Program-made: the position numbers and the translations under genes
NCBI GenBank assembly: GCA_921293015.1
Contig: OV121088.1
Span: 16,095,645-16,159,644, forward strand
DNA from: Phorcus lineatus
Taxonomy: Eukaryota > Mollusca > Gastropoda > Trochida > Trochidae
Direction: 5' to 3'
DNA: 64,000 nt
Shown here: positions 1 to 64,000 of the stretch, piece by piece
How the letters are laid out: each line of letters begins with the position of its first letter
Numbering within the stretch: the first letter of the stretch is position 1
Notes under the pieces: generated by a model
Told to the model about the DNA's origin: nothing
The model's database searches: none
The model's input: only the letters and a program-made list of their open reading frames with translations

Positions 1-1859
1 AAAGCCGACGAACATATATTGATGCTGTTTACTGATGAGGTTAGCATAAAAATGTTGATAAAATCTCATTACTTGATAAAATTAATTTTGTGAATGTGGT
101 AACTCAAAGGTAAATGATTTCAATTGAAGAAAGTAATTTCAAGTTTCAGCGCATCATGAGGCAGTGCATATTTTTCAGCTTGATGGAGATTTTGAATTTC
201 TTATACAAAATTATTAAAAGTGACTTTATTATAAAAAAAAAATTCAAACAATTTTATATATAGGAGCTCAGAAAAAATAACGAAACTAGAAATGACAAAT
301 TATACCCAAGGATCTGAAATGACTAAACAAATTCCTCTCCTGCACGACATCCATCTTAACAAGAGATTATGGCGATTACAACAAAAACATTACTCTCTGT
401 GTTCAAGATTTATCATGACAGCTACATTATGGGGCTTTCAAAAACCAGTTTTGTTCTGTTTCAGCTTGAAAATGAGAGAGTCAAAGTATCAATTTTCTGT
501 GAATTATCGAACATATTTTTTCATAATAGGATCCTAAGTTGCAAATTTGGATATGGATAGTTTTACTCTTGAATTAAGAAATTAAAGCAAGATGGCATTT
601 ATCTAGTCTTCTCATGCACAGAATATTTTTCTATCTATACGAATTCAAGCATTATTGTTATAAGACCTTTGTTTTGGTTCATTATAGTAGTCCTTCTGAT
701 ATTTTAACAATAACATTTCCTCCTGTATGTTTCAAATTGATCTTTCACATATGTCTCAAATGTTTCTTGTGCGATTCTCTATCATCATTCACTTTTAACC
801 CTCACCAATCAACACTTTTATACAGTTTTGTTTTGAAATTGTTTCCTAAGAACTCTTAAATGAGGAAATAGATCTCAGCCACAATAAAGATAACAATTAT
901 AGAAGAAAACTTTCATTGTATCAGTTTCGGTTTGGGGGTTTCCGAAGTTTTATTAAATAATCGTTCAATTAATAACAACTGACATAAAATACACGAAATT
1001 AGAGCATCAAAATTCAACATATGTCTCATATTAGTCAAATAACATGTACATTGCACAGCATACACCTACAAAATAAAGGGATGCACAGTTAATCTAACAA
1101 TAAAGTAAAGTATATTAATTTGTTTTTTTAATAATGCTAATTAGGATTTCTGCCATTTTCACGAGTGTAACATAAACCATCAGGTTATGTGAGAAAAACA
1201 GTTTATAATCACAAAATCAAAATCGTCGACTTGATACATCCACAGTTGTTATTTCCGGGCGAACACATCATTCTATTCCGATAAATAGTTTAAAAGCCAA
1301 ACACATCATTCTATTATATGAGTAAATATAAATACATTTAATATCATTTTGCATACGATTTGTGTTAAAGACTCATATCACAAATGTCAAGACACCCACC
1401 TTAACGATGTTTTAGTCCCAACGTGGCTATGATATTTTTACAAAGTATCTTTTAATTTTGAAGTGATGTCGGATGCCATGGTGTCGCAATTTTCTAACCC
1501 AATCATCAGTCAACATCATTTCAACGATGAATCAAATTAGAAGAGCCTGCTGGGATGTGTCGTGCCCACAAACACACACTCCTACATTCTCCTATTTAAA
1601 GATCTACTTTAGAGATTTGTCAATGTTCTCAGATGGCGTGTTGTAATTTTCAGGTTTTATCTAGAGATCTCAGATGTTGATCTCTTAAACAAGTCTGATG
1701 TCAAGTTGATGGTTGTATGTTGAAACAGTGGATAGACCATACAAATATTGTTCGTTAGCTTATATGAAATCTCTCCCAATGAGGTGTAAAATTTACTGTT
1801 AAGCAGGCAGTATTGTGTTGCTTTTTTAATAAACAACTTATTGCAAGACATTGTTTTTA
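1..1859. other. AT-rich non-coding stretch
   Basis: I see no supportable gene here. The open frames are short, have no domain and lie in AT-rich DNA with no clear exon signals. Confidence 0.5.
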
Positions 1860-2117
1860 AATGTAAAGAAACCGTTCTACACCAAACGTACCAGGTTACA
1901 GTTTTGCTTTGGGAGTCAGTTTTCCTACTTCATATGATTAAAAATGACCCCAGTACTTTTTGCTGGATTCAAACACATGTTTACTTTTATCCAGGACTAC
2001 AGCTTATAGGTTGAGTAATGAGATGTTTAAGCTACAGATGATACATTTGGCTTGAACTAATGTTTATTTGGGAAAATATGACGAAATAAAATGTCCAAAA
2101 ACGTACTTTTGGCCCTT
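1860..2117 (+). repeat. Interspersed repeat family R1, copy 1
   Basis: This segment shares a diverged but collinear core with stretches near 23.54, 38.70, 49.70 and 63.47 kb. Shared landmarks are a 'CTACTTCATATGATTAAAA'-like block, a 'GACTACAG...GAGTAATGAGAT' block, and a run ending 'GACGAAATAAAAT' followed by a CCCTTTTTAA-type end. No coding capacity is visible. It looks like an old non-autonomous DNA transposon, but its ends are poorly defined in this copy. Confidence 0.5.
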
Positions 2118-2604
2118 TTTAATTGAATCATGGAACCATAACCATCTTTTATCTAGTTTCATGAAGTGAATCCCCATGAAGTGAATCATGAAGTCATCCT
2201 CATTCGCCAAGGTTCGAAAGTAGAATTTTCTACATTTGTCACCCCTGAAACTTGTAAATTGTTTGTCAAATATACCTGCTCTTGAAATTTATATTGAATA
2301 CACTTATCAATGAAAATATGGAATCATCAAATAATCAAACTTCATTGATGTATTAGCAAGAAAACAATTGAGCAAAACGTGTTCAAAGTAAAATTTTACT
2401 GATTCGCCTTTCCAATAAACGGAGCTAAGTTTTCTACATGGAAAATACTAATAAAGAAATACACGTTATAAGTGACGTTAGAAGTTATACCATCACTTCA
2501 ATGACAGGGCCCAGGAAAAATACCCCGAGCAGGCTGAAATTACCTAAACAGGAAATAAAAATTGTAACACATTTTAAAAGATATAATACTTGGAACATAC
2601 TATA
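2118..2604. other. Non-coding stretch
   Basis: AT-rich DNA with only short random open frames. A small local repeat of 'CATGAAGTGAATC' occurs around 2160-2190. Nothing else is recognised. Confidence 0.4.
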
Positions 2605-2805
<201 letters not shown>

Positions 2806-3629
2806 CAGTAATGAATTGGAGCAGAAACCTGTATCACCATTTACACATTGTTTTATCGGAGACTTATTGTTAATTTAACATATGCTCTTTTTCAGTTTAA
2901 CTTTTACATCTTCTTTTAACACTGGATAGCTACATATTTAATCGAATTATACGTTTTGCTCAGGATATAATGTGAGGAAGCTGTAAAAGCATAAATCTTT
3001 AATGCTGGTGATACCTCGATATAATTACACAACCAGATATAACATAGGGTAATTGTCATGTACACATGAATATATAGAGATCGTTGAATACTTTTATATG
3101 CCTTTGTCTGCTATTAGAGAAAGAAAAACATAATAAATGTCTGATGTTATCTCTTCATTGAACTGTTGAAGGAACATCACCCAAAATAATTTGATTTTCT
3201 AAACGACATAAATAGACCTCTTAGAAATGTTTGCAAAATATCCAATCCTTTTAATATATTGTTCCTAAAAATGATTTAAGAGACATCAACATTTTTTTAA
3301 ACGAATTCAAATTAAAAATCTCTGCTGTAGCTATGAAATGCTGATTAAAGTAGACATTCCCTTTCAAGAAAGCTATACACCTTTTTTTGCCTCGTTAATG
3401 TCAATCAAATTTGTAAAAGATATTAAAAATCATTATTTGTGTGATCTCGATATATATTCACTGAAAATTATTCTGTAGTCAATGCCCAATGTGTTTATCA
3501 TTATAACCGAAAAAACTGAGAAATATCCGCTATCATTGATATATATCTGGTCTCTGTCGATAGCAATTAGAAGATGTGATGTGTTTTAATGTGAGGTAAG
3601 CAATACCCAAAATAATATTTTGGCGAATG
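2806..3629. other. AT-rich non-coding stretch
   Basis: No gene, RNA or repeat is recognised. Weak similarity of 3540-3570 to 10290-10320 hints that the segmental duplication starting near 3630 may reach further left. Confidence 0.4.
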
Positions 3630-5790
3630 TTGATTAATGTCATATTATTCTAGTACTGCCTGTCAATCTATCCTTAATAAGCTCCCTGAGCAGACGATCG
3701 CAAAGTTAATCAAATCCCATGACACTTGCATATGCAGTCTCTAATTACTGAAGTAGTGCCATTTGATATTTCCAGGTTTGGCTCCCATGGCAACAATCCC
3801 GACTTCGGTGCTTTGACAGTTTAATTTCCGTGATGTAACTGCAATCATTTTCCTATTAGACGTCCTATTCATATATATATAAATATATATACATACATAT
3901 ATATATCGCCATGTACTATTTTGATTTTTTTTAAACAAGGCCATTGTAAAACATGTCATATGTCTTATGTGGAGTAATTTTTCGTATCAAAATATGACTA
4001 TTTTGTTCAGCATTAAAGGCAAATTGCTGATTTTGGAAACTTTTTTTCTTCTTGAAATTTTGATACATTAATCACAATCAAGTGATTTGCTTGTTAGTAT
4101 TTTTACCTACATTTGCCATATTTCATGAAGGGTAATAAGCACTAGTTTCATTTTACTTTATGCTTTCAAATAAGTAAGTTAAATTTAAAGAAGAAATAAA
4201 TGGAACAGGTAACAAAATTCAAATTCATATGAAACAGCTACCATTGACATTAGTACCTTTTAGCAATATCACTAAATGAAATTGTCATTTCACGTGAAAC
4301 CATCTCCTTCGCTTGCTAAGTTCACCCCAAACACGTGTCTCTTTGCACAACAATATCAGGAATCAAACTCCGGGGATTGAAAGAGAATACCCCTTGAGCG
4401 ATGAACGAATCACAATGGTTACCGCAATACAAATCACATTAATCTCTTCAAACAGAACATGAGAATACTTAATGGAAGCATAACAAAAGATGGCGAATAC
4501 GAATACCTCTGAAATAATTGCCATAAATGCAAGGAAATACTTGAAATTTTGGAAAACATGTTTTCGACTACCATGAACGTGTGTACGAAACTAGCGTAAT
4601 CGAGACAAGAATACATCATGAGGATGAACGTTTTGATTATCAGTAAAGATCAAGTAGGAAGTCTAAAATCAATGAAATTAGCAAATACGTAAAACAGTGA
4701 AATGTTTAGTGCACAAATGCCAAATAAATGATATATTTTAATAAATCTAAAAGCTTTTTGGAAAACAAGAGTTTATAAAAACTAGTACTCCAACAGAGTG
4801 TGAAATTTTATCAACATATATTCTTATACCCTGACACACCTGAGGCATATATCTAGTTTTGCCATCTGGAATATCATTGCAGTTTTAATTAGCTTCAATA
4901 GTTTCTCTTTTATATAAATTCACTGATTTCAACATAATATAAACGGTCGAAAGACATAGTAACTTTTTTCTTCCCATTGAGAATTTAAACTTTTTTTATT
5001 CGTTTTGGTCGTTTTATTGGATTTTTCATTCTAAACTGCATTTACATATTAAATATTTACAAATTACCTCATCATTAGTAATTTTATCGCATCTATGGTC
5101 ATCCTTTTCAATTTCTGTGCCAAATATACCATACTAATTGACAGAAATTGAAAATACATAACATGACTTTTCATAACAAGTAGTTTCCCTGTCTAAATTC
5201 AGAACTGGCAAATAAGCTTCACCTGCTAATTTTGGTAACACTCATGCAACATTGTTGTGGCCTCATTATGTAATTGCTTCTGTTTAAAAGGTCATAACGA
5301 TCGACCTCACCTTCATATTTCAAAATTCTGAGAGTGTTTTAAAAACTTGTTTATTTGAGGATAATATTATATCAGAACTTTTCGCTTACGTTTGAACAAC
5401 CGTAATCCTAGGCGCAGTATGATTAGGGTGACTGTAGTTAAGTAGATGCTGAAGGTTATTCTCGAAGCTTTCGAAATGTCATCCATGAGAATAACAGATG
5501 AAAGATGATCAAAGATGTCCTTTCCTTTTTCTGAAAATTATTATATAAATGTACAAGAATGAATAACAAAGGCTGGTTCGTGGCATTGATAGCCTTTTAT
5601 CGACATTACCTTAGGAACTGCTCTTTTGAGAAGCCGTTGGATATCTTATGTAGATATGGACCAATTTGAAGTTATGAGACAATAGTTTGAGGTATGAGTT
5701 CTTGTGGTATGCTTACGAATAGTGTTCTTTGAGACAGAAAATATTTTTGGCGTCAATGAGCCATTTAATTGGAATAATGCAATTCAACAT
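3630..5790 (+). repeat. Segmental duplication, block A
   Basis: A run of collinear similarity links this block to 11330-14060. Matching landmarks include 'CTTAATAAGCTCCCTGAGCA' (3671 and 11370), 'TCTCTAATTACTGAAGT' (3737 and 11434), 'GTAATTGCTTCTGTTT' (5269 and 13519), 'GATTAGGGTGACTGTAGTT' (5420 and 13689) and 'GAAGTTATGAGACAATAGT' (5671 and 13925). Divergence by eye is roughly a quarter of positions, so it is old. No conserved reading frame was found. A short (AT)n tract sits at about 3874-3906. Confidence 0.75.
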
Positions 5791-6863
5791 TTAAGGGAGG
5801 GAGAGTTTGGTCTCATCAAGTTACAAAAAATATTGCTATTATGAAACTGAAGAACGTCGCTTATTATATGGACTGACTTTCAGTTGAAGAATTTTGAAAA
5901 CATTTCCAGAAAATATGAGATGATGTAATTGCAATTATCCAATGGGCGGCTTATTTCCTTTTGATCTTTACGTAATAATAAATCATGCATCAATAAAACT
6001 CAACCTATAATTATTACGTCACGAATTTATCGCCAACACTTATTTCCGACCTTCTGATTCGGCAATCGTGAAGGAAAGGGGCAGTTATAGGGCGGAGCTA
6101 GGCACATCTGGCCGACGACCTTGAGACATTCCAACATTGTTGCACATTGAGGAATGTAGCCAGAGATCAAAGGAAAGGAAGTCGCTCGGTGACGAGAGGC
6201 ATCAAAACAAAAACATTACCCGACACTTCACTCTTTCTCAATTATTTCAAACAACAAAATTAATATCAAGCTAATCGTGAAACGCAACAAACAGGTTTAA
6301 GTCATCACTGATAATAGGAATTTACTTGCGCCCCCGAAAACTACCAATTGATTTGTGAAAGAAATCTGAGTACCCAAGTAATTCACACTCTTCGTCCATC
6401 TATAGATTTACCCTTTGATACATAAAAGAGAGGAAAAGACCACTGATGACAAAACTGTAAACAAAATTTTACTTAATGTAAACAATGACACTGGTTATAT
6501 ATTAAGATATCTTTATGAAATACGCAGCGAATGGCGGACTGCTCAGGCGCGTTAAATAACACCTCACTCACTCAATGAAAAACACAACGGCAAAAGACAG
6601 GTCAGTAATATATTAATTTAGTAATACTAAGATACATGCCTGTTTGGGTAAGGGAAAACGAAAACGAAAGCCCGTTGAAAGTCGATCAGGTTATCCTAAC
6701 CATCGCAATTATTAAGCAGATCAAATTTGGCGCCAGGAGGAACATTAAGGGTCAGTATTCTTTGGGCTACTTCTTACGACTGATTCAATAGTCGATAATC
6801 ACTTAAAGAAATGATGTCAGGTGAAAGGACGCAAAGAGCAAAAGGTTACCCATTGGATAAAAC
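5791..6863. other. Non-coding stretch
   Basis: No gene is recognised. The interval 6040-6210 is richer in G and C than its surroundings but has no open frame with a recognisable product and no tRNA or rRNA signature. Confidence 0.4.
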
Positions 6864-6992
6864 AGATACATGATTGACACAAGGGGTGTATACGAAATAT
6901 CAGCTTGCTATCACTCACTCGGGGGCTCCGCCCCCTCGCGAGATGATAGCTCGCTGATATTTCGTATACACCCCTTGTGTCATCATGTATCT
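6864..6992. repeat. Long hairpin (inverted-repeat) element
   Basis: Arms of about 50 bases, nearly identical, begin with AGATACATGA and run inward through 'GGGGTGTATACGAAATAT'. The loop holds a small GC-rich palindrome, GGGGGCTCCGCCCCC. It has no coding capacity. The form is that of a foldback MITE or a solo hairpin repeat; the family is not identified. Confidence 0.75.
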
Positions 6993-7380
6993 ATTACGAG
7001 TGACTGAGACTATAAAAGAAAAAGGCTTTAGCCAGGCAAGGCCATTTTATAGAGGGTTTATCAAATTTATCCTTCTTTATTTTGTGTGTGGCTAATTTTT
7101 TAAGATCTTATAAAACTCGGATCAATAAATTATAATGTTTGCTTGCATCTAGATGGAAGACATGAGAACATAGATGAATTGTTTGTACGTTTTTGGACAA
7201 CTAATAAATATCGAGCGATAAAGAGGCTGTACTGAGTGAATGAGTGAGTTATGTTTTGGAGTACATTCACCGTTCAAATGAGTATGACATACTGGCTCAG
7301 GATGAAATGGGAAGAAGCTGTTGACCTCTCAACAACCAGAAATAATATCGAGTAACTGTAACTGAGCAATATGTTAATGT
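6993..7380. other. Non-coding stretch
   Basis: No gene or repeat is recognised between the two hairpins. Confidence 0.35.
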
Positions 7381-7447
7381 GAGTTTACACCTTGGGTATT
7401 ATGATAATGTGAATGTCACATTATCATATTGCTCAAGGGGCAAACTC
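7381..7447. repeat. Small hairpin element
   Basis: Imperfect arms of 32 bases (GAGTTTAC... and ...CAAACTC) pair across a three-base loop, with a perfect inner stem 'ATGATAATGTGA'. No coding capacity. The family is unknown. Confidence 0.65.
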
Positions 7448-7553
7448 ATAAGAAAGTGATTGTGTCAATCAGAAGACCAACAAGGAAGAACCATGATGTC
7501 ACCTGATTAGCATAATTTACAATATATCGTTGTACACTATACGTATAATTTGT

Positions 7554-7561
7554 TATAAATA
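7554..7561 (+). promoter_or_regulatory. TATA-box-like motif upstream of hammerhead A
   Basis: The octamer TATAAATA lies about 32 bases upstream of the first stem of the hammerhead at 7593. In Penelope-like and retrozyme termini a promoter commonly precedes the ribozyme. In DNA this AT-rich the motif alone is weak evidence. Confidence 0.3.
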
Positions 7562-7592
7562 CGCTTGTAATGCGATGTTAACGATCATATAG

Positions 7593-7645
7593 TTTTATCC
7601 CTGATGAGTCAATACTATTGACGAAATACTAGTACTGGATTAAAA
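7593..7645 (+). ncRNA. Hammerhead ribozyme motif A (type I layout)
   Basis: The core CTGATGA is at 7601-7607. It is followed by a perfect six-pair stem II (7608-7613 with 7617-7622, loop ACT), GAAA at 7623-7626, and an eight-base palindrome TACTAGTA at 7627-7634 as helix III. Stem I pairs 7593-7600 with 7637-7645 and has one bulged T. The two bases before the cleavage site are CT where the consensus wants U then H, so the A15.1-U16.1 pair is lost and activity is probably reduced or absent. Short palindromic helix III is typical of the minimal hammerheads in Penelope-like elements and animal retrozymes, which are thought to act as dimers. Confidence 0.7.
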
Positions 7646-7735
7646 TGATTCTGCAAACGACTATGTGAAGTATGTTATATTTAATGTATATGTGAACTTG
7701 CGTTTGAACCAATTCAACTTTTCATATACATTTTA

Positions 7736-7775
7736 ATGGCTAGCGCTTTCAGCTCAACGAGCCTCTTCAGGCCAT
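7736..7775 (-). ncRNA. Hammerhead ribozyme motif B, at the 3' end of the Penelope-like element
   Basis: Read on the minus strand, stem I ATGGC (7775-7771) pairs with GCCAT (7740-7736). The core CTGAAGA (7770-7764) fits CUGANGA. Stem II has five pairs, one of them a G-U wobble, around loop GTT. GAAA is at 7750-7747, helix III is the palindrome GCGC, and the dinucleotide before cleavage is TA, which fits U-H. All conserved core bases are present. It lies in sense about 200 bases downstream of the end of the Penelope-like coding remnant, where such ribozymes are known in this class. Activity needs an assay; a minimal form like this may need dimerisation. Confidence 0.82.
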
Positions 7776-7822
7776 ACATACAACGGATAATGCGTTGCCA
7801 AGCAACGTCATCGTGTACAACA

Positions 7823-7830
7823 TGACGTCA
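7823..7830 (-). promoter_or_regulatory. CRE-like site upstream of hammerhead B
   Basis: A perfect TGACGTCA palindrome lies 47 bases upstream of motif B on the minus strand, with a half-site ACGTCA at 7841-7846. The same octamer occurs twice just upstream of motif C, so it may be part of the element's promoter. Function is inferred only. Confidence 0.4.
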
Positions 7831-7981
7831 TTACATGCTTACGTCACAATATAGGTTACACTAGGATATACATGTACAGCAAAACATTAAGCTCTAGAAT
7901 TTAACCTTGGTGAAAACATTTTGATAAATCTGCTTTCTATCGTTTCTAAATGCTTATTGTTATCAAAATTTAACTGAAAAT

Positions 7982-8571
7982 TTAAACTGAAAATTGCCTG
8001 TTTCCACACTTTGCTAGATGTTTACTCAATGGAATTGTACGGTTTTTAGGATGATTAATCTGAGATCTGTGTAAATTCATGCGTAATTTTAACTTCATTT
8101 CAGTTTTTCCAATGTATTTTTCATTGCACCCAGAGCATGTGAGGACATTAACAACATTTTTACGGTTACAATTAAGATTTTGTCTTACGGAATACACTTT
8201 ACTTTCATTGATGGTATTTTTTACATGTAAGACAGCGTGAATCACCGCATTTAGATACAGTTGGTTCTAACTCACTTGAATAAAACTTGGATGAAGTTAA
8301 TAACTTACGAAGATTTTTAGGTTGTTTAAGTCTGTTCACAATTTTTGATTTACAACTTTTTCCATTCTTTACTTTGATGTAAAATAGGTAAGTGTTTGTC
8401 AATTATTGCAGCAGCGCTATGATGGTTAGGGTTAAAGGTGGAAACCAACGGGACAATGTTTTTATCATACTGTTTATTAGATTTAGGATCTCTGAGGCGA
8501 CTTTGATCTAACGCAGCGGATTTCTGTACACTGTCTTGTATTAGAATTTCAGGATAGTTTTGTATCAACAA
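7982..8571 (-). pseudogene. Penelope-like linker and GIY-YIG endonuclease remnant
   Basis: Downstream of the RT, open pieces carry 'PLVSTFNPNH' and a cysteine-rich segment 'CGDSRCLTC', then the GIY-YIG nuclease with 'VLTCSGCNEKYIGKT'. In this class the nuclease nicks target DNA to prime reverse transcription. The CxxC just before YIG is shared by the Neptune/Penelope type. The frame is broken between the pieces. Confidence 0.82.
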
Positions 8572-8587
8572 AAATTCCTTGAGTTCT

Positions 8588-9525
8588 TTAAAACGTCCCC
8601 TTTTGTGCGTAATCTGTTACAATAGCACACATTCTTCTAGCGAGACAGTACGGGATGTTACGCTTAGTATGACTTAGATGACATGATTGAAAGTCCAGAT
8701 ATTGATGTGTATCTGTAGGTTTATAGTACAGATCCGTCTCGAACCGACCGTCTTCTTTTACAACCACGGCCACGTCCAAAAATATTCAAATTAGAGTCAC
8801 TTGTTTCCATAGTGAATTTTAAAGATGGACTTAAAGAGTTCAGGATACAATGCAACTTACACAGTTCCTCCTTTGTTCCCATAAATGGCATGAAACCGTC
8901 ATCCAAGAATCTTTTCAAATGCTGTTCAACATGCTCCTGCATATTCTGCCCCAGTGATTGTCCAACTTTCTCATAAAGGAAAATTTCAAGGTATCCCAAA
9001 ACCAGGGTTTTATATGTGGGAGCAAATTTAATTCCCATAACGACGCCTTTAGTTTGTGTGTAAAATGCACTATCAATATAAAATACATTATTGGATATTA
9101 CAAGATCAACAGCATCTAGAATAAATCTATCTGAAAACCTGTCGGCTAAGTCACATCTGCATTCGTTTAACCAATATTGTATATCTTCTAGACCCAATTG
9201 TTTATCAATGTTATTATACATGTTAACAATATCAAAACTAACTAAACTTGTACCTGGCGCAACATGTTTCGGTAGTTTACATAAGAAATCCAAACCATCT
9301 CTTAGATAACTTTTAACATTTAACACAGAGGCTTCAGAATGATATCTATGAACTTACTTGAGCTTTGTGTGGGACTCTCCGGGCCTCCTACTATAGGTCG
9401 GAAAGATAAATCTTTTTGGATAATTTTTATTTTTATGGATTTTGGGGAGTCCGTAAAATTTGGCTGTTTTTGCTTCATAATCACAGAGATAATTTTGCTC
9501 CTGGTCCGTAAGCTTCGGTCGTAGC
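8588..9525 (-). pseudogene. Penelope-like reverse transcriptase remnant
   Basis: This part holds the fingers and palm of a Penelope-type RT. The longest open piece (8721-9326) carries motif A aspartate in 'VSFDIVNMYNNID', motif B 'GVVMGIKFAP' and the catalytic 'LDD' of motif C. The piece at 8588-8779 continues with 'DLYYKPTDTHQYLDFQSC', a conserved stretch downstream of motif C in this family. The catalytic aspartates survive, but the frame is not continuous, so no working enzyme is expected. Confidence 0.85.
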
Positions 9526-9583
9526 ATGCAGTCTATATGTATGTAATGTATCTACGCAACATATGTATCTATGCAATGTATTG

Positions 9584-9612
9584 TGACGTCATAATTGTTA
9601 ATCATGACGTCA
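9584..9612. promoter_or_regulatory. Paired CRE-like sites upstream of hammerhead C
   Basis: Two perfect TGACGTCA octamers at 9584-9591 and 9605-9612 lie 37 and 16 bases before the first base of motif C. A similar site precedes motif B, which argues that the two ends belong to one element family. CREB/ATF binding is a possibility, not a demonstration. Confidence 0.45.
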
Positions 9613-9628
9613 TAACCGACTCAACGTC

Positions 9629-9669
9629 ATTCACCTGATGAGACCTTATGGTCGAAAGTACTTGTGAAT
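9629..9669 (+). ncRNA. Hammerhead ribozyme motif C (complete core)
   Basis: Stem I ATTCAC (9629-9634) pairs perfectly with GTGAAT (9664-9669). The core CTGATGA is at 9635-9641. Stem II GACC/GGTC closes a TTAT loop, GAAA is at 9654-9657, helix III is the palindrome GTAC, and the dinucleotide before cleavage is TT, a permitted U-H. Every conserved position of the hammerhead consensus is present. It faces away from the Penelope-like body, on the opposite strand to its RT. The short palindromic helix III is the minimal, possibly dimer-acting form known from Penelope-like elements. Confidence 0.88.
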
Positions 9670-10057
9670 AAATCATCTTGGTTTTCTTCAACAAATGTGT
9701 TTTTCTATGTATATATATATATATAAACACAACTGTATAGTTATGCTTTACGGTTCAAATAAAAAAGTACTAAACAAAGGTACTAACCAGACATGTGAAC
9801 ATTTACTGGAACTACTTTCTCGGTTCCCACAATGAATCTAGCGACGAATTTATATAAAATCTGACTTACCATAATCGTCTTACTTTTTTCAATTAAATCA
9901 AAAAAAAAAAGGTTGAACCTAATCTAATCATTTGCTAAATTTAAGATTAGTAAAACTTTAGAATTGGTTCGCCACCAATTTTTATAATTACTATACATAC
10001 CTTTATGTCTATGTATTCTTCGATATAAAATCTTCATTATTATTCCCCTTTCACGTA
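9670..10057. other. Non-coding stretch
   Basis: Contains a short (AT)n tract at about 9709-9725 and otherwise nothing recognisable. Confidence 0.4.
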
Positions 10058-10102
10058 TAGGGTTTAGGTTTAGGTTTAGGGTTAGGGTAAGGGTTAGGTT
10101 AG
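10058..10102. repeat. Short telomere-like tract
   Basis: About 45 bases of degenerate TTAGGG/TTTAGG units, for example 'GGTTTAGGTTTAGGTTTAGG', resemble an interstitial telomeric sequence. The canonical animal repeat is TTAGGG; half the units here are TTTAGG. It is too short to be a telomere. Confidence 0.6.
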
Positions 10103-11329
10103 CTCGCTAGGTTCACAAGAGTTTGAATGTAGGTTCGTTAATTTTCCATCGCAAACACACAAACTAACATTCAATTCTTAAATAAAGTTCAACAATTGTA
10201 TAACCTAAGACAACTGATGGTAATCCAACAATATCTCATGTGACACCGAAATAAGGACACACGTCCTCTATTATTAGCATATAACCTTTCCCTGTCAAAA
10301 GCAATGAGAAGATGGTCCAAAAAGCGACTGAGTAAATTAGTATTGACATACATATATCACAGGCTTTCTGAAGCTTTCTACAAATGAAAACACGCCGAAA
10401 CCTTTCAAAGGATAATAATACATATTATCTTTATTATTTAATATTATGATATACCTCAGAGCTACATTATACTGAAACGCCTAGTGTCAAATCGTAGGAC
10501 TTAGACACTCAGAAATTCATAAATGTTAATGAGTCAACTTGAGTATTTGCTATAGAAATAAATAAAGAATCGGAAACTGAAATTCATTTTTATTTATGGT
10601 TACCTGTACATCGTCTTACAGGAAATAATTTACCAATGTCTGACAAATTAAATGGGTGACATGTTATGTCAAGTTGATTTTTGTAACTTGCCCAGATAAA
10701 TTTCAGGAGAACCATATATAGCATGAAGATAGATAGACAGTATAAGTAGCTGAACCTCGAATAGAATGAGGCAAAGGAAGCAATAACAAAAATTATTTGC
10801 TAAAATGGATTTGTGACTAGCTAATGGTATACATTAGAGGCCCATTTATTTGACTGTCTTGCCCACTTTGGGAATTTATTAACTTATGAATAACAGGATA
10901 TCTGGGAGTATTCGTTCAGGTTCCTAAGTGCCTACTTCTTACTATAGTATAGGTGGTTTCAACTTAGACCATGAACACAACAACATATATTTCAAGTATC
11001 AGGTTAATTATTACTAAAAGTGCGTGGTATTGCAAGGTGCCTTCACAGATTCTACTCAAAGAAAAGCCTTTTTTCAAACTACATTTAAACCATATGCTAG
11101 TTGGATAGAGGCTTATTAATGGCGACACAATTATCTGTAGTTCTTAGCAATTTTAAATTGTGAAATTGCTTTTTGCATGTCTAAAGGGACCAAGTTTTCG
11201 TTCATAAAATAATGTTTTTATTTGAATGTGGGATAAACAAATTACCATTGCTAAACAACAACATACAACATAATAGTAGCTGAGTATTCACTCAATCACT
11301 TCATCCGTTGTTGCTCATAGCATGTTGAT
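10103..11329. other. AT-rich non-coding stretch
   Basis: No gene is recognised. The part around 10290-10320 weakly resembles 3540-3570, which would make most of this interval an insertion in block B relative to block A. Confidence 0.4.
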
Positions 11330-14060
11330 TATATGTCATATTATTCTAGTGCTGTCTATCAAATCTGTCCTTAATAAGCTCCCTGAGCAAAACCATGGTA
11401 AAGTTAATCACATCTTCCGCAACTCGCATATGCGGTCTCTAATTACTGAAGTGGTGATATTTCCATCCTGTTTGGTTCCCTTGGCAGCAATCGGACTTCA
11501 ATGCTTAGGTACTTAGATTTCCAGATGACATCTGCAATCACGTTTATATTAGACAGGTAATTCTAATGTTATTAATTTCAAGGTTATCATCTACGGTTAT
11601 ATCAAGGCCATGTCAACATGTACATGTTTTACGTCTTAGTATTTAAATTACCAAAGAATTTCATCTTTAAAAAGGTCAAGTTTTTATTTAGGACAATTCC
11701 TTTTTGATGAAGTATTCAACAACCAAGTGATATCTTTGTCAGAATTTTCACTTACATTTACCAAGTGTTTCTATATATGCATGAATTATTAACGGCACAA
11801 AGCGTCATGTAACTCGATGCATACAAACATATGTACTCTTGATAAGATCATTTATCGAAGAAATAAATGGTACAAGTAATAAACTATGGATTGATGCAAT
11901 ACAAATTAATTTGAAAAACTTATCATTTGCATTAACTTAAAACAATATAACAAAATAAAACGTTTGCATGTGAATTAAACTTTTCCACTTTCTTTTTTCA
12001 CAAAAATTGGTTAGCCGTGTCTCTGAGCATAAGAATATGAGGAAACATTCTACAAGGAGTGCAAGAGGCTGCCCCGTGGGCGATGAAGCAATCAACATGG
12101 CATTCTGAAATACAAATCATATTGAAGCCTTCGATCTCTGCTATTGAAGCATCAGGTCTCCTAATGGAATCCTAAGAAAGATGGCAATACGAACACATCT
12201 TAGTAAATTTGATATGTAAGACAGGTAAATATTTTCAACTGGGAATACGTGTTTTCAATTACAATGTGTCGACATTCGAACTAGGGTATGTTAATGTTAC
12301 AGGGAAGAAAAGGTATCTGAGGATAATTTTTAAAATTGTCGTTTAAGATCATTACAATGTTACATTACAAATGCAAATAATTACAAAATGATGTTGTTAA
12401 ACGTTTTTCGGCGATTCTAATTGGACGAGAGCTCTCAAAACCATGCAACCATTCTCGATGAATGCAGAATAAATTTGCAGTTATACCTCGTGCATTCATA
12501 CTTTATGACGTCACAATCTGACAGAACAAATTGACGCAACGGCTTGTTCAGTTATAAAAATTGACCGTTACCTTGATTCTTTTGCAAAATAAGAATTGTC
12601 CGCGTCTCATCATTTTTATAACTGCGTTGATAACCAGATACTACTTTTTTACCCCAAGAGAAACTATTACCTTCACAGAAAACTCTTGATTTTAATAACT
12701 ACGAGTCCTGAAGGTTGATAGCTCGAATCGTTTCACAAACGGTAGCCATTTTGAATGTCACGTGATATGCTAATGAGGGTTATTACGAAAATGCGGACTC
12801 GAGTTAAGACGAACTTTGATTGCATGAGCGTCAATGCTAATGAAAACGAAATTAAATCATCTTCCGTTTTAGTTCATGTGTTTCTCAATTTGAATTCCAC
12901 CATGTATAGTCGTGTGTAACAAACTGCAAACTAACGTAATGTTCACGGCAATTATTCAAGATTTGTTTAAATTATTCAGAAAATCTTTGGAAGTAGAGTT
13001 GATTTTGTAATTACAAGGATTGTTTTACATTTTTTGTGTGCCTCTATCGATGTATAACAGCAACAAATTTGGTTTGCTTACAAAGAGGGCAATGCTTAGT
13101 GTATAAAGGTCCTTAAAATTAAAAAAAGAATAAAATAAAAACTGATATTCCAACATTTTGTGAAACTTTCCACTGCAGCTAATTGAATTCATTAATCACA
13201 TTACAATACACATGACTTAGTAAAAATTTTTCAATAAAACTTTAAAAAACGGAACCGTTGTTGACCTGTCATTTGTTTCTAATTGCTAATGTTTCGTGTT
13301 TTAAGAATGATGATAATAGATACACTTTCATCAGAGAATCCGTACATGAAAATCTACTTTATCAAGCGATCCTACTAAGGCCAAATTTTATTTTCAACTT
13401 ATGTTATCGACATTTCCCAGTCGCGCAATACATGAGTTTCATAACAATTGGTGTTTCTAGCTTATGCCATATTTGGCAAAATTTGCTCACCCTGTTAGCA
13501 TTTCTGTGACCTGTTTATGTAATTGCTTCTGTTTTAAAGGTAATAACGATCTACATGGCCTTCATATAGCAGGATCCATAAACTGTAGTAAAACTTGTTG
13601 TTTCTTTTAGATAATATTACATTGAGAACGTTTTCGTAAACATACGAAAAACCCTTGTGCTTGTATTGTAAAGAAAGGGCGCTTTAAGATTAGGGTGACT
13701 GTAGTTTAGTAGATGCTTATATCTATACTCACAGCTTTTGATGAAATGAGAATAATACAGTGAAATATCATCAAAAGATGTTCTCTCCTTTATTAACATT
13801 GTTATGCACAAGATAGAAAAAGGAAGATTGGTCCAATTAATTAATAGCCTTTCATCGCAATCCCCTAAAGAGATGCTCTTTTAATAAGCCCATGAGACCT
13901 CGTTTGTAGATATGAACATAGTTGAAGTTATGAGACAATAGTCTGTGCCCTTATGGTATGTTTTGTGGTTTCCTTTGAAAGTGCCTGTTTAGATGCGGGT
14001 AAGAATGTATTTTTGACATCAATGGGTCATTAGTTTTAATCAGGGGTTTGCAACAAGTTA
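11330..14060 (+). repeat. Segmental duplication, block B
   Basis: This is the partner of 3630-5790, in the same orientation. Similarity runs to about 12390 and resumes near 13130 with 'TAAAAACTGATATTCCAACA' matching 'TAAAAACTAGTACTCCAACA' near 4776. The intervening 700 bases have no counterpart in block A and include a TGACGTCA at about 12514. No conserved coding frame was found; the 83-residue open frame at 13258-13509 has no supporting signal. Confidence 0.72.
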
Positions 14061-17000
14061 CACATGTTTCACTTGCAGCTCTTTGCCAGAAAAGTGTAAA
14101 CCATTACAACATTTGCTTTTATCATTCTTCAGCGATAGGAAATATTTTAAAAGTCAAAACCTTCAGCATTCACATTTACACATTTAATTTATTAATTGAG
14201 TCATGAAAATTCAACTCATAGAAAAAAATAATTAGCTGAATACTGGTTGTCTTGGCTCGGTAAAAGACGAAACATGACACCTTAAACCCCATCCCTTTGA
14301 CAAAGTAATGTTTTGCCATCTTTGAAAAATATGAACACGTACGTACATAATTGCCCTTGCAGGCTAAAAGAAATTATTTTTCATTTAGTTACGAATGATT
14401 TCCAACTAAGATTTATAAGATATACTTATGGGAGAACATTTATCGATGAAATTAAACGCAATTCCTGAAGATTGCACATTCATTATATTAATTTTGGATG
14501 CGGAGGTAACAAGGTGAGGGATCCTTCTAGCTAACCCTGCAATTATCAAAGCTTAATTCACAATGAATGAAGCGGTCTTTAACTTTACGAATGCGTGTTA
14601 CGTATAAAAATGTTCAATAATGGTTTTTGGAGAAATTCCTTGACAGTAGCAGAGCATGCTTGTTTAAATATGTAAAGCATATTTCAACATATATAATCAA
14701 TATTAATTCGTGTAAGTGTCGATTTTGATAAAATTAGATAAAATCGATAGATATTCGAAAAAAATAGATAGGTGTACTAGAAAACAAACACCGCCTGAAT
14801 AGAAATGTTTGTTGATTCCTTAATACCTAAGAAGATTCCTTAATACCTAAGAAGAAAAGAACGGAAACGTGATGGTTTCTTGTCTTGGCTTATGAAATGT
14901 CAAGTGTGAGACAAACAAGAGCCCTCCTCCATCCCGTTTCCTGTCCATTCACTAATTTAGACTTCAGTGTCTGTCTCTGACTTTCGATTGTCAATACCAT
15001 TTAAAGCTCGTCTCTATCAGATACTCTTTCTATGATGTTTCAATTTCATGTAATGTTCGTTGCTTTCAGTTCCGAAATTCTAATAAACAGGTGATAACTA
15101 TTCTTAAACTTCTAGTATCAATGACAGGGATGTTGTCACGTCAGACGATTCTTGATTGATATGTTATGATATCAGTTATTATAACTATTTGTTATTTCAG
15201 TGTAATGTTTTTGTTCATATGGATCCAGTGAAGTTTAATTACCGAAGCAAACATGTTTAACGCTTTTACAGTTGATATGTAATATACATACATATATCAG
15301 TCAAGACAATTGGAAACATTAGTTATGACAGAATCATATCTACAAGTGTATACTATTTAGAAGCGAAATTATTCTTATAAGTACGACAAGGTATATTTTT
15401 GATGAGGTACGGTGAAATATAAACATGTAAACAGCCTACCGTACCCACTCGGCAACACAATACGTTTTGCCTGACGTAGAGTCTGCAATTCAAATAAGCT
15501 ATATTAAATAGAAGAAAAGTAAAACCCAATAGATTTGTTTATCTTCCAGCACTATACCTTATTTAAGTTTCCCATAAACAAGTGACTGACTCATTTAATT
15601 TCTGAACTACTTTACAGTTTTAAAATTTCAAACGTTATTGCCTCAGAAAAGGGTTCCTTCTGTAGAGAAGTTCATTTGATATTTGAAAATAATTATCATC
15701 CAATATCTTTTACCAGTTTTCAGTAAAGAAATGACGATATCACTGGTAGATATCACTTGATCTTACATCAGAGAGTACCTACTGTGAAAGCCAGTTGACC
15801 AATCACAAGAATTGACTTTTAGGAGAACTAACAAGCGAGCAAACATACTTAGATGTCACGAAAGTTTGAGATTACGATTTTATTCTGAGAGACTTGATTA
15901 TGTCATTACTGTTAAATCCGTAAGCGAATTCCTAAATAGAACAACATGAAAGTAATTCGTTTAAATCAGATGCACAGTATAATCTGTCTGCTCTAAAAAT
16001 ATAATTTGAGATTTTACTGCATCAGTTCTTAAAAACAGCTAATCCTGTTTTTTTGGTTACGCCTTTTACTTTGAAGTTGTGTTTTACTGTAACTGGTTTT
16101 TTAATTGGACATAATTTGTGGATATTTTTTAAATAATAAAGATTTCTTTACATGATTTTAGATTTCTGGGTGTCTAATGATCCATCGTACACGCTAGCTT
16201 TAGAAATATGCATTTATTATTGACACGTCTCGGCAACCTGTGTTATAATGAAATGGATCTGGGTCAAACTACTTCAAGTCATAGCCAACCAGTCATGTTG
16301 ACTTAGTTGATGGTCAGACATATAATCGATGGCCTATAAAATCCTATGACCTACATGTCTAGTTTCCGAACAGTACCAATAAAGCCAAAAAATTGCTCAG
16401 GAGAGATATTTAATTTAGAACAACCTAGATGAAAACTATCAATCTCAGGTTATCATACAGTTTTATCAGTAATGGTTAACTAATGCTAAATCTGTGCCCC
16501 AGAACCGAATCTGATATAGAGGTTTCATTGCACCTCGGTATGGATAATTACAAGGCAAATCTTATACATAAAAGTTGCTATTTGTGACGATTGTGTGGAA
16601 ATGGGCTAAATCAATCAGTTTGCTTCCAACAAATGAAGTGATCGAAGTAAGATACTGTTCACGACAATGTTCAGAACAAGCACGCTAACATTGCATAAAT
16701 GTGTCTCTCATTATTGTAAATAGGTCATGACGCCTTTTCGTATATGTAGTTCATTAAGAAAGGAGGACCTTATTGACCTTGGCGATAAATAGGACATATA
16801 GGACAGTCGATTGCCATTTTCTTTACTGCAGTACATTTTGGTGTGGGTATATTTATCCGGAGATCTTATGTCAAGGATACATCCGATTCTTTTAACGATA
16901 TACATTATTTAGATAACTCTATGATATTAGATAAATAATCATTTCTACATTTTAGATGATTAATAACTTGAAACGGTTGAGGCAATATCCTAACAAATTG

Positions 17001-18360
17001 TGTATCTTCCGAAATTATTTGAAGTTGTAGTTACCACAGCTACACTTCAAATGAAATTTCGAAAAAAGTCCAATAATTTTTTCAATGAAGAATCATCTGT
17101 GTTGGGCAAGTAATATTTTAGGGATAAGTAATTTATCATTATCCCGAGGAATGTTCAAACGAGTTGTATGTTGTTGTAAGAGTTGGGAGTATGTGACACT
17201 CACTAGTGACATGAGTTCATGTGCAGCAGGTCAATGTACAAAATAGTCAAAGAATGTGTCAGTGGATGATGTTTTTTTATCATCTAAGATTTCATAAAAT
17301 TCGATATTTATGTCATTTGTCTGATGGAAATGATGTATTATTCCTCAACTTTCTCCACTTGCGGACTAATTTGATACTTTGAAAGTTAGAATGACAGGTT
17401 TATATAAAACATATTGCTGTCTAACTTTTTAGGCAAACCATTTTTCAAAATGTGTTTTTAAAATTACAATCATATATCAAAGTTGTACAATATCACAAGT
17501 CGTATGATGTTTTCTTCCATTTCACAAAAATATGCATTGTTTTCAGGATTCAAAGGTCATCGCTCATTCCTTCCTGTATTTCTTAAAATGAAACGTATTT
17601 AAAGTTCTCAAATCAGAAAATCTGATAATTTAACGTTATTAGATTTAGTCATTAGTTTTAGATTAACGCCATTTATTGTTTCCCTTCTTGTACTAAAAAG
17701 ATTGCTTTTCTTCATTGATTTTTGAATCTTATAGTAACATTTTTTAAACGAATAGTAATAGTCTTGCAGTATTCTTCAGGCAACTGAAAGCCTCTTACTT
17801 TCTAATAACTTTCTAAAAGCAAGTTGTATATTCGAATGTTAAACTATGATCCTCAATTGACAACAATAGTATTGGTGGTGTCCCAGATCTATTTGAGTTC
17901 GAAACATTACCTTGATTTTGCAAAATCTATGATTCAGATAGCCAGGTAAATTTCAAGGTAACAACATTTACAAAGTTATATTAACATCTGATAAAACATA
18001 TATTGAAACTATCAAGATGCAATTAATTTTTTTTCAAATTGACATATATGATATAAAATAAAAACCTTTTGAAATGTATAAGGGGCTACTTTTGTTCAGT
18101 CAAAGTTTTGCTAAACAAACAGTCCAAGTGAATCCAATTTAAGTGTCTGTTTTGAATCAAAAGTGACAAATAACATAAACACGAAATAAATCAGCTTTAA
18201 AGAAAAACACAATAAACAGCCTGATATATTTGAGAAATGCTGGTTTCAATAAGGAACCCAACCGTCGTCTGTCAAAATCATAATAGAAATAAATGACAAA
18301 TATCTTGGGAACACAAAAGAAATGATTGTGTTGGAAATGTGACACTGACATATATAAGAA
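14061..18360. other. AT-rich non-coding stretch
   Basis: No gene is supported. Small items seen are a 20-bp tandem duplication at 14814-14853 and a segment at about 14800-14920 that resembles 18360-18460. The rest shows no structure I recognise. Confidence 0.45.
14800..14920 (+). repeat. Dispersed duplicate, copy 1
   Basis: The stretch containing 'TTTCTTGTCTTGGCTTATGA' and 'AAATGTCAAGTGTGAGACAA' resembles 18360-18460 in order and orientation. It is probably part of an old repeat or a second diverged segmental duplication. Boundaries are approximate. Confidence 0.45.
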
Positions 18361-18465
18361 ATGTTGGTTAATTCTATAATTCCTGCCAACTATAGAATAG
18401 GTAACCTGGGGATTTCTTGTCTGGACTTTGAAATGTCATCGACAAGACACACATATGTCTCGTGT
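18361..18465 (+). repeat. Dispersed duplicate, copy 2
   Basis: The stretch 'TTTCTTGTCTGGACTTTGAA' followed by 'ATGTCATCGACAAGACACAC' aligns with the copy at 14800-14920. No coding signal. Confidence 0.45.
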
Positions 18466-20138
18466 TCGCTATCCCGATACGCTAGTATCTGTTGGCGCCT
18501 GTTGATTATGATAAGATCATAATGAGCTCTGGTAAATTAGGTTCCGTGTAAGTCTGTGACTTTAGATGTGTATGCGTCTTTATTTTTTAATGCTAATTAT
18601 TAAATCTTCTCAATGAGTTTTCAGCTTAATTCGAGGTAACAAAGATGTTAAGAAGTCGTTTCAGTCAACACCGATGAAGAGAAAAGTAATAAATTATTAA
18701 GATTATTTTGAAGAATCATCTTTCTTCTTTCGTTTATAACATTGCTTTAAGAATATTTGATACATAAACACTCCGTAACAAAACCTGAGAAGCAGCAAGA
18801 GAGAAAAGGAAAGGAAATAAAACCCAAATAAAATCTGTATTACTTTATCAACTGAGATCATTTCTTACATGATTATTATGTCAAAATGTGCACATAATCA
18901 ATGTCATCCAGACAACTCAGTCATTTGATTTAAATATTTCTTACAAATAATCTTTAATGTCCATGCCACCCCTCAGAAAAAACATTACGGAAATATAGCA
19001 AGTCAAGATCTTGAACAGAACACACTTCAAATAGCATCTTTGATTTCTGACTTCATATTTTTCTTAATCACATAATAATCACACTCCGAAGACAAAGGAA
19101 GAACTAAAGTAACGGATTAAGGAACTATTTGATACAACTGCTTTGTATTGGAAATGTTCATCATTGTGAGTAACATGATTGTTTTTACAAAGTCCTGTAT
19201 TTTGTCAAAACGTTACCAAGACTTACACTTTGTTAAAATCATTTGACATAAATGTCAACAAACAAAATAATAAAAATTTCCCCTGAACTTTTCCGTATTT
19301 ACGATTCCAATAATATTAACAGTTGTGTTGCAACATATTGCCTTAACCTTTCTAAAGATTCGTTTAATGTGAAGAACAGTAATATAAGGTTTTCCCATTG
19401 TCGATATGATGCAGTAAATTCCTTTTCATTTTCAGTGACAATCTGATACAGAATCCATTCTTTTCATATGAAATCTATAAATATTATGTAGAAAGAACAC
19501 GCATCTACTTCAGACTTATCAGCTGTATCATTTACTTGTTGATGTTTTTAAGCACCTTTTTTTCTACATCATTGGATAATTAGTATCTTAAGTAATTTAT
19601 TTTCAAATGCATGGAACTTAAAGCATTTGGTATTATACTGAAAATAAGATTTGACAGTATGTTTAGGGTTGCATTGATTCCGCTAACGACAACAACTACG
19701 GCAAACCACTTTATAGTTGTCAGGCTATAGCCCCTCTCAAACTTTGCTCTCACCAAAAACAGAACATTTGTCCTACGGTAAAGACCTTTTGATAAATAAA
19801 GATTAAAAGGACACCAGATTCAAGTGATTTATAACCAATATAAAAAAAGAAAAGATAACACGTCATCATAACATGAATATGAATTGTTTTGTAAACTGTT
19901 TGGGCAATGCAAAGCTTTTAGGTTAAAGAAAACTTAAATATGAGGCAAGTGATGGGCACATACTTTTACATTTGTGTCTTTGTATACGTTGAGCCATGAC
20001 TTGCTCTATCTTTAAAATTCCGGAAACTTTCAAAAACGTTGGTAAAATGTGAAGAAGGTCACGTGTCACGTGAAGTAAAAAGATATTTGAAAATAAAATA
20101 CTTCAGACGACACTTGCTGTAGATATCATTTTAATGAT
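18466..20138. other. AT-rich non-coding stretch
   Basis: No gene, RNA or repeat is recognised; open frames are short and domain-free. Confidence 0.4.
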
Positions 20139-20183
20139 GACTGGATGCGTCGCATTTCGACTTGATAACAAGTCTTTTCAACA

Positions 20184-20186
<3 letters not shown>
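20139..20186 (-). ncRNA. Decayed hammerhead ribozyme motif D
   Basis: On the minus strand GACTG (20186-20182) pairs with CAGTC (20143-20139) as stem I. Stem II is six perfect pairs, GACTTG/CAAGTC, around TTAT. GAAA is intact, helix III is TGCG/CGCA around one A, and the dinucleotide before cleavage is TC. The first core strand reads TTGAAAA where CUGANGA is expected, which means two transitions at invariant positions. All three stems survive, so this is best read as a dead hammerhead from a Penelope-like element or retrozyme. No RT lies nearby. Confidence 0.65.

Positions 20187-20238
<52 letters not shown>
20187..20238. repeat. (TA)n microsatellite
   Basis: An uninterrupted TA run of 52 bases abuts the end of hammerhead motif D. 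Confidence 0.95.
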
Positions 20239-20241
<3 letters not shown>

Positions 20242-20551
20242 GTGCATTACAGTTACAAGTGACAGAATTCAAGGGCAAAAGAAACATTAAGTGTTCTCAC
20301 TAAATAAACCCTAAGTATACGGTTTTAATTACATTGAAAACTAAGGTGTATGCAATGAAAGTTTGCTAGACATTTAACAATGGTTGACAGGTTGACCAGA
20401 ATTTCATGAATTTTGAGTATTGATGAGTTGAGTATGCGTTATGTTTCATAAATTTGTCAATATTTGTTACATTATTGTAATGACATGGAGACTACGACGG
20501 GCATAGCTCTCAGGGTCATTAAGTAAAGCATCCAGACTTCCACTTTGCGTC
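20239..20551. other. Non-coding stretch
   Basis: Nothing recognisable between the (TA)n tract and the MITE-like element. Confidence 0.35.
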
Positions 20552-20934
20552 AAAGAGCCACTCCGTAATTTTCATAACATATTATTTACCTTTGATATGA
20601 ACCTAAATGTCAGATGTGGTGATATAAACTCAAAACATCTTAACTTTTCATGTCCAAAAGACATATATGTTTTCCATGAAAATCTTAAAACAGCCTTATA
20701 AATGCACAGAGGTGTACATATCACGTCCCATATACATGGACACTAGCTGTTTTAGATAAGTCTCCAAAAATACGTTTGACAATTTGACGCGCGCCACTGT
20801 CCAGTTTCCGATCATAATTGCGACGTTCTACCTTCATATTGTCACTGTACAAAACAAATTAGCTTTAAAATGTTTCATTTTGGTAACAGACGATACTTCG
20901 CGATCAAATGACACAACTCACGGAGTGGCTCTTT
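20552..20934. mobile_element. MITE-like element with 15-bp terminal inverted repeats
   Basis: The ends AAAGAGCCACTCCGT and ACGGAGTGGCTCTTT are exact inverted repeats 383 bases apart, with no coding capacity between them. That is the form of a short non-autonomous DNA transposon. The superfamily is not assigned because no clean target-site duplication was seen. Confidence 0.7.
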
Positions 20935-21704
20935 AAGGTAGTGAACCAAGAGGTCCTGTCGTAATATGTTTAGGAGTTTAAGAAACTGAGTAAAAATGAG
21001 TACTGATTTACAACTTCAAGAGGCTGCATGGAAAGTAGAAAGAATGCTATCCCCAAATCTTATCATTATTCAGTGTGATAAGGAGCGTTTAAAAAAGGTT
21101 ATATGTTGTCCGTTTTAATTTTATTGAACTTTCTAGAAAATATAATTGTCATGAATCTCAAAGCTTCGTTCATAAACATTCCCGTTTTATAAACACATCA
21201 TTAATGTTGATTTAACCTTTTAATTTAAAGAATTGACGAAAGCAGACATATAGAAAATCAATTATTTAAGCACGTTACAAGAATTGACAGTAACCGGCAA
21301 ATGCCAGATGTCACGCTAGTAAAGGTTTGTATGATTACCAGCAGGTGCATTTAACCTCCCATTAGAGATAGGCAATTTATAGAATTTACAAGGAGGCTGT
21401 CAACAGACGTGACCTGTGGCCTCCAGATACAAATTAACAACTTAATTCCAAACTGTACATGTTCCCTCTACCAATATAATAAAGGAAAGGCGGCAGGTGG
21501 CCTTGGTTACAGCCATTTTATTGATCATACTCATACTGTTAATAACCAAAGGTAAATAATAAACTCTTAAACCTTAGACAATATCACTATGCAATTATGA
21601 ACTATTTCTTTAGTTAATACGACCCTTGTATTCCGCTCGTAATCAGAATAATAATTGTAGAATAAGTTACAAATGATACCTATATGCCCTGCCAAAATAA
21701 GGGA
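20935..21704. other. Non-coding stretch
   Basis: AT-rich DNA without recognisable genes or repeats. Confidence 0.35.
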
Positions 21705-22007
21705 TAAGGTGAGGTGAGGTGAGGTGAATTGGTGTTTAACGCCGCTTTCAAGAGTATTTCACTTTTATCGCTACTGCTAATATTGCAGGGAGAAAGCCCG
21801 CAACACCAATATAGTTATACATTGCCGTGAAACATGCGAGCATCGGTTGGAGCTAGCGAAACATAGGTGGTCCTGCGCTGAATTTCAGTGTAGTATTGCA
21901 CCCAAACCTTACTACGTGTAGAAAAGTTCCATACTGCAGGCAAAATTGACGAACCCTTGGCGGGATTCGAACCCCGCACCTCTTGAACCATTGCGGTATC
22001 ACGCCCC
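21705..22007 (-). mobile_element. tRNA-derived SINE, copy 1 (head partly deleted)
   Basis: On the minus strand a tRNA-like head with B-box 'GGTTCGAATCC' is followed by a body that matches the SINE at 23053-23363 through to the 'AAAGCGGCGTTAAAC' tail. The tail ends in short GGTGA repeats, about five, at 21707-21726. Compared with copy 2, about 20 bases of the anticodon and D-arm part of the head are missing, so the internal promoter is damaged. Confidence 0.85.
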
Positions 22008-22829
22008 TAAAACAAAAGAATATAATTTGTTTTATTAAAAAAAATGACTTGATTATTTGGTCAAGATCAGTTCAATTCTATATGAAGCCAATTTGTGTTT
22101 TAAACACTTCAACAGTTAGGCAGATCAGTACTTGGTATGGTTAATTACTTAATATCAACTTCTTGAATATACATGTAAAAATCTAAAAATTTTCATGAAC
22201 ATTATTGGATCTCTTCTTTTCAGAATTCTAAACCTAGGTAAAATAAGAGGTAATTGTGGATGACAGTTTACTAATGTCATCGGTCATAAATCTAGAAATT
22301 GTAAAATGACGCTATAGATCATTGAAATAGGTCAACAAAATCAACCTGGACATTGTATAAAGGGATCTAGTAAGTTAGTACTAATGTTTCCTATTTGTTG
22401 AAGAAGTGAAATGAAGATCGTTCACTTTCGATTTTGAGACAGTAGATGCTGAAATATTACTAGAACATTATGAGCTGTGGGGAAATCACAATGGAAATGA
22501 TGATTTTATGTTTAACAAAACGTTTCTACAAAATATTTTCCATTGTATTTTCTTGGTCAAGTGGTTTGACACATATTTTATACTTATATGTTTTCTCTGT
22601 TGCTTTGAACTAATATGGCCTTTCTCCTGTGTTGAGGTTAGTGACTGAGTTGAGGTTTAACGTGTTCTCAACATATATCAGTTAAACACGTGTATAAAAA
22701 TCGTCCAAAAGAGAGTTGACTGATGATAGAGGAATGACTGATAAGACAAAAAGAACGATGACTTTTTATTCTATTTGCGATGATACGCGTTATTTGAGGA
22801 ATTTGTCTTTCATTCTACTTGTCGCTTTG
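22008..22829. other. Non-coding stretch
   Basis: No gene or repeat is recognised. Confidence 0.35.
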
Positions 22830-23409
22830 TTTACCATATGAGAAGTAAATTGTAAATAGCAAACTGCTTTATTTACCATATGAGAAGTAAAAGGTTAATA
22901 GCAAACTTCTTTATTTACCATATGAGAAGTAAATGGTAAATAGCAAACTGCTTTATTTACCATATGAGAAGTAAATGGTAAATAGCAAACTGCTTTATTT
23001 ACCATATGAGAAGTAAATGGTAAATAGCAAACTGCTTTATTTACCATATGAGTGAGTGATTTGGGGTTTAACGCCGCTTTCAAGATTATTTCACTTATAT
23101 CGCGGTTGCTAGTATTATTGCAGGGAGAAAGCCCGCAACACCATTGTGGCTATGCATTGCGGTAAAACCTGCGAACATCGGCTGGACATAGCGAAAAAAC
23201 TACTAGTACTGCGCTAAAACTCAGTATAGCATTGCACCCAAACCTGACTACGTGTAGAACTCTTCTCTACTGCAGACGAAGTTGCCGAGACCCTGGCGGG
23301 ATTCAAACCACGGACCTCTTGATCCGAAGCCGAACGCGCTAACCACTGCGCTATCCCGCCCCCATTTACCATATGAGAAGTATATGGGAAATAGCAAACT
23401 GCTTAAATG
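22830..23409. repeat. 42-bp minisatellite interrupted by a SINE
   Basis: Units begin TTTACCATATGAGAAG and are 42 bases long, starting at 22830, 22872, 22914, 22956, 22998 and 23040. The sixth is cut after 13 bases by a SINE (23053-23363) and the array finishes at 23364-23409. Because 42 is a multiple of three, one minus-strand frame reads a 14-residue repeat; this is an artefact, not a gene. Confidence 0.93.
23053..23363 (-). mobile_element. tRNA-derived SINE, copy 2 (intact ends, 14-bp target duplication)
   Basis: The minus strand starts with a tRNA-like head that has A-box 'TAGCGCAGTGG' and B-box 'GGTTTGAATCC'. The anticodon-loop region 'GGCTTCGGATCA' resembles tRNA-Arg(TCG). The body is about 240 bases and ends in 'GCGGCGTTAAACCCC' and a (CTCA)n-like tail. 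The element is bounded by ATTTACCATATGAG at 23039-23052 and again at 23364-23377, a 14-bp target-site duplication inside a minisatellite unit. A RNA polymerase III transcript mobilised by a LINE is the known route for such elements. It is the best-preserved of the three copies here. Confidence 0.93.
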
Positions 23410-23538
23410 ATGAATAACGTATTCGTCTACAAAATATATCATCTCTTCATTTTAAGTGTAAAGGCATTTTTTTCAGAAATCTAAACATCTGCTACTTCAC
23501 ATTATTCAAATTTCTAATCATAAGACAGTTTCGTCCCT
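23410..23538. other. Non-coding stretch
   Basis: Nothing recognised. Confidence 0.3.
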
Positions 23539-23855
23539 TAAAGGGACAGAAGCACGTCTCACATTGTGTTTCCTAATTGCTAGACTATGTATAATCAAAG
23601 GAAGCAGTTTCAAATGAATGTACCATGATCGGTTAAGCTATGCGAATCCATTTTCTTACCTCAAATGATTAAAAGGTGTTCACACAAAAATAGCCAACAG
23701 TAGTTTTTGCTTGTGAATTATCTCCTCTACAACCACGGATGGTTATCATGACTAATGAGTTGAAACAATCTTTCTGAAGATAATACAATTTGCATACACT
23801 TACTTTTTATTTTGATATTATAGAAATATAAAAAGTGCCACTGCTTCTTTAAGAA
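23539..23855. repeat. Interspersed repeat family R1, copy 2
   Basis: Starts near 'CTTAAAGGGACAGAAGCAC' and ends near 'AGTGCCACTGCTTCTTTAAG', which are imperfect inverted repeats of each other. This gives a MITE-like length of about 315 bases. The interior shares 'ACCATGATCGGTTAAGCTATG' type sequence with 38.70 kb and 'TACCTCAAATGATTA' with 63.5 kb. Confidence 0.6.
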
Positions 23856-24116
23856 TCTATTTCAGTATAATTCACACAAACACTGCATTTATAACGCAAA
23901 CTTCATATACAAAGGATGGTTTCTTCAATCTTGAAATGGGTAAAGCAAATTCGCTCAATATGGAACATGTTTTAAAATTTGAACTGAACGAAAGACGTCA
24001 GATAGTCATGGCACCGGTGATTAGATAAAGCAAGACTAATATTCACAGTTAATAGGTTCAGTTGTATATGTGATTTCTACGTGGTTTGGCTAAAATCAGT
24101 TGACAATACCGTTGCT
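23856..24116. other. Non-coding stretch
   Basis: Nothing recognised. Confidence 0.3.
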
Positions 24117-25144
24117 ACATGTTTATGTTATTAGACGATTGTACTTTCTGTAAATAATAATTGTGTTAAAACATTTTTTCCATTAAACTGAAGAAGCACC
24201 TTTTAATTATATTTTTTGATGAAACAAATAACATTATGATAACCAGTAGAGAGTAATTTGCATCAGATTTATACAACTCGACATGTCGGTAAAATATGAA
24301 ACTTGATTTTTCACCATAAGAAATGTCCGTTTCCTCGAAGTGATTGCCAGACACACATCAGGGAATTTTCAAGACGAATAATAGTGTTTTTTTTAGGTTA
24401 AATGTTGATTATTTAAGCACGTGTATATCAGCTCGTTCCAGTCTTAAACCACGCAAGTTCCTAATTCGATAAATCGAGGGTTAAAATACCTGACTGATTC
24501 GCGAGATGCGACCAAAACGATATATGGGGATGAAACTAGAGTTTTATAAAGATATCATTTAGTTATTTATATATTTAGATATCATTTAGTTCGATCATAA
24601 ATCATTAATCATTAATGAGACAAGACAAAGACATGTATATGATATTAGACGATTGTACTTTCTGTAAATAATAATTGTGTTAAAACATTTTTTCCATTAA
24701 ACTGAAGAAGCACCTTTTAATTATATTTTTTGATGAAAGAAATAACATTATGATAACCAGTAGAGAGTTATTTGCATCAGATTCATACAACTCGACATGT
24801 CGGTAAAATATGAAACTTGATTTTTCACCATAAGAAATGTCCGTTTCCTCGAAGTGATTGCCAGACACACATCAGGGAATTTTCAAGACGAATAATAGTG
24901 TTTTTTTAGGTTAAATGTTGATTATTTAAGCACGTGTATATCAGCTCGTTCCAGTCTTAAACCACGCAAGTTCCTAATTCGATAAATCGAGAGTTAAAAT
25001 ACCTGACTGATTCGCGAGATGCGACCAAAACGATATATGGGGATGAAACTAGAGTTTTATAAAGATATCATTTAGTTATTTATATATTTAGATATCATTT
25101 AGTTCGATCATAAATCATTAATCATTAATGAGACAAGACAAAGA
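24117..25144. repeat. Tandem duplication, two 514-bp units
   Basis: The first unit runs from about 24117 to 24630 and the second from 24631 to about 25144, in direct orientation and nearly identical (a handful of substitutions and small indels). Each carries the same 62-residue minus-strand frame, which has no domain and probably is not a gene. Each also has an internal direct repeat of 'GATATCATTTAGTT'. The high identity points to a recent event. Confidence 0.93.
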
Positions 25145-26074
25145 AAGACAAGTTATTTTCTTTATCTCAAGTAGGATTTTGTAGGTCTTTGGTTAAGGAT
25201 AATCTGACTTAGGGTCGCACAAATGTGCAATGGACGTCAGCACCTTTATATCATTGGTTTTTTATCAGAACATGCTATGCTATCTGCTATGGTCTAAACG
25301 GCTGTTCGTTTGATATGTTTGTACCAGGATTCATGTTTATTTTAGAGTTTGAATTAGACTACAGTGTATCTACCTTGTATAGGAGAAAATTGACTACCTG
25401 TGGGTTTGACAGAAGTAAAGGTTTTTTGAGTTCTTAAGGGATTTATCTTACGATGGTAATGTTATTTGTTAACCGTTTTTGTCATCTATTCGTATGGACT
25501 AAATGAGTCAAAGCAGCATTGAGAATTGGGATAAACTTTGTAAATCATACAGCACAACGAGTTCAATATCAACATTGTTTAAATAAATCAATTAAGACAG
25601 CATATTATTAATGTTTCCTATTTATGGAACTTTGTTAAATTAAGTCAGTTCACTGACGTCAATAAGACAGAATAAGCTAACCATATGACTCAGACTAAAA
25701 GTGATTGAGTAGTGGCCTACTTAAAGGGGAACATTAAGCATCTAAGGTTTTACCTTATAAAACCGTTTTATGTACTACAAATATCCCACTCTATTCTGTG
25801 TGTCATTTGGATTTCCAAATGTGTTTTGTTCAGATTTGTTTTAACTTTTTCATTATATTTCCGTATGGTTTTAGAGTGTATATAAATCATCTTCAAATAC
25901 TTCTACATATATGTATATACTGTTTCGTTGTAAACAAAATTGGAAACTTTTGTTACAGAAGTATTGGTACGCAGCTATTCATAAGTAAATTATGCTGTTT
26001 TTATATTTTCTTTCAATAGTACTTTTTAATATGCTCGTGTATAATAAGTGACATCAAGAATTTATCAGTATAGA
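25145..26074. other. AT-rich non-coding stretch
   Basis: Short open frames only (70 and 73 residues), hydrophobic by base composition, with no start context or domain. Confidence 0.4.
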
Positions 26075-26167
26075 TGTATCATCCCAACTGCGGATCCGCC
26101 CGATCTTAAGATGGGACGCGTCCCAACTTGGGATTCCAAGTTGGGACGTCCCATCTTGAGATGGGTC
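26075..26167 (+). repeat. Left palindromic terminal repeat
   Basis: This holds TGTATCATCCCAACT, then palindromic units built on GATGGGAC and CCAAGTTGGGAC. It matches the reverse complement of 29098-29191 with a few differences near 26090-26100. Confidence 0.85.
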
Positions 26168-29097
26168 GGGGGATACTAAAACATGTTAATAATATTCATA
26201 TTTCATAATGAATTGTGTCAGTAAAACATGTTTTTAGATAATTTTGTTCTGTTCTTTTCACATCTACGAAGAAAAAGTGATTTGATGTTCATTTACTTCA
26301 CTTTCTGACTCGGTTTCATTTGTTATCGTGTACGAACGATTCAACACTACTCAAACAATTATAAAGTCCCATTTGATTACTGATTGAATCACAAAACAAA
26401 ATCAGATCAATATATAGATTTATATTTAGATAATAGTTTTCAGCATTTTTCAAACGACCAATACATGCGTACATGTAGATCGAACAGCTGTAAACAGAGA
26501 GAAACCAAACGGCTCCAGATTTCACAGAGACATATTTGTTTCTTAGTTTCTTTACAAAAAGGTGGTATAAACTTTTAACAAACAAAGATATGAAGTTATT
26601 CTAATACAGATCCAAGTTTTACAACACTAGTGATAAATTGCTTTTTTAAAAATGTATATTTAAAAAACGTACCTGTTACAAAGAAATGAATAATCCATGC
26701 AAAAACCTTCTATAAGCAGAAATTAAGGTACTCTCCATCGTTACAATCCAGCACTGAATACACTGAATGTGTCAATGTGACAGCTTGGCATGACAGAGGA
26801 AGAATGATTGGGCACCAATTTGCCCACCGTAGGTAGTGTTAGGCTAATACAACATAAGGAGACACCATAAGCCCGTGTTGTTTTAACATATTATTATCTT
26901 GTTTATCTACTTTGCGACTTGGTTGAATGTATCAAATGTAAAAAAAATTAAAAGTTCCTATAATCAAAGTCTGGTTCCCAACATTTTAGATATTTTCCAC
27001 TAGTGCCAACTTAGGACTTGAATATTCCCTAGTAAATCATATCAATATACTAAAATCTATCTTAACAGCGACAAATCTTTGTCACAGAGTGCTGACGAAT
27101 TCCTAATAATATCTGTTTATCATTTCATAAATGATACCAAAAGATTTTTAAAGCTCTTTCCTAAAATTTGTACCAAATGTTAGGTAGACAAAGCTTAATA
27201 TAAATTTGAGTTTAGTAAGAATAATTGCAAATGTATATTTCCATCAATGTACTTGATATCTTAATCATTTTATGTTTGTTTCAGGAAAAGAATTTATATA
27301 GGCATTTGCTGCCTGTTTGTTCATACTTTTTCCTTTTTGTATATAAATTTTATATTGTGTAACACATGTTTTATGGAAATAAAATACTGTTTAAATCATA
27401 GTATTTTACTTCCTAAAAATTATATGATTACACATATTGCATATTCCCATACAATGAAATATGATAATATTTTACAATAAGCAAGGACAGTTTCAATATC
27501 AAATTTGTATAAGAAATGACAGTTTCTATATCAAATTTGTATAAGCAATAACAATATGAATCATTTAGTCCTCTGAAGATAACACATTAGAACATATATG
27601 TCAGTACAAAATAACTCGATAATTTTTAGTATATCAATAAAACTTCGTTGATGTGTATTTAGACATCTAATGCCTTTTTTCGGGGGGACATGTTAAGTAG
27701 CATATTTAAGATAACAAAACGATTAGTTAAGTAAACTTTCAGCTCTAAAACAACAGTTTTACACTGAAATGTAATTCTTCCCTCTCACCTACTCATCTTA
27801 TTTGACTTAGTTGATCGGTTGATTAACTTATTAGCAGTAACAACACACAGCAATTCTCTCAATTCAACGCTTCTAACAAGCCTAGATAGACCTTTGTGCA
27901 TATAAAAACAACCTTTTTATACTGAACAAAATCATATGTTACCTCGTGTTAAGTAGAAAATATTTTTTTACTCAACTCTGTATCCTGGTTTGTGTCAAAA
28001 AGTCTTGTGAAGGTAAACAAAGTTTATTAATGAACTCAAAGTCTACAAACTCCGTTTATAATCTTCTTTTAGTACATGTATTGATAAAAAGGAGTTGAAG
28101 TAATGTATTTCTAATGATGTTAGATTTCATTTTGGTTACTTTACATGATAATCGTTCTGTTTATTAAAAAAATATTTTGAATATATTCAGTTTGGCCAAA
28201 AAACTTTCATCGAATAACAATACAATAACAATAAACATAAATATTTAATCACGTCTGCTTCCTATCAGTGATATTGCCGATAGGGGCCAATGCCTTGATA
28301 AATAAGAATGATAATCATTGACTAAAACAACAAACGCTCGGCGTCTACCTTAGTGTAACTAGCATGCTCATGTACAATTGGTACCCATTCTTGTCACTAA
28401 TTGGAAGGTGACACACAGGTATTGGTGTCATAACCGAACCGGATGTTTACCAAAATACCTTCTTTCGGACCCCCTCTCCCCCCTCCACCCACCCCACACC
28501 CTTCTCTGAACTACCAAGCAGGTATGTTTGCCATTTGCACCACGACACTGATCAGATTAGGTTCGATCGGAAATATGAGGAGGCATAACTGGATTTATTT
28601 ACTGGACATCTTATAAGCATTGACGGAATACCACTTATAGGTTAGTGTTTGTGAATTATGCTTAAGAAACATAAAATCTTAGATTCGACTATCAAACACA
28701 ATGAGTACATTGAAATCATGCTTAACGGAACGGTTTATGTGTAAGAATTTGAACTGATTAGGCATTAGCATTCTTGGTATTCACTCCCAGTGGGTTTTGA
28801 GTGTATATTTCTTTTTTTGTATTTGTTAACATGCTGTCACAATCAAAAAAATATAAGAATATAATGAAATAATTTATAAAATTGTGTATAATAATTACTT
28901 TTGAAATCGTATTGTACTATGATGAAAGACTCGTATGCGATGATAGATAGATATAGCCAATAAGTCATTAAAATCAACATAAAATCAAAATCTCTGTCGA
29001 GGGCCTTAAATCGCTTATATAAATGATACATGTTATCATGTTATTACTAAATTCAACATTAGAATAAGAATATTATGAACATGTTAAAGTATTGGCT
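26168..29097. other. Interior of the foldback element
   Basis: No transposase or host exon is recognised. It contains a polypyrimidine run near 28463-28507, a 36-bp direct duplication with 'ATATCAAATTTGTATAAG' near 27487-27545, and short domain-free open frames. Confidence 0.4.
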
Positions 29098-29191
29098 GTC
29101 CCATCTCAAGATGGGACGTCCCAACTTGGAATTCCAAGTTGGGACGCGTCCCATCTTAAGATGGGACGCGATCCCAAGTTGGGATGATACA
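29098..29191 (-). repeat. Right palindromic terminal repeat
   Basis: Inverted copy of the left terminal repeat, ending GTTGGGATGATACA at 29191 and followed by TAGA. Confidence 0.85.
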
Positions 29192-29195
29192 TAGA

Positions 29196-29684
29196 TATCT
29201 GAACAAAAAGGAAAGTAATGATGAGAATAAGCGACGTTGGTATAACTGTTTATTATACATTAGCATTGTTACGGTTATATTCACGTTCAAGTATGTGATC
29301 CTGTGCAATGTAGATAATAAGCGACCTTGATATGACCATTCCATACACTGAAATATTATCCAGACCACTGACATTTAGTAGATACAGTTAATTTTTTTAC
29401 AGACTAATTTTTACAAATTATTAATCTTAATAACAATTTTAATGTCACCTATATTGATTATGTAAAAAATATTTACATTTAATAGCAAAATGTATTAAGA
29501 AAGCCATAACTATTAATTAACATTGCAATAAGTTGGACAAAAGGTTATACCTAAGTTTTACTAGTGTCTAACAACGGTACTTGAACTGGATTGCAGGAAA
29601 CACTCTCCACAGCTTACCTTTAGATAAGATACCATAACCTATTTACTTGTTCCACTTATACTGTGGTTAAACACTGTGAACAAT
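29196..29684. other. Upstream region of the C4-like gene
   Basis: AT-rich sequence before the start codon. A splice-acceptor-like 'GGATTGCAG' ends at 29596, so a separate 5' untranslated exon is possible. No convincing TATA box or initiator was identified. Confidence 0.35.
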
Positions 29685-31411
29685 ATGACTTTGTTGTATT
29701 TGGTAACTCTGATACTTTCTATTTATGGTGTTTACGGGTTGATGCTTCCCATAACAAAACCTGATGGCAGTCTTGACGTCTCCAGTCTCATGAATCACAT
29801 TGCCTTACTGGAACAAACGCTGGATTCCAAAGCCTCAAGTAGCGAACTCTCAAGATTAGAAGGTACAATGGCATCCTTGGGTAATTTAAATCAGTTGAAA
29901 TCGGACCTCGCAACGGCAGTTGTTGAATGGAAAGCAACACAGACTAAACTTCAGAACACAGAAATGAAGCTAAATAATGCCCTGGAGGAACTGAGAGAAC
30001 TAGATCAAGTTAAAACGGAGATAACAATACTACAAAACCAGGTGAAAGAACTTAACGGCGATTGTATATGCAACTCGACGAGCACTATAGAAAAGTTAAG
30101 CAAAAGTATTCCGACAATAAAATCTGAGGGAAACAAGACCGATGTCTCTGTTCTCCAGTCTGATGTGGCCAATCTGAAAACAGCCATCTTCCACCTTCAG
30201 TCAATACATAATAGAAGTGGTAAGTCTTTTTTTGATTAAGAAATCTATACCAATTTACCTCGCGTGCGTTTAATCTTATACCCAGTTTTATAGGTTATGA
30301 TGTAGGTCTTTTCCCTTTAATATTTTAAGTTCATTCTAAAAGTGAATCAAGTTCCAATTTCTTTATAAATAGCTTACAGGGTATAATGGTTTAAGGATAA
30401 AGAGGGTTGCTGTTTGCGATGCCAGAAAATGTCAATATACTAAAAAGCACCACAACAATAGAATGGTTAATGATGCTTCCTGTTCTAGATACATTGTGTC
30501 CAGGAAAAAGAGCCATCACCATGGTGATCTTATTTTACAGTAAATGATGTTTTTAAAGTTGTTGAAAAACCAAGCACCATTAACTTAACAGGCTTATACA
30601 AGTTTGTCAATTAAATAGGGTATCAGGGCCATGCTTACAAATGTGTTGAAATTTGGAGCAGAAGTTAGTATTTTATCATATAATATCATAAAATTTATAT
30701 TCTATTCTGTCAACAGGTCATGCAGTTTTCACTAGATGGGGAAGAACATCGTGCCCTGATTCAAGCAAAATAATATACAAGGGTAGTGTACATATGTAAA
30801 GTTTTAAATCCTTAAATGGTATAAAATATATATTTAGACGAAATCAAGCTCTCGTTTTTTTGCTGATTCACATGTTTATACACTTCTTGAAAGATTAAAT
30901 ACAAGAGTCATGTAATATCAGAAAGCTTTTCTTCTCAGGCTACAGTGGTGGAACGTGGTACAACGACCAAGGAGGGTCCTCAAACATTCTCTGTTTACCA
31001 GAACATCCTATATACGGCAACTACACACCAGGCCATCAGACCTATACTTCCCACATCTTTGGAACAGAGTATCAAGCTAACCAGGGTCTTCCCTTACATC
31101 ATCTCCTGGATGAAGACATGCCCTGTGTAGTGTGTGAGAGCATCACAAGCAGCACGGTTATAATGATTCCGGCAAGGAAGACGTGCGAATCTGACTGGAA
31201 CGTAGAATACTGGGGTTATCTCATGGGAGGCTATCAAACCTTCGCTTCTGCTGAGTACATCTGTGTCGATGTTGATGCCGAAGCTCGACCAGGAGGCGCT
31301 GCCAACAAAGAAGGTCAGAAGCTCTACCTGGTGGAGTCCAGGTGTGGAGCCCTCCCATGTCCACCTTATCAGGACAACTGGGAACTCTCATGTGCTGTGT
31401 GTTCAAAATAA
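29685..31411 (+). CDS. Secreted short-chain collagen C4-like protein, three exons, 357 residues
   Basis: Exons are 29685-30219, 30717-30782 and 30939-31411 (stop TAA at 31409-31411). Donors are GTAAGT and GTAGTG, acceptors are CAACAG and TTCTCAG, and both introns are phase 1. Translation starts at the ATG at 29685; the in-frame GTG nine bases earlier would not start a eukaryotic gene. Residues 1-18 or so are a signal peptide (MTLLYLVTLILSIYG...). Residues about 30-175 are a Leu-rich coiled coil with a central CIC. The C-terminal domain (about 180-357) has 'FTRWGRTSCPDS', 'YSGGTWYNDQGGS', 'CLPEHP', 'MPCVVCES', 'CGALPCPPY' and 'CAVCSK', the hallmark order of the family first described in sponge collagen C4, with ten cysteines. 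Sequons NST, NKT, NRS and NYT suggest N-glycosylation. There is no Gly-X-Y collagen tract; the coiled coil probably takes over oligomerisation. The molecular role of the family is not established; secretion and disulfide bonding are inferred. Confidence 0.9.
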
Positions 31412-31746
31412 TTGTCACATATAATTTTATCATCCATTGACACATGAATATATCTGTGCAGAGTTTCACTTTCACTTGATATTTGCACTAAAATACAGTG
31501 GTAAATGAACAAACATTCGGTATGCAGCAGTACAAACAGATCCAATGTACAAACAAATAGAAAAATGTAAATTCCATGTAAACATACATATACATAATAC
31601 TTACGCTAAATTTGAAACGCAGATGCATAAAATTTTTTCCTAAACCTGAATATATATAGAATCAGAAGATCAAGTGTATGTGCAGTGTTTGCATTAGCAT
31701 TATCAAGAGAAAAGTCTTTTGAAAAGAAATATTTTACATATATTCT
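31412..31746. other. 3' flank of the C4-like gene
   Basis: Probably contains the 3' untranslated region, but no AATAAA was seen here. The first canonical AATAAA downstream lies at 31962-31967, inside the tandem repeat, so poly(A) site placement is unresolved. Confidence 0.4.
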
Positions 31747-32486
31747 TTTATTACCCATATGGTTAATTATAAGCGGTGACATATTTTCAATATGAGCACA
31801 TGTGCACATATCACTTTTGCCTAGCAACGATTGTTACAGAGCGAGTTACCGTCTTACGTCGTCTGTGACGTCATAAAACCATTGTTCGTGACGTCACTGT
31901 AGCGGGCCGCCGGAAAGGAAGCAGGCCGCATTCCGTGTGTTTAAAATGAAATAGAATCGGAAATAAAGAAATTATAACCCTCGGAAGTGTGTCATATGAC
32001 TTTTACGAAACTCGTGCGAATTTGTGTATAACCCTCGCTCTCGCTCGGGTAATACAAAAATTCACACTCGTTTCGTAAAAGTCATATGACACACTTCCTC
32101 GGGTAATAATCTCTATTTATTACCCATATGGTTAATCATAAGTGAGGACATATTTTCAATATGATCACATGTGCACATATCACTTTTGCCTAGCAACGAT
32201 TGTTTCAGAGCGAGTTACCGTATTACGTCGTCTGTGACGTCATAAAACCATTGTTCGTGACGTCACTGTAGCGGGCCGCCGGAAAAGAAGCAGGCCGCAT
32301 TCCGTGTGTTTTAAATGAAATAGAATCGGTAATAAAGAAATTATAACCCTCGGAAATGTGTCATATGACTTTTACGAAACTCGTGCGAACTTGTGTATAA
32401 CCCTCGCTCTCGCTCGGGTTATACAAAAATTCGCACTCATTTCGTAAAAGTCATATGACACACTTCATCGGGTAATAATCTCTATA
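31747..32486. repeat. Two tandem 369-bp units, each with a long hairpin
   Basis: The unit starting near 31747 repeats at 32116 with about 95 percent identity by eye. Each has a GC-rich part with CRE-type TGACGTCA sites (for example 31867-31874) and 'GTAGCGGGCCGCCGGAAA'. A hairpin with arms of about 57 bases then follows (31974-32030 with 32050-32106, and again at about 32343-32477), with the loop sequence 'CCCTCGCTCTCGCTCGGG'. The start motif TTACCCATATGG recurs at both unit starts. It has no coding capacity. It looks like a foldback element that duplicated in tandem. Confidence 0.88.
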
Positions 32487-35400
32487 TATCTATGGAAAAA
32501 AATAACCCTAGATTGGAATAAGGTGACAAAATACTTACATGGTTTGTAACAGGTTCGTATAAGTCCTTGACCTGTAACCTTGAAGAGGAACATTTTACTA
32601 AAGGTTCTAGATTAACCATTAACCAATAAGTGTAGGCGTCCCAAAAATCTTGGTTGATACATAAGCCAAGGGTCATAACCACAGAAAGATTCATCACGCG
32701 CATCACTAATATATACCAAAGGCATGTTCCAAGTTCAAGGGTATAGAAACATCCACTATCCACTTTAAATTGGGTTGTCTTCGTTATTGAAATCAATCCA
32801 CTCATTGGTAAGGTACATCTTGGTGACTTTGCCATTAAGAACCAGCATGTTAAGTCTGTCTTTATCACTGTCAGTTTGACATTTTAATAGTTTCGACACC
32901 ACAAGGACACAAATCATGAACAAACACAATGGTTCATCTTTATTTTACCATGAAAATCACTACTCCACTACTTTTATTTATTATTTTTAACTATTGATAT
33001 GTGACATTAAGACCTTGTTAGTAGTGGATAAGACATTGAAATTAATTTCGATTTGAATATTGAGATCTTAAAACATATACAAATCAGTACATTTCAGTTT
33101 AACCATAATGTTCATAATATTTGCGGGGAATACGAATTCTTAATGATAAAAAACTCATAAAGTTTGAAATTAAAATTAAAAGTTAATAGATGAATATACA
33201 TTCTGCCCTGATCAAAACTTATGTCATCTTTCATCATAGTTTGTTTTCCTACTGAAAGAAACGTAATAATGTATCGTGCATAGTTTGATTAAATGTGTAT
33301 AAACATAACCCAGTCAAACCTCTTAAATCTATAAAATTTGACATTTTATTTAAAAGTTTTGTTTGAAAACATAATTATTTAAATGATTGAGTTAATAGCA
33401 CTGTCAAACATCATTTCAATGTCAACTAAATGTCAATGAAATACAATTGTATAAGTGAAGTTAGATATGTTCACTGTCTCATTGTAACACGAACTTTATA
33501 CTTAAACGGTTTTTCATCTCGTTAGAGATGTAATTAGAAGGTCATCTCTAGCGATAGAAATGTTAATTGACAATCAACAACTTTGGTGTCAGTAATAGCT
33601 ATCAATTATTCTATCACCGGCAACATCAGTAGACACGTTATAAAAGATTAAGTTGCTTTTACGTCAAGATTATACATCCATTATTATTCGTTCTGCGCAT
33701 TATCTTTTCGCTAATGCAATGTTTGTATACGATGTATTTAACTTCGCGTTCAATTAACATGTTAAGCGAATCCTTTTATCATAATGACTAGCTTTATGAC
33801 CAATTTCACAACCCAATCCGACAGGTACATGTATGTTTCAATGTATGTTTTCCATATTGCGAACATATTTTAATCAACATTCATCTCGTTTTAAGGAAGA
33901 CGGGTAGATAAAATGTTAGGGTCGATGGTGTCCTGTACTGTATGTTCATGATAGATAGATATTATTTATTTTCTCCATTTTGAAGATACAAATGAATATA
34001 GGTATAAATTCTGCATTTGGCAAAATATGTAAAATATATCATCATCGTCCTATATACTGGCAAAGGTAATGACATATAGGGTATCTAGAAGGTAATCGAA
34101 TAGTTTATAAAGTGAACATTGGATGTGGGGGCAAAATTGAATTACAATATCATATGCATATGTTCAAGAAATACATTCTTGTGATTGAACGAGTAAAGTG
34201 CTGACTCGTATCAGAAATCAATATCATAAGAACAATCAGAGTTAGCTAGTGGTTTTAGGGTTTTTGATAAGGTCACAGATATTGTAATGAATAGTATATT
34301 TTTAGAATACAAATAAAAAGTGATTTTCGTATGTAAAAAATATCAATGCGGAAGTAAATCTAGTAATAACTGCTAAAGTTATGTACAATTGTAAACATCT
34401 ATTAAGGAAGACATATGATTCTATTTATGTTCTACTTGCTCTGTTTACATAATAATTTTTAAAGTCCGTATTCTTAAAGGGTTGTTAGCAAACCATACTG
34501 ACATTCTTGGTGATTTATTAGACACGATTAGAGATTGATTTAATAAAGGTGTATATATTTGAACTTTATATAATAATTTGGAATTTTCCAATAGTCCTTT
34601 TCAATTCCCTTGAAACCTATTGACTAAAAATGTTAAAAAGACTACTGAAATGGAGTATCCATTGTTCAAATCTATTAATGGTTAATGACTCGGGTCCCAT
34701 TTATCAGATGAGGTGCTGCTAATCAATGTAAAGGTCAAACACAACAGACGGTTTACCGCTTGTTAACCTTTGCCTTAAATTGTCTTTAAAGATATGGAAT
34801 TAAGAAAAAAAGTTTGACATCTTTGCACTATTGCAAAACGCATACGCGGTTTTGTTCAGGCAAAAAGAGGTTATCAGGGAATAACCCTTAAAATTTAGAA
34901 ATTTTTCCTGTATTACATTGTGATTATACGAATCTTCGTTTCAGCATGTATTTTTTGTTGTGTTATACGCTCGATTTTTATAAGCATTTTTTATTGCTCC
35001 ATTTCACTGAACATATGAATGTGTGCGGTATAATCTTAAACTGTGGATATATCTTTCCTTGTTTTTCCTTCAAAGGCTACCACTCATTTCTTGTTTGCAT
35101 TTTGAAATAAACGATGTCAAAGCTATACATCACATTATGGGAACTGCACGATAATTACTGAATGAAGCGCAGACAAAATAAACTCCCTCTCTCATGGACA
35201 GATCAAAGTTATCTCTTCCATGACTTATGTCCACCATTCGATGGTGATTTGGGGTAAAATATGTTTACAACATTCACTAAGGAAGGATTGTGAGTATTGT
35301 TTTGTTATCAGGTTCAACTTAAATTATGATTATTTGAGAATTTTTCTCTTAGCTACTATGGATTGTAATGTTTAACATTTTACGCATGTTCTTACGTTCT

Positions 35401-37995
35401 CTTTCACTTCAGTTCAAAACAGCCAAAGATTAATAGTTATTAATCATTCATAGCTTGAAATAATAGAACAGGTGATGTTATTTGGAGTCTCGATATTCTT
35501 ATATTTCATAAACAAACCATTGTCATAAATTCTCATCATATTTTACTGAGAAGCTAAGTATTGGTTTTGTTATAATTCCTTTTTTTCAAAGATGTATGTT
35601 ATGCATAAAGGTATCTTAAATAACCTAGAAGATTTGCATTCACATATCTTTTTATTCCATATTTAATATAAGATGTTTAGCCAGAAAAAAGTCTCAACAT
35701 GTCCAAATGAACCTATTCTTTCAAGATATGTTTATCAATTTCAATATTGCTAATTTTTGCTAACGATTAGTTGAACTTTAGGATTTGATTAAATGAAATG
35801 AGCCATTTACAGGACGAAAAAGCTTATTTTCAATACGTAAATAATAAATAGATGATATAAACACATATTATATATAAACTTAAATCAACAATTACAGTTT
35901 CGTTTTTTAACATAACATGAAGAGGTCATCTGTGGATCGTAGGATATCATGTCATAACATTTTTCCCATTTTTTATCAACCAAGAAATTACTGTTGACAT
36001 TCATTTCACGTTACATTAAATCAGAATGTTTTTTCCTAACCAAGACGTCGGAGTCGACAGTGGGTTAATGAAAAAATCACTCAAGTTGTGCTCAGTAGCA
36101 CGATATGTAAATAGCAATGTAAAAAAGTGGCAACGTTTTCCATCAGGGACGGATGTACAACTATCACCTAGAACTGTTTAGTACGTGTACGTTTATCTTA
36201 GGGTTGTTGTCTAAAGGCAGATGTAGATTGATTAGACAATGTAATTTTATATTGTTATTAATGATTCATAATTTTTTAGTTCTGCTGTAACTCTTGAATA
36301 AAACACGATTTTTAAAAAAGGGTCTACAGACATCACTCTTAAAGTCTACAGAGTTATCAATACATTCAAAATACTCACTTTTCCAAACCATCTGGAAGAA
36401 AATGTACAGCGAGATGATAGTAAAGAATCTTACGAAAAATCATATGCAATAAACAATCAGAAACAAATGATTAAACTAAAAGTTTTCGATGTTTAGAGGT
36501 TAAGGTTACTCGCTTTCATCAAAATAGAAATAGTGTGTACTTGACTTAGGGCTGGCAGAAAATCAACAAGTAATGTCCCTTTCAACTCTTCATGTGTTGT
36601 TAAGAATTACCTCCAATTAGATCTGACTACCATGGGACCTCTGGCCTTGTAGTCATCAAATGCACCTGTGGTTCCCCTGCATGTTCATCCTGATCAATTA
36701 GTTTTGACACTTTATTCAAGGCAAAGCCTTTTTCTTACATATCCCTAAGTTGGAAATTATTTCTATTTTTCTTTGAATTCTGGCTTTTATTCTCTTTTTT
36801 TTATTTTTACAATTTTTTTTCTAATTTTCTGGAAGAAGATTAAATTTCAGAATTTATGTTCCCATCATATCACCTTTCATAATAAAACGTGCTACGGTGC
36901 CTTTAATGTAATAGTTAAATATAACATTTGATCATTACCACAAGAAAATAATTTAACTTTATTTAACTATTTTGATGACCTTTCTGCACGCTCTTCACAA
37001 AATGTGTCCCAGTTTTCACGATCGAAAGCCAGATGAATTATTCATGATCAAACGTCTGTTTAAATCATGTACGACATCGCAAAATGCATTTTGTCAAAAT
37101 CAATATTAAATTAATAAATATGAATAAATATTGTAAAAAGAAAAAAAATTGATATTGATCCTTTGATATAACTGATTTATTTCAAATATCAGACTTTATC
37201 TGTTTATTAGAATATATCATAAAAACATTTTTCGTTTTTGTCATAAAGTAAAATTATATTTGTTTGCAAAGTATGTATTCCGCAAGCTGAATGAGGAAAA
37301 CATGAGGTTGTCAAAGTCCTAGCTAGTCTAGGTTTGGATACTTGACAAATGATTTGCGCGTCATCTATGTTGATGTAAAATAAAATGTCATTGGTTAAGA
37401 ACGCTTCTATCAGCTTTAGCTAAAACAACCTTTTGGATTACTAGGGGAAATACTGGACCATATCCGTGTGTGTTTCACACTCAGATTAAACTCGCAAAGT
37501 CGACTGAAAATTATTAATACAGGGCCGTTGGGCTATATAGGTTTTCATGAAACTCTTGAATAGTATTGGAATCAGTGTTTATTGCTGCTTTGGCATTATG
37601 TCAGAAATAAGCTCGGTGAAATGTTCGGAGATATTCAAAATGTATAAGATGATTTTCAGGTGCAGAAAATAAAAACAACAGGAAAACGTTAACTAATAAC
37701 TGGTTTCATAATAAGAAGCAGTCGCAATTTATATCCTCTACCGTGCTACCAATACACAACAGATTTCTCTATGCATTGTTTAGAATTGTTGTCATTCATC
37801 TAATTAATACTAGTTCCATGTTAAGATATCATAAAAATGTCTGGCGCATAAAACATTACTTAAAGGCGTTGTGACGATAATTAAATTCTGCAGCTTTGAA
37901 ACCGTATATACGACATTCACTGTAAAAAAGACACCACTTACTATCACGCTGTCTTTCTTTCTTTGTTAAATGAACAATGTCTCTAATTCTTGCAG
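32487..37995. other. AT-rich non-coding stretch of 5.5 kb
   Basis: The largest open frame (32482-32868, minus, 128 residues) overlaps the end of the hairpin repeat, has no recognisable domain and is flagged only as an unsupported frame. I see no RNA gene, mobile element or regulatory array in the rest. Confidence 0.4.
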
Positions 37996-38112
37996 TGCAG
38001 CAACTCCACCATCAAACTCCAAGCCATCCAATTTGATCAAAGACAGGCCCATAAGATCAAATTGATCGAGGTCATGATAAACACCGCAGCTGGAGGTGTA
38101 TGTTCCAGAAAC
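37996..38112 (+). other. Weak candidate internal exon
   Basis: A 117-base stretch, richer in GC than its surroundings, is open in one frame (39 codons). It is preceded by a pyrimidine-rich tract ending TTGCAG and followed by GTACGT, a good donor, with phase 0 at both ends. The peptide begins CSNSTIKLQAIQF and matches no family I know. The frame also stays open past the donor for about 50 bases. No partner exon was found, so this may be chance or part of an old repeat. Confidence 0.25.
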
Positions 38113-38639
38113 GTACGTGTTAATAGTTTACGTTTCAATGATGTATTTTTAATCAGGGCCATTTGATGGCTCCTAAATTCGAAATGGAGGGTGACGGAAA
38201 TAAAGTTGGTGTCTTCACATTGCACAACAGACGAAAAACTAATCTTGAGATGTTAGGAGAGAGACATGGCAGGTTTGATACAGAAATAACCGCTATCATT
38301 ATCAGTGAAAAGATTTTTGACGTTTCTTATTCGATGTTAGATAACGTTATCGTTGAAGGAATATGAATAATGGTTCACTTTAACCAAATTTCTTATAGAT
38401 ACGGATCATTATTTGATAAAAGGTGAAATAATTATATTGACAGAGGTTATTACCTTAAAAATAAATGGAAAACTAGTCTTTGTACATTCAAGTGATAGTA
38501 ACTGCAAACTTTTCACAGAACAATTATGTCATAATCTAAAATTATTAAAATGTGTAATATTGGCTAAACATACACAAACTAAATCCGCTGGACAGTCGTA
38601 AATTTTGAAAAGGATTTTCAACGTTTTCTAATCCTTGCA
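38113..38639. other. Non-coding stretch with two short open frames
   Basis: Frames at 38163-38366 (67 residues) and 38413-38601 (62 residues) begin with ATG but have no domain, signal peptide or neighbour support. Confidence 0.35.
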
Positions 38640-38942
38640 TCAAAACCATCGGAAGTCGAAAGTAAATGTTTTCAATTGCAAGACAATGTATTTTACTCAA
38701 ATTGGCCGTTTTAAAACGAACGCAACATGATCGGTTAAGCTATGCTAACTTAAATGTGTCCATACAAAATGGCCGCCAGTGGTTTTTGCTTATCAATCCT
38801 TGTACGACTACAGATGATCAGGTTGATTAATGAGATTTGTTGACGGTCTGAAGATAATACATTTTGCGTTAACTAAAGTTTATTAGGGGAAATTTGAAGA
38901 AATAAATATTCAAAAAATATGTTCCCGTCCCTTTAAGTTGAA
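38640..38942 (+). repeat. Interspersed repeat family R1, copy 3
   Basis: Shares 'CATGATCGGTTAAGCTATG' with copy 2 and 'ACGACTACAGATGATCAGG' type sequence with copies 1 and 4. It ends in 'TTCCCGTCCCTTTAAG', close to the presumed terminal repeat. No coding capacity. Confidence 0.6.
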
Positions 38943-39908
38943 CAAGAGATTTGAATTCTGATCCGATTTTCAAAATTATAAGTTAATCCCCATACATGTG
39001 AGATGTATATCTTCCTCTGAAATTTCCGAGTCATACATGTGCTATGAAGTATTATTTGCATATAAATGTCATAAATGAGATTTAACTGATAACAACTGAA
39101 GGGAATGGAAATGAGATCAGCAAATCAGCGTTATGTATCTTTCTTCAACATCTATACCATTATTGTGAATTTTTATCTAACAAAAATCTCTCTGTAATCT
39201 TAAGCTTTTCTGTTTTGCTTACACTAATTGCATCATAGGATAAGTTTCATATCAGTGACATTTCTGTTGAAAACAGAATAACGTGTTTTAATTGATTTTA
39301 GACTTGATAGATAATTATGATAGAGCTCTTTTATTTGGTAAGATCGAGACAGTTGATTTGCATATACAATAGAATATAATTTAAGAAGACGTTCGTTTTT
39401 TTGTGCATTAAAAAGTTAGACTTGTTATGAAGTTTATTCATTTTTAATATCAGTTCTATGTGTATCGAACTAAATTTATTATTTTAAAGGTTTCATTTCA
39501 ATGCAAATCTTTTACTTATGTAGATCTATATGAAAAATCACACAACAATAAAATGGCATAAGAATAAATTTGTTCAAAAATGTTCAAAATTTTGTGACAT
39601 TGTTTTGTAAACCAAGATGTATTTTAAAGAAAAGTTTCCCGGTTGTATTTTAGCTGTTGTGTAAAAACATTACAACTGCAATATCTTTAAGTACATTGAA
39701 GTATTACATCATACAAGGTTCAAAAGTATCGCTTCTGATTACAAACATCACTGAATTAGAGTCAGCTTGATTACTTGTCTCAGCTGAATCCTTAACCCGG
39801 CACCATTTCATACTATTTTGACCATTTGCTTCATCCTAAGAGTGCGAATACCCATATAATAAAATTTAGCAATCTTGAGACTGAGTATATTGTATTAACC
39901 TACACCGC
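38943..39908. other. AT-rich non-coding stretch
   Basis: Nothing recognised. Confidence 0.35.
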
Positions 39909-40002
39909 CTCCTTTCACAAAGCACTGAGGTGATTGTAAGTCCTTAAGGTAACCTTAGTGCAATGTTAAAGATTGGGAGTTAAGGTTGCTTTGTGAAAGG
40001 AG
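39909..40002. mobile_element. Small hairpin MITE
   Basis: Exact 16-bp inverted ends, CTCCTTTCACAAAGCA and TGCTTTGTGAAAGGAG, are 94 bases apart. An inner palindrome TTAAGGTAACCTTA lies between them. The compact fold and lack of coding suggest a foldback MITE. Confidence 0.7.
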
Positions 40003-40489
40003 ACCCGAGAGATTATATCAAAAGAATAATTTAACTTCAAAACGAGAAAACCACATAAAAAACATTCGGATAACAACAAGAACACGTGCAATTTGTCAGA
40101 AATCTTGTTTGATTCATTCCCCCTTTTCGATGTTTTTTCAAATAATTATTTTATGACAAATTAATTACCTAACTAAAGCTGTCAAAAATTTCTGCTTTCC
40201 CTATCTTTACAAGACTAATTGATTTATTGAATAAAATGACCACAGTCATGCATCACTGCTGCTTAGGGAGAAGTTGCTGTTGACATGTTTGCGTAATCAT
40301 TAGCTTTCGATCTTGCAAAGTTAAACGCCATCGATTATTTGGGTCTGAGATTACAGTAGATTTTCTTCATAATGTCAGATATGGGTCCATATTTATCCTT
40401 GAATAGCTAATGCGTCCCAATCACTAATAAAGGATGAGTGTATGGGTATCAAGTCTCATTTTTGTTTTAAAAATTCAACGCTCAAAAAC
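40003..40489. other. Non-coding stretch
   Basis: Nothing recognised before the point at which transposase similarity begins. Confidence 0.35.
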
Positions 40490-41156
40490 TAAATGTCCCG
40501 TTTTAACGCAACGTCATCTGTCGGAAAGTCTCCAGTGGTGTCAACGGAGGATGAGATGGGCGCGTGCAAGGTGGAGAACCGTTCTCTTCACTGATGAGTC
40601 CCGTTTTCTGCTTCCACGAAGTGATTGACGACCACGTGTATACCGACGTCGTGGAGAACGTTATGCTGCCAACTGTGTTCAGGAGGTTGTCCCATTTGGA
40701 GGTGGGAGTGTCATGGTGTGGGCTGGGATTCGTCACGGTGTTAGGACACCCCTTGTGCATGTTGTGGGTAACCTCACAGGATTACGGTATAGGGACTTGA
40801 ACCTACAGCCTTACGTTATTCCTCACGTCAACGTCCATGGTGGTCTCTTTCAGCAGGACAATGCTCGACCACATGTTGCACGTGTTTGTCAAGACGTTTT
40901 ACAGCGTAACAATGTCCAGACATTGCCATGGCCAGCCAGGTCATCAGATTTGTCACCAATTGAGCATCTCTTGGACGAACTGGATGGACGCGTGCACAGT
41001 CGGAATCCACCACCTCAAACACTTCCAGGACTTCTTGCAGCATTTCAGCACGAATGGCAGAACATTCCACAGGCTGTGATTGACAACTTGATTGCATCCA
41101 TGGGTCGTCGGTGCCAAGCAATAATCAATGCCAATGGTGGCCATACCCGATACTGA
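40490..41156 (+). pseudogene. Tc1-type transposase fragment (DD34E), 5'-truncated
   Basis: From about codon 'CPVLTQRHLSESLQW' (near 40493) to the stop at 41156 the frame matches the catalytic half of a Tc1/mariner transposase. Landmarks are 'VLFTDESRF' (first D), 'GGGSVMVWAG', 'LFQQDNARPH' (second D), 'SSDLSPIEHLLDEL' (E) and C-terminal 'GGHTRY'. Exactly 34 residues separate the second D from E, the Tc1 signature. The frame is continuous except for one in-frame TGA at 40626-40628, just after 'LLPRSD'. The N-terminal paired-type DNA-binding half is absent and sequence upstream of 40490 is unrelated. It cannot encode a working transposase. Confidence 0.93.
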
Positions 41157-42380
41157 CATTTGTGCACCCCTGTGATGTTGAAACACTTGTGCACCTGTGT
41201 ATTTCAAGATCATGCTTATTCTGAATAAAATTAACTGAACAGAGGTCTTCAAACAGCGTTTTAGTTTTCATTTCAATGTTTAACTTGCATTGGTCTTTAT
41301 ATTGAACTTTAAAAGTCAGTGTAAAGTTTCTATTTTTAAAGAGTTTATTTATCTAAGCTGACAGTCGCGTTCTATAAGGATAATAGGTGATGGCAAGTTA
41401 TAGTCATTTCAAACTTTTGTAAAGATTTCAAAAATGTATTTTAATTTTTGTCATCTCAAGCAGTGGTTTTCTTTCCTAAAATTTAAAATTGAAATTTCCC
41501 GTAATCACAGGTTAAAGCACCATTTTCAAAAACGGCATTTAAAAGAAAAAATAAAAGGATTATAATTAGCAATTTCTTCTTTGCTTTACTTTTAAAGTTC
41601 TGCTTTAAAAAACATTTAAATTTATTTCAGTTTTGCTGGTATGCATAAAATAAAAAAATGTAAATGTTCACCTGGATAACTGAAAGCGAATCACATCCAC
41701 CTATTTCCCCTCAAATGTTATTAAAACCTAATTGAAATGATTTGTAAAATTCTAATATGATATTAATAGTACCACCTGCAACCAACTGCGAATAGTAAAT
41801 CAAGCTTATTACTAAGCTAAATCATGTAAATGACATCCTTTAATTCCCTCGAAGCATATGAGTGATAGTATTAAAGTAAATTTAAATACACAACACTAGT
41901 GTAAAAAACAAATATTAAAATCAGCTAACTTAAAGTGTTATATGTTTGCCTTTTGTTGGTGACTTGGCTTTTTTTGTGGTATTGTGTAATGTAAGATTCA
42001 CAGATGTGTTTGTAGCATCTTACGTATTCCTTTTATTAGGGCAATCTTGGGTGTTTTGAAGTCAATTGACACTAAGCGATGAACATGTCAAATTATTTAA
42101 TTCAACCATGAAGCAAACCGGGTATACGTATGATCAATGAAGCAGTCACTGTTGTTTATTATAATCGTTAAATCGATGTTTCTCACTATCCCCATGACTT
42201 GTGATATTTGATTGATGACATATTAAGAACCAACTTAGTAAGGTGGAGATTTTTAAAAATCCAGTTACATTATATAAAAATATATTTTTCACATGTGTAA
42301 ATTTCCCCCAATATTAAATTTTAAGGTACTTGAATCATAATTTAGAGAAAACTAGTTTCAATCTTAAACACGACTCTCAC
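41157..42380. other. AT-rich non-coding stretch
   Basis: May include the 3' end of the Tc1 element; AATAAA occurs near 41224. No terminal inverted repeat could be paired because the 5' end of the element is lost. Otherwise nothing recognised. Confidence 0.35.
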
Positions 42381-42409
42381 ATACCAGATAGATTTAATCT
42401 ATCTGGTAT
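42381..42409. repeat. 29-base near-perfect palindrome
   Basis: ATACCAGATAGATT and AATCTATCTGGTAT pair exactly around one T. It is isolated, with no associated gene; it may be a chance cruciform or a relic of an inverted-repeat element. Confidence 0.7.
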
Positions 42410-42819
42410 CTACGATTCTAAAAAACAATCAATACATGTAATCATCCATGGAAGTAAGAATAGAATTCGAGAACATTGTTCATACATTAATCATAAAATT
42501 ATTGTACGGTTACTTCCCTGCGATCTGATAATTTACCACAACATCATTTTAACCTGACACAGTTTGAAATTAAAGCCAATGAAGCATTTCCCTTATGACC
42601 CTTTCAAGACTTTTTATCTTATCATTTATTATTTTAAGAAAGTTCTTTGCTTTGATAGGCATATTCTATTGGTGACAAAACAACTGTATGGACAAACATG
42701 TGGGTTTAACGATACTTTCACATGATACTTTCACATCGCACGTGAGGTAAATTAGTCTTAGAGCTAATATTTCATTAACAATGACGTCTTTTACATACAA
42801 AATCAAATATGTGATTACA
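42410..42819. other. Non-coding stretch
   Basis: Holds a 13-base direct duplication, GATACTTTCACAT, at about 42713-42737. Nothing else is recognised. Confidence 0.35.
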
Positions 42820-42842
42820 TTATCATTGAGTAGGTTCGTGCA

Positions 42843-44164
42843 TCAGCCATTGTTCGCTCTGGCACGTATCCACTTTTCCCTCTCTCTGAATAGGTCCACA
42901 ATAGTTTTCCATGAGTTGTTTTGATTTGTCAGAAGTTCAGACAGGGTAGCACTAGTGTCAAATGTCCTTGCATCTTGAAGTTTTTGACACTCAAAGATGA
43001 TATGGCGGATGGTTTCCTCCCCTGAGTCACACAGTAGACAGGCAGCACTGGTGGCTAGATTGAATTTGTGCAGAAAGCTTTGGCAAGGATACTGATTTAA
43101 CTTTATTCGGCTGCGGAGGACTTGATCCCTGCAATTCACATTTGTGTAACGAACACTGCTTGGTTTAGACTGTATTTGATGGTATTGTCTTCCGGTTAAC
43201 CCATTGTTCCAATTTTTACTACCCATAGCTGTTTGGTTGATGATTTCACTACACCCATTAACAGCGGAATGGTTACGACTGGTTTGTTGACTGGTCCACA
43301 GTTTGCCGCCATCTTGGCCAGGACATCTGCCTTTTCGTTCCCTGAGGTGCCAACATGGCTAGGGATCCATTGGAGAGTCACCATTCCTTTATTTGCTGAC
43401 AGCAGTTGATTGATCCTACTGCAGAGGTGGAAGTAGTCAGTTGGCTGATAGGATGAAAGGGTTTGCAGCGAGGACTTTGAGTCTGTGAGAATAACATATT
43501 TGGCATCAGGTGCATCTGCTGTTGTAATTGTTTGAAGAGCTCTTTCAATGGCAACTAGCTCTGCCTCTAAGATGGAACTGGGAGGAAGTGGGATAATGCA
43601 TTCTTCACCAGAGTAATGAAAATATATTCCCGCTCCTGCTCGCTCAGCAGAAAGGTCGAGAGAACCATCTGTGTAAATCTTTGAATGGTCCTGATACTTC
43701 TCATGAATGAGTTCCAGAGAGAGTTGATGCAATCGCTCTGGAATTTCCCTTTTGGATGCCTTGTCTGGGAGATTCAACTCTATGGAAGGAGGAGACCACA
43801 TCCATGGTGGTTGGTCATTCATGATGGCTGTTTGTTGGAAGTCAACTTTCTTTTTACTTGGTAGGACAATGTTCCTTTGCTTCAGAAGTAGCTCTGATCT
43901 CTGGAAGAAGCTATTGGGCGCTGGATTATCCTTGATGACTCCTGGTGACTCCTTTGGTTGGAAATGCTGTTTGATACGTTTGTTCAGGACAGCTGATTCA
44001 ATATAAAGATTCAAAGGGGTGATATCTGTTTCTATTTCAATTGCTGAGACTGGCGTTGTCTTTAGAGCACCACAAATCATCCTGAGGGCTGCATTTTGGA
44101 TTTTTTCAAGTTTGTTTTGATTACTTGAACTACATGAGGACCATATCTCCATGGCGTAGCACAT
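42843..44164 (-). pseudogene. LINE RNase H and C-terminal zinc-binding region
   Basis: RNase H motifs are complete: 'KIYTDGSLD' (D), 'SSILEAELVAIERAL' (E), 'YVILTDSKSSLQ' (D) and 'HVGTSGNEKADVLAKMA' (D). After a frame change near 43205 the frame continues with 'CRDQVLRSRIKLNQYPCQS' and a Cys/His motif 'CLLCDSGEETIRHIIFEC', ending at 42843. In I-type LINEs RNase H removes the RNA template. Confidence 0.9.
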
Positions 44165-44170
44165 CTTGCT

Positions 44171-45411
44171 TCAGAGATATGACAAATAGAATGTTCTTAA
44201 TGTAGAGAAATCTGCGCCCCAGTGCTGTGAGGCAATGGTTTTCATGAGGTTCAGCCTCTTGGTACAGGCCTCTACAAGGAGGTCGATGTGTTTTGACCAT
44301 GTAAGTGTGGGGTCCAGAGTGAGACCAAGAATTTTTGGATACTTGTTATACTTTATTTCTTGTCCCCCTAGTTTGATGCCCAGATTATCCACTGGAAGCT
44401 GGTGTTTATGTCTTCTTGTAATCACTGTATACTCTGTTTTCTCCCTCGATACTTTGAGATGCCCTCTTTGTGCTCATTTATCAATGGCTTCCATACACTG
44501 GTTGAGTGAGCTCACGATGTAATTGAGATCATGGTGAGTGATCAGGATTGAGCCGTCGTCAGCATAGCTGTAGACATGGATCAGGTACAATAAGAGGAAG
44601 GTCATACATGAGAATGTTAAAGATGGTTGGACTGAGAATGGCGCCTTGAGGAGTACCCGCTCTGATATTGAATTTTTCTGAAGTTGAATTTGCAACCTGA
44701 ACTTTGATGTATCTTTCATCTAGGAAGCTTCTAATGATCTTGAGCATGTGCCCCGAGATACCTATCGTTGCTGCTTTGGTGATCAAAACCTCCCACCATA
44801 CCTTGTCAAAAGCTCCTTCTAGGTCAATAAGAACAACAACAGTGTATTCCTTGTTGAATAGACCTAAATGACATTGCTCAGTGATCTTCATGAGCGTATC
44901 AATTGTTCCTGATTTTGCACGGAATCCGCATTGAGAGTGATGAAATATCTTGTCACTGTGGATCTTCCAGTTTAATCTCTTGTTGATTAGTCTTTCAAAG
45001 AGTTTGCTTTAAACCATGATGTCAGTGCTACTGGACGATATGATTTTACTTTGGATTTGTCTTTTGATGGTTTCAGAAGAGGTATAATTTTGCTGATCTT
45101 CCAATCACTTGGGTAGTTCCCCTCTCTCCAAATCTCATTGAAGAGGTTAAGGATCAACTTTTTCCCAGGTGGGGGTAGGTCTGCAAGCATCTGATTATGA
45201 ATTCTGTCTTCGCCTGTGGCTGAATTTTTCAATTCTGATAGAGTTCTGTAGGTGTGAAAGATGGGTCACACTCATCATCCATTTCACAGAGAATATCTAA
45301 GGAGTTTTGGGCCATCTCTTCAATACCATTGAATTCAGAAGTAGTTGTTACATGTGCATCGATCATTACATTTCTTGGCATAGTGGGCGGCAAAGAGAGC
45401 TGCTTGGTCAT
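44171..45411 (-). pseudogene. LINE reverse transcriptase
   Basis: Fragments in several frames show the RT motifs in order: 'KIIPLLKPSKDKSK' and 'SYRPVALTS', motif A 'VVLIDLEGAFDKVWW', 'GTPQGAILSPTIFNI' (motif B), 'YADDGSILI' (motif C with both catalytic aspartates) and 'KILGLTLDPTLTWSKHI' (thumb-side motif). Catalytic residues survive, but several frame changes and two in-frame stops abolish the protein. Ordinary neutral decay after insertion explains this. Confidence 0.92.
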
Positions 45412-47395
45412 TACTTTCAGTTATTATTGCCCCTTCATGTTCTATGGCTGCTTTTTGTCTTGTATGGTATCCATTTATAGCCTTGATTTTCTTCCAGATC
45501 ACGTTGGATGGTGTGTTCAGATTGAGGGATGATACAAATTCTCTGAAGCCAGTGCGTTTTGTTTGCATAATCAGTTTGGTGACTTTGGCCTGCTGACTCT
45601 TGTAGTTTATCATGTCCTTGATGGTTCGTGAACGTCTAAACTTTCTTCTGTATTGTCTTTTGGTTCTCTTTTCTTTAGCAATTTCCGAGTTCCACCATGG
45701 GGTTGGGGGGTGCTTGTGCTGTTTTGTGTTTGGATAACTTTCCTCTGTGGCTTCTATGATACTGGCAGTTACAGCAGTGACTTTGTCCTCAAGGCTCATA
45801 TTATTCTCTCGGAGGCTGATCAAGTTGTCAACTGCTTTATGGTACATCACAGATGTGAATAATTCTCTATTGGCTTTTTTGATGTTCCATCTGGGCTGAT
45901 GTGTACTTTTGAAGGTAGAACCTGGACGTTCAAGACTTGTGAGTATAGGAAAATGATCACTTTTGATTGTGTCATCAAGAACTTTCCAATCTGTTTCTCT
46001 GGCTCTCAAATCAGGAGCCACAATAGTGAGATCCATAGAGTCTGTCTCTCTTGAAGAATGACTTTGGAACGTGTGATCTGTTCCATTTAGGATGATAAGA
46101 TTATGCTCATTTGTCCAGTCCAGAACTTTACTGCCTGATGAATTAGTTTTGGAACTTCCCCATAATGTGTGTTTGGCATTGAAATCACCTACAATCACGG
46201 AATGTGATTGAAGAGCTATATCATCAAGTTCTGTTGTTATTTTGCTGCATCCGTCTCTAGCATAGAGTGATGTCACATTAATGCTGAATTGTTTGTTGAA
46301 AGTTACTTTGCAGCTGATGTATTCCAGGATTGGAGAATAGTAAGTATTTACTTCTGATATTCCTAGATGGTTGCGAGCTAGAATACATACTCCTCCACCT
46401 TCTTTGTTTGGCCTTTCAAAGTTGTGGCATGTATAGCCCTTGATGAAATCTTGGCTATGTGTATCATTTCTTAGTCTTGTTTCACATATGCAGGCAACAT
46501 CGATGTTGTTCTCCCACAGCAAAATTTTCAGTTCATCTGTCTTCTTGTTGATGGATTGAGCATTCCACTGCAAGATTCGTACCAAAGAATCACCTTCTTC
46601 ACAGTTGGTGGAATCAGATACATTATCAGATGGTGAACATGGATTAGGGTCATCAGTTTGAATGACGTTTGACTGATCATCAATGGAGATTGAACTGACT
46701 AGTACTTTAGATTTGGTGGGGTCAGTCTTCTTTTGTCTTTTGGCACGTTTTTTAACTCTGTCAGGAAAGTCACATCCAAGGGTGCAGAATGTTTTTGATT
46801 TCATCATTTTACAATGTTCTTTCATTCTGGAAAATAATTCAACACTTGCTTGTCTATTCTTGCACCATATTTCTATTCTTTTGCTCCTCTTGATTCCTCG
46901 AAGGAAGATCTGATGGCTGGATTCAACATGAAAGGTGTTTCTGATTTCTTTCACCAAGGATTGCCCAGCTTTGTGTTCTTTGGTGTAATTCCAGATAATG
47001 ACCTTTAGTTTATTTGGGTAGGTTGAATTCAAAGGACGAAGAGTTGTTGACTTTTTCTGGTTAACCTCCTTCTTTTCAGTTGGCTTGTTATCCTGAGGAT
47101 TAGGAGTATCATGGTTACATTGTTTCTCATGAGTCACCAGGCAGGCTCTGTAGGAGTATTTCTTACCGCATCTTGAACATTGGTGTTTAGCTACAGTTGG
47201 AATTGTTGGGTTCTTGCAAGTAGCAACATGTTTCACATACATAGCTTTCCTTGTGTAGACCTTTGAACATTTGGCACAAGTGTTGGTAGTGGTAGCTGAT
47301 TTATCACAGTGATCCCCACTTTTATCACTATGCGGACCTTGTTTATCCGGGCAACGTCCAAGCTGGCATGAATTCTATTTCTTGTTCTTCATCAT
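45335..47395 (-). pseudogene. LINE N-terminal zinc-finger region and AP-endonuclease
   Basis: The likely original start is the ATG at 47395-47393: it is in frame with the long open frame but is cut at codon 7 by TAG. Downstream of that stop the frame holds two C2H-type fingers, 'CAKCSKVYTRKAMYVKHVATC' in part upstream of the first later ATG (47242), and 'CSRCGKKYSYRACLVTHEKQC' just after it. Counting from that later ATG, the endonuclease spans about residues 222-435 with Asn227 ('LQWNAQS'), Glu254 ('CICETRL'), Asp353/Asn355 ('VGDFNAKH') and Asp429-His430 ('SDHFPIL'), so the nuclease active site is intact. The domain nicks target DNA to prime reverse transcription. Confidence 0.9.
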
Positions 47396-47990
47396 GGACG
47401 GAAAAGAGGGGCCGATACAGCTTCATCAATACAAAGATATATGTTTAGATGAAGGGTATTAGCATCTCAGGTGATTAACACCTGTTGATGACACTTGACC
47501 ATTGGATCCTTGAGATCTCCTCTGCTCAGAGATTGTGTCCATCTCGCCATTGAACCATGACTGGTACTGTTACCCACAGCAGGGACATGGTTGGTAATGT
47601 ATCAGGGCATGTCCACATGCCAGTGGGCCTGCACACATTACCTCTAGGGCCCATGTTGCTCCGAGAACTCTTGTAGTTTAGCCAGGAGCCGCAAGGTGTC
47701 CAGTTACCGTGTGTTGCCGCGAGGAGGCACTACAGGAGTCTTGACTGTGGAGAGGTTATGTACTGGCAGGAAAGACTTATGCACTCGGCTTTCTTTTCAC
47801 CTTACGGCTAGCCAGCGGTATAGAAGTAGAAAGCAAGAGACAGTTAAGCAAAGCAGAAAAGCCTCCACCAACTACATACTACACACTAGACACATCACAC
47901 AGACCAAAGAGAACACACATACATTGATATTTCTTATTGTTACAAGAGCTTACACTGTTTTCGAAAATAATGAGTATGTGCAGTGAGGCC

Positions 47991-48041
47991 AGATATCACA
48001 TATCACAGATCGTAGAGCGAACAGTCACAGAATACACAGCA
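47991..48041. other. Spacer between the LINE 5' end and a hairpin
   Basis: Short sequence with no recognised feature. Confidence 0.3.
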
Positions 48042-48150
48042 GGGCCTAGATTTTCGAAGCTCTCTTAGTGCTAAGATAGTCGTAAGCCAATGCTAATTGA
48101 TGGGATTTACGACTATCTTAGTGCTAAGAGAGCTTCGAAAATCTAGACCC
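48042..48150. mobile_element. Foldback MITE with 44-bp arms
   Basis: Arms at 48042-48085 and 48107-48150 differ at only three positions and enclose a 21-base loop. The arms contain 'TTTCGAAGCTCTCTTAG' and end GGG.../...CCC. It has no coding capacity. I recall similar hairpins as widespread repeats in mollusc genomes, which should be checked. Confidence 0.82.
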
Positions 48151-49690
48151 AGGTTCATTCTTCTTCCTTTGCACCAAGGCACTTATAAGCACTTATAATA
48201 TCCAATTTACATTCGTCATTAATGGTCCTCGTGTGGTTGTTTACTTCATATTCTCAAAGTTATTTTGGTCAAACATCGTTACATAACAGTGGTTTTCATA
48301 AATTTTGTTGAGAGGGATTGTTGAATTACGAATGTTTGCACTGTAACATTGAGAGATTAGTTTTGAGTAAACAACCCTTTTTAATGATTTATGTTCGTTA
48401 TGAGATGTTATAAAAGCTTTGTATGTTGGCAAACTGTTTGAGGAGGAACGATAAGATACAATTTATAAATTAAGATAGTTTTCATCAGATTATATATTTA
48501 TATCACGAATATGTTATTTCCCCATTTAACAGTGATAATACTAGTATGATAGGCTTTTATAAACTTTGCATCTTTATAAAATGATGTGATAAAATGGATG
48601 TTAAAGCAATAGTTTCAGGAACTACCAAAAGAACTGTCTTCACACCAACAATCATGATACCTAGTATGCTTAAAACTTGCAGATTCTAATCAAAACGAGC
48701 TGAAATGATCCGTGAATACATCTAGAGAATTACCGATTGATGTCATGTTCAGCTAACCTTTGACAAATTTTGAAAACGACCAATAAAATGAGGGCAGTAA
48801 GTAAGCTTTCAACCAATCACAGACGAGTTTCTTTGCAGCTTGGTTAATGCAACATGCTGACATGTCCCCTACGTTTGTCTTTATTGAACTTATTTTGTGA
48901 TTTTTTTAGCTAATTTGTTGATTCCCTTTTGTACTATGAATAATTAAACAACACACATTTGTAATCAGCAGTGTCTGCACATAATTGATTCTCTCATAAT
49001 ATTTTTCATCACAATTCACTACGACACGTCGGTAACGTTCTGATTTTGTAATCGAGATGCTCCAGAACGGCGAAACAATCGCAGTGACCCTCGATTCTTG
49101 GCCAGCACTCATTTGATTGGCTGATGTTCGCGCCTGAGCGACACTGATTAGGTGTATAATTCTCTAGATATAATGACGGACTTCGGGGCGTATTTTATTA
49201 CAGCTGCTTATAACTGGATTGTAAACGTCCCCTTTAGAGGATTATTTCAAACGAAACATCATCAAACAACCTATTTTGATAATCGTCTCCTGAAGCATGA
49301 GGCTTGGAAAGCAAAACCCTTGTGTACAGACTCTTTGTATGGATGGGATTCTTATAAAGAAACACAGGGTCACCAAATTCAAAGACACCAAAGATATCAA
49401 GATTATCAAAATAGGTTATCTTAATAAGCTTGAATATATTCTGATCGGCAACGTTTGTGAAATGGACATACTAACATAACTTGATAACCATCTTCAAATA
49501 ATTTGTTGCCATATTTGTCACAAACTAACTCATATGGAACCATAGTCTTTGAAAACGCTGTTTTGGTATAATCAAGCTATGTGATTGATAGCGAAGGGAA
49601 ATAATGTTATCTTACGAAAAGAAAATCAAATGTTAAAAATTGCATGATATCATTTTATATAGACAGAAGGACTCATTAGACAGCGTACGT
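48151..49690. other. Mostly non-coding stretch with weak open frames
   Basis: Divergent frames at 48906-49112 (minus, begins MSAGQESRV) and 49173-49424 (plus, begins MTDFGAYFITAAYN) flank a slightly GC-richer patch at 49020-49190. Neither has a recognised domain or splice partner. They are recorded as possible first exons of unknown genes at low confidence. Confidence 0.25.
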
Positions 49691-49895
49691 TTCAAGTTCC
49701 GTTCAGCAATGAGGATAATTTTCAAAAATTCAAATGATCAAAGATGTAAAAAAACTTAATTATCCGCTTCTTAGGTTATAATTCTTTCTACGACTACGGA
49801 TAATTGTGTTGCTTGATTAGATGTTTGACTTTTGAAAAAAAAATATATATGAAATATATTAGAGAAAATTCGACGAAATAAAATTAAATAAACAA
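49691..49895 (+). repeat. Interspersed repeat family R1, copy 4
   Basis: Shares 'CTACGACTACGGATAATTG' and 'ATTCGACGAAATAAAAT' with copies 1 and 3 in the same order. Diverged and end-poor. Confidence 0.45.
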
Positions 49896-50845
49896 TGGTA
49901 CAGTGTGTTTATAAGAGCTTATGTGTCAATGTGTCTCAGACCGTTTGGTGTAAATATAAGTATTATATTGAAATGCAAAATGTATGCATGACTGTTAATA
50001 ATGGTAGAATTATTGACCTTATTCTTGAACTCCTCCTTCACGCATATTTTTAAAGTGTGTGTTTCTAATAAATGTTTTATCAAGGATTTAACAGTTTAGG
50101 TTTGTAATTATTATGGAGACATTTTTTGGGATTTTTATCTAATTTCAACCGTCAAACCATTTGTGTTTCTATTCTATTATTAAATGACGTTCATAGTTAT
50201 ACCATTGGCTTCACTCATTCACCTAGCTTGTCCCTTTAAAAAGAAACACAAAATAACTAGGGGAAAAGTTGGTATAAATTTTTACAAATATTAATAAAAT
50301 GTACGATAAGCTTTGAAAAATGTGTTTTATTAAGTTATCATGAATGATGTGGATATGCTTTACTGCTGTCACCCGTTATGAAATATCATAGTAGCTGTGT
50401 GAAAGAGTAAATGTACCATTACCAATCACAAAGCAATTTATGATTTTGACAATTTATAACTTTACAATATTCACGTCCATTTAAAGTGTATTTAACTCAT
50501 GTCAAATCTGACAGTGTTAATTGGAGAAATCATCAAACACCGTTTGGTTTCGCATTCAATAAAATCTAAATGCAGCACAAGGTTTTCTCCTCATTAAAGG
50601 ACTGTTACCACGGATTCTTGTACTGAAGTCCTATGTAGATGTAAGGCTTGAAAAACATTCTCTAGCGTGAACATAAATTACCCTCAATCATACCGCTACT
50701 CAGGACGACTTGTAGTATTAGTACAGATAGTTCATTTATGTTTTTGTTGTTTATAAACAAATTCTTTTGGGAGGAAAACGTCACGTCCCATCCATAATTA
50801 TATGCTTTGTAAACAGCAAGTGGTTCAATTAATAGTACTAGTGCA
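49896..50845. other. AT-rich non-coding stretch
   Basis: Nothing recognised. Confidence 0.35.
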
Positions 50846-51362
50846 ACGCCCTGTCCCGCCCTGCCCTTTTTACTGAGCGCCCTGCCTTGTAGCTAGCCCA
50901 AATCTTGGTGTTGCCCTTTTGCAGAATAACATGTACAATGAAATTATTTACAATGTCGCAATTGTACATTTTACATAGGAAGAAGAGAATGATTAAACCT
51001 AATGATCCATCCTTTTGTTTCACTGGCACACAGCTGCTGACCACATGTTTAGCTAGATACAGAAACAATAAGGAGATTACTGGTGGACACAGCCGAATGA
51101 TTTCATTTGATGTAATGATTGAAATGTATGCGCACATGTTTGAAACCCATTGCTCATTCAAAATTGGTTTAAATAAATGTGATGTTTTTTTCTGAACTTA
51201 TTCATAAGATTTAGAAAATTATGAAATATATGTAAGACTGCTGCAATTGACACAAGTGGAAAGAAAACTGTTTCGTTTACAGAACGTAGCACCGTTTTCG
51301 TTCGAACAGTGCCCTTTTTTAAATCAATTTACCCTGCCCTTTTTCAAACCTAGGGGAAACAC
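50846..51362. repeat. Possible repeat unit bounded by GC-rich CCCTGCCCTTTTT motifs
   Basis: The motif CCCTGCCCTTTTT occurs near both ends (about 50859 and 51331) in direct orientation, with further CGCCCTGCC copies at the left. The right edge, read on the minus strand, is GTGTTTCCCCTAGG, which resembles some hAT-type ends, but no matching left terminal repeat was found. Open frames on both strands (96 and 107 residues) have no domain. Confidence 0.35.
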
Positions 51363-51775
51363 TAAGTATGAAAACATTTATTAGGCCATGCAAATCATGT
51401 ATATGCCAGGTAAATCTGCGTAGAATTATTCGTAAATACTTTATCACAGTAAAATTATTATAAATAGTTATCACAGTAATTATTATTAATAAGAACCGAT
51501 TATAAATGTATAAACTTACGGGCAAAAGAAACGCTATAATGGCTTTATATCTAGATAGCAGAATAAATACAAAGTTGAGATTAAAAAACCCCAAAATGTT
51601 TATTAAACAAGAACATATGACGATATCATATTCATAAAAAAATGCAACAAATCAGCTTCCGGTATCAACGGCACAGTCTCCAATATTGGCCTGAGGGTCA
51701 AAAAGTCCAAGTTCACTGTCATGACTGATCTCGGTGCAGGGAAATCCAGGTTGAGTGTGTTGAAAACAGTTCACA
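51363..51775. other. Non-coding stretch
   Basis: Nothing recognised apart from proximity to the 3' end of the second Tc1 fossil. Confidence 0.3.
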
Positions 51776-52315
51776 TTAATTAGGTGTATGGCCTCCCGTT
51801 GCCCCAATACACGCATTAACCCTCCGAGAAAATGAAACGTCTGACGCCATTATGTGGAATGCGCTGCCATTCTTCTTGGTGAAGCTTGAGCAAGTTGCTG
51901 ACGGTTATCTGGATGTGGTCGTCGTTGACGAATACGACGATCCAAAGCGTCCGAAAGATGTTCGATCAGTGACATATCACGGCAAAACGTCGATGTTGTT
52001 CTTGGCAAGGACGTTCTGAGTAACTCGAGCTGTATGCAATCGGACATTGTCTTGTTGAAAGATCACAACTTGTGCCTGTTGTCGAAAAAGGGACAGACGA
52101 CGGAATGGAGTTTGTCATGGATGTAACGCTGAGCCGTTAGATTTCCATTCACTTCCTCCTCCGTAGGGAACCACTTCCTGAACGCAACATGCGGCGGTTC
52201 TCTCTCCCCGACGGTGGTTAACACGTACTCTTCCATCTGTAACAGACAGAACCGACTTTCGTCAGGGAAAAGCACCCTCTGCCACTGACGTCGCAGAAAA
52301 AAAGACGGAAACGGT
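51776..52315 (-). pseudogene. Second Tc1-type transposase fragment, 5'-truncated and decayed
   Basis: Minus-strand pieces match the catalytic half of a Tc1 transposase: 'RRQWQRVLFPDESRF' (first D), 'FQQDNVRLHTARVTQNVLA' (second D), 'MSLIEHLSDALDRRI' (E) and 'ACIGATGGHTPN' at the C-terminus, with the stop at 51776-51778. The frame changes between these parts. Similarity begins only just before the first catalytic motif, so the DNA-binding half is missing, as in the fossil at 40.5 kb. The two differ enough to be separate subfamilies or old insertions. Confidence 0.88.
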
Positions 52316-55300
52316 TGTGTTAAGAGATAACTTACATAAAACAAAATCTCAATAATTTCTTATATTTTATTTCATATCATTTTGAAACTTGATACATGCT
52401 GCCATTTACAATAAAAAAAATTCCTCATCACACAAACTCACCCACACATTTTCAAAATTACTCCTCTAATGAAAGTTTTCGGCTCATTGTATCCATGCTA
52501 TGAATATTCCAATTCAAAATGTCCGTTTTAAGGCCAGGTTTTGTTAGCATAATATGAATGTTGTTGTTGGTGACGACAATTAATTTCTTAAGAAGAACAC
52601 ACACAATGAAGGCATGAATATTGCTGAAAACAGTGTCCTTGATCCGTGATAATGTGATAGATGAGATTTGTTTTGATTTGTAATTTGTATGCATTATAAG
52701 CATTTATATCATTGCTTTACTTATTGTCAACATTATTATTCTGACTTGCAATATTGTGATATTGCAATATGTCACACTTCTACAATGCAAATATCTATAA
52801 TTGAATGAGCCCTTTCAACAGGAAGAACACCAGTTTGTGAAGAAGTTAGATGAAAATAACTCAGACACACGAAATTCATTTAGACATTTGATAGCAAATA
52901 AAAATAGGACATTTTCATCTCATTCAGTTGCCTATTCACCCCGGAAGAATAATAGGTCTTGTTTCGTGTTTTCTGACTTTTGTTTCTGTTATCCACATGA
53001 TATCTTTGGTCAGTGCATCTACTAATTAAATCACAGAACAGTAGCAGCTGTAAGAAATAGCAACGCATTCACATGACAAGCTTTGATTCAGTTCTCATAC
53101 GATGTAATGGTTGACATTACGTTAACTGCATTATCAATACATATCCAACTTATTTAACTCACATGCGATGACAAATTGTTCTTCAACACAAACGATTGTT
53201 TATACAAATTGTGTTGTCAAGAAGGAAATATTCTAATGAAATAAAAAAGTAATTGCTTGAAATACTTTCATCAGACGACAAACAGCACATATGTACATAC
53301 GCAAGAACAATAGCTTTTTATATATTATATATTTTGTAAGAATCTTTGATATCAAGAATACAGACTTTTATCTTTAAGCAGTGTTTTAGAATATATATGA
53401 GATTGCCGAATACCATTTTTCTTCAACACGTGACAATTTCAAAAGTTTTTGTACAGGTTGTAATTGTTAATACCTCATTGTTTCAACAACAGGCAGCCAA
53501 TTAAATTGCGTTTAAGGTTTAAATCATTTCATAGAAAACAGAATATCAATTCTTTTATTTATGGATAATGTTTTTAAAACAAAGTAACAGTCTTTAAAAA
53601 CCTATCCGATTAATTATCAATAGATACATACTTAAATGCTAAATATCACAAGAAACAGATTGACACAGAGATTAAATGACTATTATAAGGGACAGTTTGC
53701 ATCCCGTACAGAAAATTAATCTATAGGCTACTATGTGCCCTCTTTTTATTTAAAAACTTGTAGAAGTAATTTCATAACTTTTTATTGCATCTGTGAACAT
53801 TACACTACACACAAACAAAGCAAAAGAGCAAGTCTACCAACATTAGCCAACTTTGATATGTTTTTATTTAGCAACTTTTAACCTCTGAGCTCCGAGATCT
53901 TGTCTCGTATTCGCGTGCATTAAGGCCCCCATTGCATTGATGACATTACAAGATGGCATTTCCTGCTTTCATGGTCAAGATTATCTTCGTATTGGTTTCA
54001 CGCAGTATCAAAATGTCAGGATCCTTATACTGAGATTTTAATTACATAAATGTGAGGTCAAATAGAAGAATGTGACTTGACTTTCATCTATGCAAACACA
54101 ACTTTTTAAAAAATCGTCTTTAACAAATGATGTATTGAAATAGGAAAGTCATAATTCTGTAATATATTTCAATATTAATCTCAAGATCTATTATCCTTTA
54201 GGACGCGAATGTCAACTCGACTGAACATAATTGATGGGTTTACATGGACGTAAACAAACGATTTGACATTTATAATGTAGGTCGTTCCCTTTTTTATCTA
54301 TTGGTCTGTCTAATAACTTTTGGGTCATATTAAAAAGCTGAAATACTGCTGAGAGTAGGTGAAAGCTATTATTCAATTAAAACTTGATTGTTTTCTGTAA
54401 TGAAATTAAACAATAAAAAGAAGTAAACATATGAAAACATCAGTGAACTTTAATACCGTCTTAACAGTGTCCTCATTGATTTTGTGTCATATGTTACAAG
54501 ATAAACGCCAAAAGAGACACATGGCTTGGCAGGTTTCCTGAGCTGCAGGATAAGCCTGTAAGAACTCTCTACGTGTCAGCCTTGACGTGACTGACTCAAT
54601 GCTGCTGAGTGTTCAGTGGGATCGGAATTTCAATGAGACGCAAATGCTACAGAAGGAGGATAGTAAGAAAAGTGAAAAGAGAATGTTGCATCTTTAGTGA
54701 GAGACAAATACCAAAGTATCTCCAATTTCATTTTCATTTTATTAAACTGAAAACACTGTAGTATCAAACGGGACATAAGTGAGGATTATGTTTTGTTTGT
54801 CAATTTAAAGCATGATATGTATTTCCTAACATCTGGGACATAAATGTTCCTCCGTGACAAGAGCATGTTCATATATTACAACTCTATTTACACCGTGGTT
54901 AAGTGGTTTTCTGCTTGGTAATTCACCAATCCCTTCTAATACCCTATAAACAAAGATTGATGCTCAACAATAAATTGATTTTTCTAAACCAAGCATGGCC
55001 GAGATTCTGAAGCCAATTGCAAACATTGACGTAAGTTATATATATATCAACTTGTTCCTAGACGTCCTTAGTGCGTAAAAGCTTTCACAATGGTCATCCT
55101 TACATAGAGAATGATGGATAATATACTCACCAAGAAAAGAAACGCCAGAGTAAAATTCAGCATTTAAAACGGTGTGTTTGGATAATGTGTGTTTGACGAT
55201 GACAATTGATAAACAGTGAGGACATCAAACACACTCTCACATCTTTGTAAATACTTTATGTTATGTTTATGTTATTCTGAATTGTAATCATCCTGGATGA

Positions 55301-58300
55301 CAACATCACGGTATATTAAAAAGGTTATGGCAACTCTTTTGGCTTCAGAGATCAATACAACGTTTCCCTACTCCCTGTCAGATAATCTAACATTCAATCA
55401 GTACCAGTACTATATACTGACACAAATGACCTTGCAGTTGGATTCGAAACAGATCATAGTTGTATTGGATCATGTCATAAGGTGCGGTTGACAAGTGACT
55501 GTCAACATGTGAAATGTGATATTTAAGGTTGATTCTATGATACAATGATCAAAATCGTATGACAAGTACTTTAGCTGCTGTGACATTATCTTTGGAAATA
55601 ATCTCCTGTGTGTAAATACAATCTTTACCCAGCCAAAAGTTGGTCAATGTCAATTTATTGGTGTGGGCACTCTTATGATAAAGGCAATGATCAAAATCGT
55701 ATGACTGCTGTGACAAGTACTCAAGCTGACTCTGACTCTAGGTTAGGGATGTTTCTAATCAGAAGAAATACTTTTGAAACTTGTATGATGTACTTTTAGA
55801 TTTTGTAGTTGAAATATTTTTCACAACAGCTAAAATATAACCGGAAACCTATTCTTTTCCAAACATCTTGGTTAACAAATATCACCTAAGTGACAAAATA
55901 TTCAACTTAATTTTGAAAATTTAATACAGTTTGTTAGATACACTCTGAAAAGAACATTTATCTAAACGAAATGAATGAGAGGGAGAATGTTTAGTCATTC
56001 AAAGTACTAGACAACCTCAAAAACTACACGGAAAAGAGTAACCAACGTATCTATACATATCATTTTGTAATAATAAGTACTTGCATGATTTGTAGATATA
56101 TCGAGGATTAGGTTCAACATGTTCAGGTTTTCCGTTCAACTATGCCATCATACACTTAAATAGATGGGGGATTTCTTGTCATACTAAACAATCTATTAAA
56201 CATCTTTGCGAGCCTTTGTCAAAATGAGAGGCTCATTAAGCACACTGGAAAATTCATTAACGGGGATCATCCAGAACCGCCTTTTGTTCCATTACTAATG
56301 CGCATATTTGAGCGCAAAACTCTGGACCGGTTTGATTTCGATCCATTTTGCCAATACAGTCTCAGATATATCTTTTATTTTGCTAAGTGTAAGTAACATC
56401 TGAACAAAAAATTTCAAGATGTTTTGTACTAATCGTTACCTATAATGATTTAGAAAAATTACAAATATATGACAGTAGTGACTTGCATGTGACTTTATTC
56501 AATACTTAAAGGCCACAGGCCTATAGTACAAGACAGTAAAGAGGATATAGTTTACCAATACTCAAGTAAAAATCATGTCTTTGTATATGTGTATGACAGA
56601 CTAAGAATAATATATGATGTTCACATGTTAGATGATGTTCACTAAACAGAAGTATTTTGGCGTCACAATTTAAATGTTAGACCACAATGGTTTGCTCAGG
56701 TTAATTGTAGTTTGACTGTTATTCTGACGTTTAAGAATGATAAATAGTAACAAAGACAAGGACACTAATTTGTTTTCATTTAACCTTTAAACCTCAATCA
56801 TTCACGCATTTAGAAATGTAAATAAAAACGAAGTTGTTTAAATTAGTATTCCCTTTACATAAATTTGTAAAACGAAGCAGTAAATGAGGAATACAAAATT
56901 AAGTGCCCAATGTACTGCAGACCAAAATCGTTTGTCATTGTCACCAAATTTGTACATGCTCCTTCATGATAGTTAAAAATTTTTCCTGTAAAAGCATAAT
57001 TCCTATTCGCGACAATGTCAGACTATTCCCAGGTATATTGCCATTGTGTCCAGTTGAAGGTCATAACCGAGAATCAATTAGACAAGACATTGATTAGATT
57101 CCACAACAAAGAAGCTCTCACTGCAAGAAAGATAGCAATTACTGTACCGGTACTCCTTTCTTGGTTTTAATCAATGAACAATGTTACTAATTCGTACATT
57201 GAAGTCAATCAATCTGCGTCCAGTCAGACACTTAAATGAGTCAAGAAGATCGGATCAGTGTAGGTCAGGATAAAGACAATAGTAGGTAGTCAACTACATG
57301 CACTGTGGAGCAGACAGTGCCTAGAAAACTGTATTAGATATTACCTTTTAATTACGAACTATTATCCTGAAGAAATCTTAATCAGGATGTTTGTTGGCTT
57401 CATTAATAAATCAAATCTGATTGATCTAAAAACATATAAAGGTCACTCTTTCTGACTTATTTTTGGCAAGACCTATACGAACTAAACCAATAATTTAACA
57501 TTCAAAGCTTTGCAATCAGCAAGGTGGGAAAATAGAATCTAATCTAATCTGGTCTTTAGAAGATGGAAATGGGTCCTGAGTTTGTCCACGTTCATGTAAT
57601 GGTTTCCGACACTCCGATAAGAGACTCAAATGATCATCGTGAATCAGGAAGAGCCTTGAAAGGATGTACAAGTCTGATGGAAGTCTGTTAAGAGAGGAAT
57701 GTTTTCTTCATTGAGTGAAGACATAAAAACTGTTTAAAGGCACAAGTGCGCGTATTTTCGCTCTCAACTTGGCTATTGTAGGGTATACATTGATACCTAA
57801 GCTTTCTATTGATGTAATGAAATGCATATTATTCTTTACAATCAATATTGAAAAAGCTAAAGCGGCTGAAGTCACAAAGGATATCAAACATATTTTAATG
57901 TTCTAATGCTCAATTCGGAAATTTCGATTTCGAAATCGGCTGATCTAGGAATATGTTCAACATTTGAAATACCTTAATCTCCTAACTGAGAGCAACGGAT
58001 GACACATTCTACCTAAATCTGTTATTTCACACAATATAAACACTGCTGTTTAATTGCTCACACGCTTGCAGTTTTTGCATTCATGGTGTATGCAGAATTT
58101 GAATACTGCCAATATCGTATTGTAGAGCCTAAATACATGCATATTTTCCAAATAATTGGTCGATATAATATAAAATAAAATGGTCGAATACCCTAGTGCG
58201 AGTCGTTAGTAATAAAGGAAGATAAGCATTTATTATAAAGCCTGGATCCGAGCTTAGAAATCCAAGTCAAATAAATGCATATGCAGCATGGACAATAAAT

Positions 58301-60045
58301 TAGAATATGTAAGAGATACATGCTATTTAGATAGTCAACAAATGTAACATTGGCGTATTTGAGATCACACTATCTGCAATAGTACAAATGCTTGTAACTT
58401 GTTCAGGTTCGTCCCTCCCGGGGTTAAAACTCATGTCCTCAGAGTAGGCATCGAGCAGATCAGCAACTAACCAACCCGGCTCGACATGAATAGAGGTCCA
58501 ACAAGCGATAGATAAGCTGTTGTTACATTCAACACTCCTCTAATAGATGTAAATCGGCGAAGCTCCCGAATCTGAATACTAAGGTACATGCCTATATTCG
58601 ATATTCATTTTTGATCATTCTATTTGCAACAGTGTATATTCTTTGAATGACTTTGAAATCCGAATTCCGAAAGGGCTCGACCAGACCTGCTTAACAAATG
58701 TTTACCAAACTTCTTACAATCTAACAGCAAATACCATTTAAACTGAGTTTGACTTATTTAACGATATTTTGACCGAAACGAGTTTATTTGCAAAGAGGGA
58801 AAATTTATGTTCCTATGATATACTTAGATACGAAATTCTTATCCTTACTGTAACAGATATTGCATGAATTTTTCAAACATTTGGGTCCAAAATGGGAACA
58901 CACAAACATTAAGAGTATCTGTATAATATTTACATCTTAAAAAGGGTTTTTTATCAATATCATGATATATGTCATTTTATTAGCCAAATTTGAATTATTT
59001 TAATTCATATCAAATTTGTAGAAAATTTGAAAATATTTATTTTGACCCAATGACCCTAATGCCAGAATCGTCCCAAGTATATACGTAATGAATAAAACAA
59101 GACTTTGTTAATAATAACGGGTGTTACGAGGGCAAATATCCATTTTTTAAAATAATGACATTGGATCATGTTTTATCCATCTTATAAACTGTCAACTACT
59201 TAAAATACATTGCACAATTTTCATGAGACAAAATGAAAGAACACAAGGACTTAAACTCCCAAAAATCTCTTCATTGAAAACAAATTATGTGAAGAGTAGT
59301 GTGTCAACGTAATAACATGCTTGGTAAGGCAAATATGTTGATAATAACTTTCATCCGAGGGGTCATTACGTGAATAATGCCATTGTTCTATGAGTAAGAA
59401 GGAAATTAAACTATATTATGCCCTCAGTGTACAATAGTGTGACGTCACTAAAGGTTTATAAATGTAGTGTAGATATGAAACATATAATATATTGGGCCAT
59501 AGAATACTCTTAAGAAAAGTGAAGATTTCGAATTTCAAAAACTGATGATTTTAAATAGGAAAGTATTAACAGTGTAACACACTTTTAATCAGCAGCTGTG
59601 CAGGATTTATAATTATGCAAATTGTGTGATCCAAATATACCAATATTACCATTAGAATAATTTTGAAACAAAAAGGGGATCAGAAATAGACCTTCAAATA
59701 GTTAATAGGCAAACCAATGCACTACAACTGTCTGTGCAAGGTAATCACAGTCTTCCAGAAAAAGTGACAAACGATTTCCCAGTCTTCCCTGCAATTAGCC
59801 TCCCCAACAAGGAAGAGGCATGGGGCGTTGGCGGACGACTATCTGTCACTGTTGTTTCTTCTGCCTACTTTCAATCCTCATCAGTGGGGAAAAGTCCGAT
59901 AAGTAATGAGGTACAATACTTCGGTCATCCAATATATGGATGAAGATCATCCAAAAGAGACTGGGCAGATCAGATCATCGAAAGTTTGAGGGAACAGACG
60001 GAAGAAAATGCCACCATGAGAGGAAGTTACCCCATTTGCATTTAA
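52316..60045. other. AT-rich non-coding stretch of 7.7 kb
   Basis: No gene is supported; open frames are under 75 residues and domain-free. Minor items are a duplicated phrase 'TGATCAAAATCGTATGAC' at about 55544 and 55688, and a possible decayed tRNA-like segment at 58385-58490 on the minus strand. The latter has GGTTGGTTAG and a loose B-box, but is too degenerate to call. Confidence 0.4.
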
Positions 60046-60308
60046 TTGGAGTTGCGCAGTGGTTAGCGCGTATGGCTTCGGATCAAGAGGTCCGGGGTTC
60101 GTAATCCGCCGAGGGCTCGCTAACTTTGTCTCCAGTGAAAAACTGAGGGGAAACAATGCTACAATGAATATCAGCGCAAAACCACACACAATTCGCTTTT
60201 TCGAACTGCTGCTCGCAGGATTCACCACAATGCCTAGCAACATTAGTGTTGCTGGTTTTTCCCTGTATTAAGACTAGCAGCCATGATATTTCTAATTTTG
60301 AAAAAGCT
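60046..60308 (+). mobile_element. tRNA-derived SINE, copy 3
   Basis: Plus-strand head 'GCGCAGTGGTTAGCGCG' and 'GGCTTCGGATCAAGAGGTCC' match copy 2 closely. The B-box reads GGGGTTCGTAATCC, with a disrupting T. The body aligns through 'GTTGCTGGTTTTTCCCTG' and 'GACTAGCAGCC' to about 60308, where the final 'GCGGCGTTAAAC' segment is lost. It is more diverged than copies 1 and 2, so older. Confidence 0.85.
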
Positions 60309-62098
60309 ATTCTATATTCGAGTGTCCACTATACACATTGAGTCTGCAGAACTGTATTATTCCTCTGTGACAACAATAATGCTATCCATGCATGCGGTGC
60401 ATTCCTTCTTTCATCACTTTTTCTTTCTTTTCGTCTTTCTCTCTTTCATCCTTTTGCAGATCTTTCTACGGAAGTTGGCATGCCATTCAAATGCACTAGA
60501 GCTGAAAATAGTGCACTCACTCAAGTCGGCTTTTCTTACTTTTCCTCATTTAAATCAAACGGGGATAGTTTTACGATTCCTGGCAATTTAGTTCTTTCAT
60601 TGTTGAAATTATGGCAAATGTTTTTGTTTGCTACATTACGGCTACAGGCAATATTTGATAGTACTTTCTTCAATCGATAGTTCTGACACAGCGAGAAAAA
60701 ATGATTACTTGTAGACGAAATCCTAAGAAGAGCACTTTATCGACATCACTAGATTTCGAAACTTTTCGTCTGGATCATACGAACTCTCTTGGTTTGTAAC
60801 TTATTGAGTTCTCCTGATATTGGTAAACCAGAATTGGTCTCAATAAAATCTCGAGACGCGTCTATTCGTGCAGTTGCAATCATTAATCAAGTGACAAAAT
60901 TTACAAGGCGTAAAACACGCATATTCTCATGCACATCGTTATATTTCAGTTTAAAAGAACTAGTTTATCGCATTCACGCAGACATAGCATTTACACAGTG
61001 GATGTTATCTAGTAATACGTCCATTTGTATGGCGCCATTTCCACACATATATACCTCATATCCGAACACAGATATAGATGAAAATTTTAAATTCTAATTT
61101 GTTAGGAAGACACGGAATTGAATGGATTATCAACTTCTTTAATATACTGATATCGACGTTTCAGTATAGCTTCTTATTCCGTTTTAAAGCAAATGGTGAG
61201 ATCAAGCATTTGATACACCAAAAAGGTAACCTTTAAATGAAACTTTTGGGGTACAGTTTTTACTGATGAAAATGCACCGGGGTAATTTTGAAGAATATTG
61301 GACCACAGCTGCATAACAAAAGTTTGTTCACTTACTACTGTATCTTATAGCAAATATCATATAATGTGGCATGTCTTGTCGTTGCATTGCGAAAAATAAA
61401 TGAATAATTTTAGAATTTCCAATACAAAAGTGAAAGCAATTTAACGCAGGTGTATGCCATTGTATACAGTGTATAACCGTTACAGAGTACTAAGAGAGTA
61501 TTACGAAGCTATTGTCGTATGGCATGTTTCATTTAGGTGACGGCATAACCAATATTTTTCACTCTTTACATGATAATTGCTTAGCAGGATTTGTTGTGCG
61601 TTGCACCATTTTGAAGTCTGTGTTGGTCATAACTTATCTGACTGTGATATCACTTTGGCAAGCCTTGTCTTCCATTATCGGCTTATTTCATGAGATTTGT
61701 CTGTAATAGAATTGTAATATAGTAATTATTACATGAAGAAATATGTATATAGTCCTCATCCTCTGATCAGATAAAAAAAAGCATTTCCGATCTCTCCGTA
61801 AAATCACGACTGGCTTCATCAGTTAATAATCTGTAGATACACCACAATATAAGAACCAAATTTTAGTTAGGTTTCATCTCTGCTTGATATAGCGAATCAG
61901 TAATTCATATAAAAACAGCTTTACACTCTAATAATCTGTCACAGTAAATTGACCAATCATTGATGACCCGTTTAACACCTGGTATTGAATTCGTGTTTGA
62001 TGTCCATTGACAACAGTATTCACATCTGTCATTCTATAATGCGCTTCTCATGCATACCACTTTATAACGCTCTTTAAATATTCAACTAAGTTAAGTAA
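60309..62098. other. AT-rich non-coding stretch
   Basis: Open frames of 64-102 residues, for example 60283-60591 and 60789-61097, lack domains and exon signals. Nothing else is recognised. Confidence 0.35.
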
Positions 62099-62433
62099 CA
62101 TCCTGCTAAATCAGCGTATTTGAATCCGCGCTTGCCCCTTGCTAATACCCTGATCTCTTTCAAAGCAAGACCCTTGTATCGCTAGCTATCTAACCAGCCA
62201 ATGAGACGACTTGCATTCAGCAACAGCGGCACAACCCGGATGAAAAAAATCCGTTGAGTTCAAGCTAGCAGCTTCAAGCTCCTTAATTAACGACGTTTCA
62301 TTGGCTGAAAAAATAACAGATGAGCATAGCCACGAATATCAAGCCGCCAGCCATACAAGGGAATTAGCCCGAAAGAGATCAGGGTATTAGGAAGGAGCGA
62401 GAGCGGATTCATATACGCTGATTTAACAGGATG
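62099..62433. mobile_element. Inverted-repeat (MITE-like) element, 335 bp
   Basis: Imperfect arms of 63 bases at 62099-62161 and 62371-62433 begin CATCCTG and end in CCCTGATCTCTTTC. The unique middle is about 209 bases and has no coding capacity. Adjacent TTAAG-like bases may be the target site. The superfamily is not assigned. Confidence 0.78.
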
Positions 62434-63469
62434 CTTAAGAAATGATTCAAATTAAACATAAGAAGTTAAATCTGTTTCAAGTATATTGGTTTTCCTGAAA
62501 TATGGAAATATTTCAAGCTACTAAAGACAAGTTTATACTACATAATCTATAGAGTATTTGTTTTAATAGATTTGTTAAGTCTCTGTCAAATCTGTTAATG
62601 TTCCTGAAATTGAAATCCATCTAGCTACTCTGGGCATGTTTATACTACACAATCTATAGAGAATTGGTTCTCATAATTACATGTGGAGCTTTCTCGGATT
62701 GTACACAATGGAAGTATTATCGTAGACGAATTACGTTTTAGGCTGTTTGATAATTGACTTTGTCTGACATTCATTCAGGAATGATACCTCAAATTGAAAG
62801 TGCAAACTTCCGTTATCTGACACTTTCCTTAACTTCAGGATGAAGATGGAATCAACTTAGGACATGTACTGGTCCTGGTACTTTTACATCTAGAAACATA
62901 CTGCATGGATTGTATGTTTTTCATTTTGTATAAAGTACCCTTAAGACGTGTTAACAAATAATATAAATCTACACAGAAAATTTGTAACAATTATCAAAAA
63001 TGTTCCCAATCTCCAAAGACTTGTTTATAGTAACTGCAATTGTTTAATTTAGCATGTAAGAATATTTATATAATATTTAATAAAATCATGCGGTGTAAAT
63101 GGTCAAGTGATGAAATGAAATAACTAACTGAATCCCTTGACAGTATAGAGCTTTAATAATTAAAACATGTGGATTATATGAGTGGAAGAAGATATTACCC
63201 TCGAGAGAATTATACCATTTTCGTTATTGGTTTATTAATATAAATAGTAAACATCGCGTACATCACGTCTCTTAAATTTGAATTAGCTAATGCAAGTTTG
63301 TGCCCTAGGGTGTTTCTAAACATAAAATTAATATGACTTCTCTCAAAGAGAACTTGTGTATGTGTGTCAAATTCACATGAAGAAAACAAAGTATCAACTC
63401 CTTGAAAATGAAAAAACTGATTACCACTTTCATTTATCTTCTTTGATCACAAAGAATTGAGAGGATTTG
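62434..63469. other. AT-rich non-coding stretch
   Basis: Nothing recognised. Confidence 0.35.
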
Positions 63470-63560
63470 CCTCCATGATCTGTCAAGTATCGCGAATCCA
63501 TTTCCCTACCTCAAATGATTACAAGGTGTTTTGACCCTCTGAAGATGGTATATAAATTAA
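63470..63560 (+). repeat. Interspersed repeat family R1, copy 5 (fragment)
   Basis: Contains 'GCGAATCCATTT' and 'CCTACCTCAAATGATTA' in the same order as copy 2, then loses similarity. Confidence 0.55.
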
Positions 63561-63801
63561 CTATTTTTTTTTATAGATTTAAAGTAATAAATCTGCCAAA
63601 AAGGGCTATTCAGAAAATGGAGTCTGTAAATGTTGGAAACAACAGCATTTTCCTTTTTGTATTTACGAAAAAGGTTGATGCATGCAGGAAGTTCATGTCT
63701 GTCAAACAACTAATGTTACATAAAGGCATAAAGCTGTGCTCACCTTGCCTTGTTATTTTGCGTGTAATGTTAGTTTTTATACATCAAGGTATTTATACTA
63801 T

Positions 63802-63808
<7 letters not shown>
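63561..63808. other. Non-coding stretch
   Basis: The 97-residue frame at 63515-63808 begins inside repeat R1 and has no domain; not called. Confidence 0.35.

Positions 63809-63863
<55 letters not shown>
63809..63863. repeat. (TA)n microsatellite
   Basis: An uninterrupted TA run of about 55 bases. Confidence 0.95.
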
Positions 63864-63865
<2 letters not shown>

Positions 63866-64000
63866 TAATGAGAGTGATTATCCTTAAATGGAAAGGTTAA
63901 TAGCTTATTACGGTTATATATATGTTATATGGTCTTACCATGTAAGCATATTTTATTACATGAATGGATTATTTCAGCCTGTCTGATTGGCCTACTTGGT

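Follow-up and report, generated by a model that had tools for sequence, protein, structure and literature searches.

The window analysed here is a 64,000-nt stretch of Phorcus lineatus DNA. Three hammerhead-bearing repeats share one 2.3-kb part of it, together with the remains of a Penelope-like element (PLE):

9629..9669, plus strand: minimal type I hammerhead ribozyme (F1), with the predicted cut between 9663 and 9664 and helix III, AGTACT, at 9657-9662.
~9519..9711, plus strand: very probably a solo, 5ʹ-truncated pLTR of a young PLE family, also called F1 (from BLAST to 30 copies, with edges set by eye).
9605..9632, plus strand: TGACGTCA (9605-9612), which we take to be CRE-like, and TCATTC (9627-9632, with A at 9629), which we take to be Inr-like; presumably the promoter and RNA start.
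7982..9515, minus strand: old, frameshifted, 5ʹ-truncated PLE, with reverse transcriptase pieces at 9515-8353 (3ʹ edge ~8353) and a GIY-YIG endonuclease at 8266-7982.
7736..7775, minus strand: another complete hammerhead (F2), oriented like the old PLE and ~210 bp beyond its endonuclease frame.
~7593..7642, plus strand: third hammerhead (F3), damaged at the cut site, inside a repeat at ~7413-7731.

Elsewhere in the window are LINE-type frames for an endonuclease (635 aa) and an RNase H (322 aa) at 43196-47242 on the minus strand, a 369-bp tandem duplication at 31747-32489 (two copies, 95% matches), and a tRNA match at 23294-23360 on the minus strand that is just over the Rfam cut-off (34.4 vs 29 bits).

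Judged by its sequence, the motif at 9629-9669 is a real, intact minimal type I hammerhead with a predicted cleavage site. Its 41 bases read ATTCAC (9629-9634), CTGATGA (9635-9641), GACC TTAT GGTC (9642-9653), GAA (9654-9656), AGTACT (9657-9662), T (9663) and GTGAAT (9664-9669). The core is complete (CUGANGA, GAA and U-H before the cut), and of the three helices the first has six pairs and the second four, as the original prediction stated; helix I is open, and the layout agrees with the cut that had been placed after T9663. Helix III is palindromic, as claimed, but it has six bases rather than four when A15.1-U16.1 is counted. Since AGTACT has no loop, a monomer fold that includes helix III was rejected. 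This helix needs two molecules or two copies to form, as in the dimer-type minimal hammerheads already published, and the palindrome points to the dimeric action that had been suggested. Folding energy does not discriminate for a dimer: 373 of 500 shuffles match the dimer gain, and 43 of 500 match the energy of the dimer.

A strict full-fold scan of both strands found two motifs in the window, F1 on the plus strand and a second complete hammerhead at 7775-7736 on the minus strand that the first reading had missed. As a measure of chance, 1500 windows simulated with matching dinucleotide frequencies gave none on either strand. A looser class of fold occurred three times in the 1500 simulated windows, and the loosest 216 times (0.144 per window). 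Rfam gave no match at the F1 site at the gathering threshold, and reported no hammerhead at E<=10 in scans of 64 kb and 1.3 kb. With a 101-base input, RF00163 (Hammerhead_1) aligns to 9629-9669 end to end (27.1 bits, E 3.2e-5), below its gathering score of 34 bits. The covariance check that had been proposed for this motif therefore returned a full-length match and a sub-threshold score, the latter being the first of the two outcomes that were together set to refute the prediction. The low score may reflect the lack of non-conserved helix III bases in minimal PLE variants, a lack described for published minimal PLE hammerheads (PMC7761336).

The PLE on the minus strand matches the GIY-YIG (E 0.0023) and RVT_1 (E 0.041) profiles, both below the curated cut-offs. 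In a tblastn search with the F1 protein, its pieces are 36-65% identical (best E 4e-132). Searches with its reverse transcriptase piece gave no relatives among viral contigs, no match to a solved structure at E<=1, and a single match in phages, with an E of 10. The F2 hammerhead reads ATGGC-CTGAAGA-GGCTC(GTT)GAGCT-GAA-AGCGCT-A|GCCAT, with AGCGCT as helix III, and its motif recurs in other loci. At the F3 cut site the window has CT and two other loci, L008 and L083, have TC, which gives a perfect 10-nt helix III palindrome. Rfam reports F3 as a weak type III match (7589-7632, 15.2 bits, E 1.3); RF00163 run on 7570-7800 (231 bases) matched neither F2 nor F3. An imperfect inverted repeat at 7380-7448 (81% over 69 bp) adjoins the F3 repeat or lies within it. 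F1 and F2 each have their own PLE coding. For F3, the only PLE coding seen in L008 and L083 is that of F1, in L008.

A search of the 958-Mb assembly with the pattern CTGATGAN{8,16}CGAAAGTACTTG gave 261 exact matches, and the reversed pattern, used as control, gave none; the F1 motif is therefore a real repeated unit. Among the first 30 copies fetched, many match window positions 9521-9711/9725 by BLAST at 97-100%, and others are older or match just 9626-9711. The (TA)n run 3ʹ of the window pLTR, up to ~9725, is a typical target. Ten of these 30 loci, two of which (L005 and L006) overlap, have PLE endonuclease (GIY-YIG) coding on the 5ʹ side of the ribozyme and in sense with it; an eleventh locus, L031, has an endonuclease match on the opposite strand, beside an F2 piece. 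The F1 endonuclease is 58% identical to that of the adjoining old PLE over 72 aa, and ~58% identical in most of these loci. In locus L088, two direct pLTR ribozymes at a distance of 3.2 kb flank an uninterrupted open stretch of 802 aa. This stretch matches GIY-YIG (E 1.1e-10) and RVT_1 (E 2.7e-5, below the curated cut-off), and starts ~650 bases 3ʹ of the upstream ribozyme; an overlapping frame in another phase starts nearer. Between the upstream pLTR and this stretch, at ~4580-4690, there is a (TA)n run as well as a tailed piece of the F1 3ʹ end in inverted orientation. The long copy in L088 may be a composite.

The F1 hammerhead thus lies in a pLTR, in sense with reverse transcriptase and GIY-YIG coding, in its family; the window copy is without coding. 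The identities between copies and the F1 coding found elsewhere argue that the window copy is a solo, 5ʹ-truncated F1 pLTR beside the remains of another family, in the opposite orientation. We are confident that the F1 motif is the pLTR hammerhead of a young endonuclease-bearing PLE family, present here as a solo truncated copy. The association with a PLE that had been noted at this site stands insofar as the motif is a type I minimal hammerhead of the PLE kind that adjoins a PLE, but it is not part of that element.

The hammerhead fold recurs with different sequences. The fetched loci were scanned for hammerheads with a short helix III and at least four helix I, three helix II and two helix III pairs. 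Apart from the F1 reference type, this gave 19 complete-hammerhead rows, every one of them with a perfect palindrome as helix III. Across six types helix III reads AGTACT, AGCGCT (twice), ACCGGT, ATACTAGTAT and ATATGCATAT, that is, five distinct palindromes. When the helices of the six types are compared using hand-set segments, one of the innermost four helix I pairs is always C-G, and the other three vary but stay paired in every type. The core-adjacent pair of helix II is unpaired in three of six types, the next two are paired in all six, and the fourth in five. Since the scan itself requires pairs, the evidence here is limited to the changes in sequence and to helix III pairs beyond the required two. 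In the fetched loci, the F1, F2, F4 and F5 hammerheads lie in the same sense as PLE coding and 3ʹ of it, ~110-180 bp from its end. A related pattern occurs in three viral contigs, none of them among the complete folds reported by the scan. In locus L099 (~140-200), a different hammerhead (CTAAC...GTTAG) is fused directly to an F1 copy that starts at the equivalent of 9636.

Where do F1 copies begin? We used two samples. Sample A was chosen by the ribozyme: of 99 copies listed from outside the window, 97 satisfied the alignment rule, two overlapping loci having been dropped. Sample B was selected through the 26 bases at 9670-9695, and hence blind to the 5ʹ side; it comprises 96 of the 231 copies in the genome (100 listed, minus the window copy and three not fetched). 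In sample B, our first boundary method placed 22 of the 96 5ʹ ends at 9624-9637, eight at 9500-9589, eight at 9590-9623, seven at 9638-9659, seven at 9660-9669 and 44 further upstream. For the 52 ends at 9500-9670, the density of the densest 13-bp interval was reached by none of 20000 uniform draws. A second method gave 22, 8, 8, 6 and 8 ends in the same order of bins (the last being 9660-9670). By this method, nine ends fall at 9629-9631 and 15 at 9627-9633. Exactly at the cut site, 9664, there are one or two ends of 96 (one placed at 9655 by the first method), and two or three at 9664-9665. The interval 9660-9670 (8/96) is denser in ends than 9638-9659, so cleavage products may be rare templates. 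In sample A, 25 of 97 ends fall in the 9624-9637 peak, and the ribozyme-based choice hides ends further 3ʹ.

Head-to-head pairs hold 10 of the 22 peak ends in sample B; without such pairs, 12 of 81 ends are in the peak. Head-to-head palindromic pairs of F1 pLTR pieces occur in L012, L050, L059, L016, L094 and L040, most of them joined at or near the ribozyme. The 3ʹ ends of F1 copies form two classes ~57 nt apart, at ~9711 (74/131, untailed) and ~9768 (56/131, tailed), and TA-rich DNA lies directly 3ʹ of 89 of 131 copies. F1 copies thus have both the optional 3ʹ tail and the AT-rich target of a PLE. For F2, five of 12 aligned pieces (besides the reference) begin 10-21 nt 5ʹ of the core, with helix I beginning 5 nt before it, and these ends point the same way as those of F1; 10 of 12 pieces end 3ʹ at either of two places 56 nt apart.

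An alternative explanation for the plus-strand hammerhead is that it belongs to an inverted pLTR of the adjoining minus-strand PLE, in the usual head-to-head Penelope layout. The order and orientation fit, and 5ʹ-truncated Penelopes with inverted pLTRs have been published (PMC3846280). The upstream parts of the two pLTRs also show a weak likeness, equalled in two of 300 shuffles, but the F2 and F3 stretches scored one in 300 in the same test, so this likeness is not specific. However, outside the core the two hammerheads have little in common, the neighbouring PLE is heavily decayed and the plus-strand unit is not, and copies that match this unit at 97-100% have an endonuclease with only 58% identity to the neighbour's. 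This reading is largely refuted, and we consider it very unlikely. Slightly more improbable still is that F1 is a non-autonomous element of the retrozyme type that spreads by circular RNA; retrozymes are mentioned in the original prediction, and our data do not favour this reading. F1 does have a type I hammerhead and many short copies, and animal retrozymes are described as small and non-coding (PMC7229834), with tandem repeats of ~150-450 bp carrying a hammerhead. Against this, Tandem Repeats Finder shows no array at the motif within the window, the F1 family includes copies with PLE coding (the endonuclease upstream in 10 of the first 30), and short copies mostly begin near helix I, whereas few begin at the cut site, as copies of a processed circle would be expected to do.

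If F1 is the pLTR of a PLE, what sets the 5ʹ ends of its copies? The peak lies at the first bases of helix I and at the Inr-like A, which fits run-off of reverse transcription at an RNA start. As judged solely from the ends of genomic copies, this suggests that F1 transcripts start at the ribozyme and that the usual template would be uncleaved RNA. Another explanation, which we regard as possible but unlikely, is that reverse transcriptase stops or switches at the ribozyme structure, with no RNA start there. In several loci, among them L012, L050 and L016, the junction of a head-to-head pair falls at the ribozyme or within it, which is consistent with such events, as are the seven of 22 peak ends that are not at 9627-9633 and mostly fall within the core. 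However, the enzyme would meet the structure at its 3ʹ edge and should then stop at 9664-9669, whereas 15 of 22 peak ends are at 9627-9633, the far edge of the ribozyme.

We propose that the F1 pLTR promotes an RNA starting at ~9629, with the ribozyme as its 5ʹ end. Two such RNAs, or two pLTRs on one readthrough RNA, would pair via AGUACU, and the paired RNA would be cut after U9663, splitting a 35-nt leader from a 5ʹ-OH body. Reverse transcription would begin inside the RNA at positions equivalent to 9711 or 9768 and would often reach the 5ʹ end of an RNA that is uncleaved. The outcome would be mini-copies of ~80-140 bp holding little besides a ribozyme; a share of the fetched loci are short copies holding just a ribozyme, as predicted (~83-140 bp). 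More generally, PLE transcripts may begin exactly with the hammerhead, and some of the minimal hammerheads dispersed through animal genomes may be mini-copies left by internally primed reverse transcription that ran off uncleaved RNA, a proposal that in our judgement stands evenly balanced. If it is true, ribozyme cleavage acts against, or apart from, use of the RNA as template. The 5ʹ ends of genomic copies would be a free record of the template RNA, one in which the first ribozyme bases are marked more than the cut site. Since these ends favour the ribozyme start over the cut site, the question can be tested by RNA 5ʹ ends.

Minimal PLE hammerheads are type I, with helix III missing or very short, are found in pLTRs or dispersed in non-coding DNA, and are thought to act as dimers (PMC7761336); both the minimal form and dimeric action are thus already published (PMC7761336, PMC7229834). 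F1 has the same form and contexts as those of Cervera and de la Pena (2014) and Lunse et al. (2017), as represented in citing papers. It differs from the published examples, as far as the available accounts describe them, in its own sequences, in the occurrence of six types in one genome, and in copy 5ʹ ends that peak at helix I. This 5ʹ-end pattern was absent from the titles and abstract openings in the literature searched. The kind of hammerhead is therefore known, and our analysis suggests that the 5ʹ-end pattern may be a modest new twist.

In Terminons and telomeric PLEs the endonuclease is dispensable and telomeric repeats lie directly 3ʹ of the hammerhead (PMC6431247), whereas the F1 family has a GIY-YIG endonuclease, and telomere-like repeats are ~390 bp away. 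The latter are a short imperfect TTAGGG/TTTAGG run at 10058-10102 of the window. Like the Penelope of Adineta vaga, F1 has direct and inverted pLTRs, an optional tail, 5ʹ-truncated copies and head-to-head palindromes (PMC3846280); the word hammerhead is absent from the available text of that paper. F1 also resembles the Poseidon PLE of Anolis carolinensis (PAc), a GIY-YIG PLE with a hammerhead at the element start, a two-site 3ʹ pattern with a tail, and AT-rich targets (PMC11167929). The PAc ORF starts inside the ribozyme, whereas the open stretch in L088 starts well after the upstream one. No PAc RNA read has its start or end at the cut site, and the PAc ribozyme cuts only when the PLE protein is added (PMC11167929); hence, F1 RNA may not cut by itself. 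Furthermore, PAc ribozyme mutants insert equally well in vitro, with uncleaved RNA serving as template, and two internal reverse transcription start sites bound the PAc “tail” (PMC11167929), which the two 3ʹ classes of F1 fit.
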